DNA of 64,000 bases, from assembly GCA_033344875.1 (NCBI GenBank), contig JAWPMO010000001.1, positions 3,807,595-3,871,594 on the forward strand, written 5' to 3'. Under the pieces are notes generated by a model. The model did no database searches. It was given only the letters and a program-made list of their open reading frames with translations, and was not told the origin of the DNA. The position numbers and the translations under genes were made by a program. Shown piece after piece: positions 1 through 64,000 of the stretch (position 1 is its first letter; every line of letters starts with the position of its first letter). Source of the DNA: Ilumatobacteraceae bacterium. GTDB lineage: Bacteria; Actinomycetota; Acidimicrobiia; Acidimicrobiales; Ilumatobacteraceae.

Positions 1-345
1 ACCCTTGCTGTGACCGACCGTCGGCACGGCGGCGCGGCCGGCGACGTGGTCGAACACGAACGCGGCGTCACGGAGGTCGGCGTCCCACGAGTACAGGTGG
101 GCGTGGTCGCTGTCGCCGTGGCCGCGATGATCCCAACTGACGACTCGCCATCCGGCGTCGGCGAGGAGCGGCGCGAACACGTCGAACGTTCGTGCGAAGT
201 CGAACCCGCCGTGGGCGAGCATCAGTGGTGGCGAGTCGGCGTCACCCCACTCGTGCAGCGCGATGCCGACACCACCGGCGTCGATCCGGTACTCCCGATC
301 GGGAACGCGGACACCGGGAACGTCGATGATCGGGTCGGAGGGCAC
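1..345 (-). CDS. Alpha/beta hydrolase, N-terminal part (runs off left edge)
   Basis: An open frame reading leftward from a GTG at 345 to base 1 gives 115 residues that look like the N-terminal half of an alpha/beta-hydrolase: an oxyanion-region segment LAHGGFDFARTF, a WDHRGHGDSD strand-turn, and at the very edge GHSKG, which fits the GxSxG nucleophile elbow. The rest of the protein, including the acid and histidine of the triad, lies outside the window. The start is 3 bp from the proposed start of the divergent LysM gene, so the two would share a very short control region. Substrate is unknown. Confidence 0.75.
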   Translation of the reverse strand, partial: MPSDPIIDVPGVRVPDREYRIDAGGVGIALHEWGDADSPPLMLAHGGFDFARTFDVFAPLLADAGWRVVSWDHRGHGDSDHAHLYSWDADLRDAAFVFDHVAGRAAVPTVGHSKG

Positions 346-348
346 GAG

Positions 349-765
349 GTGAGGCTAGGCAGCGCGTCTACGCTGTGGCGCATCCAGCGCATCCTTCCTC
401 GTCCGTTCCGGCCCGACCGGCTTACCCTGCTCCCCGCGCTCGCCCTGGTGCTCGTCGCCGCGGCGGCATGCGGCGGTGAGAGCACCGAGGGGCTCGGCAC
501 GCTGCCCCCGATCCGCACGACGACCACCAGCAGCACGACGACCACGCTGTTCGACCCGACGATCGAGCTCTACACGGTCAAACGGGGCGAGAACCTGTCG
601 CTGATCGCCCGCAGTTTCGAGGTACCGCTCGAGTTCCTGATCGAGGCGAACGAGGATGTGATCAACGATCCGAACAACGTCCCACCAGGGGTGACGCTGA
701 AGATTCCGCCTTATCGCATCGTCGACGAGCTCCCGACACCCTCATCGACCACCGAGGCCCCCTGA
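349..765 (+). CDS. LysM-domain lipoprotein
   Basis: A 138-residue exported protein. Residues 12-40 form a basic segment, a hydrophobic stretch and a lipobox (VAAAAC), so it is probably a lipoprotein. A short Thr/Ser-rich linker follows (TTTTSSTTTTL), then one LysM domain beginning YTVKRGENLSLIARSF and ending near LKIPPYRI. LysM domains bind N-acetylglucosamine glycans, so a role at the cell wall is likely. The GTG at 349 is the only ordinary start codon before the signal peptide, but a TACGCT box lies downstream of it at 369-374, so the true start is uncertain. Open frame upstream of 349 is antisense to the hydrolase and was not used. Confidence 0.7.
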   Translation: MRLGSASTLWRIQRILPRPFRPDRLTLLPALALVLVAAAACGGESTEGLGTLPPIRTTTTSSTTTTLFDPTIELYTVKRGENLSLIARSFEVPLEFLIEANEDVINDPNNVPPGVTLKIPPYRIVDELPTPSSTTEAP

Positions 766-798
766 CGACGGTTGACAGGGTTCCGGCGCGGGTCTTCG

Positions 799-804
799 TA
801 GACT
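799..804 (+). promoter_or_regulatory. Leaderless -10 box TAGACT
   Basis: TAGACT lies 7 nt before the ATG at 812, and no Shine-Dalgarno sequence is present. The spacing would put the transcript start at or next to the start codon. Confidence 0.5.
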
Positions 805-811
805 CGACAGC

Positions 812-1513
812 ATGAGTTTCTGGCCCAACCAGGATCACTGGAGCGTGAAGATTCCGTTGCGGACGCCACATCCGCGACTGGCCGCACTCGACGAGACCGG
901 CGTGGTCGTCCTTCGCGACATGCCGGTCGATGTGCCACGCAGCGAATGGGAGACGCTCGAGTACCTCGACTGGAAGTCCGGTGGCGACACCAACTTCGCC
1001 CCGATCGCCTCCGCCGACGGGCAACTCGACTGTCGGGGTTTCTGGGACAAGGGCAAGACCGACAAGGACGCCCTCTGGACCTCCAACGCCGAGATCGCAC
1101 CCACCCTGCGGTCGTACGTCGACGACGTCGGCGCCAACTTCGGCCGCGTCCGCACGATCAAGCTCGAACCGCAAGACCGCGAGACGGCGATCCGGTCGAT
1201 CCATCGCGACGACAACAACCGCTTCAACCCCGACGACGAGGGCTGGGTGGTCCGCTCGTGGGTCGAGCTCACCGACAACCCGAACAGTTACATGCTCCTG
1301 ATGGACAACGACGCCGACGGACTGCCCGACCCTTCGACCGAACGCCGGGTGCCGTTGCACCGCGGCGCACGGTTCGTGGTCGACACGCAACGCCTCTGGC
1401 ACGTGGTGGTCCACCTCGGTGACGCGCCACGGTACGCACTGATCACCAGCTTCGAATCCGGCCCGGCCCTCGAAGCCTGGATCGAGTCAGAGCGTGTCGC
1501 CGTCCCGGCCTGA
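812..1513 (+). CDS. Conserved hypothetical, putative HxD...H iron oxygenase fold
   Basis: A 233-residue cytoplasmic protein with no signal peptide. The central part resembles the double-stranded beta-helix of Fe(II)/2-oxoglutarate enzymes such as aspartyl/asparaginyl beta-hydroxylases: SIHRDDNN supplies H131 and D133, a distal histidine sits in LWHVVVH (H197 or H201), and R207 in GDAPRYALITS could hold a 2-oxoglutarate carboxylate. Assignment rests on this motif spacing only; the substrate is unknown. The ATG at 812 is supported by the TAGACT box 7 nt upstream. The 3' end overlaps the possible GTG start of the next gene by 20 nt. Confidence 0.6.
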   Translation: MSFWPNQDHWSVKIPLRTPHPRLAALDETGVVVLRDMPVDVPRSEWETLEYLDWKSGGDTNFAPIASADGQLDCRGFWDKGKTDKDALWTSNAEIAPTLRSYVDDVGANFGRVRTIKLEPQDRETAIRSIHRDDNNRFNPDDEGWVVRSWVELTDNPNSYMLLMDNDADGLPDPSTERRVPLHRGARFVVDTQRLWHVVVHLGDAPRYALITSFESGPALEAWIESERVAVPA

Positions 1514-3338
1514 CGGCGCTCGCCGTCACGGCCGGCCGGCCGAGCGGCAGATGCGTCTGCCCGGTCCGATCGACGACCGGCCCGGCCGCTCCCGCCTGCC
1601 GTCGGGCATCATCATCGGCATCGGGGCGATCGTCGTCGTCGGTGCCGTGGTGTGGCTGACGCGTGGCTCCGACGCCGGCAGCCCTGCCGGGCAGGCGATC
1701 GACGGTTCACCGACGGTGTCGGACCCGTCGGCAGACGCGACCGGCCCGCGAACGGACGGGTCGTTCCTCGCACCGTTGTCATCGCCGGTGCGTCTCGTCG
1801 ACACCCGGTCCGGACAGACGACCGTCGACGGCCAAATCGCCGGCATCGGCGTGATCGCCGCCGGCAGCACACTCGAAGTGCCGATCAGCGGCCGCTCGGG
1901 CGCCGGAACCGAGACCGGCCTGGTGGCGGTGACCATCACGGCCACCGCCGGGCCCGATCCGAGCGAGATCGTGGTCCAACCCTGTGGCGGCGAGATCGAT
2001 GCGTCGCCGAGCGTTCGGGTCCGACCGTCGCGAACCACCATCCGCAATCTCCTGGTTCCGCTGAGCACCGGCGGGACGATCTGTGTCGTGCCGTCGACGC
2101 CGGTCGACGTGGTCCTCGACGTCACCGCGTTCGCGGATCAGGCTGCGGTCCGACCGTTCGCCAACCCGGTCCGAGTCGTCGACACGACCGCTGCCGGGGT
2201 CACCGCCGACGGCAAGTTGGCCGCCGTGGGGGTCCGGCCCGAATCGTCGACGCTCCGCGTCCCGCTCGCCTCCCGGTTCAACGGTCTCGGCGACATCGGC
2301 GGCCTGGTGGTCAGCCTCTCGGCGGTCGAGCCACTCGAAGCGGGCACGGTGACCGTGTTCGCTCCCGAATCGACGCCGGGCACGCCGGCGATCGAGTACG
2401 AGGAGGGGACCACCGAGCACACGATGGCGGTCGTCCCGGTCGGCGCCGGCGGCGAGCTCTGCCTGTCGACGACCGGACGCACCGACCTGGTGCTCCACCT
2501 GCTCGCCCTGATTCCGTCGTCGGCGCTCGCCCCGGTCGAGGCCGCAGCGGACGCGTCGTGTCCCGGGCAGACCTTCTTCCCCGACCGTCGTGTCGTCGCG
2601 ATGTACGGGACCCAGCGATCGGCCCGGCTCGGGGTGCTCGGCGAACAGACGCCGAGCGAGACCGCCGCCCGGCTCGAGGAGATCGCCGAACCGTGGCGGG
2701 CCGGCGACGAACCCGTGCTGCCTGCCTTCGAACTGATCGCGACCCTCGCCACCGGCACCCCCGAAGACCGTGACGTCTACAACATCCGGTCGTCGCCCGA
2801 GTTCGTGCAGGAGTACCTCGACGTCGCCCGCCGCCACGGGTACTACCTGATCCTCGACATCCAGCCCGGCCAGTCCGACTTCCTCACCGAAGCGAAGTAC
2901 TACGAAGCATTCCTCCGGCAACCCGATGTCGGCATCGCGCTCGACCCCGAATGGCGCACGCCGGCTCCGGCCCGGCCGAAGGGAGGTGTCGTCGGCCAGG
3001 TCGACGCCTCCGAGGTCAACCAGGTCATCGACTACGTGGCGCAGCTCGTCGCCGAGGAAGACCTGCCGGAGAAGCTCGTGATCGTGCACCAGTTCCAAGA
3101 TCGCATGATCACCAACCGCGACCAGCTCGTCGAACGACCAGGTGTGGCGTTGACGATCCACATGGACGGGTTCGGCGATCGCCCCAACAAACTCGATTCG
3201 TACGACGTCGTCCGGGCCGATCCGCCGCTCGACATGGGCCTCAAGCTGTTCTACGACGAGGACACCGACCTCCTGGGTGCCGCCGAGGTGCTCGGCGGCC
3301 TGTTCGATCCGCTGCCCCTCCTGATCACGTACCAGTAG
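1494..3338 (+). CDS. Membrane-anchored surface protein: two VDTR repeats plus putative TIM-barrel-like domain
   Basis: This 614-residue protein has a short basic N-terminus, one membrane helix near residues 38-55 (SGIIIGIGAIVVVGAVVWL) and a long extracellular part. Two repeats of the kind seen in the proteins at 13862-16231 and 16293-19766 follow, starting with PVRLVDTR near 98 and PVRVVDTT near 225. The C-terminal 260 residues form a separate domain with blocks RLGVLGEQ, PAFELIAT, LILDIQPG, IALDPEWR, IVHQFQDRMIT, TIHMDGFG and KLFYDED. The same blocks occur in the lipoprotein at 24405-25547. The acid-rich strand ends suggest a barrel enzyme, possibly a hydrolase, but I do not recognise the family. 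The start may instead be the ATG at 1551. The gene converges on meaA, with 14 nt of overlap. Confidence 0.75.
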   Translation: MSPSRPDGARRHGRPAERQMRLPGPIDDRPGRSRLPSGIIIGIGAIVVVGAVVWLTRGSDAGSPAGQAIDGSPTVSDPSADATGPRTDGSFLAPLSSPVRLVDTRSGQTTVDGQIAGIGVIAAGSTLEVPISGRSGAGTETGLVAVTITATAGPDPSEIVVQPCGGEIDASPSVRVRPSRTTIRNLLVPLSTGGTICVVPSTPVDVVLDVTAFADQAAVRPFANPVRVVDTTAAGVTADGKLAAVGVRPESSTLRVPLASRFNGLGDIGGLVVSLSAVEPLEAGTVTVFAPESTPGTPAIEYEEGTTEHTMAVVPVGAGGELCLSTTGRTDLVLHLLALIPSSALAPVEAAADASCPGQTFFPDRRVVAMYGTQRSARLGVLGEQTPSETAARLEEIAEPWRAGDEPVLPAFELIATLATGTPEDRDVYNIRSSPEFVQEYLDVARRHGYYLILDIQPGQSDFLTEAKYYEAFLRQPDVGIALDPEWRTPAPARPKGGVVGQVDASEVNQVIDYVAQLVAEEDLPEKLVIVHQFQDRMITNRDQLVERPGVALTIHMDGFGDRPNKLDSYDVVRADPPLDMGLKLFYDEDTDLLGAAEVLGGLFDPLPLLITYQ

Positions 3339-5295
3339 ACGCCGGTGCCACACCGCGGTGCGTCGCGGTGAGGTCGACGATGTCGTTCATGATCGTCGCG
3401 AGTTCGAAGTCCTTGGGGGTGTAGACACGGGCGACGCCGGCGTCGGTCAGACGAGCCCGGTCGTCCTCGGGGATGATGCCGCCGACCACCACGGGGGCGT
3501 CGACGCCGTCGGCGCGCAGTCGGGCGACGAGGTCGGGGACCAGTTCGAGATGCGATCCGCTGAGGATCGAGACGCCGATGACGTCGGGATCTTCGTCGCG
3601 GGCCGACGCAACGATCTGATCGATCGTGAGCCGGATCCCCGAGTAGATGACCTCCATGCCGGCGTCGCGGGCGCCGACCGCGATCTGCTCGGCACCGTTG
3701 GAGTGTCCGTCGAGCCCGGGCTTGGCGACGAGCAGCCTTGTCGGGCCGCCCGGCAGCGCACGCGACCGTTCGGCGACGGCGGCCAGCGGTCCACCCGCGC
3801 CGCCGGTCGCTCCGCCGACCCCGGTGGGGCCCCGGTACTCACCGAACACGTCACGCATCACGAGGCCCCACTCGCCGGTGGTGCCGCCGGCCTTGGCGAG
3901 CGCGATCGTCGCCGGCATCACGTTCTCGTCGGTGCCGGCCACGCGCCGGAGTTCGTCGACGGCGGCATCGACGGCGGCCTGGGTGCGCTCGCTGCGCCAC
4001 GCCTGGACGTCAGCTGCCATCTCGGCGCCGACCGCCGGGTCGACCGTGAGGATCGCACCGGAGCCGCCCAGCGGCGAATCGGTGGTCTCGGTGAAGCCGT
4101 TCACACCCACCACGATCTGTTCGCCCGACTCGATGCGTCGAGTGCGCTCGGCCATCGAGGTCACGAGCCGAGCCTTCAACGTCTCGATCGCCTCGAACGC
4201 ACCGCCCATCGCGAGCACGTCGTCGAGTTCGGCCTGGGCCTGCTCGCTCAACTCGGATGTCTTCGCCTCGACCACATGGGACCCGTCGAAGAGGTCGTCG
4301 TATTCCAACAGGTCCGATTCGTAGGCGAGCACCTGCTGCATCCGCAGCGACCACTGCTGGTCCCAGGGGGTGGGGAGGCCGAGCGCCTCGTTCCACGCCG
4401 GGAGCTGGATCGAGCGGGCGCGTGCGCGCTTCGAGAGCGAGACGCCGAGCATCTCGAGCACGATGCGCTGCACGTTGTTCTCGGGTTGCGCCTCGGTGAG
4501 CCCCAGCGAGTTGACCTGCACGCCGTAGCGGAACCGGCGCGCCTTCGCGTCGGTCACCCCGTACCGCTCGAGCCCGATCAGATCCCACATCTCGGTCATC
4601 GCACGGAGTTTGCAGATCTCCTCGACGAACCGGATGCCGGCGTTGACGAAGAACGAGATCGACCCGAACACCTGGCCGAACCGGTCGTCGTCGACCTGGC
4701 CGGAGTCACGGACCGCGTCGAGCACGTCGATCGCGGTGGCCATCGCGTACGCGATCTCCTGGACCGGCGTCGCCCCCGCCTCCTGGAGGTGGTACGAGCA
4801 CACGTTCATCGGGTTCCACGCCGGCGCGTGCTCGGCACACCAGGCGACCATGTCGACGATCAGCCGCCGCGACGCCGCCGGCGGGAAGATGTACGTACCT
4901 CGCGACAGGTACTCCTTGACGATGTCGTTCTGGGTCGTGCCCCGCAGCTCGTTCGACGCGACACCCTGCTCGTCGGCGTTGGCGACGTACAGGGCCAGCA
5001 GCCACGACGCGGTGGCGTTGATCGTCATCGACGTGTTCATCTGGCCGGGCGGGATGCCGTCGAGCAGCGTCCGCATGTGACCCAGGTGGGCGACCGGCAC
5101 GCCGACCTTGCCGACTTCGCCGCGCGCCATCTCGCTGTCGGGGTCGTAACCGGTCTGCGTCGGCAGGTCGAACGCGATCGACAACCCCGTCTGCCCCTTG
5201 GCCAGGTTGGTGCGGTAGAGCGCATTCGATGCGGCGGCCGTCGAGTGCCCCGAGTAGGTCCGCATCATCCACGGGCGGTCACGTTCTGTCGTCAC
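3325..5295 (-). CDS. meaA: Ethylmalonyl-CoA mutase (MeaA-like, coenzyme B12-dependent)
   Basis: This 656-residue single-chain mutase carries an N-terminal acyl-CoA barrel and a C-terminal B12 domain. The N-terminal sequence RPWMMRTYSGHSTA has His where methylmalonyl-CoA mutases usually have Phe (GFST), the mark of the ethylmalonyl-CoA mutase branch. Later family blocks include FDLPTQTGYD, NPMNVCSYHLQEAGATP and, near residue 530, KPGLDGHSNGAEQI, whose DGHSNG is the base-off B12 motif with the axial histidine. The enzyme converts ethylmalonyl-CoA to methylsuccinyl-CoA in the ethylmalonyl-CoA pathway of acetyl-CoA assimilation. No crotonyl-CoA carboxylase/reductase is in the window, so the full pathway is not shown. 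The GTG start at 5295 has an AGGAG sequence 6-7 nt upstream. No cobalamin riboswitch is apparent upstream. Confidence 0.88.
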   Translation of the reverse strand: MTTERDRPWMMRTYSGHSTAAASNALYRTNLAKGQTGLSIAFDLPTQTGYDPDSEMARGEVGKVGVPVAHLGHMRTLLDGIPPGQMNTSMTINATASWLLALYVANADEQGVASNELRGTTQNDIVKEYLSRGTYIFPPAASRRLIVDMVAWCAEHAPAWNPMNVCSYHLQEAGATPVQEIAYAMATAIDVLDAVRDSGQVDDDRFGQVFGSISFFVNAGIRFVEEICKLRAMTEMWDLIGLERYGVTDAKARRFRYGVQVNSLGLTEAQPENNVQRIVLEMLGVSLSKRARARSIQLPAWNEALGLPTPWDQQWSLRMQQVLAYESDLLEYDDLFDGSHVVEAKTSELSEQAQAELDDVLAMGGAFEAIETLKARLVTSMAERTRRIESGEQIVVGVNGFTETTDSPLGGSGAILTVDPAVGAEMAADVQAWRSERTQAAVDAAVDELRRVAGTDENVMPATIALAKAGGTTGEWGLVMRDVFGEYRGPTGVGGATGGAGGPLAAVAERSRALPGGPTRLLVAKPGLDGHSNGAEQIAVGARDAGMEVIYSGIRLTIDQIVASARDEDPDVIGVSILSGSHLELVPDLVARLRADGVDAPVVVGGIIPEDDRARLTDAGVARVYTPKDFELATIMNDIVDLTATHRGVAPASTGT

Positions 5296-5433
5296 GGGTA
5301 GCTCCTCTGGAATTCTGTCTCAAGGTCTGGCGTCGGCGCGTCGATAACACGTTGTCCGACCGACAACGCCGGGCCACAACGATGTGGCGGGAACCTCCGA
5401 CCGGCATCTGGGACAAACGGTCGGTCAGATCTC

Positions 5434-5463
5434 GATGCCGGTGGGTGGCGGCCCACCGGCATC
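5434..5463. terminator. Perfect 12-bp hairpin, terminator-like
   Basis: GATGCCGGTGGG at 5434-5445 pairs perfectly with CCCACCGGCATC at 5452-5463 around a 6-nt loop. It lies between aat and meaA. There is no T-tract, as is common for hairpin terminators in GC-rich actinobacteria. Confidence 0.55.
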
Positions 5464-5478
5464 GGGTACCACTCCGTG

Positions 5479-5776
5479 CTGATGGCCTCGACTGGCCGCC
5501 GTTCGCTGGCGCTCACTTCGGCTGCTCTCGGCTGTGGCTCGTCGCTGGCGCTTCCCTCGCCCCGTGGGCTGATGGCCTCGACTGGCCGCCGTTCGCTGGC
5601 GCTCACTTCGGCTGCTCTCGGCTGTGGCTCGTCGCTGGCGCTTCCCTCGCCACGTGGGCTGATGGCCTCGACTGGCCGCCGTTCGCTGGCGCTCACTTCG
5701 GCTGCTCTCGGCTGTGGCTCGTCGCTGGCGCTTCCCTCGCCACGTGGGCTGATGGCCTCGACTGGCCGCCGTTCGC
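5479..5776. repeat. 90-bp tandem direct repeat, 3.3 copies
   Basis: Three near-identical 90-bp units start at 5479, 5569 and 5659, each with CTGATGGCCTCGACTGGCCG at the left; a fourth partial copy runs 5749-5776, 4 bp from the aat stop codon. Copy 1 differs from copies 2 and 3 by one base near its right end (C for A in the CCGTGGG/ACGTGGG stretch). Because 90 is a multiple of three, the array stays open in several frames on both strands and creates false repetitive reading frames. No start signal supports any of them. The 484 bp between meaA and aat otherwise hold only the hairpin at 5434-5463. Confidence 0.95.
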
Positions 5777-5779
5777 CGG

Positions 5780-6532
5780 TCATGTCACGGCCTCGTGCAA
5801 CCGCTCGAGATAGTCGTCGCGAGGGATCTCGATGATGCCGAGCGACGCCAGGTGCGGTGTCTGCCACTGCACGTCGAGCAACGTGACGCCCACCTCGCGC
5901 AACCAGCCGACCAGGTGGACCAACGCGACCTTCGACGCGTCGGTCGCGGTGTGGAACATCGACTCGCCGGCGAACAGCCCGCCGATGTGCACGCCGTACA
6001 GACCACCGACGAGTTCGTCCGAGCCCGGCCGATAGATCTCGATCGAGTGCGCCCAGCCGAGGTCGTGCAGTCGCTCGTACGCATCGACGAAGTCGCGGTT
6101 GATCCATGCACCGGCGCGTCGCGGGTCTCCGCACGCCTCCATCACGGCCCGGAACCGGGTGTTCATCCGCACGTCGTAGCGTCGAACGCTCCGGCGGAGC
6201 GACCGGGTGACGCGCAGACCGTCGAGCGGCAGGACACCACGCGGGTCGGGTGAGAACCAGGCGATCCGTCGACGGTCGAACGGCATCGGGAACATCCCGT
6301 TGCGGTAGCCGGCGAGCAGGGTGCCGGGTTCCAGGTCGGCACCGATCGCGACGATGTCGCTGTCGTCGACGGGTCCGTCGGACGGCATCGTCCACCGGGT
6401 GGGTGGCGGCTCGATCGGGGTGATCGTCCGCTGCCCCGACAAGCCCGTCGACCCGAACGGCCGCTCTCGTCCTTCGCTCACCTCACCATCCTCGCGCTCG
6501 CTGCCCCTGCGCACCCCGGTGAGGGTGCTCAT
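5780..6532 (-). CDS. aat: Leucyl/phenylalanyl-tRNA--protein transferase
   Basis: This 250-residue enzyme moves Leu or Phe from tRNA to the N-terminus of proteins that begin with Arg or Lys, marking them for N-end-rule degradation by ClpAP/ClpS. Family blocks are IEPPPTRWTMP near residue 41, IVAIGADLEPGTLLAGYRNG, GMFPMPFD, AWFSPDPRGVLPL, WINRDFVDAYERLH, GGLYGVHIGGLFAGESMF and a C-terminal WQTPHLASLGI. The ATG at 6532 shares a TGATG overlap with the upstream dehydrogenase, which supports this start and coupling. The extra 40 residues before the conserved region are polar and variable. The stop codon is 4 bp from the 90-bp repeat array. Confidence 0.9.
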   Translation of the reverse strand: MSTLTGVRRGSEREDGEVSEGRERPFGSTGLSGQRTITPIEPPPTRWTMPSDGPVDDSDIVAIGADLEPGTLLAGYRNGMFPMPFDRRRIAWFSPDPRGVLPLDGLRVTRSLRRSVRRYDVRMNTRFRAVMEACGDPRRAGAWINRDFVDAYERLHDLGWAHSIEIYRPGSDELVGGLYGVHIGGLFAGESMFHTATDASKVALVHLVGWLREVGVTLLDVQWQTPHLASLGIIEIPRDDYLERLHEAVT

Positions 6533-7383
6533 CAGTAGGAGTAGAACCCGTGGCCGCTCTTGCGGCCGAGTTGCCCGGCCGCGACCTTTCGACGCAACGT
6601 CGGCATGGCGGCGTAGTTCGGATCACGGAACTCTGCGTACAGCGCGTCGAGGATCGAGAGCGAGGTGTCGAGGCCGACGAGGTCGAGCAGTGCGAACGGT
6701 CCCATCGGGAAACCGCACCCGCCCTGCATCGCCGTGTCGATCGACTCCATCGACGCCGTGCCGTTCTCACTCAACCGGATCGCGTTGTTGAGATAGGGGA
6801 ACAGCAGGGCGTTGACGATGAAGCCGGCGCGGTCCTCGACGAGGACGGCGTCCTTTCCGCATCGCTCCGCGAATGCCGTGGCGCGAGCGATCGTGTCGTC
6901 GCTCGCCGTGACCGGGCGGACGATCTCGACCAACTTCATCATTGGCGCAGGGTTGAAGAAGTGGATGCCGCACACGAGCGCGGGACGCTGTGTGGCCATC
7001 GCCAGTTCGACGACCGGCAGCGTGGAGGTGTTGGTGGCGAGCAGACCTTCCGGCTTGACGATCTGCTCGAGTTCGGCGAACAGGGCCTTCTTGATCGTGA
7101 GGTCTTCGACGACGCTCTCGATGACGAGATCGCAGTTGGCGAGCTGACCCAGATGGTCGGTCACCCGGATGTGGCCGAGGATCTCGTCGCGCTCGTCGGC
7201 GGTCAGACGTTCTTTGGCGACCTGCCGATCGAGCCCGCTGCCGATCGTGGCGAGGACGGCCTCGGCCCCCTCCATCGTCCGAGATCGGACCACGACGTCG
7301 TGACCGGCCCGAGCGGCGACCTCGGCCAGCCCGGCCCCCATGATGCCGGAACCGACGATGCCCACCTCGAAGATGTCTGCCAT
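6532..7383 (-). CDS. hbd: 3-hydroxybutyryl-CoA dehydrogenase
   Basis: A 283-residue NAD(P)-dependent enzyme with the Rossmann motif GIVGSGIMGAG at the N-terminus and the family block IHFFNPAPMMKLVEIV near residue 140, containing the catalytic histidine. The C-terminal half has DRAGFIVNALLFPYLNNAI, the dimerisation helices, and ends RKSGHGFYSY. It interconverts acetoacetyl-CoA-type 3-oxoacyl-CoA and 3-hydroxyacyl-CoA, fitting butyrate or beta-oxidation metabolism near the ethylmalonyl-CoA mutase. TATCCT ends 6 nt before the ATG at 7383, consistent with a leaderless start. It is coupled by TGATG to aat. Confidence 0.9.
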   Translation of the reverse strand: MADIFEVGIVGSGIMGAGLAEVAARAGHDVVVRSRTMEGAEAVLATIGSGLDRQVAKERLTADERDEILGHIRVTDHLGQLANCDLVIESVVEDLTIKKALFAELEQIVKPEGLLATNTSTLPVVELAMATQRPALVCGIHFFNPAPMMKLVEIVRPVTASDDTIARATAFAERCGKDAVLVEDRAGFIVNALLFPYLNNAIRLSENGTASMESIDTAMQGGCGFPMGPFALLDLVGLDTSLSILDALYAEFRDPNYAAMPTLRRKVAAGQLGRKSGHGFYSY

Positions 7384-7389
7384 GACGGC

Positions 7390-7395
7390 AGGATA
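7390..7395 (-). promoter_or_regulatory. Leaderless -10 box TATCCT
   Basis: On the minus strand TATCCT lies exactly 6 nt before the ATG at 7383, with no Shine-Dalgarno sequence. Confidence 0.5.
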
Positions 7396-7449
7396 GTTAC
7401 CGCTGGGTAACCCGCGTCAACTCGGAGCGTCGGGCGTGAGGGGGCGGCG

Positions 7450-7908
7450 TCAGAATCCTCCGCCGGGCTTGACCGTCATCAGGTAGATCAGCGCCAGCAC
7501 CATGACGCCGAGCACCGGGCCGATGCGCTCGATCTTGGCCATCGCCGATCGGTCGCCACCGGCCAACTGCCGTTCGGCCGGGAACATCGCGCCGTGGAGG
7601 ACGCCGTTGAGGGCGATCCAGACGAGGATGCTGAGCCACACCCAGGTGTCGCCCCACTCGATCAACCCGTCGCTCATCGAGACGAGCCCGAATCCGATGA
7701 CGCCGGCGACGACCACCGCGATGGCGTAGATCTGCGCTGACGCGGCGATGCGCTGCGAGAGGGCCACGAGGTCACCGTCGTCCCGCCGCTTCTCGAGTTC
7801 GAACAGGATCGGGTGCACGACCGCCGGTGCCATGGCGACCAGGACGGCGACGATGTGGAGGAAGAGGACGAGGTTGTACCCGGTGTCCCGGTACGCAGCG
7901 ATCAACAT
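7450..7908 (-). CDS. Four-helix membrane protein
   Basis: A 152-residue integral membrane protein with about four hydrophobic segments, near residues 12-34, 57-79, 87-107 and 130-148. It has a conserved-looking LFLHIVAVLVAMAP start and the sequence APAVVHPILFELEKR in the first loop. The arrangement recalls the DUF2269-type integral membrane family, but I am not sure of that. No enzymatic motif is visible. On the minus strand TATCGT (7917-7922) lies 8 nt before the ATG. Function unknown. Confidence 0.65.
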   Translation of the reverse strand: MLIAAYRDTGYNLVLFLHIVAVLVAMAPAVVHPILFELEKRRDDGDLVALSQRIAASAQIYAIAVVVAGVIGFGLVSMSDGLIEWGDTWVWLSILVWIALNGVLHGAMFPAERQLAGGDRSAMAKIERIGPVLGVMVLALIYLMTVKPGGGF

Positions 7909-7944
7909 GGTCCGAGACGATAGTCCGGATCCCGGAGGTGCCGA

Positions 7945-8679
7945 TCAGCCCCAGGCGAACACCGGTTGCTCGAAGTGATCGACGCGTTCGCCGACCCGTC
8001 CGAACAGGCCGACCTCGCGGAACTGGTAGAGCACCGCGCCGGTCGGGGCGTGGATCAGATCGCCACCGAGCGGCACCTGGACGACCGGCCGGTCGCTCTC
8101 GGGGATCGAGACGAAGCGGGTCTCGCCGTCGCGCAGCGCATGGAGACCGATCCGATACACCGCGACGACCTCGTCGGGCGACGGGCGCAGATCGCCGTTG
8201 CCGCCGGCCCAGAGCACGATCGGCGTGATCACGTAACCCGACCGAGTCGGGTAGTCGTCGAGCCACCCGACGACGGCCTCGTCGCCGAGGCGGAGACCGA
8301 CCTCTTCGTCGAGCTCGCGGAGCGCCGCGTCGACCGGGGTCTCGCCGGGGTCGAGTCGGCCGCCGGGTAGGGCCCACTGGCCGGCGTGGCTGTTCAGCCG
8401 TGACGCGCGTCGGCAGAGCAGGAACGCCGCCCCGCCGGCGACGCCGATCATACGGCCGTCGAGGCCGCCGATGTCGCCGGGCACACGCTCCATGGTCCAG
8501 TCGTCGGGCATCTGGGCGTCGAGCCGGTCCTCGCCGACTTCGCTGTCGGTGAGGACGATCGCGACGGCGGCGTGCTTGCGCCCGTCGAGATCGGCCGTCC
8601 GACGATCGTGACGCCCGAGGTGATCGGTGAGTCGATCGCGGAGGTCGGCGGAATAGTCGATGGTGTCGGGGACGTTCAC
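7945..8679 (-). CDS. Nudix hydrolase
   Basis: A protein of 244 residues with a complete Nudix box: GGRLDPGETPVDAALRELDE followed by EVGL (GX5EX7REUXEEXGU). The box sits about 115 residues in, after a region HAAVAIVLTDS that fits the first strand of the fold. The N-terminal helical part, the LLCRRASRLNSHAGQWALPG segment before the box and the overall length resemble CoA pyrophosphatases (NudL/NUDT7-like), which split CoA or acyl-CoA to 3',5'-ADP and phosphopantetheine derivatives; this is a likely but unproven substrate. The GTG at 8679 was chosen because the frame upstream is poorly protein-like; a GTG at 8745 is an alternative. Confidence 0.8.
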   Translation of the reverse strand: MNVPDTIDYSADLRDRLTDHLGRHDRRTADLDGRKHAAVAIVLTDSEVGEDRLDAQMPDDWTMERVPGDIGGLDGRMIGVAGGAAFLLCRRASRLNSHAGQWALPGGRLDPGETPVDAALRELDEEVGLRLGDEAVVGWLDDYPTRSGYVITPIVLWAGGNGDLRPSPDEVVAVYRIGLHALRDGETRFVSIPESDRPVVQVPLGGDLIHAPTGAVLYQFREVGLFGRVGERVDHFEQPVFAWG

Positions 8680-8877
8680 GGTGCGACCACTGTCGCATCG
8701 CGGTGGCCGCCAGTGCGAACCCGACGAACACCGATCACCCGGCACCGCCGGTACAACGACGACTGGGGCTTCGAGACCAACCTGCTTCGTCTGCGAACCG
8801 ACGAACGAGCGTCGGCTGCAGATCGAGTTCTTCCACGACGACCGTCATGCGGTGACCGGTCGGTCGCGGGCGTCGGT
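8680..8877. other. Gap without a confident gene
   Basis: About 200 bp between the Nudix gene and acr3. A 37-codon frame on the minus strand (8848 to 8735) begins MTVVVEELDLQPTLV and is locally protein-like, but it has no clear start signal and no recognised family. It could be a remnant or chance. Confidence 0.4.
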
Positions 8878-9960
8878 TCACGCCGCGGGCGGGTACCAGC
8901 GCTGTCGTGCCCAGAGTGCGACGTAGACGAGGCCGACGAGAACCGGCACCTCGATGAGGGGGCCGACGACGCCGGCGAGCGCCTGGCCGGACGAGACACC
9001 GAACACACCGATCGCCACGGCGATCGCGAGCTCGAAGTTGTTCCCCGCCGCGGTGAACGCGATCGAGGTGTTTCGCTCGTACGTGAGCCCGAGTGCCACA
9101 CCGACGGCGAAGGCCCCACCCCACATGACGGCGAAGTAGATCACCAACGGGATCGCGATGCGGACGACATCCCACGGTGCCCCGGTGATCGCGTCTCCCT
9201 GGAGGGCGAACAGGATCACGATCGTGAACAGCAGCCCGTAGAGGGCGATCGGGCCGATCTTCGGGAGGAAGGTGCCCTCGTACCACTCGGTCCCTCGACG
9301 GCGCTCACCGATCATCCGAGTGAGGAAGCCGGCCGCGAGCGGGATACCGAGGAAGATCAGGACGGACTTGGTGATGTCCCACACCGTGACGTCGATCCCG
9401 TCGGAGTCCAGGCCGAGCACGCCGGGGAGCAGTTCGAGGTAGAAGTAGCCGAGCAGGGAGTAGGCGGCGATCTGGAACACGGAATTGATCGCGACCAGCA
9501 CGGCAGCGAGTTCGCGGCTCCCGCAGGCGAGGTCGTTCCAGATCAACACCATCGCGATGCAGCGGGCCAGGCCCACGATGATGAGCCCGGTCCGGTACTC
9601 GGGCAGGTCCGGTAGCAGCACCCACGCCAGGGTGAACATGAGCGCCGGGCCGATGAGCCAGTTCAGCACGAGCGACAGGACCAAGGACCGTCGGTCGACC
9701 ACGCTGCCGATCGAGCGGTACTCGACCTTGGCGAGCACCGGGTACATCATCGCCAGAAGTCCGACGGCGATCGGAAGTGACACCGAGTCGATCTTGACGC
9801 GGTCCAGCGTGTCGTCGAGCCCGCTGAAGGTCTTGCCCAGCAGGATGCCCGACACCATCGCCACGCCGATCCACACCGGGAGGAAGCGGTCGAGCGTCGA
9901 CAGCCGGGCGACCACGTGGTGTTCGTCGGGTTCGGCGCGGACGTCGGTCTCGTGGGTCAT
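8878..9960 (-). CDS. acr3: Arsenite efflux permease, ACR3 family
   Basis: A 360-residue polytopic membrane protein with about ten hydrophobic helices. The segment GLARCIAMVLIWNDLACG carries the cysteine in the fourth helix that is essential for arsenite transport in ACR3 proteins, and AAGNNFELAIAVAIGVFG is the other conserved permease block. It expels As(III) as a thiolate-driven carrier. The ATG at 9960 overlaps the arsR stop as ATGA, so both are translated from one message, and it excludes a longer frame that runs backward through arsR. Confidence 0.9.
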   Translation of the reverse strand: MTHETDVRAEPDEHHVVARLSTLDRFLPVWIGVAMVSGILLGKTFSGLDDTLDRVKIDSVSLPIAVGLLAMMYPVLAKVEYRSIGSVVDRRSLVLSLVLNWLIGPALMFTLAWVLLPDLPEYRTGLIIVGLARCIAMVLIWNDLACGSRELAAVLVAINSVFQIAAYSLLGYFYLELLPGVLGLDSDGIDVTVWDITKSVLIFLGIPLAAGFLTRMIGERRRGTEWYEGTFLPKIGPIALYGLLFTIVILFALQGDAITGAPWDVVRIAIPLVIYFAVMWGGAFAVGVALGLTYERNTSIAFTAAGNNFELAIAVAIGVFGVSSGQALAGVVGPLIEVPVLVGLVYVALWARQRWYPPAA

Positions 9961-10328
9961 GCCGGCGACCGTTCGCCGCCGCCGGCGAGCGCTGCGTCCG
10001 CGCCGAGCGCGGCCCGGATCGCGGCCAGACAGCCGGGGTTGAGCCGGAACCATGCCCACTTGCCGCGCTGTTCACGGGTGATCACGCCGGCCTGCACGAG
10101 CTGTGAGAGGTGGTGGCTGACCGTCGGTTGCGACTTGTCGACAGCGCTGGGCAGATTGCAGGCGCACATGTCACCGGTCGGCGACGTGGCGATCAGCGAG
10201 AGCAGCCGGAGTCGGGTGGGGTCGGCCAGCGCTTTGAGCTGCGCGGCCAGCACCGTCGCGCCGGTGTCGTCGAGCGGTGCTTCGAGCACGCAGCAGTCCG
10301 GGGTGCAGGCGATGTCGGTGTCGGTCAT
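9957..10328 (-). CDS. arsR: ArsR-family arsenic-responsive repressor
   Basis: A 123-residue winged-helix repressor. The core begins with LKALADPTRLRLLSLIA, followed by the recognition helix KSQPTVSHHLSQLVQAGVI and the wing REQRGKWAWFRL. GDMCACNLP carries the metalloid-binding cysteine pair in the ELCVCDL position, and further cysteines at the N-terminus (ACTPDCCVLE) may add ligands. Binding As(III) releases the operator. The ATG at 10328 was preferred over an upstream in-frame ATG at 10397, because the longer form would read through the operator region. It is the first gene of arsR-acr3. Confidence 0.88.
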   Translation of the reverse strand: MTDTDIACTPDCCVLEAPLDDTGATVLAAQLKALADPTRLRLLSLIATSPTGDMCACNLPSAVDKSQPTVSHHLSQLVQAGVITREQRGKWAWFRLNPGCLAAIRAALGADAALAGGGERSPA

Positions 10329-10336
10329 GAGAAACA

Positions 10337-10354
10337 TATTGACAGACTTCGATA
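10337..10354. promoter_or_regulatory. ArsR operator candidate 1
   Basis: TATTGA-N6-TCGATA, with one mismatch between the arms, in the divergent arsR/cadI-like control region. It is exactly 30 bp from the second copy. Confidence 0.6.
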
Positions 10355-10366
10355 CATCTGGCAACA

Positions 10367-10384
10367 TATCGACATCAGTCGATA
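10367..10384. promoter_or_regulatory. ArsR operator candidate 2
   Basis: TATCGA-N6-TCGATA is a perfect inverted repeat. It ends just before the AAAGGA ribosome binding site (10387-10392) of the CadI-like gene, so a bound repressor would block that gene as well as arsR. Confidence 0.65.
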
Positions 10385-10399
10385 CGAAAGGAATCACAC

Positions 10400-10858
10400 A
10401 TGCGTCTCCAACTGGCCCTCAACGTGACCGATCTCGGTGAAGCGGTCGACTTCTACTCCAAGATGTTCGCCACCGACCCGTACAAGGTGAAGCCCGGCTA
10501 CGCGAACTGGGAGATCGAGAACCCGCCGCTGAAGCTGGTCGTGTTCGAACGGCCCGACGCTGAACCCGGCTCGATCAACCACCTCGGCGTCGAGACCGAG
10601 TCGGCCGACGAAGTCGTCGCCGCTGAGGCGAGGGTCGCCGCGGCAGGACTCGCGACCTCGGGGATCGACGACACGATCTGCTGCTTCGCCGAGAAGGTGG
10701 AGACGTGGGTGCAGGGCCCCGAGGGGCACCGGTGGGAGTGGTACGTCAAGCAGGCCGACCACGAGACCCAGCTCGAGAACGTGATCGTCGCCGGCGCCGG
10801 TGTCGGCACCACCGCCTCGGTCGCCGCTGGCGCCTGCGGTTCCGGCGACTGCTGCTGA
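10400..10858 (+). CDS. CadI/ArsI-like glyoxalase-fold metalloid protein
   Basis: A 152-residue vicinal-oxygen-chelate protein. It matches CadI of mycobacteria and ArsI, the Fe(II)-dependent lyase that splits the carbon-arsenic bond of methylarsenite. Residues 4-45 form one half-fold (QLALNVTDLGEAVDFYSKMF), NHLGVETESADEV the second, and DTICCFAEKVETWV holds the vicinal cysteine pair that binds trivalent arsenic. The first metal ligand of ArsI (His in HVGVN) is replaced by Gln in QLALN, as I recall for CadI, so lyase activity is not assured. The C-terminal tail is Gly/Ala-rich and ends SGDCC, another thiol pair. AAAGGA sits 7 nt before the ATG. It is divergent from arsR-acr3. Confidence 0.8.
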   Translation: MRLQLALNVTDLGEAVDFYSKMFATDPYKVKPGYANWEIENPPLKLVVFERPDAEPGSINHLGVETESADEVVAAEARVAAAGLATSGIDDTICCFAEKVETWVQGPEGHRWEWYVKQADHETQLENVIVAGAGVGTTASVAAGACGSGDCC

Positions 10859-10867
10859 TCCGTCGTG

Positions 10868-10901
10868 GAGGAGCCGGTCGGTCCGCCCCGACCGGCTCCT
10901 C
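10868..10901 (+). terminator. Perfect 14-bp hairpin terminator
   Basis: GAGGAGCCGGTCGG (10868-10881) pairs perfectly with the complementary arm at 10888-10901 over a 6-nt loop, 10 bp after the stop of the CadI-like gene. No T-tract follows. Confidence 0.7.
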
Positions 10902-11000
10902 GCCCGCGACGTGATCGCCGGGCGACGGCCTTCCCGCCTGCCGTCAGATCTGCTTCGGCGCCGATGGCGGCGTGGGTGGGGTGCTGTCGGAGTGCCCGGA

Positions 11001-11864
11001 TCAGGTGTCGTTCGACGGATCCCACTCGACCGTCGGGTCGGGGATCGCATCGATCTCGCGCTCGGCGCGACTGCGGGCCCGTGCCCGCTCGATCAGGTCG
11101 TCGACGTCGTCCGGGTCCTCGGGGTCGACCGCCGACCCGCCGGCGGGACCGGTCGGCTTCGCGTTGCCGTTTCGGGTGGCGATCATCTTCTTGACCTTCA
11201 CGATCAACCAGATACCGCCCACGATGATCACCAGCCAGATGAACACCGTGCCGATCGGGATGCCGCCGCCGCTCGCGGTCGAGGTCGAGGGGTCGGTGGT
11301 CTCGGGGAGCACGCCCGACGAAGCGATGCCGTGGTCCGTCGCCGACTCGATGTTCGCCGCCAGTGCCTCGGCAGCCTCGTCGATCGTGGCGTCGCTGCCC
11401 TCGTCGATCGCGAAGTGGGAGATCGTGATGCCGTACGGGCCCTGACGCCAGGTGAGTGTCCGGGTCCAGAGACCCTCGTCGGCGCCGAAGAACGCGACGC
11501 CTCCGTCGAAGGGCGCCTCGGCCTCGTCGAGCTCGTTCTCGGTACCGACCACGACCGACTGCTCGACGAAGGCACGCGCCGCTTCGTCGGTGGTCCAGAG
11601 CGTGATCTCACGCAGGAGGATGTCGTCCTCGCCCGAGGTCCACACGTCGACGGCGGCACGCATCGCCCGGGCCTCGGCGGAGGCGCCGTCGACATGGGCC
11701 GTCGCCTGGGGAGCCAGCGGCGCGTATTCCTCGAAGGTGAGATCGGCCGCCGCCCCGTCGGCCAGGTCGAAGCCGGCAGGCACCTCGGTGCCGAGCAGCT
11801 CGGCCGGGCTGGTGGTGCCCGTCGCGGTCGCGAGCGCGGCAATGACGATGGCGAGTGGCTTCAT
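11001..11864 (-). CDS. Exported single-pass membrane protein of unknown function
   Basis: This 287-residue protein has a signal-like N-terminus (MKPLAIVIAALATATG), an extracellular region of about 180 residues and one membrane helix near 207-227 (GTVFIWLVIIVGGIWLIVKV). The cytoplasmic tail after it is acidic and helical (DPEDPDDVDDLIERARARS). The outer region is not recognised. The ATG at 11864 is 2 bp from the nadE stop, so it is probably the second gene of a nadE operon. The 141 bp downstream, toward the CadI-like gene, contain only that gene's terminator. Confidence 0.7.
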   Translation of the reverse strand: MKPLAIVIAALATATGTTSPAELLGTEVPAGFDLADGAAADLTFEEYAPLAPQATAHVDGASAEARAMRAAVDVWTSGEDDILLREITLWTTDEAARAFVEQSVVVGTENELDEAEAPFDGGVAFFGADEGLWTRTLTWRQGPYGITISHFAIDEGSDATIDEAAEALAANIESATDHGIASSGVLPETTDPSTSTASGGGIPIGTVFIWLVIIVGGIWLIVKVKKMIATRNGNAKPTGPAGGSAVDPEDPDDVDDLIERARARSRAEREIDAIPDPTVEWDPSNDT

Positions 11865-11866
11865 GG

Positions 11867-13585
11867 CTATCCCCTGTATCCGTGGGTGATCGGCATCCGG
11901 CGATCCTTGCCGAACGCCTTCGGGCTCACGCGGACGCCGGGCGGCGATTGGCGTCGTTTGTACTCGGCGATGTCGACGAGCCGGGTGATCCGACGCACGA
12001 TGTCGGCGTCGTTGCCCATCTCGATGATCTCCTGGGCGGTGCGGTCCTGCTCGACGTACAGCTCGAGGATCGGGTCGAGCACCTCGTACGGCGGGAGCGA
12101 CTGGTCGTCGCGCTGGTCGGGCCGGAGCTCGGCCGACGGCGGTTTGGTGATCACGTCGGGAGGGATGACGTCGCGCCCGGCAGCCCGGTTGACGTACCGG
12201 CAGAGTTCGTACACCTCGAGCTTGAGGACGTCCTTGATCACGGCGTACCCGCCGACCGAGTCGCCGTAGATCGTGAAGTACCCGACCGCCAGCTCGCTCT
12301 TGTTGCCGGTGGTGAGCACCATCCAGCCGAGTTCGTTGGAGAGTGCCATCAGCAGCTGGCCGCGACATCGCGACTGGAGGTTCTCGTAGGTGAGGCCGGG
12401 CTCGCGACCTTCGAACGACGGCCCGAGCATGTCGATGTACGCCTGGAACGCCGGTTCGATCGAGATCGTGCGGAAGTCGATCCCGAGGTTCTCGGCGAGC
12501 AGTTCGGCATCGGATTTGCTGTGGTCCGACGAGTAGCGCGAGGGCATCGACACACCGTGCACGTGCTCGGGTCCGAGCGCATCGGTCGCGATGCAGGCGA
12601 CGATCGTCGAGTCGATGCCGCCGGACAGACCGATGACGACGTCGCTGAATCCGTTCTTCCGGAGGTAGTCGCGCGTGCCGAGCACCAGCGCGTCGTACAG
12701 CTCGCGGTGGGTGTCGAGCGGCTCGGCGATCGGCGATTCGATGACGAGGTCCTGGGTGCGTGGCGCGCCGCTGACGTGGACGATCGGGAGTTCGGCGTCG
12801 GTGGCCTTGCCGCGCGGATCGAGCAGTCGGCCGCGCCACACCGGCGGCACGGGCACGTCGACGATCATCACGTGGTCGACGAACTGTGGCGCCCGCGCGA
12901 GCAGGTTGCCGTCGGCGTCGACCACGAACGACCCTCCGTCGAACACGAGCTCGTCCTGGCCGCCGACCTGGTTGACGTACACGATCGCGGAGTGGGCATC
13001 CTGGGCTCGCGTCGCGACCATGCGCTCGCGTCCGGTGTCCTTCTCCCAGTGATACGGGGAACCGTTGATGTTGATGTTGAGTTCGGCGCCGCCGGCGGCT
13101 TGGGTCGCCAGTGGGCCGTACGGCGACCAGATGTCTTCGCAGATCGACACGCCGACCTTGATGCCGCCGATCTCGTACAGCTCGAGCGGGTCGTTGTCGG
13201 TGCCCGGCGTGAAATACCGCTGCTCGTCGAACACGGCGTAGTTCGGCAGGAGGCGCTTGCGATAGGTGCCGACGACCTCGCCTCGCACACAGACCGCAGC
13301 GGCGTTGTACAGGTCGCGGTCGGCGTCGACGAACCCGACGACGGCCGCACACTCGCCCGTGTGGGCCGCGAATGCATCGAGCGTCTCCCGGTTGGCCGTG
13401 ACGAATCCCGGCTTCAGGACGAGGTCTTCTGGCGGGTACCCCGTGGTGGAGAGCTCGGGGTAGGCGATCAGGTCGCACCCCGAGGCCTCGGCGTGGTCGT
13501 ACGCCTCGATCAGCTTCGCCAGGTTGCCGTCGAGATCACCGACCGTCGGGTTGATCTGAGCGAGCGCGATACGCAGAACGGTCAC
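11867..13585 (-). CDS. nadE: Glutamine-dependent NAD+ synthetase
   Basis: A 572-residue two-domain enzyme making NAD+ from nicotinic acid adenine dinucleotide, with ammonia from glutamine. The N-terminal nitrilase-type amidase has its Glu-Lys-Cys triad in YPELSTTGYPPEDL, YRKRLLPNY and GVSICEDIW. The C-terminal synthetase domain starts near residue 270 and has the ATP pyrophosphatase loop GLSGGIDSTI, then TTGNKSELAVGYFTIYGD. The C-terminus has the usual YKRRQSPPGVRVSPKAFGKD. TACCCT lies 6 nt before the GTG at 13585, fixing a leaderless start and excluding the longer upstream frame. Length and motif set are complete. Confidence 0.95.
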   Translation of the reverse strand: MTVLRIALAQINPTVGDLDGNLAKLIEAYDHAEASGCDLIAYPELSTTGYPPEDLVLKPGFVTANRETLDAFAAHTGECAAVVGFVDADRDLYNAAAVCVRGEVVGTYRKRLLPNYAVFDEQRYFTPGTDNDPLELYEIGGIKVGVSICEDIWSPYGPLATQAAGGAELNININGSPYHWEKDTGRERMVATRAQDAHSAIVYVNQVGGQDELVFDGGSFVVDADGNLLARAPQFVDHVMIVDVPVPPVWRGRLLDPRGKATDAELPIVHVSGAPRTQDLVIESPIAEPLDTHRELYDALVLGTRDYLRKNGFSDVVIGLSGGIDSTIVACIATDALGPEHVHGVSMPSRYSSDHSKSDAELLAENLGIDFRTISIEPAFQAYIDMLGPSFEGREPGLTYENLQSRCRGQLLMALSNELGWMVLTTGNKSELAVGYFTIYGDSVGGYAVIKDVLKLEVYELCRYVNRAAGRDVIPPDVITKPPSAELRPDQRDDQSLPPYEVLDPILELYVEQDRTAQEIIEMGNDADIVRRITRLVDIAEYKRRQSPPGVRVSPKAFGKDRRMPITHGYRG

Positions 13586-13861
13586 CCGTTCAGGGTAGCG
13601 ACCACCACCATCAGCATCGGCGTTCGGCACGCCCAGCTCGACACCGTCGCGACAGGGGCTCCGACGCGGCGGGCACGCAGGCCGTGCCGCGGTGCTGCGG
13701 TCGCGTCGCGAAGCTGGGGCCCACACGGGGATGTCGTCGCGACATGGCCGAACAGGCGGGTGGGTCGGCGCCGGGCGTGTCGCGGCGTTGCGGGTGGGGC
13801 GCACGTCGTCGCGACACGGCTTGGGCTTCGCTGCCGGTCCCGACGGCGGTCGGAACCGCTG
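13586..13861. other. Intergenic region with GTCGCGAC palindromes
   Basis: This 276-bp gap holds the nadE promoter and no convincing gene. The 8-bp palindrome GTCGCGAC occurs at 13646, 13736 and 13808. The last two share a longer block, GTCGTCGCGACAYGGC, spaced 72 bp. A recognition site or small dispersed repeat is possible. Confidence 0.45.
13592..13597 (-). promoter_or_regulatory. Leaderless -10 box TACCCT
   Basis: TACCCT on the minus strand is 6 nt before the GTG of nadE at 13585. Confidence 0.5.
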
Positions 13862-16231
13862 TCAGTTGGAGAAGTAGCCGACCACGTCGACGACCAGGTC
13901 GGTCGCGACGAGGGAGGTGAAGAACGTCGTGTCCGCGTTTGACACGGTGGTGAACGCCAGTGCGGCGCGCGTCTGACCCGACGCTTCGTAGTTCACGCTC
14001 GACACGACCGGTGGGTTCGGGCCGGGGTGGGCCGAGATGTAGCCGGGGGCCGACGTACCCGTCGCCGTGATGTTCTGTACGACGGCAGAAGCGCCTGCGG
14101 CAGCATCGGGGATCGCGACCTCGCGCGGGTCGAGCGCCGACATCCTGGTCGTGCCGATCTCGAGTCGACTGTCGACGCTGCGGGTCGGGGCGATCGTGTT
14201 GTAGAGCCCCGTCGTGGACGATTCGGCCGAGTCGTCGGTGACGTAGCCGAGCACATCGACCACGACGTCGGAGATGTTGAGCGTCTGCAAACTGACGAAC
14301 GCCGCGCCGTCGAGCGGGATCACCATCATGTTCGCCCTGGTCTCACCGACGAGGACGTTGACGTTCGACGTGCCGGTGTACGCCGTGCCGCCCGGGTGGC
14401 CGCCGACGAAGCCGCCAGGGGCCGCGCCGGAGATCGCGCCGACCGAGATCACGATCGCGCCGACGGTGCCGTCGCCGGGAACGTCGGGATGGGCGAGGAC
14501 CTCGACATCGATCCGGTCGCCTTCGCGTGTCCACGGGTTCGGGCTGCCCGAGTCGATCTCCTCGCCGGCCGGAAGGCGGGTGTCCGCGACCCTGCTCGGG
14601 TCGATCGCGACGAATCGCCCGTCGTCGGTCGCTCCATCGGTGGCGACGAACCAGCCCATCACGTCGACGACGACACGGCCGGTGGTCGACGACTCGAGCA
14701 CGAACGTGCCGTCGTCGGCCAGCGCGACGACGGCACTGTTGGCGGCGGTCGTCCCGGGACGGTCGGCGTTGAGGGCCGACGTTCCCGGCCGCGGTGTCCG
14801 TGACGCCCATGCGCGCACGAATCCAGGGCCTGCCGTCCGGTCGTACGTGAGGTTGACGAGCGCAGCTGCGGCGCCGGCGGGCGGGTCGAGGTCGACGACC
14901 CGAGTCGTACCGTTGAACACGTCGCCGCCGGCCGCGGCACCCGTCCCATCGCCCGTGTCGTAGGCCCGGAACGGTGTCACCGGCACCAACTTGAGGCCGC
15001 TCCCGTCCGGCTGAGCCGGCATCGACGGCGGGCTGATCATGCGGAGGCCGCCACCGACCTCGACGTAGTAGAGGACCATGGTGCCGTCGGCGTCGAACCC
15101 GAACGTCATGTCGGTCAGACCGAACGCGCCGGTCGCGAACGGCGTGCCGTAGTCGATGCTGCCGTCGGCCTCGCGCAGCCAGATGCGGCCGCTGCCGCCG
15201 TCGCCGAACAGGTACGCCCCGTCGAACTCCTCGGGCCACAGACCGTCGGGCACGAACGCGCCGGCGGTGATGTACGTGCCGAGCGCGCGCCCGTACGACG
15301 TGACCGGGTCGGTGAGCGCGGCCGGCGGCGCCGGGCAGTCGGAGGTCTGACCCTGCGGGCACGACCCTTCACGTGTCGGCCACCCGTAGTTCGCGCCGAC
15401 CTCGCTCGCATTGACCTCTTCGAACGTGCCCTGGCCGACGTCGTTGATGAAGAAGTCGCCGGCACCGTCGTTGCGATCGACAGCGATCCGATACGGGTTG
15501 CGGAGGCCGTAGGCGTAGATCTCCTGGCACGTGGTGGTGGGCGAGGCGTTGATACCGCTGGATGCACAGCGGGAGGTGCCGGCGCCGCTGAACGGGTTGC
15601 CGGGCGCAGGCGCGCCGGTGCGCGTGATGCGAACGATCTTGCCGTTGAGCAGCGACAGGTCCTGCGCGGCGTCGTTGGAACCGGCGGAACCCGAGTTCCC
15701 GCGCGGGTCGGTGCCGGCATCACCGATCGCGACGAGGAGGTTGCCCTCGCCGTCGAAGTCGAGATCGCCACCGTTGTGGTTGCCGCCGGTGGACGCGATG
15801 TTGTCGAGCAGGATCGTCTCCGAAGCGGGGTCGATCGAGTCGCCCGTCATCGTGAAGCGGCTGACCCGGTTGACGCAGCCGGCGGCGGTCGACGCCGTGT
15901 AGTACACGTACACCCAACCGTTGCCGAGGAAGGCAGGGTCGGCCGTCAGACCCAGCAGCCCACGTTCACTGTTGCTGCACGGGGAGAGGTCGATGGCGGT
16001 GGTGAACGCGTCACCCGGTCGAGCGACGCGCACGCGGCCGGTGCTCTGCTCGAGGACGACGATCTGGTCGCTCGGCAACCATTCGACGGCGGTCGCCCGG
16101 TCGGCGCCGGCCACGAACGTGTCGGTGAATCCCGCGGGTGGCGTCGCCGCCTGCACCGGTCGGTCGACGGTGGCCGTGACGGCCGACGCGGTGACGAGGG
16201 CGCCGACGCCGAGGAGCAGTCGAAGTCGCAT
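13862..16231 (-). CDS. Secreted PQQ-type glucose/sorbosone dehydrogenase with C-terminal surface repeats
   Basis: This 789-residue protein has a signal peptide (about 1-28, ending VQAA). Residues 30-385 form a six-bladed propeller of the soluble glucose/sorbosone dehydrogenase type: EWLPSDQIVVLEQSTGRV, the GLLGLTADPAF block, NHNGGDLDFDGEGNLLVAIG, YGLRNPYRIAVD and GANYGWPTREG. These enzymes oxidise sugars with PQQ and calcium. From about 394 to the end come three copies of the VDTR-type repeat (YDTGDG, VADTRLP, SVDSRLE), each ending in a strand like VVVDVLGYV or VVDVVGYF; the last ends at the stop codon. Function of the tail is unknown but probably surface attachment. TACGTT lies 6 nt before the ATG. 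Confidence 0.82.
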   Translation of the reverse strand: MRLRLLLGVGALVTASAVTATVDRPVQAATPPAGFTDTFVAGADRATAVEWLPSDQIVVLEQSTGRVRVARPGDAFTTAIDLSPCSNSERGLLGLTADPAFLGNGWVYVYYTASTAAGCVNRVSRFTMTGDSIDPASETILLDNIASTGGNHNGGDLDFDGEGNLLVAIGDAGTDPRGNSGSAGSNDAAQDLSLLNGKIVRITRTGAPAPGNPFSGAGTSRCASSGINASPTTTCQEIYAYGLRNPYRIAVDRNDGAGDFFINDVGQGTFEEVNASEVGANYGWPTREGSCPQGQTSDCPAPPAALTDPVTSYGRALGTYITAGAFVPDGLWPEEFDGAYLFGDGGSGRIWLREADGSIDYGTPFATGAFGLTDMTFGFDADGTMVLYYVEVGGGLRMISPPSMPAQPDGSGLKLVPVTPFRAYDTGDGTGAAAGGDVFNGTTRVVDLDPPAGAAAALVNLTYDRTAGPGFVRAWASRTPRPGTSALNADRPGTTAANSAVVALADDGTFVLESSTTGRVVVDVMGWFVATDGATDDGRFVAIDPSRVADTRLPAGEEIDSGSPNPWTREGDRIDVEVLAHPDVPGDGTVGAIVISVGAISGAAPGGFVGGHPGGTAYTGTSNVNVLVGETRANMMVIPLDGAAFVSLQTLNISDVVVDVLGYVTDDSAESSTTGLYNTIAPTRSVDSRLEIGTTRMSALDPREVAIPDAAAGASAVVQNITATGTSAPGYISAHPGPNPPVVSSVNYEASGQTRAALAFTTVSNADTTFFTSLVATDLVVDVVGYFSN

Positions 16232-16237
16232 GGACCG

Positions 16238-16243
16238 AACGTA
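16238..16243 (-). promoter_or_regulatory. Leaderless -10 box TACGTT
   Basis: TACGTT on the minus strand is 6 nt before the ATG at 16231. Confidence 0.5.
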
Positions 16244-16292
16244 CTGCGGCTCGCCGGCCGTGTTCGCGCGGGCCCCGGCCGGTCGGGTGCGG

Positions 16293-19200
16293 TCAGCCGT
16301 GGCCGGCGATGTCGACGACGACGTCGGCGTCGGTCAGCGTGAACACGCACAGGGCGCCACTCGTACTCAGCTTCGCGACGACCTCGTTCGCCCGCACGAC
16401 ACCCGTGTCGTAGTTGAGGCTGCTGGCGGTCGGCACGGTGCCGCACGGGTACACGGTGGCGAACCCCGGGCCGCCGCGCCCGATCACGGTGACGTTGGCG
16501 ACGACGGTCTCGGCGTCGTCGGGGATGTCGCCGCGTCCGGCGATGTCGATCTCCCAGGTCGTGCCGGCACGCCGAGTGCCGGTGGCGCGGAACACGCCGT
16601 CGAACGTCGACTCGGCCCGCGAGTCGGCGTACCGCCGTGGCCCGGTCGTCTCGACGCCGGGGTCCGCAGGGAGATAGCCGACGACATCGACGATCACGTC
16701 GACGCCGGTCAGCGTGAACACGCACATCGTGCCGTCCGGCGAGAGTCGGGCGACCACCTCGTTCGGGCGGGTGATGCCCGGCCCGTAGTTCAGGCTGCTG
16801 GCGTTCGGCACGGTGCCGCAGGGGTACACGGTCGCGTATCCCGGATCGGTACCGCCGGTCACCGTGACGTTCGCGACGACCGCGGTCGCATCGGCCGGCA
16901 CCTCGCCGCGTCCGGCGATCTCGATCTGCCAACTCGTACCGCCGCGCCGGGTGCCGGTGGCGCGGAACCCGCCGTCGAACGTCGACTCGGCCCGCGAGTC
17001 GGCGTACCGACGCGGCGAGAACGGCTCGTACGGTGACTCGGCGCTGACGTAGCCGACGACGTCGACGATGACGTTCGCCTGCGTTAGCGTGAACACACAG
17101 AGCGTGCCAACGGGAGAGAGCTTGGCGACGACCTCGTTCGCCTCGACGCCACCCGGGCCGTAGTTGACGCTCGACGCTGTGGGCACGCTGCCGCACGGGT
17201 GGACGGTGGCGAACCCGGGACCGGCGCCGTCGAGCACGGTCAGGTTGACGACGGCGGCCGTCGCGCCGACGGGAACATGGCCCCGGCCGGCGATCTGGAT
17301 CTCCCACCCCGACCCGGCGGGACGCGGGCCGGTGGCGCGGTGGCTGCCGTCGAACGTGTCCTCGTCACGCGAGTCGGCGTAGCGGGTGGGGGTCAACGGT
17401 TCGAATGCGGCCACGGTGGCGGGTTCGCAGACGTCCCCGATGCCGTCGCCATCGGCATCGCCCTGCGACGGGTTGGCGATCGACGGGCAGTTGTCGTCGG
17501 CGTCGGCGACACCGTCTCCATCGCTGTCGACGAACGAGATCCTGACGTCGAAACGCGTGGTGGCCGTTCGTCCGCCTGGGTCGGCGACCGTCACCGCGAC
17601 CTCCACGGTTCCGTCGGCGTCCGCCGGGGCGGTGATCGTCATCGATCGAATCGCGCCCGCTCCGTCGATCGCGATGTTGCCGTCGGGCAGCAGCGACGGG
17701 TTGTCCGAGTCGGCGGTGACCGTGAGCGAGCTCGCGGCATCGTCGGCGTCGGCGACCGAGATCGTGATCGGGTCGGTGGACCGACCGGGTGTGACCGTGA
17801 TGTCGGCGATCGCGCCGATCGTCGGGCGGCACGAGGCTTCGTCGCCGAGCGCGGTGAGCGACGCGACCGCATCGACGCGACCGGCGCCGACGGCATCGAC
17901 ATCGAACGCGCCGATCGGCGCCGCACCGTCGGTCAGGGCCGACTCGATGTCGTCGGCGTCGGCACACGGCCGAGCGTCGGCGAGGACCGCGGCGACGGCG
18001 GCAGCGTGCGGTGCAGCGGCCGACGTGCCGAAGAACCGGAAGTCCGGGCCGGCGGGCGACCCGAAGAAGGAGTTGACCGCGCCGTCGGTCGCCGTGATGT
18101 CGATGGTCGAGCTGGCGCACGGTGAGATCGCCGGTCGGGGTGACACGCCGGACACCTGCTGCCAGCAGAGTGACGCCGGGCCGCGGCTCGAGAACCTCTC
18201 GGGAGCGGTGGTGGTGTCGTACCTGATGGCGGCGACCGACACGGCGGTCGACTCGGCCGAGTGGCCGAAGATCGTCGGTCCGACGATGTCGCCGTTGGCC
18301 GACTCGTCGTACTCGACGGCGGACAGCCCGCTCGACCTCACGAGCACGGTCCGCAGTCGGGGTGTCCCGGTCGGGTCGGGGCTCGCTCCGTAGCGGGCGA
18401 CGACGATGTCGAACGTGCGCGTCTCGCCGGTCGTGTTCCGGTAGCTGAGGAACTCGCCGGCCCGCTGGTTCGCGGCGTTGTCGAGCTCCGACGCGGCGAC
18501 GATCGTCCCGGTTGCGGTGTCGACGAGATAGAGGTCGAGGTCGGTCGTGACGCCGTACATCGGCTCGCTCCAACCGAGAGCGAGGACGATCTCGCCGCCG
18601 TTGACGATGGTGAGTCCGCCGCCGTGGTCGACGGCGGCGCCGCCGTCCATGTCGTGGCACGCGTTCTGGAACACCGGCACGCCCACCGGACAGGAGGACG
18701 GTCGGAAGGCCGGCGACTCGTACGAGGCGACATCGTTCCCGCCGACGATCGCGTTGGCGTTGCCGGCGGACGTGAAGTGCATCACGCCGCGGGTCGTCCG
18801 GTTCTCGTCGATCGCCTGTGCGATCAACCCGTCTTGGAACATCGGTTCGAGGAGGTAGCCGATGTCGTCGGTGATGATGTCGGCGCCGTCGATCCCGAGT
18901 TGTCGGATCTGGGCGGCCATCGCGACCTCGCCGTCGAACCCGCTCGCGAACACCAGGTCGGCGCCGGGAGCGAGGTCGTGCACGATCTGGAGCATCGCTC
19001 GCCCCTCGTCGGAACCACCGCCGGCGAACTCGGCCTGCACGGTGACCGGACTCGTCCGGTCGCACGGGTTGCCGGGGCCGGGAAGTTCGCCTTCGGCGAT
19101 GTCGGCCGTGGCGCCCCCGAGGTTGTCGAACGAGTCGGAGATGACGCCGATGACGACGCCCGACCCGTCGGCACCCGACACCGATCGCAGGTCGTCGGCG

Positions 19201-19766
19201 CCGAGGTGGGCGTCGCCCTCGCTGATCGTTCGGGTCGTGCACGGGGGATCGCTCGGAGCTGCCGGAGCGCGCCGCTCGGGCGCGACGGATCGGTCGGCAC
19301 GGAGCGGAGCGACGACCTCGGTCACGTACGTGACCGTCGGCAGATCGGCCAGGCGTCGGAGTGCGCCGATCGGCACCGCAACCGTGGCGAGCACGGGTCC
19401 GTCATCGGTGGCGATCAGCTCGGCGCCGACGTCGGCCAGGGAAGCGAGGGCGGCCGCGGTCGGCTCGGCGAGTGTGACGTCGACGACGAGCCGGCCGCGC
19501 CCGTCGCGAAGCAGGGAGCCGACCTCGCTGGCCGGGAGTCCGGCGGCGACGGCCAGGCCGTGGGTGGACCGCCCGATCGGCGAGAGCTCGGCGACGGCGG
19601 CGAGCCGAGGGCTCAGGCCGTCACCGCGTACGGGCGCGAGCGTCCGGCCGACGGCGGGGGACACGACGGGAAGCGCAACGGAGGGAGGGGGCATCGACAT
19701 CAGCACGACGGCCGCCACCGCGAACGCGGCGGCCTTCCTGCCTGGCCGGGACATGTGGGCGATCAT
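16293..19766 (-). CDS. Large secreted S53/S8-like serine peptidase with TSP3 and three RYADSR repeats
   Basis: An 1157-residue exported protein with a signal peptide at about 1-31 and a probable prodomain to about 175. The catalytic region (200-640) is subtilase-folded: VIGVISDSFDNLGG, then SDEGRAMLQIVHDLAPGADL and FFGTSAAAPHAAAVAAVLA with Ser582. In place of the usual HGT histidine motif there is E254 in DEGRAM, and D300/D301 in IITDDIG, so an S53-like Glu-Asp-Ser triad is likely. Residues 650-745 form a beta domain. Residues 747-781 are an Asp-rich thrombospondin type 3 calcium repeat with DSDGDGVADADDNC. Three surface repeats follow, starting RYADSRDEDTFDG, RYADSRAESTFDG and again RYADSRAESTFDG. 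It is expected to act outside the cell. Confidence 0.85.
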   Translation of the reverse strand: MIAHMSRPGRKAAAFAVAAVVLMSMPPPSVALPVVSPAVGRTLAPVRGDGLSPRLAAVAELSPIGRSTHGLAVAAGLPASEVGSLLRDGRGRLVVDVTLAEPTAAALASLADVGAELIATDDGPVLATVAVPIGALRRLADLPTVTYVTEVVAPLRADRSVAPERRAPAAPSDPPCTTRTISEGDAHLGADDLRSVSGADGSGVVIGVISDSFDNLGGATADIAEGELPGPGNPCDRTSPVTVQAEFAGGGSDEGRAMLQIVHDLAPGADLVFASGFDGEVAMAAQIRQLGIDGADIITDDIGYLLEPMFQDGLIAQAIDENRTTRGVMHFTSAGNANAIVGGNDVASYESPAFRPSSCPVGVPVFQNACHDMDGGAAVDHGGGLTIVNGGEIVLALGWSEPMYGVTTDLDLYLVDTATGTIVAASELDNAANQRAGEFLSYRNTTGETRTFDIVVARYGASPDPTGTPRLRTVLVRSSGLSAVEYDESANGDIVGPTIFGHSAESTAVSVAAIRYDTTTAPERFSSRGPASLCWQQVSGVSPRPAISPCASSTIDITATDGAVNSFFGSPAGPDFRFFGTSAAAPHAAAVAAVLADARPCADADDIESALTDGAAPIGAFDVDAVGAGRVDAVASLTALGDEASCRPTIGAIADITVTPGRSTDPITISVADADDAASSLTVTADSDNPSLLPDGNIAIDGAGAIRSMTITAPADADGTVEVAVTVADPGGRTATTRFDVRISFVDSDGDGVADADDNCPSIANPSQGDADGDGIGDVCEPATVAAFEPLTPTRYADSRDEDTFDGSHRATGPRPAGSGWEIQIAGRGHVPVGATAAVVNLTVLDGAGPGFATVHPCGSVPTASSVNYGPGGVEANEVVAKLSPVGTLCVFTLTQANVIVDVVGYVSAESPYEPFSPRRYADSRAESTFDGGFRATGTRRGGTSWQIEIAGRGEVPADATAVVANVTVTGGTDPGYATVYPCGTVPNASSLNYGPGITRPNEVVARLSPDGTMCVFTLTGVDVIVDVVGYLPADPGVETTGPRRYADSRAESTFDGVFRATGTRRAGTTWEIDIAGRGDIPDDAETVVANVTVIGRGGPGFATVYPCGTVPTASSLNYDTGVVRANEVVAKLSTSGALCVFTLTDADVVVDIAGHG

Positions 19767-19902
19767 GCGGCTACGGAGGTCATCCTGGCTTCATCGGTCA
19801 CCCTTCCGCCGATCATGAGTCGGTATCCGCGGTGAACGTTCCGACCCGACCCGAGCGGAACGCGGCTCCTAGCTTGGGCCGGAGCATCGACGAGGGGGTC
19901 GT

Positions 19903-21198
19903 ATGAAGTTCGTCTGGTTCAACCTGCAACCGTGGCCGGACCTGCCGGAGAATTTTCGGCAGGAGCACCGGTCGGTCTGGGTCGACATCCCGAGTTCGCT
20001 GTTCGATCCCGAGCGCGCACACGAGGTGTACAACTCGTACCTCGACCAGCTCGAGTTCGCCGACGAACTCGGCTTCGACGGGATCGGCTGCAACGAGCAC
20101 CACCAGAACGGCTACGGGCTCATGCCGAGCCCCAACATCATCGCCGCGGCGCTGGCGCGCCGGACGAGCAACGCCGCGATCTGCGTGATCGGCAACTCGA
20201 TCGTCGGCTACAACCCGCCGACCCGGGTCGCCGAGGAATTCGCGATGCTCGACTGCATCTCCGGTGGCCGCCTGATCGCCGGGTTTCCGGTCGGCACGCC
20301 GATGGACACCAACTTCTGCCTCGGCCAGATCCCGGCGCTCACCCGCGACAAGTACGTCGAGTCGCACGACCTGATCATGAAGGCCTGGACCGAGCCGGAG
20401 CCGTTCGCGTTCGACGGCCGGTACACGAAGTTGCGCCACGTCAACATCTGGCCGCGGCCGGTGCAGCAGCCGCACCCGCCGGTGTACATCCCCGGCGGCG
20501 GATCGATCGAGACGTGGGACTTCTGCCTCGACCACGACTACAACTACTCGTACCTGTCGTTCAGCGGGTACAAGGCGGGCAAGTCGCTGCTCGACGGCTT
20601 CTGGCAGCGCCGCGAGGAGCGCGGCGATCGTGACGACAATCCGTACCGGGCGAGCTTCGCCCAGATCATCGCCGTCGCCGACACCGACGAAGAGGCCGAG
20701 CGGCTCTACGCCGAGCACATCCTCTACTTCTTCAACAACTGCCTGCACGTGTACCCGGGCTTCGCCGACCCGCCCGGCTACCGAACGCTCAAGACGCTCA
20801 AGGCCGGCAAGCTGAGCCAGCTCCGCAAGGAGTCGATGGAGCTCTTCCAGAAGCTGACCTGGAGAGACCTGGTCGAGTCGGGTGCGGTGATCGCCGGCAG
20901 CCCCGACACGGTCGCCGAGCAGATGGAGACCCTGGCCGCCGATCTGCGGGTCGGCACCGTGTTCTGCCTGATGCACACCGGCAACATGCCCGATTGGAAG
21001 GTGCGCAACTCCTCGCAGCTCTTCGCCGAGAAGGTGATGCCGCGGCTGAAGAACATCTGGCCCGATCACGACCCGTCGCCGTGGTGGTGTTCGCCGATGG
21101 CCGACCGACGCACGAACGACGCGGCGAGCGTCGACGCCGCCCGTCGGCCCGCCGACATTCCGGCCGACGGCGTGTCCGACATCGAGGGGGCGCTGTGA
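19903..21198 (+). CDS. Luciferase-like flavin-dependent monooxygenase
   Basis: A 431-residue TIM-barrel protein of the bacterial luciferase-like family. The N-terminal strand MKFVWFNLQPWPDLP is followed by ELGFDGIGCNEHHQNGYGL, the usual EHH block, then IGNSIVGYNPPTRVAEEFAMLDCISGGRLIAGFPVG. The C-terminal region GSPDTVAEQMETLAADLRVG is also typical. Such enzymes use reduced flavin and oxygen; the substrate cannot be read from sequence. The ATG at 19903 has GAGGGGG shortly upstream, and a TAGCTT box at 19870-19875 would give a short leader. It overlaps the next gene by GTGA, so they are probably co-translated. Confidence 0.85.
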   Translation: MKFVWFNLQPWPDLPENFRQEHRSVWVDIPSSLFDPERAHEVYNSYLDQLEFADELGFDGIGCNEHHQNGYGLMPSPNIIAAALARRTSNAAICVIGNSIVGYNPPTRVAEEFAMLDCISGGRLIAGFPVGTPMDTNFCLGQIPALTRDKYVESHDLIMKAWTEPEPFAFDGRYTKLRHVNIWPRPVQQPHPPVYIPGGGSIETWDFCLDHDYNYSYLSFSGYKAGKSLLDGFWQRREERGDRDDNPYRASFAQIIAVADTDEEAERLYAEHILYFFNNCLHVYPGFADPPGYRTLKTLKAGKLSQLRKESMELFQKLTWRDLVESGAVIAGSPDTVAEQMETLAADLRVGTVFCLMHTGNMPDWKVRNSSQLFAEKVMPRLKNIWPDHDPSPWWCSPMADRRTNDAASVDAARRPADIPADGVSDIEGAL

Positions 21199-21998
21199 GC
21201 ACGATCGCACAGCGCGACGTCACGACCCGGCGCGGCATCGACGCGACCGTGCACGTGCGCGGTACGGACGGCTCGCCGATCGTGTGGTTCCACGGTGCAG
21301 GTGGCGTGCAGCGATCCGAGCCGGTGCTCGACGCGCTGGCGGACGATCATGTCGTGTACGCACCCGAGTGGCCGGGTTACGGCGGGCAGGAGACCGAGAC
21401 CCGGCTGTTCGACATGCTCGACTTCGCGCTGCACGGCCTCGACCTCGTGGAGGCACTCGATCTCGATCGCCCGCCCCACGTCATCGGTCACTCGATGGGT
21501 GGCATGATCGCCGCGGAGATGGCGGCCCTGAACCCCTCGACGATGGCGTCGCTCACGCTGATCGGCGCGGCCGGGCTCTGGCTCGACGAGTACCCGGTGC
21601 CCGACCTGTTCTCGATGGTGCCGTTCGAGCTGGCCGAGGCACTGTTCGTCGACCCGGTCGCGGGCGAGCAGATGCTCACGGCCGGACGCGACTTCACCGA
21701 CGACGACGCGCTGATCGACTTCATGGTCGGCAACGCCCGGCGTATGGGCACGGCCGGCAAGATCCTGTTCCCGATCCCGAACCGAGGCCTGGCCGATCGG
21801 TTGTACCGCGTCACCTGCCCGACCACGCTCGTGTGGGGTGAGCTCGACCGGATGTTCCCGCTCGTCTACGCCGAACGGTTCCGAGAGCTGCTGACGTCGA
21901 CCGATGCTCGGCTGGTCACCGTGCCCGATGCGGGCCACATGGCCCCGTACGAGCAGCCCGACGCCGTCGTGGCTGCCGTCAGGCCGACGATCGACTGA
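21195..21998 (+). CDS. Alpha/beta hydrolase partner of the monooxygenase
   Basis: A 267-residue alpha/beta hydrolase with the oxyanion block VWFHGAGGVQRSEPV, nucleophile elbow GHSMGGMIAAEM and catalytic histidine in PDAGHMAPYEQPDAV; the acid is likely in VWGELDRMFP. The GTG at 21195 overlaps the stop of the luciferase-like gene as GTGA, excluding a longer frame that begins inside that gene. Pairing of a flavin monooxygenase with a hydrolase is common in catabolic operons, for example where an oxygenated ester or ring product is cleaved; the substrate is unknown. Confidence 0.85.
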   Translation: MSTIAQRDVTTRRGIDATVHVRGTDGSPIVWFHGAGGVQRSEPVLDALADDHVVYAPEWPGYGGQETETRLFDMLDFALHGLDLVEALDLDRPPHVIGHSMGGMIAAEMAALNPSTMASLTLIGAAGLWLDEYPVPDLFSMVPFELAEALFVDPVAGEQMLTAGRDFTDDDALIDFMVGNARRMGTAGKILFPIPNRGLADRLYRVTCPTTLVWGELDRMFPLVYAERFRELLTSTDARLVTVPDAGHMAPYEQPDAVVAAVRPTID

Positions 21999-22108
21999 CG
22001 TCACCCGGCATCGCCACCGACGCTGCCATTGGCGCTGTTCTGATCGATGTCGAACAGGCATTTCGGGTCGACCCCATCGTTCAGCCGGACTCCGATGAGT
22101 TGTCAGGC

Positions 22109-22127
22109 GTATCACGAATCGTCATAC
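22109..22127 (+). promoter_or_regulatory. Palindromic operator over the antitoxin promoter
   Basis: GTATCACGAATCGTCATAC is a 19-bp inverted repeat with one mismatched pair. It overlaps a CATACT -10-like box (22123-22128) 6 nt before the antitoxin ATG at 22135, fitting autoregulation by a ribbon-helix-helix protein. Confidence 0.6.
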
Positions 22128-22134
22128 TTGAGTC

Positions 22135-22374
22135 ATGGCGAAGGCGATCTCGGTTCGACTCGACGAGGAGACGGAGCGGGCACTCCGTACGCTCGAGGCG
22201 ACCGGGCTGAGTCGTTCCGACGCGATCAGATCCGCGCTGGTCTCGTCGGCAGACCGGCTGCGACGGGGGAGCGAACTTGCTGCTGAAGTGGCCGCACTCG
22301 AAGCCGACGAGTCCGATCGCGTCGAGATGCTCGAGGTGTCGTCGCTGATGGAGTCGATGCGTGCGCCGGGGTGA
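22135..22374 (+). CDS. Ribbon-helix-helix antitoxin (MazE-type partner)
   Basis: This 79-residue protein begins AKAISVRLDEETERALRTLE, a typical ribbon-helix-helix DNA-binding N-terminus, followed by GLSRSDAIRSAL. The acidic helical C-terminus (AALEADESDRVEML) is suited to wrapping the toxin. It overlaps the toxin gene by 14 nt. The likely role is neutralising the MazF-like RNase and repressing the operon through the palindrome at 22109-22127. Confidence 0.82.
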   Translation: MAKAISVRLDEETERALRTLEATGLSRSDAIRSALVSSADRLRRGSELAAEVAALEADESDRVEMLEVSSLMESMRAPG

Positions 22375-22678
22375 GGTGTACCGCTTCCGAACCCCCAAAG
22401 GTGTCGGCCATGAACAGCAGCGAGCGCGGTACGGGGTCGTGGTGCAGGCCGATGAACTGCTTCCTCGTTCGGTGGTCGTCGTCGCCCCGACATCGCGCAG
22501 CGCCCGCTCGGCGTCCTTCCGACCCGAGATCGTCGTCGCCGGTGACACGACTCGCGTGCTCGTCGAGCAGATCGGTGCGGTCGACACACAACGTCTCGGC
22601 GCCCGAACGGGCTCGCTCTCGGCCGAGGAGATGTGGGCGGTCGACGACGCGCTGGCCACGGTCCTCGGCCTGAACTGA
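22361..22678 (+). CDS. mazF: MazF-type mRNA interferase toxin
   Basis: A 105-residue PemK/MazF-fold protein. The N-terminus RRGEVYRFRTPKGVGHEQ has the family's RGEVY and GHEQ motifs, RYGVVVQADELLPRSVVVV forms the barrel strands, and APTSRSARSASFRPEI supplies the conserved Thr-Ser block. It probably cleaves single-stranded mRNA at a short sequence, which cannot be predicted. The start is a GTG inside the antitoxin gene, and both are in one operon. Confidence 0.88.
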   Translation: MRRGEVYRFRTPKGVGHEQQRARYGVVVQADELLPRSVVVVAPTSRSARSASFRPEIVVAGDTTRVLVEQIGAVDTQRLGARTGSLSAEEMWAVDDALATVLGLN

Positions 22679-22799
22679 TCCCGACGACATCCATCGAGTC
22701 CTGACCATCTCGGCTCCGGGAACCGGGCGCTGCGCAGGGCCTGCACGCGCACGCCGGGGTCGAACCGGTCAGGTGCCATTGGCGCCGGCGGCGTTGCCG

Positions 22800-23276
22800 A
22801 TGTTCACTGGTGCGGTGACCGAAACGCCCGCGAGCCACCTCCGCCGGTACACCCGGCGTGTGGTGATCGCGGTCGTCGTGGTGGCACAGCTCACCATGAT
22901 CGTCGTCGCGTACGACTCCGACCACAAGACGTTCGGCTTCCAGATGTTCCCCGAGTCGAGCCGTTGGGGCGCCGAGATCGTGCGGGTCCAGGTCGACGGC
23001 TCCCGGGTGCCGATCGACGACGGCTGGGAGTACCGCTGGTCCGACCTCGTCCGGGGTCGGGGGCTGACGTACCCCTCGGGTGAGCAGCACGCCGACTCGG
23101 GTCTGCGGAACCAGTTCGGCTACCTCCAAGGTGCGCTCGACTGGGTCGCCGAGAACACGCCGGAGGACACGACCACGGTGTATCTCGAGGCCGAGGTCAC
23201 GTACACCGACAACGGTCGTGGGCCGTACGAGCGCACGTTCCGCTCCGTCGATCGGACGGACATCGTGGCGCCGTGA
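22800..23276 (+). CDS. Membrane-anchored protein paired with the HTTM gene
   Basis: A protein of about 158 residues with one N-terminal membrane helix (RVVIAVVVVAQLTMIVVAY) and an outer or lumenal domain with GFQMFPESSRWGAEIVRV and YLEAEVTYTDNGRGPYERTF. Its stop overlaps the start of the next gene as GTGA, so the two are probably functional partners. I do not recognise the family. The start is uncertain: GTG at 22773, ATG at 22800 or GTG at 22815 are all in frame and none has a clear ribosome site or -10 box. Confidence 0.65.
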   Translation: MFTGAVTETPASHLRRYTRRVVIAVVVVAQLTMIVVAYDSDHKTFGFQMFPESSRWGAEIVRVQVDGSRVPIDDGWEYRWSDLVRGRGLTYPSGEQHADSGLRNQFGYLQGALDWVAENTPEDTTTVYLEAEVTYTDNGRGPYERTFRSVDRTDIVAP

Positions 23277-24418
23277 GCGGCCTGGTTGCAGCGGCCGGCG
23301 ATCGCCTGCGCGCGTGGAATCGGCAGATCGACGACATCGGCGACGTGCGCGCACTGAGCGTGCTCCGGATCCTGCTCGGACCGATCGTGCTGCTGCACTT
23401 CGAAGCAACGTTCCGGATGGCGGCGGACGGTGTCGTCTACTCCGACCGCTTCTACCTGCCGTACGCGGACTGGTACCCGGAGGCCGGCCGTTCGCTGTAC
23501 GTGTGGATGCTGATCGCGGCGGGTGTGGCGGCGGTGGCGATGTCGGTCGGGTTCCTCACCCGGGTCGCGACCGCCTACTCGGCGTTGTTCGTCGGCTACC
23601 ACGTCTTCCTCTCGAAGACGCACTTCGCTCACAACCGAGCGTTCCTCCTGATCCTGCTGGCCACGGTCGCGATCGTGCCCGTCGGCCGGCACTACTCGGT
23701 CGACGCCTGGATCCGCCGTCGGCGCCACCCGGACACGAGGTTCGATCAGCGAGCGCCGCTCTGGCCGCTCTGGCTGGTGCGGTTCGAGGTGGCGGCGGTG
23801 TACTGCGCCTCGGCGACGTCGAAGGTGATCGACGGGGACTGGTGGGGTGGGCTCATGCTGCAGCGTCGGGCGATCGACGAGCGGGCCCAGGCGATCGACG
23901 AGGGGGCGCCGGTCTGGCTGATGGACCTGCTGGCCGACGCCGACTTCCAGTGGTGGTTCGCCAAGGTCGCGGTGCTCACCGAGTACGTGATCGGACTCGG
24001 GTTCCTTCACCGGCGGACCCGGTTGCTGGCGATCTGGATCGCGATCCCGTTCCACGTGTCGATCCAGATCGGCGCTCGCGTCCAGGTGTTCTCGTGGGCG
24101 GCGCTCGCCGCGCTCGGGATCTGGGTGATGCCGAAGGTGCGCGACCGCGTGCTGGTCGTGCCGCCGGGCCACGCCGTGGAGCGGGCCGTTCGAGCACTCG
24201 ACTGGTTCGGCCGATTCGAGGTGCGGCACGGCGACACGGTCGAACTGCTCGATCGGCCGGGTGACGACGGCAGACGCGAGCGACGCGTCGGTGCCGACGC
24301 GCGGTGGACGGTGCTCAGCCGACTGCCGCCCACGTTCTGGTTCGCGGCGCCATGGTTGGTGGTCGTGCGGCGACGCACCCGTGATCGAGCCGCAGTGCGG
24401 GCGGTCACTGATAGCTGA
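23273..24418 (+). CDS. HTTM-domain membrane protein (vitamin K-dependent carboxylase-like)
   Basis: This 381-residue polytopic protein has six or more hydrophobic segments. RALSVLRILLGPIVLLHFEA, the loop FLTRVATAYSALFVGYHVFL, LWPLWLVRFEVAAVYCASAT and EYVIGLGFLHRRTRLLAIW match the horizontally transferred transmembrane (HTTM) family, distantly related to gamma-glutamyl carboxylase. Bacterial members have no proven carboxylation in most cases. The start is a GTG overlapping the stop of the upstream gene. The C-terminal 14 nt overlap the convergent lipoprotein gene at 24405. Confidence 0.75.
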   Translation: MSGLVAAAGDRLRAWNRQIDDIGDVRALSVLRILLGPIVLLHFEATFRMAADGVVYSDRFYLPYADWYPEAGRSLYVWMLIAAGVAAVAMSVGFLTRVATAYSALFVGYHVFLSKTHFAHNRAFLLILLATVAIVPVGRHYSVDAWIRRRRHPDTRFDQRAPLWPLWLVRFEVAAVYCASATSKVIDGDWWGGLMLQRRAIDERAQAIDEGAPVWLMDLLADADFQWWFAKVAVLTEYVIGLGFLHRRTRLLAIWIAIPFHVSIQIGARVQVFSWAALAALGIWVMPKVRDRVLVVPPGHAVERAVRALDWFGRFEVRHGDTVELLDRPGDDGRRERRVGADARWTVLSRLPPTFWFAAPWLVVVRRRTRDRAAVRAVTDS

Positions 24419-25547
24419 CGAACCGTGGTGCCGGCTCGTTCGCCATCGTCTCGGCAGGCGTCGGTGTCGGCTGGTCTTCGTCGTAGAAGTTCTTCCATCC
24501 GGTGAACGCGCCCTCCGGCAGTGTCGACACGACCCGCCCCCAGGTACCGCGTTTGAGTTCGAGCGTGCCGAATCCGTCCATGTGGATCACCACCTGGACG
24601 TTCTCGGTGCCGCGGATCCGCTGCTTGTCGGTGATCATCGACTCGGCGAACTGGTGGACGATGCACATCTTCGGCGGGAGGCCGTTGGCGGTGATGAGCC
24701 CGTCGATGTAGTCGATCGTCTCGTTGACCTCGGTCGCGTCGACGGTGCCGATCCGTCCGCCTCCCGGTTGCTGATCCGGGCCGACCCGCCACTCGGGGTC
24801 GAGTGCGATGCTGGCGTGTGGTTGCAGCCAGAGCGCCTCGTACTCGCGGGCCTGGTCGGGGAACCGACTGCGTCCGCTCTGGAGGTCGAACACGACGTGC
24901 ATGTCGTTGGCCGCCGCGGCGTCGAGGTGTGGTTCGAACTTCTCGAACGAGAACTCGTTGGAGAAGTCGCCGTCGGATCCGGAGTCGGCGCCGGCGACCG
25001 AGGCGATGATCTCGAACGTCGGCACGACCCGCCGCCCGAACCCGTCGTAGGCGGCGGCGACGAGGGCGGCGCGGGTCGCACCCGCCACCGCGTCCTGCTC
25101 GCCGAGCACGCCGAGTCTGGTGGAGCCCGGGTGTCCGTAGAGCGCGACGTAGAGCGCTTCGGGGTCGTAGGCGCCGGGCGGGAGCGACGGGTCCGTCGGC
25201 TCGGTCGGCTCGGTCGTGTCCGGTGGCTCGCTGGTCGTCGGCTCGCTGGTGGCCGGCTCGCTGGTGGTCGTCGTGGAGGTCGAACTGGTCGTACTCGTCG
25301 TGGATGCGACGGTCGAGCCGGGAGGCGGGCTCGATCGCGGGGCCGTGGTGCTGCTCGTCGGCGGTGGGGTCGACGGGCGGGGTCCGGCGGTTGACGAGGT
25401 CAGTTGTTCGGAGCGTGTGCAGGCCGCGGCGAGGGATGCGAGACCGGTGGCGAAGGCGCCTCGCAGGAGCGCACGCCTGCCGAACGGGGCAGCGAACCTC
25501 TCGGGTGTTCCAGGTGGTGGTTCCGTCGGATCTGACAAGCGATCCAC
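24405..25547 (-). CDS. Tat-exported lipoprotein with putative barrel domain, paralog of the 1494-3338 C-terminus
   Basis: This 380-residue protein starts with a twin-arginine motif (FGRRALLRGAFATGLASLAA) and a lipobox cysteine, so it is probably exported folded and lipid-anchored. A Ser/Thr/Pro-rich linker of about 85 residues follows. The C-terminal 250 residues contain ALYGHPGSTRLGVLGEQ, VPTFEIIASVAG, VVFDLQSGRS, IALDPEWR, VDATEVNETIDYIDGLI, CIVHQFAESMI and VVIHMDGFG, matching block for block the C-terminal domain at 1494-3338. The linker and anchor differ, so the shared part is the functional unit. No known family was recognised. The GTG at 25547 is the best start; no -10 box is apparent close by. 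Confidence 0.75.
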   Translation of the reverse strand: MDRLSDPTEPPPGTPERFAAPFGRRALLRGAFATGLASLAAACTRSEQLTSSTAGPRPSTPPPTSSTTAPRSSPPPGSTVASTTSTTSSTSTTTTSEPATSEPTTSEPPDTTEPTEPTDPSLPPGAYDPEALYVALYGHPGSTRLGVLGEQDAVAGATRAALVAAAYDGFGRRVVPTFEIIASVAGADSGSDGDFSNEFSFEKFEPHLDAAAANDMHVVFDLQSGRSRFPDQAREYEALWLQPHASIALDPEWRVGPDQQPGGGRIGTVDATEVNETIDYIDGLITANGLPPKMCIVHQFAESMITDKQRIRGTENVQVVIHMDGFGTLELKRGTWGRVVSTLPEGAFTGWKNFYDEDQPTPTPAETMANEPAPRFVSYQ

Positions 25548-25592
25548 CCTGCCACGACTCGGGTGCGGATCGGGCGCGCGCCCCCGAGTGGC

Positions 25593-26933
25593 TCAGCCGG
25601 CGGTGGGCGCCGGGCGGAACAATCCGGAGCGCACGGCGAGTACGAGACCGGTCGCCGGGAACAGCACCGAGACCAGGAGCGCGGTCTCGTACGTGCCGCT
25701 GATCGACTCGACGAGCGCGAACAGGGCCGGTCCGATCGCGCTGCCGATCACCATCACGCTCATCTGGACCCCGGCGATGGCCCCGAGGTGGCGTCTCCCG
25801 AACAGGCGCGGGAGCGCCGCCGAGGTGAGTGGGGCGTAGCAGCCCTGTGAGAAGCCCCAGGCGGCGATCGCGACGACCGCCCACAGGGTCTGGTCGATGT
25901 GCGAGATCGACAGGTACATGATGATCTGGGCGATCGACATGGCGGCCGCTATCACGATCGCCGGGATGACGTCGACCAGCCAGCCGCCGAGCAGGGTGAT
26001 CGGCACGCTGACGAACGCGATCGGCACGAAGATCTGCACGATGCGGTCGTCGGAGAGGCCGAGTTCGGCGCCGAAGTCGACGATGTGGAAGGTGAGGGCG
26101 GTGCTGGTCGCCGCCATCGCGGCAACCGGCGCGGTGACCGCCCAGAACCGGAGGTCGCGGATGGCTTGCGCACGTGTCTGGTCGTCGTCGGTGCCGATCG
26201 GCGTGTCGTTGCGCACGCTGCCGTCGGCGTGTGATTCGGCGATGCCGCCGTCGAGCACGAGCCCCGACGCCTCGGGGCTGACCCGGTACAGCACGATGAT
26301 GGCCGAGCCGATGACGACGACGAGGAACGCTCCGATGATGCGCCAGGCGGTCCGGAAGCCGTCGAGGTCGATCAGCGCCAGCAAGATCGCCGGGCTCGCC
26401 GCGAACGCGAAGCTCATGAAGGCGTTGGAGACCGAGCTCACGAGACCGCGCCGACGGTCGAACCATTGCGAGATCATCGTGCGCGACGAGAGGGTCAGCA
26501 GGCCCTGTCCGCTGAACCGGAGACAGCCGAAGCCGATGCTCATCACGACCATGCCGACGGGGGTGCTCATCGCGCCGACGAAGCTGAGCCCGGCGACGGT
26601 CGCAGCGAGACCGAGGGTCGCCGCCATCGCGACGACACGCGATCCGTAGCGGTCGATCGCTCGGCCGCCGAGCGGCAGCAGGAACCCGCTGGTGCCGGTA
26701 CCGATCAGGTAGGCGATCGACAGCTGAAGTCGGCTGAGTCCGGTGGTCCCGGTCAGCTCGTCGGTGAACACGCTGACGCCGGCCGTCTGCCCCGGGATCG
26801 ACGCCATCACGCCGAGCGTGCCGACGGCGAGTACGACCCAGCCGTAGTAGAACCCGACCTTGGCGGGGTCGAACGGCCACCGGCCGGGGGAGCGACGGAC
26901 CGGTGCGGGCGCGGGAGGGCTCTGAACCGTCAC
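25593..26933 (-). CDS. Major facilitator superfamily transporter
   Basis: A 446-residue permease with 12 likely membrane helices. The segment [15 protein letters not shown] between helices 2 and 3 is the MFS loop motif (GxxxDRxGxR), and [16 protein letters not shown] follows helix 4. Oxalate/formate antiporter-like and monocarboxylate-type MFS proteins look similar ([19 protein letters not shown]). The substrate is unknown. The GTG at 26933 was chosen; longer in-frame extension runs backward through the terminator and tRNA. A TAGGTT box lies about 35 nt upstream of the start. Confidence 0.8.
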
Positions 26934-27010
26934 GAACGCCGACACCGGAAACGAAGCACCGAGCCAACCTACGCCGCGCCCGACCGGATCCGAAGTGTGA
27001 CATCGGGCGA

Positions 27011-27035
27011 ACGGGCCCGACCTGGTCGGGCCCGT
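27011..27035 (-). terminator. Hairpin downstream of tRNA-Pro
   Basis: ACGGGCCCGAC (27011-27021) pairs with GTCGGGCCCGT (27025-27035) over a 3-nt loop. A second weaker stem, ATCCGG...CCGGAT, lies nearer the tRNA at about 27046-27067. Both are on the tRNA's 3' side. Confidence 0.65.
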
Positions 27036-27078
27036 GAACGACGAAATCCGGCCCCTGAGGACCGGATCTCGATGTCGT

Positions 27079-27156
27079 TGGTCGGGGTGAGAGGATTTGA
27101 ACCTCCGGCCTCCACGTCCCGAACGTGGCGCGCTAACCAAGCTGCGCTACACCCCG
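27079..27156 (-). tRNA. tRNA-Pro (anticodon CGG)
   Basis: On the minus strand the molecule starts CGGGGTG and ends CACCCCG-A with CCA encoded, giving a 7-bp acceptor stem. The D arm contains AGCTTGGTTAGCGC. The anticodon stem-loop is CCACG-TTCGGGA-CGTGG, with anticodon CGG reading CCG. The T arm is GGAGG-TTCAAAT-CCTCT. All arms fold correctly with one G-T pair. Confidence 0.96.
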
Positions 27157-27171
27157 TAGCGGACGCTGATG

Positions 27172-27657
27172 TTATCCGGTGGTTGCCGGTTCTTCCTCGG
27201 CTGTGAGGTCAACTTCCGATTCGACGCCGTCACCGTCGACGTCGCCGACCGGTTGTGCGGCAGGCACCGGCGGCAGGCCCTCGAAGTAGGTGCCGCCCTG
27301 CGTGACGGCCATCAGGGCACGGCGCAGCCGGAGGGCGTCGAGCGGCTTGATCAGCCAGCCGTCGGCGCCGGAACGCTGGGCGAGGAACACGTCGGCCGAC
27401 CGGTCGAGCAGCATGACGGCGGGCACGTGCGGTGCCCGACCGCTCGACTCGTCGAGCCGCAGGTCCATGGTGATCGCCATGCCACCCATCGACCCCACCT
27501 GGAGATCGAGGATCGCCAGATCGGGCACGCGGTCCTTGACCACGCCGGCGACGAGACGGCCCTCGCGGCACACGGTGAACGTCGTGTCGGGTCCGCCGAG
27601 TGCGGCGGTGACCTCGTTGACGATCCAATCGGCATCGGTGGCGAGCAAGATGTGCAC
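27172..27657 (-). CDS. Receiver-domain (CheY-like) protein, stand-alone
   Basis: A 161-residue protein, almost all receiver domain. The acidic pair is in LLATDADW, the phospho-acceptor is probably Asp51 in VPDLAILDLQVGSMGG, and Lys in DGWLIKPLDALRLR matches the conserved lysine. The usual Thr/Ser after the fourth strand is not obvious (VMLLDRSADVF), so signalling may be atypical. The tail (EEEPATTG) is acidic, with no output domain. TAACGT lies 6 nt before the GTG at 27657. It follows the two GET3-like ATPase genes by 9 bp and may depend on them. Confidence 0.75.
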   Translation of the reverse strand: MHILLATDADWIVNEVTAALGGPDTTFTVCREGRLVAGVVKDRVPDLAILDLQVGSMGGMAITMDLRLDESSGRAPHVPAVMLLDRSADVFLAQRSGADGWLIKPLDALRLRRALMAVTQGGTYFEGLPPVPAAQPVGDVDGDGVESEVDLTAEEEPATTG

Positions 27658-27663
27658 GCCCCG

Positions 27664-27669
27664 ACGTTA
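27664..27669 (-). promoter_or_regulatory. Leaderless -10 box TAACGT
   Basis: TAACGT on the minus strand is 6 nt before the GTG at 27657, so the receiver gene may have its own promoter within the operon. Confidence 0.45.
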
Positions 27670-28788
27670 CCCGGCAGGCGTGGATTCGTGGAAGAGATGG
27701 GCGCCCAGGAGCTCGAGCGCGGCGACATCGTGCACGTCGCTCGGCAGCCGGGGTACCTCCACCACGACTCGCTCCCCGACCCGTTCGACCAACGGTCGGA
27801 GTTGTTCGCGCTCGGCGTCGGCGATGGTGCGGAGTTCGGCCAGGTTGGTCCACAGTGCCGCCAGATCGCGATCGCCACGATCGCGAGCGGTGGCGGCCCG
27901 CCGGGTGGCATCGGCGACGGTGCCGTCGCCGAACCGCGGGAGGAGCCGGTTGACGATCGTCGCAGCCACGTCGAACCCCTGCTCGTGCAACTGCTCGGCG
28001 AACCACACCGCCTCGACCACCGTGTCGCGCTGTGGCGACGACACGAGCACGAACTTGGTGGCGTCGTCGTGGAGGAGGGCGGTCACCTGTTCGGCGCGCT
28101 CGCGGAACCCCACGTCCATCCCGGCGAACGCCTGGAAGAACGCCACGGCGTCGGCCAGCACGTCGGACCCGACGACTCGGCCGATCGCCCGCAGGATCGG
28201 CTGGGTCGCGATCGACAGCACCTTCATGCCGGTCCGGGTCGGCATCATCAGCAGTTTGAACGCGGTGTGGTCGAGGAACCGGCTGAGCACGCCGGGCGCC
28301 TCCAGGAAGTCGAGCGCGTTGCGGCTGGGCGGGGTGTCGACCACGACGAGGTCGAATCGGTCGTCGCCGTGGAGTTCGTGCAGCGCCTCGGATGCCATGT
28401 ACTCCTGGGTGCCGCTGAGCGCACCGGCGATGTTCTGGTAGAAGCGGTTCTCGACGATCCGGTCGGCCTGCTCGACGTCGGTCGCGTGTGAACGCACGAC
28501 CCGTTCGAACATCGCCGGCGTGTCGAGCATCATCGCCCACAGCTCGCCACCATCGGGGCCCGATTCGACGGCGACCCGCTGAGGCACCCCGCTCAACCCG
28601 TCGGGGAGCCCGAGTGCGTCGGCGAGCCGGCGGGCGGGGTCGATCGTCACGACGACCACACGGCGCCCGCGCCGGGCTGCTTCGATCCCGATCACCGCCG
28701 CCGCGGTGGTCTTGCCGACGCCTCCCGAGCCGCAGCACACGAGCACGCGAGCACCGTCGACGACGGCGTCGAGCCTGCCGGTGCTCAT
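27667..28788 (-). CDS. GET3/ArsA-type P-loop ATPase, BagB-like
   Basis: A 373-residue ATPase. The P-loop is CCGSGGVGKTTAAA; the signature lysine of deviant Walker A motifs (KGGVGKTT) is Ser here. Switch I is in TIDPARRLADALG and switch II in VVVDTPPSRNALDFL, as in ArsA/GET3. It resembles one of the two GET3-like proteins that, as I recall, form the BagA-BagB complex of mycobacteria (Rv3679/Rv3680). Substrate or client is unknown; ArsA activity is not implied because no arsenic gene adjoins. Its ATG overlaps the stop of the upstream ATPase gene as ATGA, so the pair is co-translated. Confidence 0.8.
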   Translation of the reverse strand: MSTGRLDAVVDGARVLVCCGSGGVGKTTAAAVIGIEAARRGRRVVVVTIDPARRLADALGLPDGLSGVPQRVAVESGPDGGELWAMMLDTPAMFERVVRSHATDVEQADRIVENRFYQNIAGALSGTQEYMASEALHELHGDDRFDLVVVDTPPSRNALDFLEAPGVLSRFLDHTAFKLLMMPTRTGMKVLSIATQPILRAIGRVVGSDVLADAVAFFQAFAGMDVGFRERAEQVTALLHDDATKFVLVSSPQRDTVVEAVWFAEQLHEQGFDVAATIVNRLLPRFGDGTVADATRRAATARDRGDRDLAALWTNLAELRTIADAEREQLRPLVERVGERVVVEVPRLPSDVHDVAALELLGAHLFHESTPAG

Positions 28789-29651
28789 GATGCGAGCTCC
28801 GCTGCGATCGCCGCGACGTCGGCGGCGGTGATGTCCGCCGTCGGCCGTGCGGCGAGGTGGACCTGCTCGATCGGCACGTCGGCTGCGAGGCGCGCCAGTT
28901 CCGCCTGCTGGGCACCGATCCGCTCGCGGCGGAACTCGGCGGCGGCGACAGCGTCGTCGACCTGGACGTGGGCTCGACCGAAGTCGACGGCGGCCGGATC
29001 GGGCAGGTCGACCGCCGGGTCGACCTGGTTGACCACGATCGGTGCGAGCCGCACACCGACCCGCTCCTCGATCGAGAACGACAACTCGACCAGCTCGTTG
29101 ACCGGTGTCGTCTCGGGCAGGGTGACGAGTACCACCTGGCACCGGTCGGGGTCGGCCAGCAGAGCCTGCACGTCCGTCGCCTGGTCGCGCACCGGACCGC
29201 TGCGCACGGCGTCGAGCAGGCCGGGCGCCGCCGTGAGGAACGTGATCGCGTGCCCGGCGGCCGGGCCGTCGACGACGATCAGGTCCCAGTCGCCGGACCG
29301 TTCGAGCTGCTTGATCTTCCCGAGCACCACGAGATCGTCGATGCCCGGCGCGGCGGTCCCGATCACGTCGATCACGCCGGTCGACGCCAACCGCTTCGCG
29401 ATCCGCTTGAAGCCGTGCTCGAACAGGTACTCCTCGAGCAGCTCGGCCGCGGACAGGTGCCGGATCTCGAGATCGGGGACCAAGCCGTCGAGCGTCGGTT
29501 TGCCGTCGAGCTCGACCACGAGGACCCGTCGGCCCGCATCGGCTGCGGCGCGCGCCAGAACTGCCGTTACCGTGGTCTTCCCCACGCCGCCCTTGCCCGC
29601 CACGATCACGAGATTCGTCGCGGTGAGCTCGGCAACAGTTACGTTCGACAC
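28785..29651 (-). CDS. GET3/ArsA-type P-loop ATPase, BagA-like
   Basis: A 288-residue ATPase with the full deviant Walker A motif AGKGGVGKTTVTAVL, including the signature lysine, VELDGKPTLDGL in the switch I region and LIVVDGPAAGHAITFL in switch II. It is the first gene of the pair and probably forms a heterodimer with the next protein, in which only this subunit supplies the signature lysine. The GTG at 29651 gives VSNVTVAELTATNLVIVAGK. The start is 19 bp from the divergent NfeD-like gene, so both share one control region. Confidence 0.8.
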   Translation of the reverse strand: MSNVTVAELTATNLVIVAGKGGVGKTTVTAVLARAAADAGRRVLVVELDGKPTLDGLVPDLEIRHLSAAELLEEYLFEHGFKRIAKRLASTGVIDVIGTAAPGIDDLVVLGKIKQLERSGDWDLIVVDGPAAGHAITFLTAAPGLLDAVRSGPVRDQATDVQALLADPDRCQVVLVTLPETTPVNELVELSFSIEERVGVRLAPIVVNQVDPAVDLPDPAAVDFGRAHVQVDDAVAAAEFRRERIGAQQAELARLAADVPIEQVHLAARPTADITAADVAAIAAELAS

Positions 29652-29670
29652 ACGATCTCCGGAGGCACCT

Positions 29671-31041
29671 GTGCGCAGACTACTGATCGGCATGCTCGCT
29701 GCCATCGCAGCGTTCAGCGCCGTGGCTCCCGGCGCGGCTGCGCAAGACGAGGCCGAGGCCACCGCGCCGGTCGACGTGCTGCAGGTCAACGGTCTGTTCG
29801 ACGACATCGTGGTCGCCGAGATCGGCGCGGCGATCGACCGGGCCGACGACCAGGGCAGCCAGGCGCTGATCCTGCAGGTCGACTCGCGCGGCGCGGTCGT
29901 GAGCGACGAGGCGATCGCCGATCTCATGGTCCGGATCGACGACTCACCGGTCGCGATCGGTGTGTGGGTCGGCCCGAGCGGGGCTCGCCTGTACGGCACG
30001 CCGGCTCAGATCCTCACGGTCGCCGACGTGACGGGCATGGCGCCCGGTTCCCGTGTCGGCAACGTCGGCGCGCCGATCTCCGACTTCGACCTGGGCCCCG
30101 GCCTGAACGAGTTGCGTTCGCGCACCGTCGGTCTGTCGGAGGCCCGCTCGCTCGGGGTGTTCAAGCAGCGGATCTCCGATCTCGGGATCGCCACGTTGCC
30201 GAACATGATCGACGCACTCGACGGGTACAGCGAGAACGGCGTCGAACTCGACACGACGATCGAGACCCTCACCGACAGTGGCGTCGTGCAGCGTGAGACG
30301 ATCGCCCCGGTCCGCTTCTCCAAGCTGGGTCTCGTCGACCAGTTGTTCCACACGGTCGCGAGCCCGCCGGTCGCGTACCTGCTGCTGTTGATCGGTCTCG
30401 CGCTGATCGTGTTCGAGTTCTACACCGCGGGCGTCGGCGTGGCCGGCGTGGTCGGTGCGGTGTGTGCGATCCTCGCCGCCTACGGCTTGGCGGCGTTGCC
30501 CGCTCGCGGCTGGGCGGTCGGGCTCATCGTCGCGGCGATGTTCGCGTTCGCGGTCGATGTCCAGGTCGGCATCCCGCGCTTCTGGACCGGTGTCGGCATC
30601 GTGCTCACGATCGTCGGCAGCCTGTGGTTGTTCGAGTCGGTCGACGGCACCTCGCTGCGTCCGTCGTGGCTGTCGTTGCTCGTCGGCATCGGCGGGGTGA
30701 TGTTGACGTTCATCGTCGGTATGCCGTCGATGGTGCGCACCCGCTTCGCGACCCCCACCGTCGGTCGCGAGTGGATGATCGGCGCAGAGGGCACCGCCGT
30801 CACGGCGATCAGCCCCGAGGGCACGGTCAAGGTCGGTGCCGGCGAGTGGCACGCGCGCACCAACCGGGCGACCCCGCTCGAAGCGGGCGAAGCGCTGCGG
30901 GTCGCTGCGATCGACGGCGTCACACTCGAGGTCGAGCCGCTCGAAGGTGCCGCCCGTGACTACCGCGAGATGCGCAAGAAGCCCAGTGACGGGAGCGACA
31001 TGTCCGACGACGCCGGCACCGACGCCGTCGTCGACGGCTGA
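29671..31041 (+). CDS. NfeD-like membrane protein with ClpP-class domain, catalytic Ser missing
   Basis: A 456-residue protein with a signal peptide (1-25), a ClpP/crotonase-type domain (38-215), several membrane helices (about 225-350) and a C-terminal OB-like NfeD domain (EWMIGAEGTAVTAI). Length and order match long NfeD proteins, membrane proteases thought to cut stomatin or prohibitin-type partners. In family members the nucleophile is Ser in a GAxAASAG motif followed by MAPG; here the stretch is SGARLYGTPAQI before VTGMAPGS, so the serine position seems to be Gly. It may be inactive. GGAGG sits 5 nt before the GTG at 29671. No stomatin-like gene follows. Confidence 0.78.
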   Translation: MRRLLIGMLAAIAAFSAVAPGAAAQDEAEATAPVDVLQVNGLFDDIVVAEIGAAIDRADDQGSQALILQVDSRGAVVSDEAIADLMVRIDDSPVAIGVWVGPSGARLYGTPAQILTVADVTGMAPGSRVGNVGAPISDFDLGPGLNELRSRTVGLSEARSLGVFKQRISDLGIATLPNMIDALDGYSENGVELDTTIETLTDSGVVQRETIAPVRFSKLGLVDQLFHTVASPPVAYLLLLIGLALIVFEFYTAGVGVAGVVGAVCAILAAYGLAALPARGWAVGLIVAAMFAFAVDVQVGIPRFWTGVGIVLTIVGSLWLFESVDGTSLRPSWLSLLVGIGGVMLTFIVGMPSMVRTRFATPTVGREWMIGAEGTAVTAISPEGTVKVGAGEWHARTNRATPLEAGEALRVAAIDGVTLEVEPLEGAARDYREMRKKPSDGSDMSDDAGTDAVVDG

Positions 31042-31044
31042 CGC

Positions 31045-31067
31045 CCCGCCGCTACTGCTGCGGCGGG
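31045..31067. terminator. Bidirectional terminator-like hairpin
   Basis: CCCGCCGC (31045-31052) pairs with GCGGCGGG (31060-31067) over a 7-nt loop, between the convergent NfeD-like and TetR genes, overlapping the TetR stop region. Confidence 0.5.
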
Positions 31068-31684
31068 TGCAACGCGACGAACTGGGCGGTCGCCTCTGCG
31101 GCCCGCTCCTCGACTGCCGCCGAGTCGGGGGCCGGCTCGCCGAGTAGGCAGCGGATCTGCGTGTCGCGGATCACGAGACCGTAGAACGTCTCGAATGCCT
31201 TCGCCGGATCGTCGATCCCGATCAGGCCGGCGGTGTCGAGACGGGTCAGGTACGCCTCGACGATCGGCCCCACTCGATGGCGGCCCGAAGCGAGCAGTTC
31301 GTCGGCGAGCGACGGGATCGTCATCGCCGCCCGGTTGAGCGCGATCGACGAAGGGCTGGTCAGGAGTCGGAGCAGGTTGCCGCCGAAGCCGGTCAGGGTC
31401 GCGAGCGATGCCTCACCGCCCGCCAGCGCCTCCTGGACCCGCGCTGCGCTGGTGTCCGCGTTGTGTCGGATCAGCGCGGCGACGAGACCGTCCCGGTTCT
31501 CGAACCACGAGTAGAGGGTCTCCTTCGATGCGCCCGCCCGCCTGGCGATCGAGGCCATCGTGGCCGCGGCGACGCCGTGTTCGACCAGTTCGGCGAGCGC
31601 CGCCTCGATCACCTCGAGTCGCCGACGTTCCACGTCGGCGGCCTTGGGACGTCCTCGGCGTCGCGTGGTGGGTCGGTCGGGCAC
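31052..31684 (-). CDS. TetR-family repressor
   Basis: A 210-residue regulator. After a basic RRRGRPKAADVERRR arm, the helix-turn-helix is in GVAAATMASIARRAGASKET followed by LYSWFENRDGLVAALI, the standard TetR N-terminus. The rest is a helical ligand domain of the kind with a TetR_C_33-like layout. TACGCT lies 6 nt before the GTG at 31684, fixing the start. It is divergent from the DUF1772 gene, and a 24-bp palindrome between them is the likely operator for both. The ligand is unknown. Confidence 0.85.
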   Translation of the reverse strand: MPDRPTTRRRGRPKAADVERRRLEVIEAALAELVEHGVAAATMASIARRAGASKETLYSWFENRDGLVAALIRHNADTSAARVQEALAGGEASLATLTGFGGNLLRLLTSPSSIALNRAAMTIPSLADELLASGRHRVGPIVEAYLTRLDTAGLIGIDDPAKAFETFYGLVIRDTQIRCLLGEPAPDSAAVEERAAEATAQFVALHPPQQ

Positions 31685-31713
31685 TTGACAAGCGTACCAG
31701 CGGGTACCATTAT
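31685..31713 (+). promoter_or_regulatory. Promoter of the DUF1772 gene
   Basis: TTGACA at 31685-31690 and CATTAT at 31708-31713, 17 bp apart, form a good sigma-70-type promoter pointing toward the DUF1772 gene. The -35 box overlaps the TetR control region; transcription would start inside the palindrome at 31718-31741. Confidence 0.6.
31691..31696 (-). promoter_or_regulatory. Leaderless -10 box TACGCT (TetR gene)
   Basis: TACGCT on the minus strand is 6 nt before the GTG at 31684. Confidence 0.5.
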
Positions 31714-31717
31714 GTCT

Positions 31718-31741
31718 TAATCGAACCAACTGGTTCGATTA
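31718..31741. promoter_or_regulatory. 24-bp perfect palindrome, TetR operator
   Basis: TAATCGAACCA (31718-31728), a 2-bp AC spacer and TGGTTCGATTA (31731-31741). The right arm ends at the base before the ATG of the DUF1772 gene. A shorter inverted repeat, GTACC-AGCG-GGTAC, lies at 31694-31707. Confidence 0.85.
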
Positions 31742-32389
31742 ATGAACACGATCGAGGAGCCGACGATGACCGACCTGCTGATGACCGACCACGACCGCCG
31801 GGACCGCTCGGAACGACCCGAACCCCGGACGGCGCCGGTCGCCGCGGCGAAGAACACCGCGGTCGCGGCATCCTCGACGAAACCCTCGTCGGTCGCCGGG
31901 GCGATACTCGGGGTGGCGGCCGTGCTCGCCGGGCTGTTCGCCGGGTTCTTCCTGACCTATTCGGCGTCGGTCCAACTCGGCCTCGCCCGGGTCGACGACC
32001 TCACCTACGTCCGGACGTTCCAGGCGATCAACGCAACGATCCGCAACCCGGCGTTCGCCGTCATGTTCTTCGGCTGCGTGCCGTCGATCGCGATGGCCGC
32101 AGCCCTTCACCGGCGGACCGACCGTCGCACCGCGTTCGCGCTCGTCGTCGGCGCGGTCCTGTGCACGGCGGTCGTCGTGATCACGTTCTCGTTCAACGTG
32201 CCGTTGAACGACGAACTGGCGACGTGGGTCGAGCCAACGGCGGATCAGGCGCGCGTGGCCCGAGCGGACTTCGAGACCGTGTGGAACCGCTGGAACCTGG
32301 CCCGGACGATCCTGTCGGTCGCCGGGGCGATCGCCGTGGCCACCGCCGCCGTCACGTCGAGTCGGGCAGCCGCGGACCGGCGATCCTGA
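31742..32389 (+). CDS. DUF1772 (anthrone oxygenase-like) membrane protein
   Basis: A 215-residue membrane protein with a polar N-terminus (about 50 residues) and four hydrophobic helices. NVPLNDELATW and the downstream FETVWNRWNLART match the DUF1772 family, named for the anthrone oxygenase-like proteins. The family's enzymatic role in bacteria is unclear. The ATG at 31742 directly follows the TetR palindrome, so the mRNA is nearly leaderless and strongly controlled. The last 38 nt overlap the convergent selB gene. Confidence 0.75.
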   Translation: MNTIEEPTMTDLLMTDHDRRDRSERPEPRTAPVAAAKNTAVAASSTKPSSVAGAILGVAAVLAGLFAGFFLTYSASVQLGLARVDDLTYVRTFQAINATIRNPAFAVMFFGCVPSIAMAAALHRRTDRRTAFALVVGAVLCTAVVVITFSFNVPLNDELATWVEPTADQARVARADFETVWNRWNLARTILSVAGAIAVATAAVTSSRAAADRRS

Positions 32390-34073
32390 GATCACCGCGT
32401 CGCCGGGTGACGCCTCGGGCGTCGAGTTCGGCCACGATCGGCAGTGCGAACTTCCGGCTCGCTCCGGTGCGATCGCGGAACTCGGCGACCGTGAAGCCCG
32501 CCTCGTCGGCGGCGAGGAGTTCGGCCGCGACGCCGGCCGCCGTGTCGATGGCATCGACGTGGAACACGATCTGGTCCCGCTCGACCAACGTGCCACGGCG
32601 GATCAACTCGCGAATCGCCGTGCGGTCGGCGTCGGTGGGCATGTCCGGGGTGAAGCCGCCCGCTCGGATCTGCTCGATCAACGGGTGACCGTCGAACGGG
32701 TCGACGGCATCGGCAGCCCGGGCCCGACCCAATTCGACCGCGACACCGTCGAGCGTCTCGAGCAGCGCCCGTTCGTGGTCGGCCAGCGCCGCGGTGTCGA
32801 ATCCCAGGTCGTCGGCCTCGGCGACCGCAGCACGCAGCCGCTCCTCGGTCGCGGCCAGTTCGTCCGGTGTGGTCACCCAGCGTCCGACGGTGGGCTCGAC
32901 GACCTCACCGGTCAGCAGTTCGAGGTCATCGACGTCGACCCATCCGCGCTCTCGCACCACACGTTCGACCGACCGGTCGGGCCGGGCGCGCGACGCCCGG
33001 GTGATCGGATCGATGTCGAGAACCTCGCCACCGCCGATCGTCTCGTCGCGGCCCGACTCGCGCAGCACGTAGCGGTCACCGGGCAGCAGCGGCAGTTCGG
33101 TGTCGAGGAAGAGGCGAACCGAACCCGACGTACCGGGGGCGAGGGCCTCGCCACCGAGCACCCGAACCTTCACGGTCAGTTCGCGCGAGCCCACGTAGGC
33201 GGCGTAGGCGCCGCGTCGGGACACGTCGTGGCCGAGCCCGGCGAGTACATCGAGGGAGGCGTCGAACCGGTCGGTGGTCCGCCATCGACCGGGCGTGACC
33301 ACGGCGTCGCCGCGGGCGATCTCGTCGTGGCCCACGCCGTTGAGGTTCAGCGCGACCCGGTTGCCCGGGCCGATCTCGTCGACCCCGGCACCGAGCGACT
33401 GGATCGAGCGGATGCGGGCACTGTGTGCGCCCGGCTCGATCGAGACGGTGTCGTCGTGGCGGAGCGTGCCACCGGTCAGCGTGCCGGTCACGACGGTGCC
33501 GCTGCCCTTGGCCGCGAACACGCGGTCGATCCACAGGCGAGGCCGATGTCGATCGGCGCTCGGCGGTGTCTCGGCCACCAGCGTGTCGAGCGCGGACCGC
33601 AACTCGTCGAGTCCGTCGCCCGTGATCGACGCGACCGGGACGATCGGGGCGCCGTCGAGGAACGTGCCACCGACGTGATCGGCCACCTCGAGGGTGGCGA
33701 TCTCCAACCACTCGTCGTCGACGAGGTCGCGTTTGGTCAACGCGATCACGCCGTGGCGAAGACCGAGGAGTTCGAGGATCCGGAGATGTTCTTCCGACTG
33801 GGGCTTCCACCCTTCGGTCGCGGCGACGACGAACAGGCACGCGTCGACGCCGCCGACGCCGGCGAGCATGTTGCGCAGGAACCGGACGTGGCCGGGCACG
33901 TCGACGAAGCTGACCTCAGCGCCCGAGGGCAGGGCGGTGTGCGCGAAACCCAGGTCGATCGTGAGACCGCGCCGCTTCTCCTCCTCGAACCGGTCCGGGT
34001 CGGTGCCGGTCAGCGCCAGCACGAGTGACGACTTGCCGTGGTCGACATGGCCGGCGGTGGCGACGACCCTCAT
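32352..34073 (-). CDS. selB: Selenocysteine-specific elongation factor SelB
   Basis: A 573-residue translation GTPase that brings Sec-tRNA to UGA codons with a SECIS element. G1 is GHVDHGKSSLV, G3 is VDVPGHVRFLRNMLAG, G4 is ALTKRDLVDDEW. The second and third barrels follow (GSGTVVTGTLTGG), and the C-terminal third has the winged-helix domains (RASRARPDRSVERVV; FTVAEFRDRTGASRKFALPI) that read SECIS in mRNA. Its ATG overlaps the selA stop as ATGA, so they are co-translated. No selC tRNA, selD or UGA-read-through gene was found here. Confidence 0.93.
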   Translation of the reverse strand: MRVVATAGHVDHGKSSLVLALTGTDPDRFEEEKRRGLTIDLGFAHTALPSGAEVSFVDVPGHVRFLRNMLAGVGGVDACLFVVAATEGWKPQSEEHLRILELLGLRHGVIALTKRDLVDDEWLEIATLEVADHVGGTFLDGAPIVPVASITGDGLDELRSALDTLVAETPPSADRHRPRLWIDRVFAAKGSGTVVTGTLTGGTLRHDDTVSIEPGAHSARIRSIQSLGAGVDEIGPGNRVALNLNGVGHDEIARGDAVVTPGRWRTTDRFDASLDVLAGLGHDVSRRGAYAAYVGSRELTVKVRVLGGEALAPGTSGSVRLFLDTELPLLPGDRYVLRESGRDETIGGGEVLDIDPITRASRARPDRSVERVVRERGWVDVDDLELLTGEVVEPTVGRWVTTPDELAATEERLRAAVAEADDLGFDTAALADHERALLETLDGVAVELGRARAADAVDPFDGHPLIEQIRAGGFTPDMPTDADRTAIRELIRRGTLVERDQIVFHVDAIDTAAGVAAELLAADEAGFTVAEFRDRTGASRKFALPIVAELDARGVTRRRGDLRIAGPRLPDST

Positions 34074-35353
34074 GGCGTCGCGGTGGGGAGCGATGCGAGC
34101 GCCGCTGCGACGATCGTGTCGTCGCCGGCATCGACCGATCGGAGGTCGAGCACCGTGCGCCCATCGCGGGTCCGGGCGATCACCGGGGTGTCGTGGCCGC
34201 GCAGCTCGGTCAGCCGGTCGCCCGGGACTGCGATGCCGATCGACGGCATGCTGACACCCGGTGCCGAGCCGGCGCCCGGGAGCGCGAGCGTGTCGACGAC
34301 AGAACCCGCGCCGGCGTCGGTGATGATCTGCTCAGCCCGCCGACGGAGCACGTCGATCGGCTGGTCGACCATCCGCCAGAACGCGACGTCGGTCGCCACC
34401 CGCTTGTCGAGGTAGGCGAGGGCGAGGTCCTGCAGGGCGTTGAGCACCAGGCCGCCGCAGCGCAGCGCACGCGCGAGCGGGTGTTTGGCGCACCGCTGGA
34501 CGAACTCGGCACCGCCGACGATGATGCCCGCCTGCGGCCCGCCGAGCAGCTTGTCGGCACTGAACGTCACGAGGTCGGCGCCGTCGGCGAGCGCCTGGAC
34601 CGCCGCCGGTTCTCCCGCCAGCCACGCCGGCGGCGCTCCCTGCAACCAGGGCACGTTCGCATCGATCAACCCGCTCCCGATGTCGGCGACGACCGGCACG
34701 TCGAGCGTGGCCAGCTCGGCGATCGAGGTCTCCTCGACGAACCCGTCGACCCGGTAGTTGCTCGGGTGGATCTTCATGACCACGGCGACGTCGTTGCCGG
34801 GTCGAACGATGGCACGCTCGTAGTCGCTGAGACGGGTGCGGTTGGTCGTGCCGACGTCGACCAGTCGGGCGCCCGACTGCTCCATCACCTCGGGGACACG
34901 GAACGCGCCCCCGATCTCGACCGACTCGCCACGCGAGACGGCGACATCGCGACCTTCGGCGAGCGCGGCGACGACCAGCAGCACCGCCGCTGCGTTGTTG
35001 TTGACGATGATCGCCGCCTCGGCGCCGGTCAGGGTCGCGAACAACTGCCCGACCGCCCGCTGTCGCGAACCGCGCTCGCCCGTGGCGAGGTCGAACTCGA
35101 CCGTCTGGGGTCGCGCCGGTTGACGGTGGGCCAGCGGTGCGCGGCCGAGGTTGGTGTGGAGCAGCACGCCGGTCGCGTTGACGACCGGCGTCAGCAGCGA
35201 GCGGCGGTACGCGTCGACCCGATGGGGGAAGGCGTCGACGGCGCCGTCGGCGATCGCCGTCCGGGCTAGCTCGACCAGGATCGGGTGGGGGAGTCCGGAG
35301 CCCGAACGGGCCAACGCGTCGACGGACGGTGGTCGGCCACTGGTTCCGCTCAT
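34070..35353 (-). CDS. selA: L-seryl-tRNA(Sec) selenium transferase SelA
   Basis: A 427-residue PLP enzyme that converts Ser-tRNA(Sec) to Sec-tRNA(Sec) with selenophosphate. Blocks are [17 protein letters not shown], the active-site region [18 protein letters not shown] with the PLP-lysine, and [16 protein letters not shown]. It is a little shorter than the 460-residue E. coli enzyme at the N-terminal domain. TAGGCT lies 7 nt before the ATG at 35353, fixing the start. Coupled to selB. Confidence 0.93.
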
Positions 35354-35360
35354 CGTCGAA

Positions 35361-35366
35361 AGCCTA
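35361..35366 (-). promoter_or_regulatory. Leaderless -10 box TAGGCT
   Basis: TAGGCT on the minus strand is 7 nt before the ATG of selA at 35353. Confidence 0.5.
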
Positions 35367-35440
35367 CGCTCGACCCTCGTGCCGTCGCCCATCGTCGATC
35401 AGAACCCGCCGAATCACCCTCGACGTCCGAGGGGTGTGTC

Positions 35441-35878
35441 GTGAGCCTGCCGATCGACCTGGTCCGGCTCGACCCCGAGCTCCCGCTCCCGGCGTACGCG
35501 CATCACGGCGACGCCGGGCTCGACCTGTACGCCCGTGAAGCGGCGACCCTCCCGCGCGCCGGCGGGCGCCTGCTGATGCCGACCGGCATCGCGATCGCGA
35601 TCCCGGTCGGGTGGTGCGGGCTCCTGATGCCGCGCAGCGGGCTGGCGCTCAGACACGGCATCAGCGTCGTCAACACGCCGGGACTGATCGACGCCGCCTA
35701 TCGCGGCGAGATCAAGGCGATCCTGATCAACACCGACCCCGACCACGACTACGAGATCGCTCGCGGCGACCGGGTCGCGCAACTGGTGATCCAGCGGGTC
35801 GAGGACGTCGCCTGGAACGTCGTCGACGAACTCGACGGCGTCGACCGGGGTGGCGGTTTCGGTCACAGCGGCCGCTGA
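35441..35878 (+). CDS. dut: dUTP diphosphatase
   Basis: A 145-residue trimeric dUTPase hydrolysing dUTP to dUMP. Motif 1 is [11 protein letters not shown], motif 2 [13 protein letters not shown], motif 3 [20 protein letters not shown], motif 4 [13 protein letters not shown] and motif 5, the flexible tail, [10 protein letters not shown]. All five motifs are complete and the tail is at the C-terminus as it should be. The GTG at 35441 is used; open frame before it overlaps the divergent selA promoter. Confidence 0.93.
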
Positions 35879-35880
35879 AT

Positions 35881-36039
35881 CGCGGGTTGTACCAGGCGCT
35901 CAGCGGATTGCGAGTAATCGCGAGTTGTGCCAGGCGCTCAGCGGATTGGTCGCTTCGCTCCCATCCATTCCGCTGCGCTGCCCCGTGACGATGGGTCGCA
36001 GTTCGCCTGGCGGCTCACGCTCCAGGCACAACTCGCGAT
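35881..36039. repeat. Direct repeat pair and inverted repeat between dut and the FKBP-cyclophilin gene
   Basis: Two near-identical 30-bp copies lie at 35881-35910 and 35919-35948, 38 bp apart, each with CCAGGCGCTCAGCGGATTG at the right. The left part of copy 2, ATCGCGAGTTGTGCC (35917-35931), is repeated inverted and exactly as GGCACAACTCGCGAT at 36025-36039, ending at the stop codon of the fusion gene. The arms could form a long-range stem between the convergent genes. Otherwise the 160 bp hold nothing recognised. Confidence 0.8.
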
Positions 36040-37214
36040 CAGGATTCGGTGATCGTGACCGACTCGATGATGATCGTCTCGAGCGGGGGGACACCGTTGT
36101 TGGCCGGGTTCGCCACCGCGTCGAGATCGGCCACGGTGGAGTCGAGCCCCTCGGTGACCTGGCCGAACAGCGAGTAGAGCGGCGGCAACGAGGCGCCGTC
36201 GTCGCCGGTGATGATGAAGAACTGGCTGCCGTTGGTGTCGGGCCCGCTGTTGGCCATCGCCAGGGATCCGATCCGGTACTCGCCGGCGACCGGCAGTTCG
36301 TCGGGGAACCGGTAGCCGGGTCCGCCGGTTCCGGTGGCGGTCGGGTCGCCGCACTGCACGACGAACCCAGGGATCGCACGGTGGCACTCGGTGCCGTCGA
36401 AGTAGCGGTTGCGGGCGAGCATCACGAAGTTGTTGACCGTCTGCGGCGCCTGCTCGGGCAGCAGTTCGATGGTGATCGGTCCGAAGTTGGTGACGATCTC
36501 GGCGGTGTAGACCGCGCCGACGTCGATGCAGAACGGTTGCATCTCGTCGAACTGCTGGACCTGGGGTGCCGACTCGTCGATCGCGCAAGCGGCCTCGTCG
36601 GCCTTCGGTGGCGCCGTGATCACGGGAGGCTTCTCGATCGCGAGGACGTCGATCACGAACGTCAGAGCGTCACCGGGGCGGATGTCGCCACGGTCGGCGT
36701 CGCCGTAGGCCAGTTCGGCGGGGATGTCGAGCTGGCGGCGCGTGCCGACGCGCGCTCCGACGAGGCCGAGGTCCCAACCCTGGATGACGCTGCCGGCGCC
36801 GAGCTGCACCGGGAACGGCTGACCGCGGTCGTAGCTGTTGTCGAACTCGAACCCGTCCTCGCTGCGGACGCCGACGTAGTTGACGACGACCGTGTCGCCG
36901 GCCTCGGCCTCGGGCCCCGTGCCCTCGATGAGGTCGGTGACGACCAGTTCGGTCGGGAGCTCGTCGGGGATCTGTACCTCCGGCTTGCCGCCGGGGAGCT
37001 CGGTGTCGACCGTCGTGGTCGATGCGCCGTCGTCCGCGCCGTCTCCATCGTCGGTGCCGTCGTCGGTGCCGCTGATCTCGTCGTCGTCGGTGCCGTCGAC
37101 CTCGGCGGCCGGCTCGGCGACCGGGGCAGGATCGTCGGAGGCACCGCACGCCGCGACGAGTGTGACGGACACGAGGGCGAGCCCGGCAGCGCGGGTGACC
37201 GGGTGCCTGCGCAT
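36039..37214 (-). CDS. FKBP-cyclophilin fusion peptidyl-prolyl isomerase lipoprotein
   Basis: This 391-residue lipoprotein carries two unrelated prolyl isomerase domains. A signal peptide ends in VAAC with Cys23, followed by an acidic Asp/Thr linker to about 75. Residues 80-195 form an FKBP domain with VVNYVGVRSEDG, VIQGWDLGLVGARVG and ELAYGD, with the ligand-pocket Trp and Tyr retained. Residues 230-391 form a cyclophilin domain: YTAEIVTNFGPITIELLPEQ, HRAIPGFVVQCGDPTATG with the catalytic Arg, Phe and Gln, and NGSQFFIIT. Cyclophilin-FKBP fusions are rare, known as I recall from a few bacteria and protists. It probably folds proteins outside the membrane. The ATG at 37214 overlaps the previous gene's stop as TGATG. 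Confidence 0.88.
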   Translation of the reverse strand: MRRHPVTRAAGLALVSVTLVAACGASDDPAPVAEPAAEVDGTDDDEISGTDDGTDDGDGADDGASTTTVDTELPGGKPEVQIPDELPTELVVTDLIEGTGPEAEAGDTVVVNYVGVRSEDGFEFDNSYDRGQPFPVQLGAGSVIQGWDLGLVGARVGTRRQLDIPAELAYGDADRGDIRPGDALTFVIDVLAIEKPPVITAPPKADEAACAIDESAPQVQQFDEMQPFCIDVGAVYTAEIVTNFGPITIELLPEQAPQTVNNFVMLARNRYFDGTECHRAIPGFVVQCGDPTATGTGGPGYRFPDELPVAGEYRIGSLAMANSGPDTNGSQFFIITGDDGASLPPLYSLFGQVTEGLDSTVADLDAVANPANNGVPPLETIIIESVTITES

Positions 37215-37849
37215 CAGTTCGACGCCGGCGTGACCGAGCGGACGTCGATGACGAACGTCAGCGCATCGCCGGGCTGGATCGGGTCGCCCGGCGGGTTGTC
37301 GCCGTACGCGAGTTCGGCCGGGATGTCGAGTTGGATCTGCGAACCGGCCTGGGCGCCGACGAGGCCCTCGTCCCAACCCTGGATGACCCCACCTTGGCCG
37401 AGCGTGACCGGGAACTGCTGGCCGCGGTCGTAGCTGTTGTCGAACTCGGTGCCGTCTTCGGTGCGCACACCGACGTAGTCGACGAGCACGGTGTCGCCGG
37501 CCTCGGCTGCGGGGCCTTCACCCGGCGACAGCACCGTGACGACGAGATCGGTCGGCGCCTCGGCGGGCACCTCGACCTCGGGCTTGGGCAGCGGCTCCAG
37601 GGTCACCGGCGGCGTCGTGGGCGTGGTGTCGAGCGGCGGGAGCGTGATCACGGTCTCGGGCTCGTCGTCGCCGCCGTCGAACGCTCCGCCGACCCAGGCG
37701 ATCAGCACGACCGCTCCGATGGCCGCCACGATGCCCATCGTCCAACGCAGGGCGTTGCGCTTGACGACGTCCTGTCGATCGGCTCGCGCCTCTTCGATCA
37801 GACGTTGTTGACGGTTGGCCTTCTGTCGTTCACGCTTCTCAGTACCCAC
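37214..37849 (-). CDS. Membrane-anchored FKBP-type peptidyl-prolyl isomerase
   Basis: A 211-residue protein with a charged cytoplasmic N-terminus (KRERQKANRQQRLIEEARAD), one membrane helix near 36-55 (MGIVAAIGAVVLIAWVGG), a Thr/Pro linker and an FKBP domain from about 100 to the end. The domain has VLVDYVGVRTEDGTEFDNSY, GGVIQGWDEGLVGAQAG and ELAYGDN, matching the first domain of the downstream fusion, so the pair likely arose by duplication. The GTG at 37849 has TAACCT 9 nt upstream. It is probably co-transcribed with the fusion. Confidence 0.88.
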   Translation of the reverse strand: MGTEKRERQKANRQQRLIEEARADRQDVVKRNALRWTMGIVAAIGAVVLIAWVGGAFDGGDDEPETVITLPPLDTTPTTPPVTLEPLPKPEVEVPAEAPTDLVVTVLSPGEGPAAEAGDTVLVDYVGVRTEDGTEFDNSYDRGQQFPVTLGQGGVIQGWDEGLVGAQAGSQIQLDIPAELAYGDNPPGDPIQPGDALTFVIDVRSVTPASN

Positions 37850-37998
37850 GAGTGCGCGAGGTTAACGGCGCGCCGGCCCGGTTGCGGCGCGCCACCCGGC
37901 CCTTCGGTGGGACGAGCGCCTCAAGATGCGTGGCCTCGGACCCGATAACCGTCTCGAACGACGGGTTTCCGTCGCGCGGACTGACGGACAGCAGCCTC
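37850..37998 (+). other. Leader or control region between divergent genes
   Basis: About 150 bp separate the FKBP gene from the membrane protein start at 37999. On the plus strand there are two short stems, CCGTC...GACGG at about 37950-37966 and again at about 37970-37990, and a GGCGCGCC repeat. A structured leader is possible but no known riboswitch was recognised. Confidence 0.3.
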
Positions 37999-39033
37999 AT
38001 GGCGACACGGGTGAGCACAAGCGGGAGGACGGATGGGGTTCCTCTCACGCGCACCCGCCGACGGGTCGCAGGTTGCCTCCTCGGCCTCGGTGGCGTCGCC
38101 CTGCTCGTCTGGCTCGCGTGGAGGGTCGCCACGCTCGACGCCCACCTCGTCGCGATCGTCACGCTGTTGATCGAGTTGTCGGGTTGGACCGGTGGTGTCG
38201 CCGTCGCCGTCGGCCTGCTGACCGCGACGACGCCGCGTGCGGTGCTGCAACCCGACGAGACCTACCGGTACGCCGTCGTCGTGGCCGACCGTGTCGGCCG
38301 CACCCGGTCGACCGACTTGCACCACGACCTCCGCGCAGCGGTCGAACGCCTCACCACCCGCACCGCCGGTGGACCCGCCGACCGGGCGATGATCGGCGTG
38401 CTGACCGACGGGCCGCGGCGGATCGCGCTCGTCGCGACGCTCACGCTCGCGCTGCTGCTCGGTGTCGCACCGCTCGAGGTCCCGCCCGTCTGGGCGCTCG
38501 TCGCGTTCGGTGCCGGCACGATGCTGATCGCTGCATCCCACGTCGTCGCGTCCGACGGCCGGATCCGTTTCGGTGACCGGACCCGCTGGTCGTTCGCGAC
38601 ACTCGGCGAGGTGTTCTCGCCCGCCGACCGAGCCGGTCAGGCGCCGCGCCGGTGGGTGGGCACGGTCGGAACGATCGTCGTGCTGAACCTGGCGATCGCA
38701 CTTCGCGGCATGAGCGACCGTTGGACCCACGGCTTGCCGGCGATGACCGACGACGAACGACTGGTCGCGATGGTCTGGGCCGGCCTGCTGGTACTCGGAG
38801 GTCTCTACACCCTGCGCACGACTCCGTCGCCGCAGCTCGGCAACGCCCATCTCGTCTCACGTCGCCTCGAGGAGCGAACGGCTCGTCAGTCAGCGCTCGG
38901 CGCTGCGGTGTGCCTCGGACTCGTCGGCCTGTTCGCCGGGGTCCTCCCCGGGAGCGTCGACCCCGGTGCGGACGACCCCATTCGGGTCGAAACGCCGGCG
39001 CAGATCGAAGCGGGCGGTGGCGTCGGTGGTTGA
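37999..39033 (+). CDS. Polytopic membrane protein of unknown function
   Basis: A protein of about 344 residues with five or six hydrophobic segments (e.g., VAGCLLGLGGVALLVWLAW, HLVAIVTLLIELSGWTGGVA and VGTIVVLNLAIALRG). A middle polar region (ETYRYAVVVADRVG, RRIALVAT) could be cytoplasmic. No family recognised. The ATG at 37999 is used; a longer GTG-started form from 37852 has no better support. The last 144 nt overlap antisense to the histidine phosphatase gene, an unusually long convergent overlap. Confidence 0.6.
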   Translation: MATRVSTSGRTDGVPLTRTRRRVAGCLLGLGGVALLVWLAWRVATLDAHLVAIVTLLIELSGWTGGVAVAVGLLTATTPRAVLQPDETYRYAVVVADRVGRTRSTDLHHDLRAAVERLTTRTAGGPADRAMIGVLTDGPRRIALVATLTLALLLGVAPLEVPPVWALVAFGAGTMLIAASHVVASDGRIRFGDRTRWSFATLGEVFSPADRAGQAPRRWVGTVGTIVVLNLAIALRGMSDRWTHGLPAMTDDERLVAMVWAGLLVLGGLYTLRTTPSPQLGNAHLVSRRLEERTARQSALGAAVCLGLVGLFAGVLPGSVDPGADDPIRVETPAQIEAGGGVGG

Positions 39034-39582
39034 CGTGTCGACCGAGATCCAGACCCCACCGAGATTCGGGACACGTTCGTCGACCCAGCCGAGATGGCGG
39101 ATGATGGTGCGGATCACGCCCGAGTGGGTGGTCACGACCACGGCGCCGGTGTCGGGTGACGACCGACGTGCGATCGTGAGGAGCGCCTCGCTCGCGCGCT
39201 CGATCACGTGTTCCGCCGACTCGAACGTCGGTGGCCGTCGGTGCTCGGCGAGGAAACCCGGATACGCAGCGTCGATCTGGTCGGGGGTCATGCCCTGCCA
39301 TTCGCCGGCGTCGGCTTCACGGAGTCGCTCGTCGAGCCGCACGTCGCCGAGCCCGAGATGTGCGGCGATGATCTCGCCGGTCTCGGCGGCCCGGGCGAGC
39401 GGACTCGACCACACGGACTGGAACCGGTCGCCGGTCGCCGCCAGAGCGGCGGCTGCGTCGACCGCCTGCCGGCGACCCAGATCGTCGAGCGGTGAGTCGG
39501 CGAGACCCTGCCACCGGCGGATCGCGTTCCACTCGCTCTGCCCGTGTCGCAGCAGCAACAACGACACGAACCTGGCGACCAT
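38890..39582 (-). CDS. Histidine phosphatase superfamily protein
   Basis: A 230-residue phosphoglycerate mutase-like enzyme. LLLLRHGQSEWN holds the catalytic RHG histidine, SSPLARAAETGEIIA and the GEWQGM segment match the family, and VVTTHSGVIRTIIRHL has the second conserved histidine. The C-terminal 50 residues are polar, variable, and overlap the convergent membrane protein gene; they may be dispensable. TACCCT lies 8 nt before the ATG at 39582. A relative of this family (gpm1) lies near mshA in mycobacteria, which fits this neighbourhood. The substrate is unknown. Confidence 0.8.
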   Translation of the reverse strand: MVARFVSLLLLRHGQSEWNAIRRWQGLADSPLDDLGRRQAVDAAAALAATGDRFQSVWSSPLARAAETGEIIAAHLGLGDVRLDERLREADAGEWQGMTPDQIDAAYPGFLAEHRRPPTFESAEHVIERASEALLTIARRSSPDTGAVVVTTHSGVIRTIIRHLGWVDERVPNLGGVWISVDTSTTDATARFDLRRRFDPNGVVRTGVDAPGEDPGEQADESEAHRSAER

Positions 39583-39606
39583 CCCGACGGAGGGTAGCGG
39601 TCACAG

Positions 39607-39612
39607 TACGCT
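39607..39612 (+). promoter_or_regulatory. Leaderless -10 box TACGCT
   Basis: TACGCT is 7 nt before the ATG of the moaD-like gene at 39620. Confidence 0.5.
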
Positions 39613-39619
39613 GTGCCAG

Positions 39620-39856
39620 ATGGCTCAGGTTCGCCTCTTCGCTGCAGCGCGTGATGCCGCGGGCACCGGTCGTGACGAGCTGCCCGGTGAGACGGTCGGC
39701 GACGTCCTCGAATGTGCGCGGGAGCGATACGGATCGACGTTCGACGCCGTGCTCGGCACCTGCCGAATCTGGGTGAACGGCGAACCGGCCGATGCGCTCG
39801 ACACCATTGGTGCAACCGACGAGCTGGCGGTCCTTCCGCCGGTGTCAGGAGGATGA
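39620..39856 (+). CDS. moaD: MoaD-like sulfur carrier protein
   Basis: A 78-residue ubiquitin-like protein ending in the essential Gly-Gly (PPVSGG), with VRLFAAARDAAGTGRDEL at the start, as in MoaD. It would carry sulfur as a thiocarboxylate for molybdopterin synthase, but no MoaE or other moa gene is in the window, so a different sulfur-carrier role cannot be ruled out. It overlaps the RsiG-like gene as ATGA. TACGCT 7 nt upstream of the ATG supports the start. Confidence 0.78.
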   Translation: MAQVRLFAAARDAAGTGRDELPGETVGDVLECARERYGSTFDAVLGTCRIWVNGEPADALDTIGATDELAVLPPVSGG

Positions 39857-40347
39857 TCGTGAACGCAACCGACCCACAGGCGCTGTCCCTCGACGAACTG
39901 CGAACGCTCCGCAACGAACTGCAGAGCGAAGACGACGTCGTGTCGTACGTCCGCCGGGTCGCGCAGGCGCGGCTCGACCTCGTCCGTGCCGAGTCCCACC
40001 GCCGCGAGCGAGGCGAGACCCACGAAGACCTGTCGAGCGAGCTGCGTGTCGTGCTCTCGAGCCATCTGACCGGCGGGCCGCCCCGGCCGCCTCGTCCGGT
40101 CGAGAACCTCGACGACAACGAACTCTCCGACCGGCTCGACAAGGTGTGCGCCGAACACGGATTCAGCCGGCTCGAGGAACTGATGCCGAGCGAACTCCAG
40201 AACCTCGACGAGCAGTTGACCGCATTCGAGCGCCAGGTCTCCGATGACCGGCGCGAGCGGTACGAACGCCTCGACGCCCTGAGCGCCGAACTCGTCCGTC
40301 GCTACCGCGATGGCGAAGCCTCGGTCGACGGTCTGCTGGGCGGCTGA
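39853..40347 (+). CDS. RsiG-like single-motif candidate c-di-GMP-binding anti-sigma factor
   Basis: A 164-residue helical protein without membrane segments. Residues 27-42 spell D-x3-S-x2-R-x3-Q-x3-D (SYVRRVAQARLDLV lies within it), close to the E-x3-S-x2-R-x3-Q-x3-D motif with which Streptomyces RsiG binds cyclic di-GMP; the first position is Asp27, and Glu26 is adjacent. Streptomyces RsiG has two copies, on two helices; here only one is seen, as I recall for ancestral forms that bind as homodimers. The C-terminal helix (ALSAELVRRYRDGEASVDGL) also resembles the family. No cognate sigma gene is in the window. AGGAGG precedes the ATG. Confidence 0.6.
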   Translation: MIVNATDPQALSLDELRTLRNELQSEDDVVSYVRRVAQARLDLVRAESHRRERGETHEDLSSELRVVLSSHLTGGPPRPPRPVENLDDNELSDRLDKVCAEHGFSRLEELMPSELQNLDEQLTAFERQVSDDRRERYERLDALSAELVRRYRDGEASVDGLLGG

Positions 40348-40348
40348 C

Positions 40349-40738
40349 ATGTCGCCCGGCGACGAGTCGGACGACGCCGGGCCGTCGTCGGATCACGGAC
40401 GGTCGCCGATCGATCCGCTCGACGTCGGATCGTTCATCCGCTCGCAGCGCGAACGCGCCGAGATTTCGATCCGCAAGCTGGCCGAACTCGCCGACGTCTC
40501 CAACCCGTACCTCTCGCAGATCGAGCGCGGGCTGCGCAAGCCGTCGGCCGACGTGCTGCAGCAGGTCGCCACGGCGCTCCGGATCAGCGTCGAGTCGCTC
40601 TACGTGCGCGCCGGGATCCTGCCCGACGAGGGTCGTGGCGTGAGCACGGTGTCCGAGGCGATCGAGCACGACCCCGACCTGACGCCCGAGCAGAAATCCG
40701 CGTTGCTCAACGTGTACGAGAGCTTCCTCGCCCAGTAG
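40349..40738 (+). CDS. XRE-family helix-turn-helix regulator
   Basis: A 129-residue protein. After an acidic tail of 25 residues, residues 28-85 form an XRE helix-turn-helix: FIRSQRERAEISIRKLAE, VSNPYLSQIERGLRKPS and LQQVATALRISVESLYVR. The C-terminal part (TPEQKSALLNVYESFL) is a short helix and probably a dimer or partner contact. It begins 1 bp after the RsiG-like gene, so the two are likely co-transcribed and perhaps act in one regulatory circuit. Targets are unknown. Confidence 0.82.
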   Translation: MSPGDESDDAGPSSDHGRSPIDPLDVGSFIRSQRERAEISIRKLAELADVSNPYLSQIERGLRKPSADVLQQVATALRISVESLYVRAGILPDEGRGVSTVSEAIEHDPDLTPEQKSALLNVYESFLAQ

Positions 40739-40917
40739 CCCGGGGTGTTCGGGCCGTTTCGCGCAGATCGCCGCCGGGTACGCCCTCCCGGCCCGCTGAA
40801 GCGACCGGGCAGGAGGACCCATGGGCACCAGTCGGACGGGAACGGTGAGTGCCGGACGTCGTGTTCGGCGTCCGGTGATCGGGAATGTCGACCGCATCGG
40901 TAGCGTTTGAACTCCTG

Positions 40918-42132
40918 ATGCGTCGCGTTGCTGTCATCTCCCTCCACACGTCACCGCTGCTGCAGCCCGGGTCGGGCGACAGCGGCGGCATGAACGTGTA
41001 CGTGCGAGAGATGGTCTCGTCGTTGTCGCAGGCCGGGCTCGAGTGCACCACGTACACCCGGGCGGATCGTGACGACCTGCCGCCCGAGGTCTGGGTCGAG
41101 CCCAACCACCGTGTGGTCTACATCGAGGCAGGTCCCCACCACCTCCCGAAAGAAGCGCTGCCCGAGATCGTCGACGAGTTCACCGACCGGGTGCTCGAAG
41201 ATCTCGCCCGCAACGGTGGCGCCGACGTGGTGCACGCCAATTACTGGCTGAGCGGCGTCGTCGCCCACCGGATCAAACACGAGCTCGACATCCCGTTCGT
41301 CTCCACGTTCCACACGTTGGCGCGCGTCAAGGCCGAGGGCGGCGACCCCGAACCGGGTTGGCGCGACCGTGCCGAGGCCGAGCTGATCAATTGCGCCGAC
41401 GCGATCTGCGTCAGCTGCGTCGAAGAAGAGCAGCAGTTCCGGCGGCTCTACGGCGACCCGCAGGGGCAGATCGAGATCGTCGCGCCCGGCGTCGAGCACG
41501 CATTCTTCGCCCCGGGCGACCAGGGCGGGGCGCGAGCCGCGCTCGACCTGCCGGCCGATGTCCCGGTGATACTGTTCGTCGGACGGATCCAGCCGCTGAA
41601 GGGTCCCGACGTCGCGATCCGGGCGCTGCACGCGCTCGGTCGGTCCGACGCCCTGCTCCTCGTGGTCGGCGGTGCCAGTGGGTCCGACGGCGACACCGAG
41701 ATCGCACGCGCGCACCAGCTCGTCGACGAACTCGGCCTGCACGACCAGGTCCGGTTCGTGCCGCCCCAACCGCACCACATCCTGTCGACGTACTACCGGT
41801 CCGCCGACGTGGTCGTCGTGCCCAGCCGCAGCGAGAGCTTCGGGCTCGTGGCGCTCGAAGCGGCGGCGTGCGGCATCCCCGTCGTCGCGAGCGCCGTCGG
41901 CGGTTTGCTGTCGCTGGTCGACGACGGCGAGACCGGTTTCCTGATCCCCGACCGCGACCCCACCCGGTTCGCCAAGGCGATCGGGCAGATCCTCGACGAA
42001 CCGCTGCTCGCGGCGTCGATGTCGCAGGCGTCGGCCGATCGTGCGGCTCGGTACACGTGGGGCTTCGCCGCAGCCCGCCTGCGTCGCCTGTACTCCGACC
42101 TGACCGCCCGTCAACTCGTCCTCGGTGAGTGA
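40918..42132 (+). CDS. mshA: D-inositol-3-phosphate glycosyltransferase (mycothiol synthesis)
   Basis: A 404-residue GT-B glycosyltransferase (GT4). The N-terminus RRVAVISLHTSPLLQPGSGD followed by SGGMNVYVREM is diagnostic of MshA, which joins UDP-GlcNAc to 1L-myo-inositol-1-phosphate in the first step of mycothiol synthesis. The nucleotide-sugar region is SRSESFGLVALEAAACGIPV with the E-x7-E motif, and VGRIQPLKGPDVAIRAL is the phosphate loop. TAGCGT lies 11 nt before the ATG at 40918, making it the preferred start over 40885. A YbjN-type gene follows, as at mycobacterial mshA loci. Confidence 0.92.
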   Translation: MRRVAVISLHTSPLLQPGSGDSGGMNVYVREMVSSLSQAGLECTTYTRADRDDLPPEVWVEPNHRVVYIEAGPHHLPKEALPEIVDEFTDRVLEDLARNGGADVVHANYWLSGVVAHRIKHELDIPFVSTFHTLARVKAEGGDPEPGWRDRAEAELINCADAICVSCVEEEQQFRRLYGDPQGQIEIVAPGVEHAFFAPGDQGGARAALDLPADVPVILFVGRIQPLKGPDVAIRALHALGRSDALLLVVGGASGSDGDTEIARAHQLVDELGLHDQVRFVPPQPHHILSTYYRSADVVVVPSRSESFGLVALEAAACGIPVVASAVGGLLSLVDDGETGFLIPDRDPTRFAKAIGQILDEPLLAASMSQASADRAARYTWGFAAARLRRLYSDLTARQLVLGE

Positions 42133-42153
42133 CCGGCCGCTGATGGTGCCGGC

Positions 42154-42630
42154 GTGACCGACCTCCACGCGGGCGAACGTCTCGGCGACCTGCGTCGACG
42201 GATCGACGGATGGCTCGACGAGTTCGCCGACGGCAATCCGATGATCGCTGCGGTCGACCGGGGGACCAGCGACGACACGTCGTTCGGTGAACCGCGCTGG
42301 TACGTGCGGATGATCGGCGAGGAGAAGGACTTCACCACCGTGTGGTTGACGCTCGGCCAGCGGATGTTGCGGTACGAGACCTACGTCATGCCGGCCCCCG
42401 AGGAGAACCAGGCCGAGGTCATGGAGTTCGTCCTGCGTCGCAACGACCAACTCGTCGGCGCCCACTTCTCGGTCGGCGCCGAAGACGCGCTCTACCTGCG
42501 GGGTGAACTTCCCGACATCGCGGTCACCGCCGACGAGATCGACCGCGTGCTCGGCACGGTGTACACGACGGTCGAGGCGACGTTCCGGCCGCTGTTGCGC
42601 CTGGCGTTCGCCAGCCGGTTCTCGGGCTGA
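42154..42630 (+). CDS. YbjN-like conserved protein downstream of mshA
   Basis: A 158-residue protein with a chaperone-like alpha/beta layout: WYVRMIGEEKDFTTVWLTLG, LRYETYVMPAPEENQAEVME and LYLRGELPDIAVTADEID. The placement after mshA and these blocks match the YbjN/type III secretion-chaperone-like protein found next to mshA in mycobacteria (Rv0487, as I recall). Its function is not established. The start is a GTG at 42154, 21 bp after mshA. Confidence 0.75.
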   Translation: MTDLHAGERLGDLRRRIDGWLDEFADGNPMIAAVDRGTSDDTSFGEPRWYVRMIGEEKDFTTVWLTLGQRMLRYETYVMPAPEENQAEVMEFVLRRNDQLVGAHFSVGAEDALYLRGELPDIAVTADEIDRVLGTVYTTVEATFRPLLRLAFASRFSG

Positions 42631-42667
42631 TTTCCCCTTCCCACTGCTCGTTCCCCCCACTCGACAC

Positions 42668-42714
42668 GTCCGGGTGGCGGATCGGGGAAGTCGGAAACTC
42701 CGTGCCACCCGGAC
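42668..42714 (+). terminator. 11-bp hairpin with large loop
   Basis: GTCCGGGTGGC (42668-42678) pairs perfectly with GCCACCCGGAC (42704-42714), over a 25-nt loop, between the YbjN-like gene and proC. It may terminate the mshA unit. Confidence 0.5.
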
Positions 42715-42748
42715 ACTCGCGTGGGTTCGCCGGCCGGGGCTCGGGGGT

Positions 42749-42754
42749 TAGCGT
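42749..42754 (+). promoter_or_regulatory. Leaderless -10 box TAGCGT
   Basis: TAGCGT is 7 nt before the ATG of proC at 42762. Confidence 0.5.
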
Positions 42755-42761
42755 TGGGCGG

Positions 42762-43553
42762 ATGTCGTTCGAGTTGGTGGTCGTCGGTGGCGGGAACATG
42801 GGGGCAGCACTGCTCGGTGGGATGCTCGAATCCGGCATCGCCGATCCGGCGACCACGGCCGTCGTCGAACCATTCGACGCCCGTCGAGCCGAGCTGACCG
42901 AACGGTTCCCCGGGGTGACCGTGGTCGCGGACATGCCGGCGTGCACGTCGGCGATCCTCGCGGTCAAGCCGCCCGACATCACGACGGTCGCCGCCGCGGC
43001 GGTCGCGGCCGGAGCCCGTCGCGTCCTCTCGGTCGCCGCCGGTGTGACGACGACGACGATCGCCGCCGCGACCGGATCGGGCGTCGCCGTGTTGCGCACG
43101 ATGCCGAACACCCCGGCGCTGGTCGGACAGGGTGTGTCGGCGCTCTGCGGCGCAGAGGGCACCTCCGACGACGACCTCGATTGGGCCGAGAACGCGCTGC
43201 GCGGCGTCGGGCTCGTCGTCCGGGTGGCCGAGAGCCAGCTCGACGCCGTGACGGGGCTGACCGGTTCGGGCCCGGCGTACCTGTTCCTCGTCGCCGAGGC
43301 GCTCATGGACGCCGGCGTCGTCGCCGGCCTGCCACGGGCCGCGGCCGAGCAGATGGTCGCCCAACTGCTCGTGGGCTCGGCCGCGTTGCTCGCCGAACGC
43401 GGCAAACCGGCCGACCTCCGAGCGATGGTGACCTCGCCCGGCGGCACCACCGCAGCCGGGGTCCGAGTGCTCGAAGAACGGTCGGTTCGAGCCGCGTTGA
43501 TCGACGCGGTGCAGGCCGCGACCGAGCGAAGTCGCGAGCTCGGCGCCGAGTGA
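42762..43553 (+). CDS. proC: Pyrroline-5-carboxylate reductase
   Basis: A 263-residue NAD(P)H-dependent enzyme that makes proline from 1-pyrroline-5-carboxylate. The Rossmann motif is VVVGGGNMGAALLGGM, the central blocks are AVKPPDI and TMPNTPALVGQGVSALC, and the C-terminal signature is TGLTGSGPAYLFLVAEALMD followed by VTSPGGTTAAGVRVLE. All family motifs are present. The ATG at 42762 is supported by the TAGCGT box; an upstream in-frame start overlaps the terminator. Confidence 0.95.
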   Translation: MSFELVVVGGGNMGAALLGGMLESGIADPATTAVVEPFDARRAELTERFPGVTVVADMPACTSAILAVKPPDITTVAAAAVAAGARRVLSVAAGVTTTTIAAATGSGVAVLRTMPNTPALVGQGVSALCGAEGTSDDDLDWAENALRGVGLVVRVAESQLDAVTGLTGSGPAYLFLVAEALMDAGVVAGLPRAAAEQMVAQLLVGSAALLAERGKPADLRAMVTSPGGTTAAGVRVLEERSVRAALIDAVQAATERSRELGAE

Positions 43554-43649
43554 CCGCGAGAAGAATCTTGGTGTGACACTTTTCTCACCAGGTTCCGTGC
43601 CCTACAGTGATCTCTGGTAAGCGCATCGGCGAGAGCTGGTCGCGCTGCA

Positions 43650-43682
43650 GGGCCGGTGCCATCGGGGGGTTGGCACCGGCCC
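43650..43682 (+). terminator. Strong 11-bp hairpin
   Basis: GGGCCGGTGCC (43650-43660) pairs perfectly with GGCACCGGCCC (43672-43682) over an 11-nt loop containing GGGGGG. It may terminate proC or a small RNA. Confidence 0.65.
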
Positions 43683-43753
43683 TCACACTTCTCCGGGGCG
43701 CCGATCACAGCGTGATCACAGCGTTCGGCGGGTGCGGTCGGCAGGCTCGTGGG

Positions 43754-43759
43754 TAGCGT
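43754..43759 (+). promoter_or_regulatory. Leaderless -10 box TAGCGT
   Basis: TAGCGT is 7 nt before the GTG at 43767 and decides that start over the upstream GTG at 43749. Confidence 0.5.
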
Positions 43760-43766
43760 CGGCGGC

Positions 43767-44639
43767 GTGACCCGCTTCGACTCCGTGTCGTTCCTGACCG
43801 ATTACGGCACCGCCGACGAGTTCGTCGGCGTGGTCAAGTCGGTCATTCGCGACCTCGCCCCGCACGTCGGCGTCGTCGACCTGACGCACGAGATCCCGCC
43901 GTTCGACGTCCGAGCCGGATCGCTCGCCCTCGCTCGATGCATCGGGTACGTGCCGTCGGGTGTGGTCCTCGGCGTCGTCGACCCGGGCGTCGGCACCCAG
44001 CGTCGAGCCGTGGCGATCGAGGTCGCCGATGGTGCCGGCGTGGTGATCGGCCCCGACAACGGACTGCTCGCACCGGCGGTGGCGATGGCAGGTGGGGCCG
44101 AGCGTGCGTTCGAACTCACCAACCCCGAGTACCAGCTGCAGGCCGCCGGAGCGACGTTCGCCGGTCGTGACGTGTTCGGTCCGGCGGCGGCACACGTCTG
44201 CAACGGCGTCGACCTCGCCGAACTCGGGCCCGAGGTCGATCCGGTGCTGCTGCTCCCCGGCACGGTGCCGCTGTCGCGCCTGGAGGACGACGAGCTGATC
44301 GCCGAGGTGCTGTGGGTCGACCGGTTCGGCAATGCACAGCTCAACGTCGGGCCCGATGACCTGCCACCGACGTGGGGTCGTCAACTCCAGGTCCGGATCG
44401 GGATGCCGACCGACCCGTCGGGCGTCACCGCCCGACGCGCCGTGCGAGCGTCGCACTTCGCCGAGCTCACCGGTGGGGCCGTCGGCCTGGTACTCGACTC
44501 GTACGGCATGCTGGCGGTCGCGATCGATCAACGGTCGGCCGCCGACGAACTCGGACTCGCCGCCGGCGACCAGGTCGTCATCGTGGCGCTCGACGACGAC
44601 CCGCCCGTCGAGACGCCGGTGGCCTTCGGCCGACGCTGA
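43767..44639 (+). CDS. SAM hydrolase (DUF62, adenosyl-halide-synthase-like)
   Basis: A 290-residue protein of the DUF62 family, related to fluorinase and chlorinase but usually hydrolysing S-adenosylmethionine to adenosine and methionine with a hydroxide. SVSFLTDYGTADEFVGVVKS, DLTHEIPPFDVRAG, GVVDPGVGTQRRAVAI and the RDVFGPAAAHVCNG block are the family's core. The C-terminal domain (VDRFGNAQLNV, LVLDSYGMLAVAI) completes it. No halogenase-specific feature could be assigned by eye. The GTG at 43767 follows a TAGCGT box. Confidence 0.85.
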   Translation: MTRFDSVSFLTDYGTADEFVGVVKSVIRDLAPHVGVVDLTHEIPPFDVRAGSLALARCIGYVPSGVVLGVVDPGVGTQRRAVAIEVADGAGVVIGPDNGLLAPAVAMAGGAERAFELTNPEYQLQAAGATFAGRDVFGPAAAHVCNGVDLAELGPEVDPVLLLPGTVPLSRLEDDELIAEVLWVDRFGNAQLNVGPDDLPPTWGRQLQVRIGMPTDPSGVTARRAVRASHFAELTGGAVGLVLDSYGMLAVAIDQRSAADELGLAAGDQVVIVALDDDPPVETPVAFGRR

Positions 44640-44650
44640 ACGTCGCCGGA

Positions 44651-44656
44651 TAGCCT
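44651..44656 (+). promoter_or_regulatory. Leaderless -10 box TAGCCT
   Basis: TAGCCT is 6 nt before the ATG at 44663 of a 27-codon gene. Confidence 0.5.
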
Positions 44657-44662
44657 GACCCC

Positions 44663-44746
44663 ATGCGCCCAGCAACCACCTTGACCCTCGGCCTGCTGCT
44701 CGCGGCGATCCTCGTGGCCGGGGTGATCTCGCTCGTCCGACTCTGA
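44663..44746 (+). CDS. 27-residue single-helix membrane microprotein (candidate)
   Basis: The frame reads MRPATTLTLGLLLAAILVAG and continues VISLVRL: one membrane helix with basic ends and a stop. It has its own TAGCCT box 6 nt before the ATG, the same spacing as real leaderless genes nearby, which argues for expression. It sits between the SAM hydrolase and the acyl-CoA ligase. No homolog is known to me. Confidence 0.55.
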   Translation: MRPATTLTLGLLLAAILVAGVISLVRL

Positions 44747-44760
44747 GCGCCCCGGCGGAG

Positions 44761-44766
44761 TACGCT
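44761..44766 (+). promoter_or_regulatory. Leaderless -10 box TACGCT
   Basis: TACGCT is 7 nt before the GTG at 44774. Confidence 0.45.
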
Positions 44767-44773
44767 GCCGACG

Positions 44774-46300
44774 GTGGGGTCAGAGTCGGAGGGAATGAAC
44801 ATCGCGCGGTTGATCGAGCCGCACCCGGCCGACCGTGTCGCGCTGATCTCCCGGAACCGGGAGACGACCTACGGCCAGCTCCGTGATCAGACCGATCGTG
44901 TCCGTGGCGGGCTGATCGCCCAGGGGATCCGATCCGGTGACCGTGTCGTGATCCTCTGCGAGAACAATCGGTACTTCGTGGTGTCGTACCTGGCCGTCGT
45001 CGGCCTCGGCGCGATCGCCGTCCCGCTCAATCCGTCGAGCCCGGCCCCCGAGATCGAGCGCGAACTCGTCGCCGTCCGCCCGGCGGCGGCCATCATCGGT
45101 CCGGCTTCCGTCGCCGCCTGGCGGGCGATCGATGCCGAGCGGGTGCCGTCGCTGCGGACCGTGGTGCGGGCCGAGGGCGAGACCGGGCCCGGTGAGGTCT
45201 CGATGACGGCGCTGCTCGAATCGGATCCGTCGCCCGTCGTCGACGTCGACGGCGACCACATCGCCGTCATGATGTTCACGAGTGGCACGGCCGGGTCGCC
45301 TCGCGCCGCGATGTTGAGCCACGCCAACCTGATCAGCAACATCGAACAAGACGTCACGGCGCTCGATCACACACGCGCCGGCGATGTGGTCTACGGGGTG
45401 TTGCCGCTCTTCCACATCTTCGGCCTGAACGTCGTGTTGGGCGTGTCGTTCACCGTCGGTGCCACCGTGTTGCTCGTGCAGCGCTTCGATCCGGCCACCG
45501 CCGTCGAGTCGATCGTGCAGCGGCGCGTCACCGTCGTGCCCGGCGCCCCGTCCATGTGGGTCGCGTTCAGCCACTTCGACGAGTTGCCCGACGACTCGTT
45601 CGCCACGGTCCGGCTCGCGTTGTCGGGCGCCGCGCGGCTGCCGAAGGCCGTGTCCGACAAGATGCGCGAACGGTTCGACGTGTCGATCTACGAGGGCTAC
45701 GGCCTCACGGAGGCGTCGCCGGTCGTGACGAGTTCGGCCGGTCTCGAGTGCCGACCGGGATCGGTGGGTCGGCTGCTCGTCGGTCAGGAGATGCGTCTGG
45801 TCGGCGACGACGGCGACGACGTCCCCGTCGGTGACGCCGGCGAGATCTGGGTGCGCGGCGCCAACGTGTTCCACGGCTACTTCGAGGAGCCCGAGGCCAC
45901 CGCCAAGGTCCTCGTCGACGGCTGGCTGATCACCGGCGACATCGGCATGGTCGACGACGACGGCTACCTGTACCTGGTCGATCGGGCCAAGGACCTCATC
46001 ATCGTGTCGGGCTTCAACGTGTTCCCTGCCGAGGTCGAAGAGGTGTTGCAGAGCCACCCGGCGATCGCCGAGGTCGGCGTGCTGGGTGTCCCGCACCCGC
46101 ATCAGGGCGAAGCCGTCAAGGCGTTCGCGGTCCTGGCCCCCGGCCACGACATCGACGAAGACAGCCTCATCGACTACGCCCGCGACTATCTCGCCCGGTA
46201 CAAGTGCCCGACCAAGGTGATCTTCGTCGACCAACTGCCGCGCAATGCCGCCGGCAAGCTCGTGCGACGTGAGCTCGAAGGCACGGTGCTCGGTTCCTGA
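44774..46300 (+). CDS. Long-chain acyl-CoA ligase (AMP-forming)
   Basis: A 508-residue adenylate-forming enzyme that activates a carboxylic acid, likely a fatty acid, as an acyl-AMP and then an acyl-CoA. Motifs in order: VMMFTSGTAGSPRAAMLSH (P-loop), YEGYGLTEASPVV, GDIGMVDDDGYLYLVDRAKD, GFNVFPAEVEEVL and the catalytic-lysine end PRNAAGKLVRREL. The chain length of the substrate cannot be judged. The GTG at 44774 follows a TACGCT box; the ATG at 44795, with GGAGGG just before it, is the alternative start. Confidence 0.88.
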   Translation: MGSESEGMNIARLIEPHPADRVALISRNRETTYGQLRDQTDRVRGGLIAQGIRSGDRVVILCENNRYFVVSYLAVVGLGAIAVPLNPSSPAPEIERELVAVRPAAAIIGPASVAAWRAIDAERVPSLRTVVRAEGETGPGEVSMTALLESDPSPVVDVDGDHIAVMMFTSGTAGSPRAAMLSHANLISNIEQDVTALDHTRAGDVVYGVLPLFHIFGLNVVLGVSFTVGATVLLVQRFDPATAVESIVQRRVTVVPGAPSMWVAFSHFDELPDDSFATVRLALSGAARLPKAVSDKMRERFDVSIYEGYGLTEASPVVTSSAGLECRPGSVGRLLVGQEMRLVGDDGDDVPVGDAGEIWVRGANVFHGYFEEPEATAKVLVDGWLITGDIGMVDDDGYLYLVDRAKDLIIVSGFNVFPAEVEEVLQSHPAIAEVGVLGVPHPHQGEAVKAFAVLAPGHDIDEDSLIDYARDYLARYKCPTKVIFVDQLPRNAAGKLVRRELEGTVLGS

Positions 46301-46337
46301 CCGAGGTCGACACAGGGCGTCGGCCGACCGTCCGCCT

Positions 46338-46355
46338 TTGTGAAATCGTGCACAA
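46338..46355 (+). promoter_or_regulatory. Rex operator
   Basis: TTGTGAAATCGTGCACAA differs from the Rex consensus (TTGTGAA-N4-TTCACAA) at a single base. It lies just upstream of the rex -10 box, so Rex probably represses its own gene. Confidence 0.85.
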
Positions 46356-46361
46356 GGGTTC

Positions 46362-46367
46362 TAGGCT
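46362..46367 (+). promoter_or_regulatory. -10 box TAGGCT of rex
   Basis: TAGGCT is 8 nt before the rex ATG and 7 bp after the operator. Confidence 0.55.
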
Positions 46368-46375
46368 GTTCGTCG

Positions 46376-47086
46376 ATGCCCCCACACCGCACGCGTCGCA
46401 GGATTCCCGAGGCCACGGTCGCCCGGCTGCCCGTGTACCTGCAGATCCTGATCGAGCAGTCGGAGAGCGGCGTCGAGAGCGTGTCGTCGGAGGGCCTCGC
46501 CGAACTCGCCGGCGTGAATGCGGCCAAGGTCCGCAAGGACCTCAGCTACCTCGGCAGCTACGGCACCCGCGGGGTCGGCTACGAGGTCGAGTACCTCGTG
46601 TTCCAGATCCGACGTGAACTCGGCCTCGACCACGAGTGGCCCGTCGTCATCGTCGGCGCCGGCAACCTCGGTCAGGCCCTGGCCGGCTACGGCGGTTTCA
46701 ACGGTCGCGGTTTCCCGGTCGCGGGCATGGTCGACGTCGACCCGGCCAAGGTCGACACGGTCGTCGCCGGCGTTCGGGTCCGCCCACTCGACGAACTCCC
46801 CAAGATCGTCGGCGCCGGCGGTATCTCGATCGGTGTGATCGCCACGCCGCCGGGGGCAGCGCAAGACGCCGCCGACCGACTGATCGCCGCCGGCGTCACC
46901 AGCATCTTGAACTTCGCACCGATGGTGCTGTCGGTGCCGTCGACGATCTCGGTCCGCAAGGTCGACCTCGCCGTCGAACTGCAGATCCTGACCTATCACG
47001 AGCAGCGCAAGGCGAGTGCCGCTCCGCGCAACGCCGACCAGGTTCACCCGTTCTCCGCCGACCGCCAGCGCGGTGCGACAGCGTAG
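46376..47086 (+). CDS. rex: Redox-sensing transcriptional repressor Rex
   Basis: A 236-residue NADH sensor. The N-terminal winged helix contains LAELAGVNAAKVRKDLSYLG and GTRGVGYEVEYLV; the Rossmann domain begins VVIVGAGNLGQALAGYGGF; and residues GVIATPPGAAQDAADRLIAAG and ILNFAP are typical of the family. NADH binding releases DNA, linking respiration state to target genes. It lies directly upstream of hemA, the arrangement seen in Streptomyces, so heme synthesis is probably in its regulon. The ATG at 46376 has both an operator and a -10 box. Confidence 0.95.
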   Translation: MPPHRTRRRIPEATVARLPVYLQILIEQSESGVESVSSEGLAELAGVNAAKVRKDLSYLGSYGTRGVGYEVEYLVFQIRRELGLDHEWPVVIVGAGNLGQALAGYGGFNGRGFPVAGMVDVDPAKVDTVVAGVRVRPLDELPKIVGAGGISIGVIATPPGAAQDAADRLIAAGVTSILNFAPMVLSVPSTISVRKVDLAVELQILTYHEQRKASAAPRNADQVHPFSADRQRGATA

Positions 47087-47089
47087 GCT
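47084..47089 (+). promoter_or_regulatory. -10 box TAGGCT of hemA
   Basis: TAGGCT is 9 nt before the hemA ATG at 47099, partly within the end of rex. Confidence 0.45.
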
Positions 47090-47098
47090 GGACTGGTC

Positions 47099-48355
47099 AT
47101 GTCGATCCTCGCCATCGGAGTCAATCACCGCAGCGGGCCGCTGAGCGTGCTCGAGCGGGTGACGCTCGCTCCCGACGAGGTGGCCAAGGCCGTCGAGGGG
47201 CTCGCCCAGCTCGACAACATCCGCGAAGCCGTCGTGCTGAGCACGTGCAACCGCACCGAGATCTACGCCGTCACCGAGAAGTTCCACGGGGCGTACGCCG
47301 ACATCCGTGACTTCCTGTGCAACCTCGGCGACATCTCCGCCGACGAACTCCATCCGCACCTGTTCTCGCAGCACGACGACGCCGCCGTGATGCACCTGTT
47401 CGAAGTCGCTGCCGGGCTCGACTCCGCCGTCGTCGGCGAGTCCGAGATCCTCGGGCAGCTGCGCCAGGCCTGGGAGGTCGCCCAGCGTGAGGGTGGCGCC
47501 CGCACGACCCTCAACCTCCTGTTCCGCCACGCGGTCGAGGTCGGCAAGCGGGCACGGACCGAAACGGCGATCGCACGTGGGACCGCATCGGTCAGCCATG
47601 CCGCCGTCGAGATGGCCGTCGAACACCACGGTTCGATCAGCGGTCGCAACGTCGCCCTCGTCGGAGCCGGCGCCATGGGCGAAGGCATCGCCGTCGCACT
47701 GCGCGGCGCCGGCGTCGGTGACGTGCTGGTCGTCAACCGTTCACCCGAGCGTGGCCGGGCACTGGCCGAGCGCATCGACGGCAGCGCACTCGGTATCGAC
47801 CGGTTGTCCGAGGCGCTCGATGCCAGCGACGTCGTCCTGACCTCCACCGGTTCGGGCGAACCGATCATCACCGCCGATCTCGTGCGCGATCTCGACCGGG
47901 GCGGCCGCCCGCTGCTGTTCGTCGACATCGCCGTTCCCCGCGACGTCGCACCCGACGTCGCCGAGCTGGCGGGTGTCACGGTGCTCGACCTCGACGACCT
48001 GAGCACCTGGGCCGACCGCGGTCGGGCCGAACGGCTGGCCGAGGTCGATCGCGTGACCGCCATCGTGAGCGAAGAGGTCGAACGCTTCGAGCTGCAGTCG
48101 GCAGCGCTCCAGGCCGCACCGCTCGTGTCCTCACTGCGTGAGCGGGCCGAGGCACTCCGAGCCGCCGAACTCGAGCGGCACGCCAAGCGGCTCAGCCAGC
48201 TCGACGATCAGCAGCGTGAGACGGTCGACATCATCACCCGGGGCCTCGTCGCCAAGTTGTTGCACGAACCGTCGGTTCGCTTGCGCAACCAGGCGGGTAC
48301 GCCGCAGGGTGAGCGGAACGCGGCGGCGGTCGCCGACCTCTTCGACCTCGGCTGA
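47099..48355 (+). CDS. hemA: Glutamyl-tRNA reductase
   Basis: A 418-residue enzyme reducing Glu-tRNA to glutamate-1-semialdehyde, the first committed step of C5-type tetrapyrrole synthesis. The catalytic cysteine is in VVLSTCNRTEIYAVTE; GESEILGQLRQAWEVAQREG is the tRNA/active-site block; and the NADPH Rossmann motif is ALVGAGAMGEGIAVALRGAG. The C-terminal dimerisation helices end RNAAAVADLFDLG. It leads the hemA-hemC-hemD run. Confidence 0.96.
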   Translation: MSILAIGVNHRSGPLSVLERVTLAPDEVAKAVEGLAQLDNIREAVVLSTCNRTEIYAVTEKFHGAYADIRDFLCNLGDISADELHPHLFSQHDDAAVMHLFEVAAGLDSAVVGESEILGQLRQAWEVAQREGGARTTLNLLFRHAVEVGKRARTETAIARGTASVSHAAVEMAVEHHGSISGRNVALVGAGAMGEGIAVALRGAGVGDVLVVNRSPERGRALAERIDGSALGIDRLSEALDASDVVLTSTGSGEPIITADLVRDLDRGGRPLLFVDIAVPRDVAPDVAELAGVTVLDLDDLSTWADRGRAERLAEVDRVTAIVSEEVERFELQSAALQAAPLVSSLRERAEALRAAELERHAKRLSQLDDQQRETVDIITRGLVAKLLHEPSVRLRNQAGTPQGERNAAAVADLFDLG

Positions 48356-48361
48356 CCGACC

Positions 48362-49237
48362 GTGATCCGCATCGCGACCCGCGGGAGCCGTCAGGCGCTG
48401 ACCCAGGCGACGGCCGTCGCCGACCAACTCGTCGTCGCCGGCCATGAGACCGAGATCGTGATCATCGACACCGTCGGTGACCGATCGCAGGCGACGAACG
48501 TGCCGCTGCACTCGATCGGCGGCCAGGGCGTGTTCGTCAAAGAGGTGCAGCAGGCCGTGCTCGACGGCCGAGCCGACGTGGCGGTGCACTCCGCGAAAGA
48601 TCTGCCGACCACTCCGACACCGGGTCTGGTCATCGGCGCGTTCACGCAGCGTCGTTCGGCCGCCGACGCGTTGATCGGTCGGTCGCTCGTCGACCTGCCG
48701 TCGGGCGCCACCGTCGCGACCGGTTCGGTGCGTCGCCGTGCCCAGCTGGCCCGGGCGCGGCCCGATCTGGAGTTCGTCGAACTCCGCGGCAACATCCCCA
48801 CACGACTCGAGAAGGTGCCCGACGGTGGCTCCGTCGTGATGGCCGTGGCGGCGCTCGAGGTGCTCGACATGACCGATCGCATCGCCGACGTCCTCGACAC
48901 GGCCGAGTTCGTGCCCGCCGTCGGCCAGGGTTGCGTCGCCGTCGAGTGTCGCTCCCGCGACGGCAAGGTGCTCGATTCGCTCGCCGGTATCGACGATCCC
49001 GACACGCGCCACGAGGTCGCCGTCGAGCGGGCGTTCATGGCCGAGCTCGGGTCGGGGTGTTCGCTGCCGATCGGTGCGCACGTCGACCACCGGCGGCTGT
49101 TCACGTTCCTGGCCAACTTCGACACCGGGGTGACGGTCTCCGACACGATCGAACTGTCCGACGACGACCTCGAGGCCGACATCGCGACTGCACGTCGGGC
49201 CGCCGTCGAGGCGCACGAGCACGTTTCGGGTCGGTGA
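48362..49237 (+). CDS. hemC: Porphobilinogen deaminase (hydroxymethylbilane synthase)
   Basis: A 291-residue enzyme that joins four porphobilinogens. IRIATRGSRQALTQATAV, SKxxx-like HSAKDLPTTPTPGLVIG, NIPTRLEKV and VGQGCVAVECRSRDGK are standard. The dipyrromethane-cofactor cysteine is in RAFMAELGSGCSLPIGAH. The GTG is 6 bp after hemA. Slightly short compared with E. coli (313) at the C-terminus, but all catalytic parts are present. Confidence 0.95.
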   Translation: MIRIATRGSRQALTQATAVADQLVVAGHETEIVIIDTVGDRSQATNVPLHSIGGQGVFVKEVQQAVLDGRADVAVHSAKDLPTTPTPGLVIGAFTQRRSAADALIGRSLVDLPSGATVATGSVRRRAQLARARPDLEFVELRGNIPTRLEKVPDGGSVVMAVAALEVLDMTDRIADVLDTAEFVPAVGQGCVAVECRSRDGKVLDSLAGIDDPDTRHEVAVERAFMAELGSGCSLPIGAHVDHRRLFTFLANFDTGVTVSDTIELSDDDLEADIATARRAAVEAHEHVSGR

Positions 49238-49238
49238 G

Positions 49239-49961
49239 ATGCAGCGACGTCCTCTCTCCGGACGTCGCGTCGTCACGACCCGTGATCGTCGGGGGCACCT
49301 CGATGCCCGCCTGGCGGCCGTCGGTGCCGACGTCGTTCACGTCCCCCTGATCTCGATCGAGCCGAGCGCCGACGACCGCATCGACGCAGCGCTGGAGGAT
49401 CTCGGCGCGTTCGACTGGTTGGTCGTCACCTCACAGCACGGTGCCGAACGGGTCGGTCGAGCGGCCGCCGGCCATCCGATCCGCCTGGCAGCCGTCGGAT
49501 CGCGGTCGGCGGCGGCGCTCGAACGTCTTGCCGGCCGACCCGTCGACGTGGTTCCCGACCGGCAGACGGCCGCCGATCTGGCCGAGGCGATCGGTGCGGG
49601 CGGAGGCCGGGTGCTCGTCGCCCAGGCCGATCGAGCCGACACCACGCTCGTCGACCGGCTCACAGCGAGCGGGTTCGACGTCGAGGCGATCACGGCCTAC
49701 CGGACCGTGCTGCGACGCCCGACGTGGCAAGAACGGCGGGCGGCGATCGGGGCCGACGCGGTCGGGTTCGCGAGCGGTTCCGCGGCAGCGGCCTGGGTCG
49801 CGGCGTTCGGGTCGGACACGCCGCCGGTCGTCGCCGCGATCGGCCCGACCACGGCGGAGGCCGCATCGGCACACGGCCTCGAGGTGACGCACGTGGCGGC
49901 CGATCACGACGTGGAGGGCTTGGTCGCCGTCATCGTCGCGGCCTTGGCCGCGCCGTCGTAG
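49239..49961 (+). CDS. hemD: Uroporphyrinogen-III synthase
   Basis: A 240-residue two-domain protein that closes hydroxymethylbilane to uroporphyrinogen III. This family is poorly conserved, but VVTTRDRRGHLDARLAAVGA at the N-terminus, WLVVTSQHGAERV, VVPDRQTAADLAEAI, AYRTVLRRPTWQERRAA, FASGSAAAAWVAA and AAIGPTTAEAASAHGLEVTH match it, as does the position after hemC. No methyltransferase fusion. It starts 1 bp after hemC. Confidence 0.88.
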   Translation: MQRRPLSGRRVVTTRDRRGHLDARLAAVGADVVHVPLISIEPSADDRIDAALEDLGAFDWLVVTSQHGAERVGRAAAGHPIRLAAVGSRSAAALERLAGRPVDVVPDRQTAADLAEAIGAGGGRVLVAQADRADTTLVDRLTASGFDVEAITAYRTVLRRPTWQERRAAIGADAVGFASGSAAAAWVAAFGSDTPPVVAAIGPTTAEAASAHGLEVTHVAADHDVEGLVAVIVAALAAPS

Positions 49962-49988
49962 AATCTCGGCGACCGCGACGATCACACC

Positions 49989-52388
49989 ATGAGACGACTT
50001 TTTTCGACACGGCGGCTCGTCGCCGCCTCGCTCTCGGCGGCAGTGGCGCTGGCCTCCACCGCCCACGTGCCGATGGTCGACGCCCAGGGGCTCGTGCAGC
50101 AGGCGTCGTCCGACGTCGCCGATGCGGCCGAGCCGTCGATCAGCGAGGACGGCCGCTGGGTCGTGTTCACCGGCCGGGTCGGCGACCGCACGTCGGTGTT
50201 CCGCACCGATCTCGAACTCGACACGACGACCGAGATCTCACCGGTGCCGCCGAGCGTGCGTGCCGGCGACACGATCCACCCTCGCCTCTCACCCGACGGC
50301 TGCGTCGTGGTCGCCATCACCGAGATCCCGTACGACCTCTTCCGCGACGACGACCGTGACGAGCGCTGGGATGTGTATCGGTTGCTGGTCCCCGAGTGCG
50401 GTGGTCAACCGAACTCGTGGGAGCTGGTGTCACTGTCGAGCCGTACGGGTACCGCGATCGACGGGGTGTTCACCGACTCGGCCCCGGCGCTCAGCGGCTC
50501 CGGATCGCAGATCGCCTTCGTGCATCAGGCCGCCGGCGCGTCCGACGGTGTCGGGACGATCACGATCGTCGACGTGTCCGTGCCCACCAGCGCCCCGGGC
50601 CGCGAGTCGACCGTGGCCGGCGTACCCGTCGAGGCCCCCAACCGGGCGTACGTCTACGCCGGGTTCCGCCAACCCGTGCTCTCGCAGAACGGGCGCCACC
50701 TGGCGTTCGTCGCCGACGCGACCGCCTCGGAGGCCCTGCCAGGGTGGGCCGGTGGTCCGGTGCCCGGGGAGCAGGCGACCTCACAGGTGTACGTGTGGGA
50801 CCGTCTGGCGGCCGACCAGCGGCGAGCCGTGCACCTCGTGTCGAGCCGCAACGGCGTCCCGACGAGCGCGGGCGCGTCATCGCCGGTGATGTCGGAGGAC
50901 GGGCGGATCATCGTGTTCACGTCGCGCGACCGCACGCTGGTCCCGGCGGCCCTGCCCACGTGTGTCCCCGAATGCCCGATCCAGATCTACCGCTACGACC
51001 GCGACACCGACGGCAACGGCATCTTCGACGAGCCTCCCCGACGCGACCCGCTCGAGATCGTGTCGGCGGTCGATGCCGGCGTCGTGGAGGTCGGTGTCCC
51101 GCGTGCCGGCAATGCGTCCTCGTGGGCGCCGGCGGTGAACGCCGACGGAAGCCAGATCGCCTTCGTGTCCGACGCGACCAATCTGCTGCCGAGCCGGCGT
51201 GCCGGCGGCGGTGGCGCCGGCGACGGCGATCTGGTCGTCGCAGAGTTCGAACTCGGCCAGCTCCGGCGGGTGCTCGACGGCGCCGACGCGACCGACGTAC
51301 CCGGGGCGCACGGACGGCCGGCGCTCTCCAAGACCGGCGAGACGATCGTGTTCGAGACGATGGCGGGAGCGAGCATCGACGGGTTGCGCCGCGTCACGAC
51401 CGGAGGCATGCGGCAGATCGTGACCGTGTCGGCCACCCCGCAGCTGTCGCTCGCCTCGCTCGACTTCGGCACGGTGCTGCGCGGCTTCGAGAGCACCGAG
51501 CTCTACGTCCGGGTGTTGAACTCGGGTCCGGCCGCGTTCGAGCCCACCAACGTCATGGTGACGTCGAACTTCAAGATCACGGGTGGAACCTGCAGCCGCG
51601 GCGTGCTGGTGGCGGCGGGAACATCGTGCTCGGTGAACCTCACGTTCAACCCGACCGCGGCCAGGGGGTACGAAGGCACGCTCACCGTCGGAGGTGACGG
51701 CCCGAATTCGCCGTCGGTCTCGGCGACGGTGCGCGGTGCGGCGGGCGAACCGACGCTCCTCGCGGATCCGGGCGGCGTCGATCTGGAACCTGCCGTCGTC
51801 GGCGAGGTGGGGGGCCGTGTCGCGATCGACATCGACAACATCGGCTTCACCCCGACCTCGATCGCGAACATCCGCCTCGGGGGCACACACCCCGACGACT
51901 TCGTGGTCCTCGATCAGAGCTGCACCAACCGGGCGCTGAACCCCGACGCGAGCTGCACGATCGAAGTCGAGTTCCGTCCGCGTGGCGTCGGCTACCGGAG
52001 CGGGCTCCTGCTGGTCTCCGCTCCATCCGGCCAGTACACGGCGGCGGTGCTCGGCGGCTTCGCTCGCTACGAGCCGACGTTCGAGACCACGGCCGAGACC
52101 ACCGACGAACCCGCTCGTGCGGGGCGACCGCTCGGTCTCGGCGGTGCCGGCTTTCCGCCCGACACCACCGTCGCGATCGGTTTCGACGACGGGAGTCCGC
52201 CGTTCGCCACGGTCGAGACCAACAGCGGTGGCGGTTTCCTCGCGATCGTGAACCTGCCGTCCCGGTTGCGGGTGGGTGAGCGTCGCCTCGTCGCCACCGC
52301 CAAGGACGGAGCGGTCGCGAACGTCACCATCGACGTGCTCGGATCGGTGTCGCGACTCAACCCGGCCGTGCCCGGCTACGGGTTCTGA
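49989..52388 (+). CDS. Secreted beta-propeller and ASH/choice-of-anchor-D repeat protein
   Basis: A 799-residue exported protein with a signal peptide of about 33 residues (LVAASLSAAVALASTAHVP). Residues 35-470 contain repeated strands like EPSISEDGRWVVFTGRVG, HLAFVADATASEAL and PAVNADGSQIAFVSDAT, a PD40/TolB-like propeller. Residues 480-690 contain two immunoglobulin-like modules of the ASPM-SPD-2-Hydin / choice-of-anchor-D type, with LASLDFGTVLRGFES and CSVNLTFNPTAARGYEGTL, then VAIDIDNIGFTPTSIANI. The last 110 residues are a further beta domain. Its role is unknown, and it interrupts the heme genes. TAGAAT at 49959-49964 is a possible -10 box with a short leader. Confidence 0.75.
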   Translation: MRRLFSTRRLVAASLSAAVALASTAHVPMVDAQGLVQQASSDVADAAEPSISEDGRWVVFTGRVGDRTSVFRTDLELDTTTEISPVPPSVRAGDTIHPRLSPDGCVVVAITEIPYDLFRDDDRDERWDVYRLLVPECGGQPNSWELVSLSSRTGTAIDGVFTDSAPALSGSGSQIAFVHQAAGASDGVGTITIVDVSVPTSAPGRESTVAGVPVEAPNRAYVYAGFRQPVLSQNGRHLAFVADATASEALPGWAGGPVPGEQATSQVYVWDRLAADQRRAVHLVSSRNGVPTSAGASSPVMSEDGRIIVFTSRDRTLVPAALPTCVPECPIQIYRYDRDTDGNGIFDEPPRRDPLEIVSAVDAGVVEVGVPRAGNASSWAPAVNADGSQIAFVSDATNLLPSRRAGGGGAGDGDLVVAEFELGQLRRVLDGADATDVPGAHGRPALSKTGETIVFETMAGASIDGLRRVTTGGMRQIVTVSATPQLSLASLDFGTVLRGFESTELYVRVLNSGPAAFEPTNVMVTSNFKITGGTCSRGVLVAAGTSCSVNLTFNPTAARGYEGTLTVGGDGPNSPSVSATVRGAAGEPTLLADPGGVDLEPAVVGEVGGRVAIDIDNIGFTPTSIANIRLGGTHPDDFVVLDQSCTNRALNPDASCTIEVEFRPRGVGYRSGLLLVSAPSGQYTAAVLGGFARYEPTFETTAETTDEPARAGRPLGLGGAGFPPDTTVAIGFDDGSPPFATVETNSGGGFLAIVNLPSRLRVGERRLVATAKDGAVANVTIDVLGSVSRLNPAVPGYGF

Positions 52389-52400
52389 CGAGCCGTCCGA

Positions 52401-53636
52401 TCACTCGTCGATCGGGAGGACGCGGCCGCCGAGCAGTACGGCGATCTCGCAACCGGTCCCGGAGGTCTTGCCGGCGGCGAGGCAGTCGACCGCGAGCACG
52501 ACGTTGTCGTTGGGACCGAAGGGGATGGGCGTCACCCGGGGCTGGAACTCGTTGGCGGAGTTCATCGCGCCCAGGTCGATCTCGTACAGCACGTCGCCGT
52601 TGCGGAGCAACTGGGCGGTGCCGATGTCACCGTTCGTGTTCTGGAACACGACGTCGCTCAGCAGGAACTGCGAATCGGGTGGCACCGAGAGCGATTCGCT
52701 GCGGTCCTGGTTGATGCCGACGTCGACCGCGATCCGCCACGAGACCGGTTCGCCGGCGTCGGCCGCGGCGACGACCTCGGGTTCGTCGTCGACGGTGTCG
52801 TCGGGTCGGGTGCTCGGTGTGTCGGCGAGCGTCGTGGCCGGCGCCACACCGATCTCACGGATCCGGTCGTCGACCGCATCAGCGGCGGCGTCGTCGATCG
52901 CCGGCTCGACGACCGCCGACCACAACACGATCGCCAGCACCACGGCGGCGGCTGCCCCGAGCACCCGGGCGAGCGTTCCGGCCGGGATCGTCGGGGGCTG
53001 GATCAGCGTCGCCCGGCCGGTCGCCGGGGCGTGATCTTGTTCGGTGGCCTCGATCTCGAAGTCGAGTTGGCGCTCGGAGCGCCGGAGGAAGCTGCGCTGT
53101 GCGGTCAGCTTGAGTCGGACGAGGCTGGCTGAACCGGGGGCGACCCCGACGGCCGGCGGATCGAACGCCCCGTCGACGCGCTGACTGGCGTCGACGAGAT
53201 GGAGCCGACAGCTCGCCAAATTGTTGCCATGGTTCTCGACCATGAACTCGAACGTCGCCCGTCGCCGGCCGCGCTGGAGTGGCTGGAGCGCCGTGATGCG
53301 TCGATCATCGAACGCGGTGACGGTGGCGATCGTCTCGGCGATGACCGCTTCGTCGGGGTCGCCCTGGGGGATGACCCGCACGGCGATCGCCGTGGGACCC
53401 GCGGACGTGGTGTGGATGGCCGGCGGGCGGACCACGACCTCGACCACGTCGCGAGAGCCGCCGAACAGCGTGATGTTCGGGCGGGTGACGGTGGTCCAGG
53501 CGGCCGCGAGGCCGGCCGGGATGACGGTGTACGACTCCGTGTGATCGCCCACGTTCTCGACGGCCAGCGACAGCGACGTGGATTCACCCGGCTGGACCGA
53601 GATCTCGTCCTGGGCGAACCACACCTGCACCGACAC
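52401..53636 (-). CDS. Membrane protein with two beta domains and a C-terminal secreted domain
   Basis: A 411-residue protein. It has no N-terminal signal peptide; residues 1-230 hold two immunoglobulin-like modules (FAQDEISVQPGESTSLSLAV; ATFEFMVENHGNNLASC), typical of cytoplasmic or unusual-topology adhesion folds. A membrane helix at about 240-258 (LGAAAAVVLAIVLWSAVV) is followed by an outer domain ending in GCEIAVLLGGRVLPID. TAGCGT is 7 nt before the GTG at 53636, which fixes the start. The gene is convergent with the secreted protein before it and divergent from hemB. Unknown function. Confidence 0.65.
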   Translation of the reverse strand: MSVQVWFAQDEISVQPGESTSLSLAVENVGDHTESYTVIPAGLAAAWTTVTRPNITLFGGSRDVVEVVVRPPAIHTTSAGPTAIAVRVIPQGDPDEAVIAETIATVTAFDDRRITALQPLQRGRRRATFEFMVENHGNNLASCRLHLVDASQRVDGAFDPPAVGVAPGSASLVRLKLTAQRSFLRRSERQLDFEIEATEQDHAPATGRATLIQPPTIPAGTLARVLGAAAAVVLAIVLWSAVVEPAIDDAAADAVDDRIREIGVAPATTLADTPSTRPDDTVDDEPEVVAAADAGEPVSWRIAVDVGINQDRSESLSVPPDSQFLLSDVVFQNTNGDIGTAQLLRNGDVLYEIDLGAMNSANEFQPRVTPIPFGPNDNVVLAVDCLAAGKTSGTGCEIAVLLGGRVLPIDE

Positions 53637-53643
53637 GACTGCG

Positions 53644-53649
53644 ACGCTA
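53644..53649 (-). promoter_or_regulatory. Leaderless -10 box TAGCGT
   Basis: TAGCGT on the minus strand is 7 nt before the GTG at 53636. Confidence 0.5.
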
Positions 53650-53716
53650 CCGCTCCCACCGTCCGCCGAACGCGCACCGCCGGCGGTGGGCCTGTGCGGG
53701 CGGTGGGCGCGATGCG

Positions 53717-53722
53717 TACCAT
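53717..53722 (+). promoter_or_regulatory. Leaderless -10 box TACCAT
   Basis: TACCAT is 7 nt before the ATG at 53730 and selects that hemB start among three nearby in-frame ATGs. Confidence 0.45.
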
Positions 53723-53729
53723 GCCAGGC

Positions 53730-54740
53730 ATGGCCAGCCCCAGCGCCGACTTCCCCCAGCACCGGCCGCGCCGACTGCGATCCACGCCGGCGATGCGCGA
53801 CCTCGTCGCCGAGACCAACGTCGCGGTCACCGACCTGATCGCTCCGCTGTTCGTCCGTGAGGGCATCGACGAGCGGATCGAGATCACCTCCCTGCCCGGG
53901 GTGTTCCAGGAGACACGCGAAAGCCTCCGACGCGAGGTCGCCGGGCTCGCCGAGCTCGGTGTGAAGGCCGTGATGCTGTTCGGGGTGCCCGCAACGAAAG
54001 ACCCGACCGGGTCGGGCGCTTCGGATCCCGACGGCATCGTCCAGCTCGCGCTCGCAGATCTCGTGGCCGAGGTCGGCGACGACGTGGTGCTGATCGCCGA
54101 CCTCTGCGTCGACGAGTACACGAGCCACGGTCACTGTGGCATCGTCGGGGCCGACGGCACCGTCGACAACGACGCGACGCTCGACCTGTACGCGGCGGCC
54201 GCGATCGCTCAGGCCACCGCCGGCGCACGGATCGTGGCGCCGAGCGGGATGATGGACGGCCAGGTGGGTGTCATCAGGTCGGCGCTCGACGAACACGGCT
54301 TCACCGACGTGTCGATCCTGGCGTACGCCGCGAAGTACGCGAGCGGGCTGTACGGGCCGTTCCGCGACGCGGTCGACGTCACGATCCAGGGCGGCGGTGA
54401 CCGCAAGGGCTACCAGCAGGACTTCCGCAACGCGCGCGAGGCACTGGTCGAGGTCCGGGCCGACATCGCACAGGGCGCCGACATGGTCATGGTGAAACCG
54501 GCGCTCTCGTATCTCGACGTGATCCACGAGGTGCGGCGAGAGGTCGACGTGCCGCTGGCGGCATACCACGTGAGCGGCGAGTACTCCATGATCAAGGCGG
54601 CTGCGGCGAACGGGTGGATCGACCACGACGTCGTGGCGCTCGAGCAACTCACCGCGATCAAGCGCGCCGGCGCCGACATCATCCTGACGTACCTGACCAG
54701 ATGGTTCGCCGAACGCGCGACCGGAAAGGCGATGACATGA
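53730..54740 (+). CDS. hemB: Delta-aminolevulinic acid dehydratase (porphobilinogen synthase)
   Basis: A 336-residue enzyme that condenses two 5-aminolevulinates to porphobilinogen. Schiff-base lysines are in LAYAAKYASGLYGPFRD and MVMVKPALSYLDVI. The metal site LCVDEYTSHGHCG keeps two of the three zinc cysteines, with Asp at the middle one, so a mixed metal preference is possible. Other blocks: PLFVREGID and YHVSGEYSMIKAAAANGWID. Start at 53730 is chosen by the TACCAT box. It overlaps hemL as ATGA. Confidence 0.95.
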   Translation: MASPSADFPQHRPRRLRSTPAMRDLVAETNVAVTDLIAPLFVREGIDERIEITSLPGVFQETRESLRREVAGLAELGVKAVMLFGVPATKDPTGSGASDPDGIVQLALADLVAEVGDDVVLIADLCVDEYTSHGHCGIVGADGTVDNDATLDLYAAAAIAQATAGARIVAPSGMMDGQVGVIRSALDEHGFTDVSILAYAAKYASGLYGPFRDAVDVTIQGGGDRKGYQQDFRNAREALVEVRADIAQGADMVMVKPALSYLDVIHEVRREVDVPLAAYHVSGEYSMIKAAAANGWIDHDVVALEQLTAIKRAGADIILTYLTRWFAERATGKAMT

Positions 54741-56071
54741 TCCCCGTCTGCGACCCCGAGCGATGCACCGCTGCAGGATGCTCGGCAACCGTGTGTGTCG
54801 GTGCCGGCATCCCGTCGAACGACGAGATCTTCGAGCGCTCGTCCGAGGTGATCCCCGGCGGCGTCAACTCGTCGATCCGGGCGTTCTCGTCGGTCGGTGG
54901 TCGGCCCTACGTCGTCGCCAGGGCGCAGGGAGCGCACGTCTGGGACATCGAGGGAACCGAGTACATCGACCTCGTGCAGAGCTATGGCGCGATCATCCTC
55001 GGTCATGCCCATCCGGCGATCGTCGCCGCGGTCACGGCGGCGGCGGCCGACGGCACGTCCTACGGGGCTCCGACCCCGCGCGAGATGAAACTCGCCGAGG
55101 CGATCACCGAGCGCGTCGGATCGTGCGAGCAGGTCCGGTTCATGAACTCGGGCACCGAGGCCACGTCGACCGCGGTCCGGCTCGCCCGTGGCTACACCGG
55201 GCGCGATCGGGTCGTCATCTTCCACGGGAACTTCCACGGGGCAACCGACGCGCTGTTGGCGGCGGGTGGGAGCGGCGTCGCCACGCTCGGCCTGCCCGGC
55301 ACCGCCGGCGTACCCGACGGTGCGGTCGCCGAGACGATGGTCGTGCCGTACAACGTCGTCCCGACACTCGACGAGACCGTGGCGTGCGTGATCGTCGAGC
55401 CCGTGGCCGCCAACATGGGTGTCGTCGCTCCGACGACCGGGTTCCTCGAGGGGCTGCGGGCCGAGTGCGATCGGGTCGGCGCCGTGCTCGTCTTCGACGA
55501 GGTCATCACTGGTTTCCGGCTCGGGCTCGGCGGTGCGCAGGCGAAGTACGACGTCTGGCCCGACCTGACCACGTTCGGCAAGGTGATCGGCGGCGGACTC
55601 CCGATCGGTGCCGTCGGCGGGCGTCGAGACATCATGGAGACGCTGACCCCGCTCGGCAAGGTCTTCCACGCCGGCACGCTGTCGGGCAACCCGATCGCGA
55701 CCGCCGCCGGACTGGCTGCGCTCGATCTCCTCGACGGCGACCTCTACATCGAGCTGATGGCACGGGCACGACACTTCGCGGCACAGATGCGTGATGCGTG
55801 CGCGGCGGCGGGCTTCCCCGCCCAGTTCCCGGTCGTCGGCACGCTGGTCGGCATGGTCTGTGGCGACGTCGACCGCCCGACCGACTTCGACAGTGCCAAG
55901 CAGACCGACGAGGCGGCGTTCGCCCGGTTTTTCCGTGCCATGTTGGCCGAAGGCGTCGCGATGGCGCCCGGCGCGTACGAGGCGATCTTCGTGGGTGCAG
56001 CCCACACCGACGACGTCATCGCCCAGATCGCGGACCGCGCCCACCGTGCGGCCGCGGTGGCAGCGAGCTGA
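54737..56071 (+). CDS. hemL: Glutamate-1-semialdehyde 2,1-aminomutase
   Basis: A 444-residue PLP enzyme that turns glutamate-1-semialdehyde to 5-aminolevulinate, completing the C5 route with hemA. VIPGGVNSSIRAFSSVGG, NSGTEATSTAVRLARGYTGR, FDEVITGFRLGLGGAQ and the PLP-lysine in TTFGKVIGGGLPIGAVGG are standard. The N-terminus is odd: Cys at 5, 10, 15 and 20, evenly spaced, before the conserved start at about residue 25. The ATGA overlap with hemB supports this long form, so the cysteines are probably translated. Metal or redox control is possible. Confidence 0.93.
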   Translation: MIPVCDPERCTAAGCSATVCVGAGIPSNDEIFERSSEVIPGGVNSSIRAFSSVGGRPYVVARAQGAHVWDIEGTEYIDLVQSYGAIILGHAHPAIVAAVTAAAADGTSYGAPTPREMKLAEAITERVGSCEQVRFMNSGTEATSTAVRLARGYTGRDRVVIFHGNFHGATDALLAAGGSGVATLGLPGTAGVPDGAVAETMVVPYNVVPTLDETVACVIVEPVAANMGVVAPTTGFLEGLRAECDRVGAVLVFDEVITGFRLGLGGAQAKYDVWPDLTTFGKVIGGGLPIGAVGGRRDIMETLTPLGKVFHAGTLSGNPIATAAGLAALDLLDGDLYIELMARARHFAAQMRDACAAAGFPAQFPVVGTLVGMVCGDVDRPTDFDSAKQTDEAAFARFFRAMLAEGVAMAPGAYEAIFVGAAHTDDVIAQIADRAHRAAAVAAS

Positions 56072-56140
56072 GTCCGGCGCCGGTCCCGCGAGCGGGGAAT
56101 CGGTGGTCAAACTGTTCGGCCCGCGCGACGATGGGTCCCT

Positions 56141-56344
56141 GTGAGTTCCGGGACCGAGTTCGCCGCCGCGCTCGTCGAACCGATCGATCGGACGCTGTCC
56201 TCCGCCCGCGAGCCGGGTGAGTTGGGGCAACTCCACCTCGCCAGAGCGATCGCGCTCCAGGGCCGTTCGGGGCGCGACCACGTGGCGGTGGCCGGCGAAC
56301 GCCGTCGGCGCCGGCTGACCGCCGTCGCCACTCGCTCGACCTGA
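56141..56344 (+). CDS. Small hypothetical protein (uncertain)
   Basis: A 67-codon frame with high-GC third positions, beginning GTG (SSGTEFAAALVEPIDRTL) and ending in Arg-rich residues. There is no clear promoter, ribosome site or family. It occupies most of the 294-bp gap between hemL and the next gene and may be real or chance. Confidence 0.35.
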   Translation: MSSGTEFAAALVEPIDRTLSSAREPGELGQLHLARAIALQGRSGRDHVAVAGERRRRRLTAVATRST

Positions 56345-56365
56345 AGCGGTAGCGTCCAACGCACC

Positions 56366-57277
56366 ATGCGGCAGATCTTCAGCGTGCGCTTCTTTGCCGC
56401 GGTCGGCGGCGTGGTCGCCCTGTTCTTCCTGCTCACGACGATCTTCGCCACCCGTGAGGTGATCGAGGGTGGTGACGACGGGCCCGGAGGGGTCGAACTG
56501 CACCGGATCGACCTCGTCGAAGAGGTCCAGTCGGTGACGAACCCCCAGTTCGCGCTGACGATCGACGGCGTCGCAGCGAACGACACCGACCTCGTGATCG
56601 ACCGGTCGCGCACGCTCCGCATCGTCGAGGACACCCCGGGCGTGGATCATTGCCCTCGATTCCCGGCCGCCGGCGCCTGTGCCGTGCTCGCCGACCTGCT
56701 CGGGGAGGCGGTGGTGTGGTTCGCCCTGGTGCCGAACGGCGCGAACCGGACCGTCGACCTGCCGGCGATCGACACGCTCGACGACGGTCTGGCGACGCTG
56801 GTCAACGGCTGGCAGGTTCCGTTCGCTCCGGTGCTCGACCGTCGCTGCGCCGACGAGTACACGTCGTATCGCGAGTTCCGCGACGTCTTGGGTGACGACT
56901 TCACCTCGGTATTCGGTATCGACGAGCGGCGCCTCGTCGCGGTCGAGTGCAACGTCCGCGTCGACTACGCCCCGGTCGTCACCGTCGCCGAGGGTGCGGA
57001 GATCGGTGACCCGGACGCCACGATTCCGCCGCCGCCCGACACCGTGCCCGGCGCGACGATCGATGTGCGGGCGGGTGCCGAACTCGAGCCGGCGGTCGAG
57101 GACGCCGTGGTCGGTCGGGATCTCCCGGATGCGACCGGGCGGTTGGAGGAGGCGGGTTGGTCGGTCCGCACCGACGATCTCGACGACCCCGACGAGACGT
57201 TCACCGCCGACCTCCGACCGGATCGGGTCACGCTGCGCCACCGTGACGGTGTCGTCGTGTCGGTCACGATCGGCTGA
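56366..57277 (+). CDS. Single-pass membrane protein with I78-like C-terminal domain
   Basis: A 303-residue protein with an N-terminal membrane helix (FFAAVGGVVALFFLLTTIF) and an outer domain of about 170 residues with four cysteines (VDHCPRFPAAGAC and others), perhaps disulfide-bonded. The last 60 residues (ATGRLEEAGWSVRTDDLD followed by ADLRPDRVTL) resemble the I78 peptidase-inhibitor fold, where the chain ends as a beta strand V-x-x-V-x-I-G. No inhibitor function is proven. TAGCGT (56350-56355) is 10 nt before the ATG. Confidence 0.6.
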   Translation: MRQIFSVRFFAAVGGVVALFFLLTTIFATREVIEGGDDGPGGVELHRIDLVEEVQSVTNPQFALTIDGVAANDTDLVIDRSRTLRIVEDTPGVDHCPRFPAAGACAVLADLLGEAVVWFALVPNGANRTVDLPAIDTLDDGLATLVNGWQVPFAPVLDRRCADEYTSYREFRDVLGDDFTSVFGIDERRLVAVECNVRVDYAPVVTVAEGAEIGDPDATIPPPPDTVPGATIDVRAGAELEPAVEDAVVGRDLPDATGRLEEAGWSVRTDDLDDPDETFTADLRPDRVTLRHRDGVVVSVTIG

Positions 57278-57378
57278 GGCGAGCCGCCGCGGCAGCGGTC
57301 CGTCGCTCGCCTCTGGTGGACGGTCCGATCGCCGCGACACGTCACGAGGACGAACACGAGGCGAACTCGCGAGCCGCA

Positions 57379-57408
57379 TTTGGTACGTCGCGAGGGCCTG
57401 TGTATGGT
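57379..57408 (+). promoter_or_regulatory. Putative promoter of ectA
   Basis: TTTGGT at 57379-57384 and TATGGT at 57403-57408 with an 18-bp gap. Transcription would begin near 57415, about 18 nt before the GTG of ectA. The -35 box is weak. Confidence 0.35.
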
Positions 57409-57432
57409 CGACGACGAGCTACCCCCACGGCG

Positions 57433-57942
57433 GTGATTCCAGTCCTTACCCCCCTCGACAACGATCCGGTGCACATCACGGTGCGCCCTCCTACCCGCGA
57501 CGATGCCGCAGACATGTGGCGACTCGCCGAGACTTCGGTCGATTCCAACTCCCCCTACAGCTATCTCATGCTGGTCGAGTACTTGGCCGGCACGTGCGCG
57601 GTGGCGGTCGATGACGACGGCGCCCTCGCCGGGTTCGTCACCGGGTTCCGGGTCCCGGACGATCCGTCGACGTTGTTCATCTGGCAGATCGCCGTGTCGC
57701 CCGACCGGCGCGGCCTCGGCATCGGCGCGCAACTCCTCGACGGGCTCGCCGGACGCCTGGCCGCGCCCCGACTGCGCTACCTCGAAGCCAGCGTGACGCC
57801 GGGTAACGACGCGTCCGCAGCGCTCTTCCGTTCGTTCGCGGAATCGAGACGAACCGAATGTGTCGAAGAGGAACTCTTCGATGCTGCCGATTTCCCCGGC
57901 GAACACGATCCGGAAGTGCGCTACCGGATCGGCCCCTTCTGA
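57433..57942 (+). CDS. ectA: L-2,4-diaminobutyrate N-gamma-acetyltransferase
   Basis: A 169-residue GNAT acetyltransferase. ITVRPPTRDDAADMWRLAET is the EctA N-terminal block, followed by SNSPYSYLMLVEYLAG, GFVTGFRVPDDPSTLFIWQI and the acetyl-CoA loop SPDRRGLGIGAQLLDGLAG. It acetylates diaminobutyrate on the gamma-amino group in ectoine synthesis. The GTG at 57433 gives a length close to the usual 170-190; a longer frame to 57316 has no family match. First gene of ectABCD. Confidence 0.88.
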   Translation: MIPVLTPLDNDPVHITVRPPTRDDAADMWRLAETSVDSNSPYSYLMLVEYLAGTCAVAVDDDGALAGFVTGFRVPDDPSTLFIWQIAVSPDRRGLGIGAQLLDGLAGRLAAPRLRYLEASVTPGNDASAALFRSFAESRRTECVEEELFDAADFPGEHDPEVRYRIGPF

Positions 57943-58094
57943 CCTCGCGGTCATCTGCACGGAATCACCAGCACGTCCCGAGCGTCGCTGCGCGCCTGCT
58001 CTCGCTCGGCATCGACGATGCCGACGCGCCACCGCACCGAGATCACCGACCGAACACATCGCTTCCGACGAGCGAACCAGAAAGGAAACCGAAC

Positions 58095-59480
58095 ATGGCA
58101 ACGACCGAACAACCGGCCGCCGAGCGACCGCACGGCCACGAGGATCCGGGCCGTCCCGGTGGCGCAGGCGATCTCTCCACGTTCGAACGACTCGAGTCCG
58201 ACGTGCGCTCATACTGCCGCGGCTGGCCGACCGTCTTCGAACACGCCGAGGGCGCCGTCCAGACCGATCGTGACGGCCACCGCTACCTCGACTTCTTTGC
58301 CGGTGCCGGCGCACTCAACTACGGACACAATCCGCCTGAGTTGACCGATGCGCTGGTCGACTACATCACCGGACGCGGTGTGACCCACTCGCTCGACATG
58401 GCATCGGTGGCGAAGGAGCGCTTCCTCCTCACGCTCGACGAGGTGATCTTGCAGCCCCGCGGCCTCGACTATCGCGTCATGTTCCCCGGGCCGACCGGCA
58501 CGAACGCCGTCGAGTCGGCGATCAAGCTGGCTCGCAAGGTCACGGGACGCGAGACCGTCATCAGCTTCACCAACGCGTTCCACGGCATGACGCTCGGCTC
58601 GCTCGCCTTGACCGGCAACTCGGTCAAGCGGGCCGGCGCCGGGGTCCCCCTGGGCAACGCGGTCAAGATGCCGTTCGAGAACACGTACGGTGACGAACTC
58701 GACACGCTCGACCTGCTCGACTCGTTCCTCACCGACGCCGGCAGCGGCGTCGACCTCCCCGCCGCAGTGATCGTCGAGACGGTCCAGGCGGAGGGCGGCG
58801 TCAACGTGGCGTCGGCCGGCTGGATGCGGCGACTCGGCGGCATCTGCAAGCAGCACGGTGTGCTGCTCGTCATCGACGACATCCAGGTCGGATGTGGGCG
58901 CACGGGGCCGTTCTTCTCGTTCGAGGACATGGGCTTGGACGAGCAGCCCGACATCGTCTGCCTCTCGAAATCGCTCAGTGCGTACGGCCTGCCCTTCGCG
59001 ATCGTGCTGCTCGATCCGCGCTGGGACGTCTTCACGCCCGGTGAGCACAACGGAACGTTTCGCGGCAACAACCTCGCGTTCGTGACCGCCGCCGCCGCGA
59101 TGGAGCGGTGGTGGCGCGACGACGCGCTCACCGACGACGTGCGTCGCCGTGCGGCGATGATCGAGACCGAACTCGACTCCCTCGTCGACGAGCACCCGGG
59201 CCTGTTCGAGGAGCGCAGAGGCCGCGGACTGATCCAGGGCGTGTTGTGCTCCGAGCCGGAGGACGCCGGGCGGATCTGTGCTGCGGCGTTCCAGCGAGGG
59301 TTGTTGCTCGAGACCGCCGGTCCGGACGACCAGGTCGTGAAACTGCTGCCACCGCTGACGATCAGCGACGAAGAACTCGGTCGCGGCCTCGACATCATCC
59401 GCGCCGCCGTCGAACAGACGGTCGACGATCAGGGGCAGCGCCTCCTCGACGCGCCTGCTGCGGCGGGGACGACGTCATGA
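58095..59480 (+). CDS. ectB: Diaminobutyrate--2-oxoglutarate aminotransferase
   Basis: A 461-residue class III PLP aminotransferase that makes L-2,4-diaminobutyrate from aspartate-beta-semialdehyde with glutamate. [53 protein letters not shown], the [15 protein letters not shown] block and PLP-lysine [18 protein letters not shown] are all typical. AAAGGA lies 8 nt before the ATG at 58095; upstream open frame is out of character. The polar 30-residue N-terminal extension is variable. Stop overlaps ectC as ATGA. Confidence 0.94.
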
Positions 59481-59908
59481 TCGTGCGGACGCTGGGCGAA
59501 CTCGAGGACACCGAACTCGACGTTCGCGCCGACACGTGGAAGTCGCGGCGCTTGTTGCTCGCGAAGGACGCGATGGGCTTCTCCCTCCACGACACCGTGC
59601 TCTACGCGGGCACGGAGACCGAGATGCACTATCAGAATCACCTGGAAGCCGTGTATTGCATCGAAGGGCACGCGGAGATCACCGTTGCCGACACCGGTGA
59701 GGTCCACGAGCTTCGTCCGGGCACCGTGTATGCGCTCGACGAACACGATCGCCACGCGCTCCGGGTCTTCGAGGACTTCAGATGTGTGTGCGTGTTCAAT
59801 CCGCCGGTCACCGGTCGGGAGGTCCACGACGAGCACGGGGTGTACCCGCTGCTCCATGAATCGGAGGAGGACGCGACCGCGCAAATGCCGAAGGACGATC
59901 CGACATGA
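59477..59908 (+). CDS. ectC: Ectoine synthase
   Basis: A 143-residue cupin enzyme closing N-gamma-acetyl-diaminobutyrate to ectoine. [68 protein letters not shown] and [20 protein letters not shown] match EctC, including the metal ligands in EAVYCIEG and DEHDRHALR. Overlaps ectB (ATGA) and ectD. Confidence 0.94.
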
Positions 59909-60798
59909 GCACCGTCGACCGGTACCGATCGCGAACCGGTGGCGAGGAGCAGGTGTCCGACCGGCTCGACCCCGTGTTGTGGGGTGGACCCGACGTGCCG
60001 GGCCCATTGAGCAGCGAACAGCTCCGACGCTTCGAGACAGATGGTTTCCTGATCCTCGAGGACTGGCTGGATCGCGACACCGTGGCGGCGTGCCTCGACG
60101 ACGTCGCCGCGCTGGGTCGATCTCCCGAGATCGCCGGCGACGAACGCTCGATCCTCGAACCCGACTCGGGCGCGCTCCGGTCGCTGTTCCAGGTCCACCG
60201 GTCGGGATCGGTGGTTCCGGGGCTGGTCGGCGACCGGCGTCTCGCCGGAGCGGCACAGCAGATCCTCGATGACGACGTCTACGTGCACCAGAGCCGGATC
60301 AACCTGAAACCGGCCTTGCACGGCAAGTCGTTCTCGTGGCACTCCGACTTCGAGACGTGGCACGTCGAGGACGGGATGCCGGCGATGCGTGCGGTGAGCG
60401 CCTCGGTCGCCTTGACCGACAATCACTCGTGGAACGGCCCACTGCTGCTGATCCGAGGCTCGCACCTGCGCTACGTCGCGTTCGGCGGCCGCACGCCCGA
60501 CGACAACTATCGAACCTCGTTGCGGCGTCAGGAGTACGGCAGCCCCGATCTCGAGGTGCTCGCGGCGTTGTACGAGCACGGCGACATCGTCACGTTCGAC
60601 GCACCTGCGGGTTCTGTCGTGCTGTTCGATTGCAACGTCATGCACGGGTCGCCCGACAACATCTCGCCGGTGTCTCGAACGAACCTGTTCGTCGTGTACA
60701 ACGCGATGACGAACGCGCTCCAGGACCCGTTCGGAACCGACCGGCCCCGACCCGAGCACATCGCCGAACGTTCCCCGGAGCCCCTCGTGCTCGGCTGA
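59905..60798 (+). CDS. ectD: Ectoine 5-hydroxylase
   Basis: A 297-residue Fe(II)/2-oxoglutarate dioxygenase that hydroxylates ectoine to 5-hydroxyectoine. The metal site has [18 protein letters not shown] (HxD) and a distal His in [17 protein letters not shown], with the 2-oxoglutarate arginine after it. [36 protein letters not shown] and [19 protein letters not shown] are EctD blocks. ATGA overlap with ectC shows one message. The full ectABCD operon implies salt or temperature stress protection. Confidence 0.93.
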
Positions 60799-60810
60799 GC
60801 CGACGAGTGG

Positions 60811-61761
60811 TCACATGGCGGCGACGGCCGACGCGGCGGCGACCCCCGAGTCGAATGCGCCCTCGACCTTCGGTCCGGCGAACAGGTCGCCGGCGAGCAC
60901 GACGCGGTGCTCCTCGTTCACCCAGCACGGATCGGGCCACGGCTCGACCGGGCCGGCGAACCGCCATTTCTTCACCTGGACGTCGGTCACCGAGGCCTCG
61001 CCGAGCCACGGTCGGGCGCGTTCGAGCAGGAGGTCGCGCAGCGAGTCGGTGTCGTCGTCCCAGTGGTCGGAGCTCCACGGTTGCGTGGCGTGGAAGGTCA
61101 CCGCCGGCACCGGGCTGATGCCCTTGGCGTGGTTGTCGCCGATGAAGCCGAAGGGGGCATCGGCATCGGTCGGGTCGAACTGCACGCCGCCGGGTGACGG
61201 AACGGCGCTCGGACCGTCGAGCACGGTCAGGAGACCGATCGTGCGGTGGTACTCGCGGCGGAACAGCGCGTCGGGCACGCCGAGCTGTGCCTGCACGAGC
61301 AGCGCCCACGACTGCGGCACCGGACACGTCAGCACGAGTGCGTCGACCTCGTGCACGACGCCGTCGTCGATCACGACGTCCCAACCCGCCTCGGTCGGTC
61401 GGCATGAGAAGACGAGCCGGCTCGTCAGGCAGTCCAGGCCCGTCGCGAGGTCCTTGGCGAGTGTGTTCATCCCGGACGTGCCGCAGTAGCGCGGGTGACC
61501 GTCGGGTGTGTCGGCGAACCCGTGGCACCAGACCCGGGCGATGTCGCGAGCGACCCAGTCGTCGACCTGGCGCCGGAACGCGTCGCCACGGGCGGTGAAG
61601 AACTGCGCCCCGTGGTCGAGCCGCGCCGAGCCGATCCGTCGAGTGGCGAGACGTCCGCCCACCGAGCGTCCCTTGTCGAAGACCACGACCTCGTGCTCCG
61701 ACGACAGGCGGCGCGCTGCGACCAGGCCGGCGAGTCCGGCACCCACGACGGCGACCCGCAT
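60811..61761 (-). CDS. FAD-dependent amine oxidase/renalase-like oxidoreductase
   Basis: A 316-residue flavoprotein. VAVVGAGLAGLVAARRLS is the dinucleotide-binding loop, VFDKGRSVGGRLATRRIG the GR-x-x-TRR block of renalase-type proteins, and DHGAQFFTARGDAFRRQVDD its follow-up. The C-terminal FAD motif is VVLAGDLFAGPKVEGAFDSG. Bacterial renalase-like enzymes repair or oxidise NAD(P)H isomers; the substrate here is uncertain. Convergent with ectD, 13 bp from it. ATG overlaps the upstream gene's stop as TGATG. Confidence 0.82.
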   Translation of the reverse strand: MRVAVVGAGLAGLVAARRLSSEHEVVVFDKGRSVGGRLATRRIGSARLDHGAQFFTARGDAFRRQVDDWVARDIARVWCHGFADTPDGHPRYCGTSGMNTLAKDLATGLDCLTSRLVFSCRPTEAGWDVVIDDGVVHEVDALVLTCPVPQSWALLVQAQLGVPDALFRREYHRTIGLLTVLDGPSAVPSPGGVQFDPTDADAPFGFIGDNHAKGISPVPAVTFHATQPWSSDHWDDDTDSLRDLLLERARPWLGEASVTDVQVKKWRFAGPVEPWPDPCWVNEEHRVVLAGDLFAGPKVEGAFDSGVAAASAVAAM

Positions 61762-62615
61762 CAGCCGGTCGCGGTCGCGGGCGCCTCGAGCGACGTCGAG
61801 GTGGTCACGGCCCGTTCGGCTCGGCGGAGGAAGTCGAGCATGATCCGATTGAACGTGGTGCCGTGTTCGATCATGAACCCGTGGGCGGCTCCGCTGATCA
61901 CGACCAACTCGGCCGTGGGGATCGCCTCGGCGATCTCTTCGGAGTCGCCACGCGGGGTGAGGATGTCCTGGTTGCCGACGATCACGAGCGTGGGCACCTC
62001 GATCTCGCCGAGTCGTTCGGCGAGCTGGTCGTCGATCGACAGGATGCCGGCGACCTGTCCGGCGAAGGCATGGGCGGGCCGCGACAGGGCGAGCGGGCCC
62101 ATCCAACCGATCGCGGGGGCCAGCCGACGGAACGATCGTGGTCCGATCACCCAGCGGGCGGCGGCCGCGGTCATGGCGCCCATGCCCGAGGCCTGTGCCG
62201 TGTCGGCCCACTCGGCGAGGAGTTCCTTTCGCCAGGGATGGTGCCGGCACGCGGTGCAGGCCAGCGTCAGCGAACGCACCCGGTCGGGGTGGCGGAGCGC
62301 CATGATCTGGCTGATCACGCCGCCCATCGACGCGCCGACGACGTGGGCCGACTCGACGCGGGCGTGATCGAGCACCGCGGCCGCATCATCGGCCATCTGC
62401 TCCATGGTGTACGCCCCGTACGGCTTGTCGCTGCGGCCCGCTCCACGGTTGTCGAACGCGATCGTGCGGAACCACGGCGCGAGCGCGATGCGTTGCAGAT
62501 CCCAGAGGTGCTTGTCGGCGCCGAGACCCTGGATCATCAGGACGGGAGGCCCCGACCGGCGCCCGGACTCGCGGTAGTGGAGCCGCACCCCGTCGGACGC
62601 TCGTACGTACGGCAT
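61761..62615 (-). CDS. Alpha/beta hydrolase
   Basis: A 284-residue alpha/beta hydrolase. Oxyanion block LMIQGLGADKHLWDLQ, FDNRGAGRSDKPYGAYTMEQ, nucleophile elbow GASMGGVISQ, acid in VGNQDILTPRGDS and His in SGAAHGFMIEHG. The elbow has Ala in place of His (GASMG), as in many 3-oxoadipate enol-lactonase-like members. Substrate unknown. ATG at 62615 overlaps the acyltransferase-like gene's stop as TGATG. Confidence 0.85.
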   Translation of the reverse strand: MPYVRASDGVRLHYRESGRRSGPPVLMIQGLGADKHLWDLQRIALAPWFRTIAFDNRGAGRSDKPYGAYTMEQMADDAAAVLDHARVESAHVVGASMGGVISQIMALRHPDRVRSLTLACTACRHHPWRKELLAEWADTAQASGMGAMTAAAARWVIGPRSFRRLAPAIGWMGPLALSRPAHAFAGQVAGILSIDDQLAERLGEIEVPTLVIVGNQDILTPRGDSEEIAEAIPTAELVVISGAAHGFMIEHGTTFNRIMLDFLRRAERAVTTSTSLEAPATATG

Positions 62616-63361
62616 CACAGGCCCCCGATGCCGCCGGTCGGCAGCCAGTCGAGCGGCGTGCCCGTGAGCGTGCCGCCCATCTCGTCGAGCAGCGCATCGA
62701 TCCTGGCCTGGAGCAGATCGGCGGTCTCGAGCTCTTCGAGCGGCCCGCGCCGACGTCGCCGGAGCCGGGCGGGGGCACCGATCTCGACCCGCGCATTGCG
62801 ACGGACCGGCACGGACACCGTCGCAGCGGGGAGGACCCGGACGCCCGCGGCCACGGCCGCGCCCACCAGGCGGTGGTCGATCAACCCGGATCGTTGGTTG
62901 GTGGCCTCGTGGTCGGCACCGAGCACGACGAGGCTGCCGGCGCGCAGCGCACTCTCGACCTCGGCCTCGACGGGGAGGAGGCCGCCGAGTCGTTGCATCA
63001 GCGGCCCGATCGGAGCGACGTCGGGGCGGCCGACGAAGCGGACCGGACGGTCGACCTCGGCCCCGATCGCCAATGCGGCGAGGATCGGTGCGAGCGCGAA
63101 CCGTCGGGCGTTGACGACGATCAGCGCTCCGGTGCGTTTGGGCAGGTGCTCGGCGCCACCGACCGAGGTGCTCCAGCGCAGTTGACTGGCCGACCAGATC
63201 CGGTTGACGAACGCGTTGTCGCGTCCCCAGTCGTCGACCTCGTTGGCGGTCCAGGCCCGGAAGGTCTGCACCGAGGACGAGGCGAGGTCGGTGGCCGGTT
63301 TGCCGACGGCGCGGACGGGCATCGAGATCACGTCGGCGAGTTGGCGGGCGGGATTGGCCAT
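62615..63361 (-). CDS. PlsC-like acyltransferase-related protein, catalytic motif degenerate
   Basis: A 248-residue protein with the layout of 1-acylglycerol-phosphate acyltransferases: an ALIVVNARRFALAPILAAL strand, RPVRFVGRPDVAPIGPLMQR and ALRAGSLVVLGADHEA. The usual HX4D catalytic motif (NHxSxxD) reads NARRFALAP, so both His and Asp are missing and the protein is probably inactive as an acyltransferase or works differently. It is coupled by TGATG to the SDR gene. In mycobacteria, as I recall, galE2 and an acyltransferase-like gene are adjacent near proC. Confidence 0.65.
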   Translation of the reverse strand: MANPARQLADVISMPVRAVGKPATDLASSSVQTFRAWTANEVDDWGRDNAFVNRIWSASQLRWSTSVGGAEHLPKRTGALIVVNARRFALAPILAALAIGAEVDRPVRFVGRPDVAPIGPLMQRLGGLLPVEAEVESALRAGSLVVLGADHEATNQRSGLIDHRLVGAAVAAGVRVLPAATVSVPVRRNARVEIGAPARLRRRRRGPLEELETADLLQARIDALLDEMGGTLTGTPLDWLPTGGIGGL

Positions 63362-64000
63362 CACGCGACCGCCCGGGCTGCTGGAGTGTGCACCACGCTG
63401 GGCCACCGGTAGAGCTGGTCGATCACGTCGCTCGTCGTGGCGGTCGGGGCGAAGCCGAGTACCTCGGCGGCGCGAGCGTTGTCGCCCAACCTGCCGCGCA
63501 CCAACATCTCGTGCACGTGGTCGGGGAGCGGTGCGCCGGCGAGGTAGGCAGCGGCCTTGGCGGCGGCCCACTGCGGCCCGACGACGGGCACCGGAACACG
63601 ATGGCCTCGACGGGTCGCCTGATACGCGGTGATCGCTCCCGGAGCGACGATGTTGACCGGCTCGTCGAGCGCCAGCCGGGCTGCGGCGACGAACGCCTCG
63701 GCGGCATCGTGCTGGTGGACGACGGCGAACGGAGGGTCGGACAGCGCGCTGAACGGCACCGCGGGCATGCGGAGCAGGCGTCCGAGCGGGCTCGGTACGT
63801 GAGGTCCGAGGACGCTCGCGAGACGGAGTCGGCCGACCGCGACCCCGATGCGGGAACCGATCGCCGTGGCGGTGTCTTCGATGTCGAGCAGGGTCCGGCC
63901 GTACCCACTGGTGGGGAACGGCACGACGTGTTCGTTGGGGCGGGTCACCGAATTGCGGCGACGGCCGTAGACCTCGAGGCCGCTGCGGACGACGATCGCC
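63361..64000 (-). CDS. NAD-dependent epimerase/SDR, C-terminal part (runs off right edge)
   Basis: A partial frame of 213 codons continuing beyond the window. AIVVRSGLEVYGRRRNSV matches the strand before the catalytic loop of extended SDRs, and VVPFPTSGYGRTLLDIEDTA, GVAVGRLRLASVLGPH and FAVVHQHDAAEAFVAAARLA are typical of NAD-dependent epimerase/dehydratase proteins such as GalE-like ones. The Rossmann nucleotide site lies outside the window. The stop forms TGATG with the acyltransferase-like gene. Substrate unknown. Confidence 0.75.
   Translation of the reverse strand, partial: AIVVRSGLEVYGRRRNSVTRPNEHVVPFPTSGYGRTLLDIEDTATAIGSRIGVAVGRLRLASVLGPHVPSPLGRLLRMPAVPFSALSDPPFAVVHQHDAAEAFVAAARLALDEPVNIVAPGAITAYQATRRGHRVPVPVVGPQWAAAKAAAYLAGAPLPDHVHEMLVRGRLGDNARAAEVLGFAPTATTSDVIDQLYRWPSVVHTPAARAVA

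Follow-up and report, generated by a model that had tools for sequence, protein, structure and literature searches.

The question raised by this locus is whether a short gene of an Ilumatobacteraceae bacterium encodes a c-di-GMP sensor of the RsiG type and, if so, which form of RsiG it is and which sigma factor and genes it might control. The window, the whole stretch of DNA analyzed, comprises 64,000 nucleotides (G000:C1:3807595-3871594) of a genome assembled as one contig of 4,968,626 bases that is 99.65% complete. A preliminary description of the window had pointed to an open reading frame at positions 39853 to 40347 with the motif D27-S31-R34-Q38-D42 and had named its product an RsiG-like c-di-GMP sensor. 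Both the frame and the motif are present in the sequence, and the assignment to RsiG is borne out by the family profile, by sequence matches to RsiG in the PDB, and by structural matches to RsiG chains.

Identity of the rsiG product

The product of rsiG (39853..40347, forward strand; 164 amino acids) scored 77 bits with the RsiG family PF22802 (cut-off 27, E=9.2e-22, Pfam scan); this is the profile comparison that the preliminary description had proposed. At E<=0.001 the genome contained two PF22802 matches, both of which we assign to the rsiG frame, one per half; the listing gave one place and a count of two. NCBIfam models gave no RsiG match. The top PDB sequence match was S. venezuelae RsiG (AmfC protein, 6pfj), with E=2.8e-15 over residues 9 to 162. 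Among the best 80 of 577 confirmed relatives, the nearest named ones were Ilumatobacter MAGs, with 81% identity. It is close to certain that the gene encodes an RsiG.

Two c-di-GMP motifs in one protein

The preliminary description had found only one copy of the c-di-GMP motif. A second copy, E126-x3-S130-x2-R133-x3-Y137-x3-D141, lies in the second half of the protein (40228..40275, forward strand), where conservation and the structural model place it on the second long helix (residues 112 to 152), and PF22802 matches both halves. This copy was overlooked because a tyrosine, Y137, stands in for its glutamine. The first copy, D27-S31-R34-Q38-D42 (39931..39978, forward strand), is placed on the helix of residues 13 to 52 by sequence, conservation, and the model. 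Eight of the ten motif residues agree exactly with E(X)3S(X)2R(X)3[Q/H](X)3D, the departures from the published consensus being E to D at 27 and Q to Y at 137.

Conservation was evaluated in an alignment in which the best 80 of 577 confirmed relatives were placed with the S. venezuelae segment and the window protein (82 rows). The pattern used to scan for relatives required S31, R34, and Q38, and those columns are therefore biased, whereas motif 2 was not used in selection. Within motif 1, position 27 was E in 61 rows, D in 18, and A in 3; S31, R34, and Q38 were present in all 82; and position 42 was D in 81 and E in 1. Within motif 2, E126, S130, and R133 were present in all 82 rows, position 137 was F in 35, H in 30, Q in 14, and Y in 3, and position 141 was D in 79, N in 2, and A in 1. 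A second alignment combined the window protein with 50 loci from a search of the class (43 distinct sequences, duplicates kept). Its serines and arginines were invariant in both motifs, with E (38), D (12), or A (1) at position 27, Q (40) or H (11) at 38, and F (24), H (19), Q (7), or Y (1) at 137.

One possibility is that RsiG binds WhiG but that E27D and Q137Y have abolished or weakened the control by c-di-GMP, leaving a constitutive or differently tuned anti-sigma factor. Both substitutions are real. The published text (PMC8325347) mentions a single departure from the consensus, Q to H in motif 1; D in that motif and an F, H, or Y in motif 2 exceed the variation named there. With two of its motif positions off the consensus, the protein could differ in affinity for c-di-GMP. 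However, the glutamines stack on guanine and the serine and glutamate bind ribose (PMC8325347), and for this reason D27, which still offers a carboxylate, and an F, H, or Y at position 137, which could stack on guanine as Q and H are said to, are plausible as workable substitutes for the c-di-GMP contacts. Furthermore, such residues at 137 are common in the lineage while E126, S130, and R133 are invariant (82 rows, best 80 of 577 relatives), and c-di-GMP enzyme domains are numerous in the genome, with 23 GGDEF and 15 EAL profile matches. A loss or weakening of c-di-GMP control thus appears improbable. Twin-motif RsiG proteins with F in motif 2 were also present in records titled Nitriliruptoraceae (L162, L181, L187, and L198).

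Gene neighborhood

The spacing of the genes is as the preliminary description had given it. The sequence ATGA at 39853 to 39856 forms a 4-base overlap between rsiG and the preceding ThiS/MoaD-family sulfur carrier gene (39620..39856, forward strand; PF02597, E=2.7e-10; below the NCBIfam moaD cut-offs). The ATG at 39853 gives this overlap, but an AGGAGG just 5' is better spaced for a GTG at 39859, which may be an alternative start that yields a protein two residues shorter. One base past the rsiG stop begins a gene for an XRE-family helix-turn-helix regulator (40349..40738, forward strand), the product of which matched HTH_3 (PF01381; 50.6 bits against a cut-off of 23, E=2e-13). Farther downstream, what we take to be an MshA-like glycosyltransferase gene (40918..42132, forward strand) was, by gene order in relatives, the most constant downstream neighbor of rsiG.

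Two sets of loci were compared, one of 20 family and order loci and one of 80 named relatives (best 80 of 577; contig ends disregarded). In the first set, all 20 loci had the MshA-like gene downstream of rsiG; in the second, 62 of the 80 loci had it on the rsiG strand no more than 5 kb away. A MoaD match ended no more than 60 bases from the rsiG match in all 15 family loci.

The preliminary description had treated the XRE gene as part of the RsiG system, and RsiG and the XRE regulator might then form one dedicated regulatory pair. The one-base spacing in the window is consistent with this, as is the presence of an XRE gene on the same strand within 400 bases behind rsiG in 35 of the 80 loci (best 80 of 577), at 400 to 2500 bases in 10, and overlapping the rsiG frame in 4. 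However, in the remaining 31 of the 80 it was elsewhere or not found, and it was present between rsiG and mshA in 10 of the 20 family and order loci and missing in the other 10. In the Streptacidiphilus loci L197 and L201, where YbjN-, MshA-, and XRE-like genes lie on the other strand within 10 kb of rsiG, the XRE gene, 55% identical, is about 9.8 kb away beside the MshA- and YbjN-like genes. Eight of nine Streptomyces loci show no such neighbors; the ninth (L207) has MoaD and XRE matches 7 to 10 kb off. The XRE gene is probably a frequent neighbor within a common gene order rather than a dedicated partner of RsiG, and we regard a dedicated pair as unlikely. We set aside the lead that the XRE gene may be the Rv0474-like gene near mycobacterial mshA. 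Two contigs with an Acidimicrobiia-like rsiG neighborhood, L148 (titled 'Bifidobacterium breve') and L193 (titled 'Acidobacteria bacterium'), are probably mislabeled or derived from mixed bins.

Predicted fold and form of RsiG

An AlphaFold2 model of the protein (46 sequences; mean pLDDT 86.9) has an antiparallel coiled-coil RsiG fold with both motif-bearing helices, residues 13 to 52 and 112 to 152, in one chain. The top four Foldseek matches of this model in the PDB were S. venezuelae RsiG chains (6pfv/6pfj; E 9.7e-07 to 3.4e-05, TM-scores 0.71 to 0.77, probability 1.00), and the next match had an E-value of 1.1. The window protein resembles S. venezuelae RsiG (AmfC, 6PFJ/6PFV) in its two motif helices, antiparallel coiled coil, similar length, and C-terminal RRYRxGEAxVDxLL, and differs from it in having D27 for E in motif 1 and Y137 for Q in motif 2.

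These features bear on the suggestion of the preliminary description that the protein is a single-motif, ancestral RsiG that works as a homodimer. Motif 1 is close to consensus by eye, and residues 7 to 53, with the first motif helix, match R. radiotolerans RsiG (PDB 7LQ2-7LQ4; E 7e-05). However, chains of this type match no more than residues 7 to 54, whereas sequence and predicted structure fit twin-motif RsiG over nearly the full length. Unlike the R. radiotolerans homodimer, the window protein has its two motifs on a single chain. The helix equivalent to alpha5, which single-motif RsiG lacks, is present as residues 112 to 152, and its E, S, and R are kept in 82 of 82 rows (best 80 of 577 relatives). 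The alignment and the model, which give two motif helices as in Streptomyces RsiG, thus contradict the homodimer form, and we consider it highly improbable.

Twin-motif RsiG is not new in this bacterial group: PMC8325347 counted it in three of four Acidimicrobiales species, in a section limited to counts. The idea in the preliminary description that the c-di-GMP/anti-sigma switch extends beyond sporulating actinobacteria is already published for Rubrobacter, in the paper that gives these counts. A phosphodiesterase that keeps RsiG from WhiG has also been described (PMC13232838). For WhiG in Ilumatobacter, we found no prior work in the open-licence PMC literature.

A WhiG-type sigma factor and its co-occurrence with RsiG

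The preliminary description had reported no WhiG-type sigma factor in the window, and genome-wide profile searches agree, with neither a FliA_WhiG match above the cut-off nor a GGDEF match falling within G000:C1:3807595-3871594. It had also taken the absence of such a sigma factor from the genome, together with a lack of c-di-GMP binding, as evidence against its proposal. The genome search that it called for found, in addition to the 23 GGDEF matches, one WhiG-type sigma gene outside the window, at G000:C1:4605991-4606647 (262.7 bits). No other of the 15 FliA_WhiG matches exceeded the cut-off. The PDB chains nearest to this sigma factor were S. venezuelae WhiG from RsiG complexes (E 6.6e-75 and 1.2e-73), compared with 3.9e-46 for the best FliA. 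The WhiG residues that contact c-di-GMP in S. venezuelae are K57, G61, and R62 (PMC8325347). K, G, and R are kept at these positions in the genome's sigma factor, as they are in 29 of its 30 best-scoring relatives (one has S for G), and the trio was found in none of five other sigma-like proteins of the genome that were looked at. Flagellar FliA was rejected as the partner, as the sigma factor is closer to WhiG and has K/G where the FliA of 6pmi has R/L, and a profile search for FlhA gave no match in the genome. A frame that by eye resembles ribosomal protein S2 lies downstream of the whiG gene; we take an S2 gene to be a neighbor of Streptomyces whiG as well.

Among 295 genomes of the class, PF22802 was found in 193 (192 above the cut-off) and FliA_WhiG above the cut-off in 200. 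With WhiG-type sigma factors defined by E<=1e-65, a threshold chosen after the data had been seen and set in a gap of the best sigma E-values between 2e-68 and 3e-60, 185 genomes had both proteins, 8 had RsiG only, 10 had the sigma factor only, and 92 had neither. Counting the five genomes between the cut-off and E<=1e-65 as sigma-positive changes this to 186, 7, 14, and 88. The co-occurrence is strong by Fisher's test, which ignores relatedness (p 1.6e-54, 295 genomes). Within nine families (f1, f3, f4, f6, f13, f15, f35, f37, and f44) genomes with both genes are mixed with genomes that have neither, which argues for repeated joint loss of rsiG and the whiG-type sigma gene. All eight RsiG-only genomes are in more than 100 contigs, and most of the 10 sigma-only genomes are fragmented, but one (G224) has about 10 contigs. 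In two genomes, G155 and G224, a somewhat divergent FliA_WhiG-type sigma factor (E 6e-70 and 2e-69) occurs without any match to RsiG.

That motif 1 arose by chance within an unrelated coiled coil has a negligible probability: coiled coils are repetitive and kinesin coiled coils appeared in the PDB search at E about 0.1 to 0.5, but the 77-bit profile match and the near full-length match to AmfC/RsiG rule this out, and fold, motif conservation, and co-occurrence with WhiG agree with them.

Candidate promoters of the sigma factor

In R. radiotolerans the likely WhiG targets, as predicted in PMC8325347, include type IV pilus and dgc/pde genes, and the flagellar consensus given there is TAAA / GCCGATAA. 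In the genome studied here, TAAA-N13 to N17-GCCGATAA had zero perfect matches, and TAAA-N15-GCCGATAA with two mismatches allowed had 29 sites, compared with 26 for the reversed pattern. The 39.8 kb pilus region of the genome had six matches to the literature consensus, and 2 of 20 shuffled consensuses reached six or more. The literature consensus thus yielded no signal above its controls.

A different pattern, the WhiG/flagellar-type promoter-like motif TCAAG-N15-GCCGATA, was found after looking, in a scan of 159 kb surrounding the pilus ATPase genes in this genome and in six relatives. Distinct TCAAG..GCCGATA sites were counted at every spacing from 8 to 23 in 193 loci (1,964,127 bases): spacing 15 had 13, spacing 14 had 3, and the remaining 14 spacings had none. 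The loci had been selected by their rsiG, sigma, GGDEF, or pilus genes, and the set is thus no random sample; loci fetched by the pattern itself (L099-L127 and L222 upwards) were excluded. Seven of the 13 sites at spacing 15 are in the pilus loci where the motif was found and six are in rsiG loci. The shorter TCAAG..GCCGA also peaked at spacing 15 (41 sites) in the 193 loci, but with 25 at spacing 9 and 17 at spacing 12. TCAAG-N15-GCCGATA occurred exactly in 23 of 41 family genomes. The reversed pattern had 0 matches in the 41 genomes, but it contains TAG, which makes it an unfair control in coding DNA, and we therefore rely on the spacing control.

Exact sites were followed in four genomes, which together have 24 (G000 4, G002 8, G027 5, and G315 7). 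Fourteen of the 24 end 7 to 9 bases before the start codon of a frame that codes for 100 or more amino acids, a distance that would give leaderless transcripts; of 1920 random positions in eight loci, 68 satisfied this rule. The downstream proteins of 18 of the 24 sites were scanned. They included two HD_5, one GGDEF-EAL, two GGDEF, and two roadblock/LC7 proteins and one each of an OmpR-type regulator, a SpoIID-domain protein, a sugar transferase, an SdrD_B protein, and a UvrD-like helicase; six of the 18 had no match above the cut-off. The two HD_5 proteins are 64% identical to each other. Genes for GGDEF, GGDEF-EAL, or HD_5 proteins thus follow 5 of the 24 sites, with 18 of the 24 scanned, the comparison being an assumed 1% of genes. 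In each of G000, G002, and G315, one of the exact sites precedes a small gene beside the pilus cluster, and the three encoded proteins are related (52 to 59% identical). Some exact sites are likely false, such as those of L218 and L220, which are antisense to another frame upstream of a PilT-like gene.

A similar site lies close to rsiG. The one-mismatch sequence TCAAG-N15-CCCGATA (37921..37947, forward strand) is 51 bases before a gene (37999..39033, forward strand; 344 amino acids by this start) that had no Pfam match and whose product, by eye, is a membrane protein. A long match to this gene was found next to rsiG in 7 of 32 loci searched, and in all seven an exact site precedes the gene, at spacing 15 in L078, L081, L129, L135, and L137 and at spacing 14 in L128 and L130. 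The locus L132 lacks the membrane-protein gene and has an exact site directly before moaD-rsiG. Read-through from the membrane-protein gene to rsiG is not implied, because a phosphoglycerate mutase-like gene on the opposite strand (38890-39582) lies between the membrane-protein gene and moaD. A second one-mismatch site in the window, TCAAG-N15-GTCGATA (5320-5346, forward strand), is followed by a 153-amino-acid frame that looks doubtful.

Three of eight prepilin-like genes in pilus loci (L214, L219, and L221) have a one-mismatch site upstream, all with spacing 14; for each upstream stretch, none of 200 shuffles equaled this. Spacing 14 of the TCAAG form equals the published TAAA-N15 spacing (PMC8325347). 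The other five had three to four mismatches upstream, no better than shuffles. This genome has two prepilin genes outside the window (L214:4512-4934 and L214:4032-4379, both on the reverse strand). The first (Pfam N_methyl) has the site TCAAT-N14-GCCGATA, from which transcription would begin close to an ATG inside the called frame.

Proposed switch and its implications

Sequence comparison and modeling make it very likely that RsiG acts as a c-di-GMP-dependent anti-WhiG factor. We infer c-di-GMP binding, sigma binding, the direction of regulation, and the use of these promoters by WhiG as follows. RsiG would be a monomer, the two long helices of which form an antiparallel coiled coil with both motifs clasping a c-di-GMP dimer. 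Loaded RsiG would bind WhiG, encoded elsewhere on the same chromosome, and keep it off RNA polymerase; when c-di-GMP falls, WhiG would be freed to transcribe from TCAAG-N15(14)-GCCGATA promoters. Its targets would be genes for enzymes of c-di-GMP synthesis and breakdown and for roadblock proteins, pilus-linked genes and probably some of those for prepilins, and the membrane-protein gene next to rsiG. That twin-motif RsiG holds WhiG under high c-di-GMP, with a WhiG regulon expressed from these promoters, is a reading that we hold with high confidence. Judged from the promoter-like sites, the predicted regulon likely covers c-di-GMP enzymes and the membrane-protein gene; that it covers pilins is less sure.

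A broader reading is that in Acidimicrobiia without flagella, twin-motif RsiG controls WhiG to drive type IV pilus, cyclase/phosphodiesterase, and membrane genes as a feedback switch. We now give this an even chance, slightly less than before, because the pilin sites come from three of eight genes. The genome has a WhiG with the K/G/R contacts as S. venezuelae does, but unlike in S. venezuelae the likely targets in this Ilumatobacter-like genome are c-di-GMP- and pilus-linked rather than sporulation genes, and the host is presumably non-sporulating.

Published work links single-motif RsiG to pilus control, in Rubrobacter, and twin-motif RsiG to sporulation, in Streptomyces. If a twin-motif RsiG governed a regulon of pilus and c-di-GMP-enzyme genes, the form of RsiG and its function would be uncoupled. 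If the proposal is true, pilus control would be found under both forms of RsiG, which suggests that it is the older function, predating the internal duplication of RsiG, with sporulation a later use. Stacking on c-di-GMP through an aromatic residue in motif 2 would then be specific to this lineage. The outcome also supplies a promoter motif and a target list.

At L215:5810-7597 (reverse strand) lies a gene for a PilB-like ATPase whose MshEN match falls slightly short of the Pfam cut-off (22.7 versus 23.1 bits). The MshEN domain binds c-di-GMP. Given an MshEN-like PilB, pili may be controlled at two levels.
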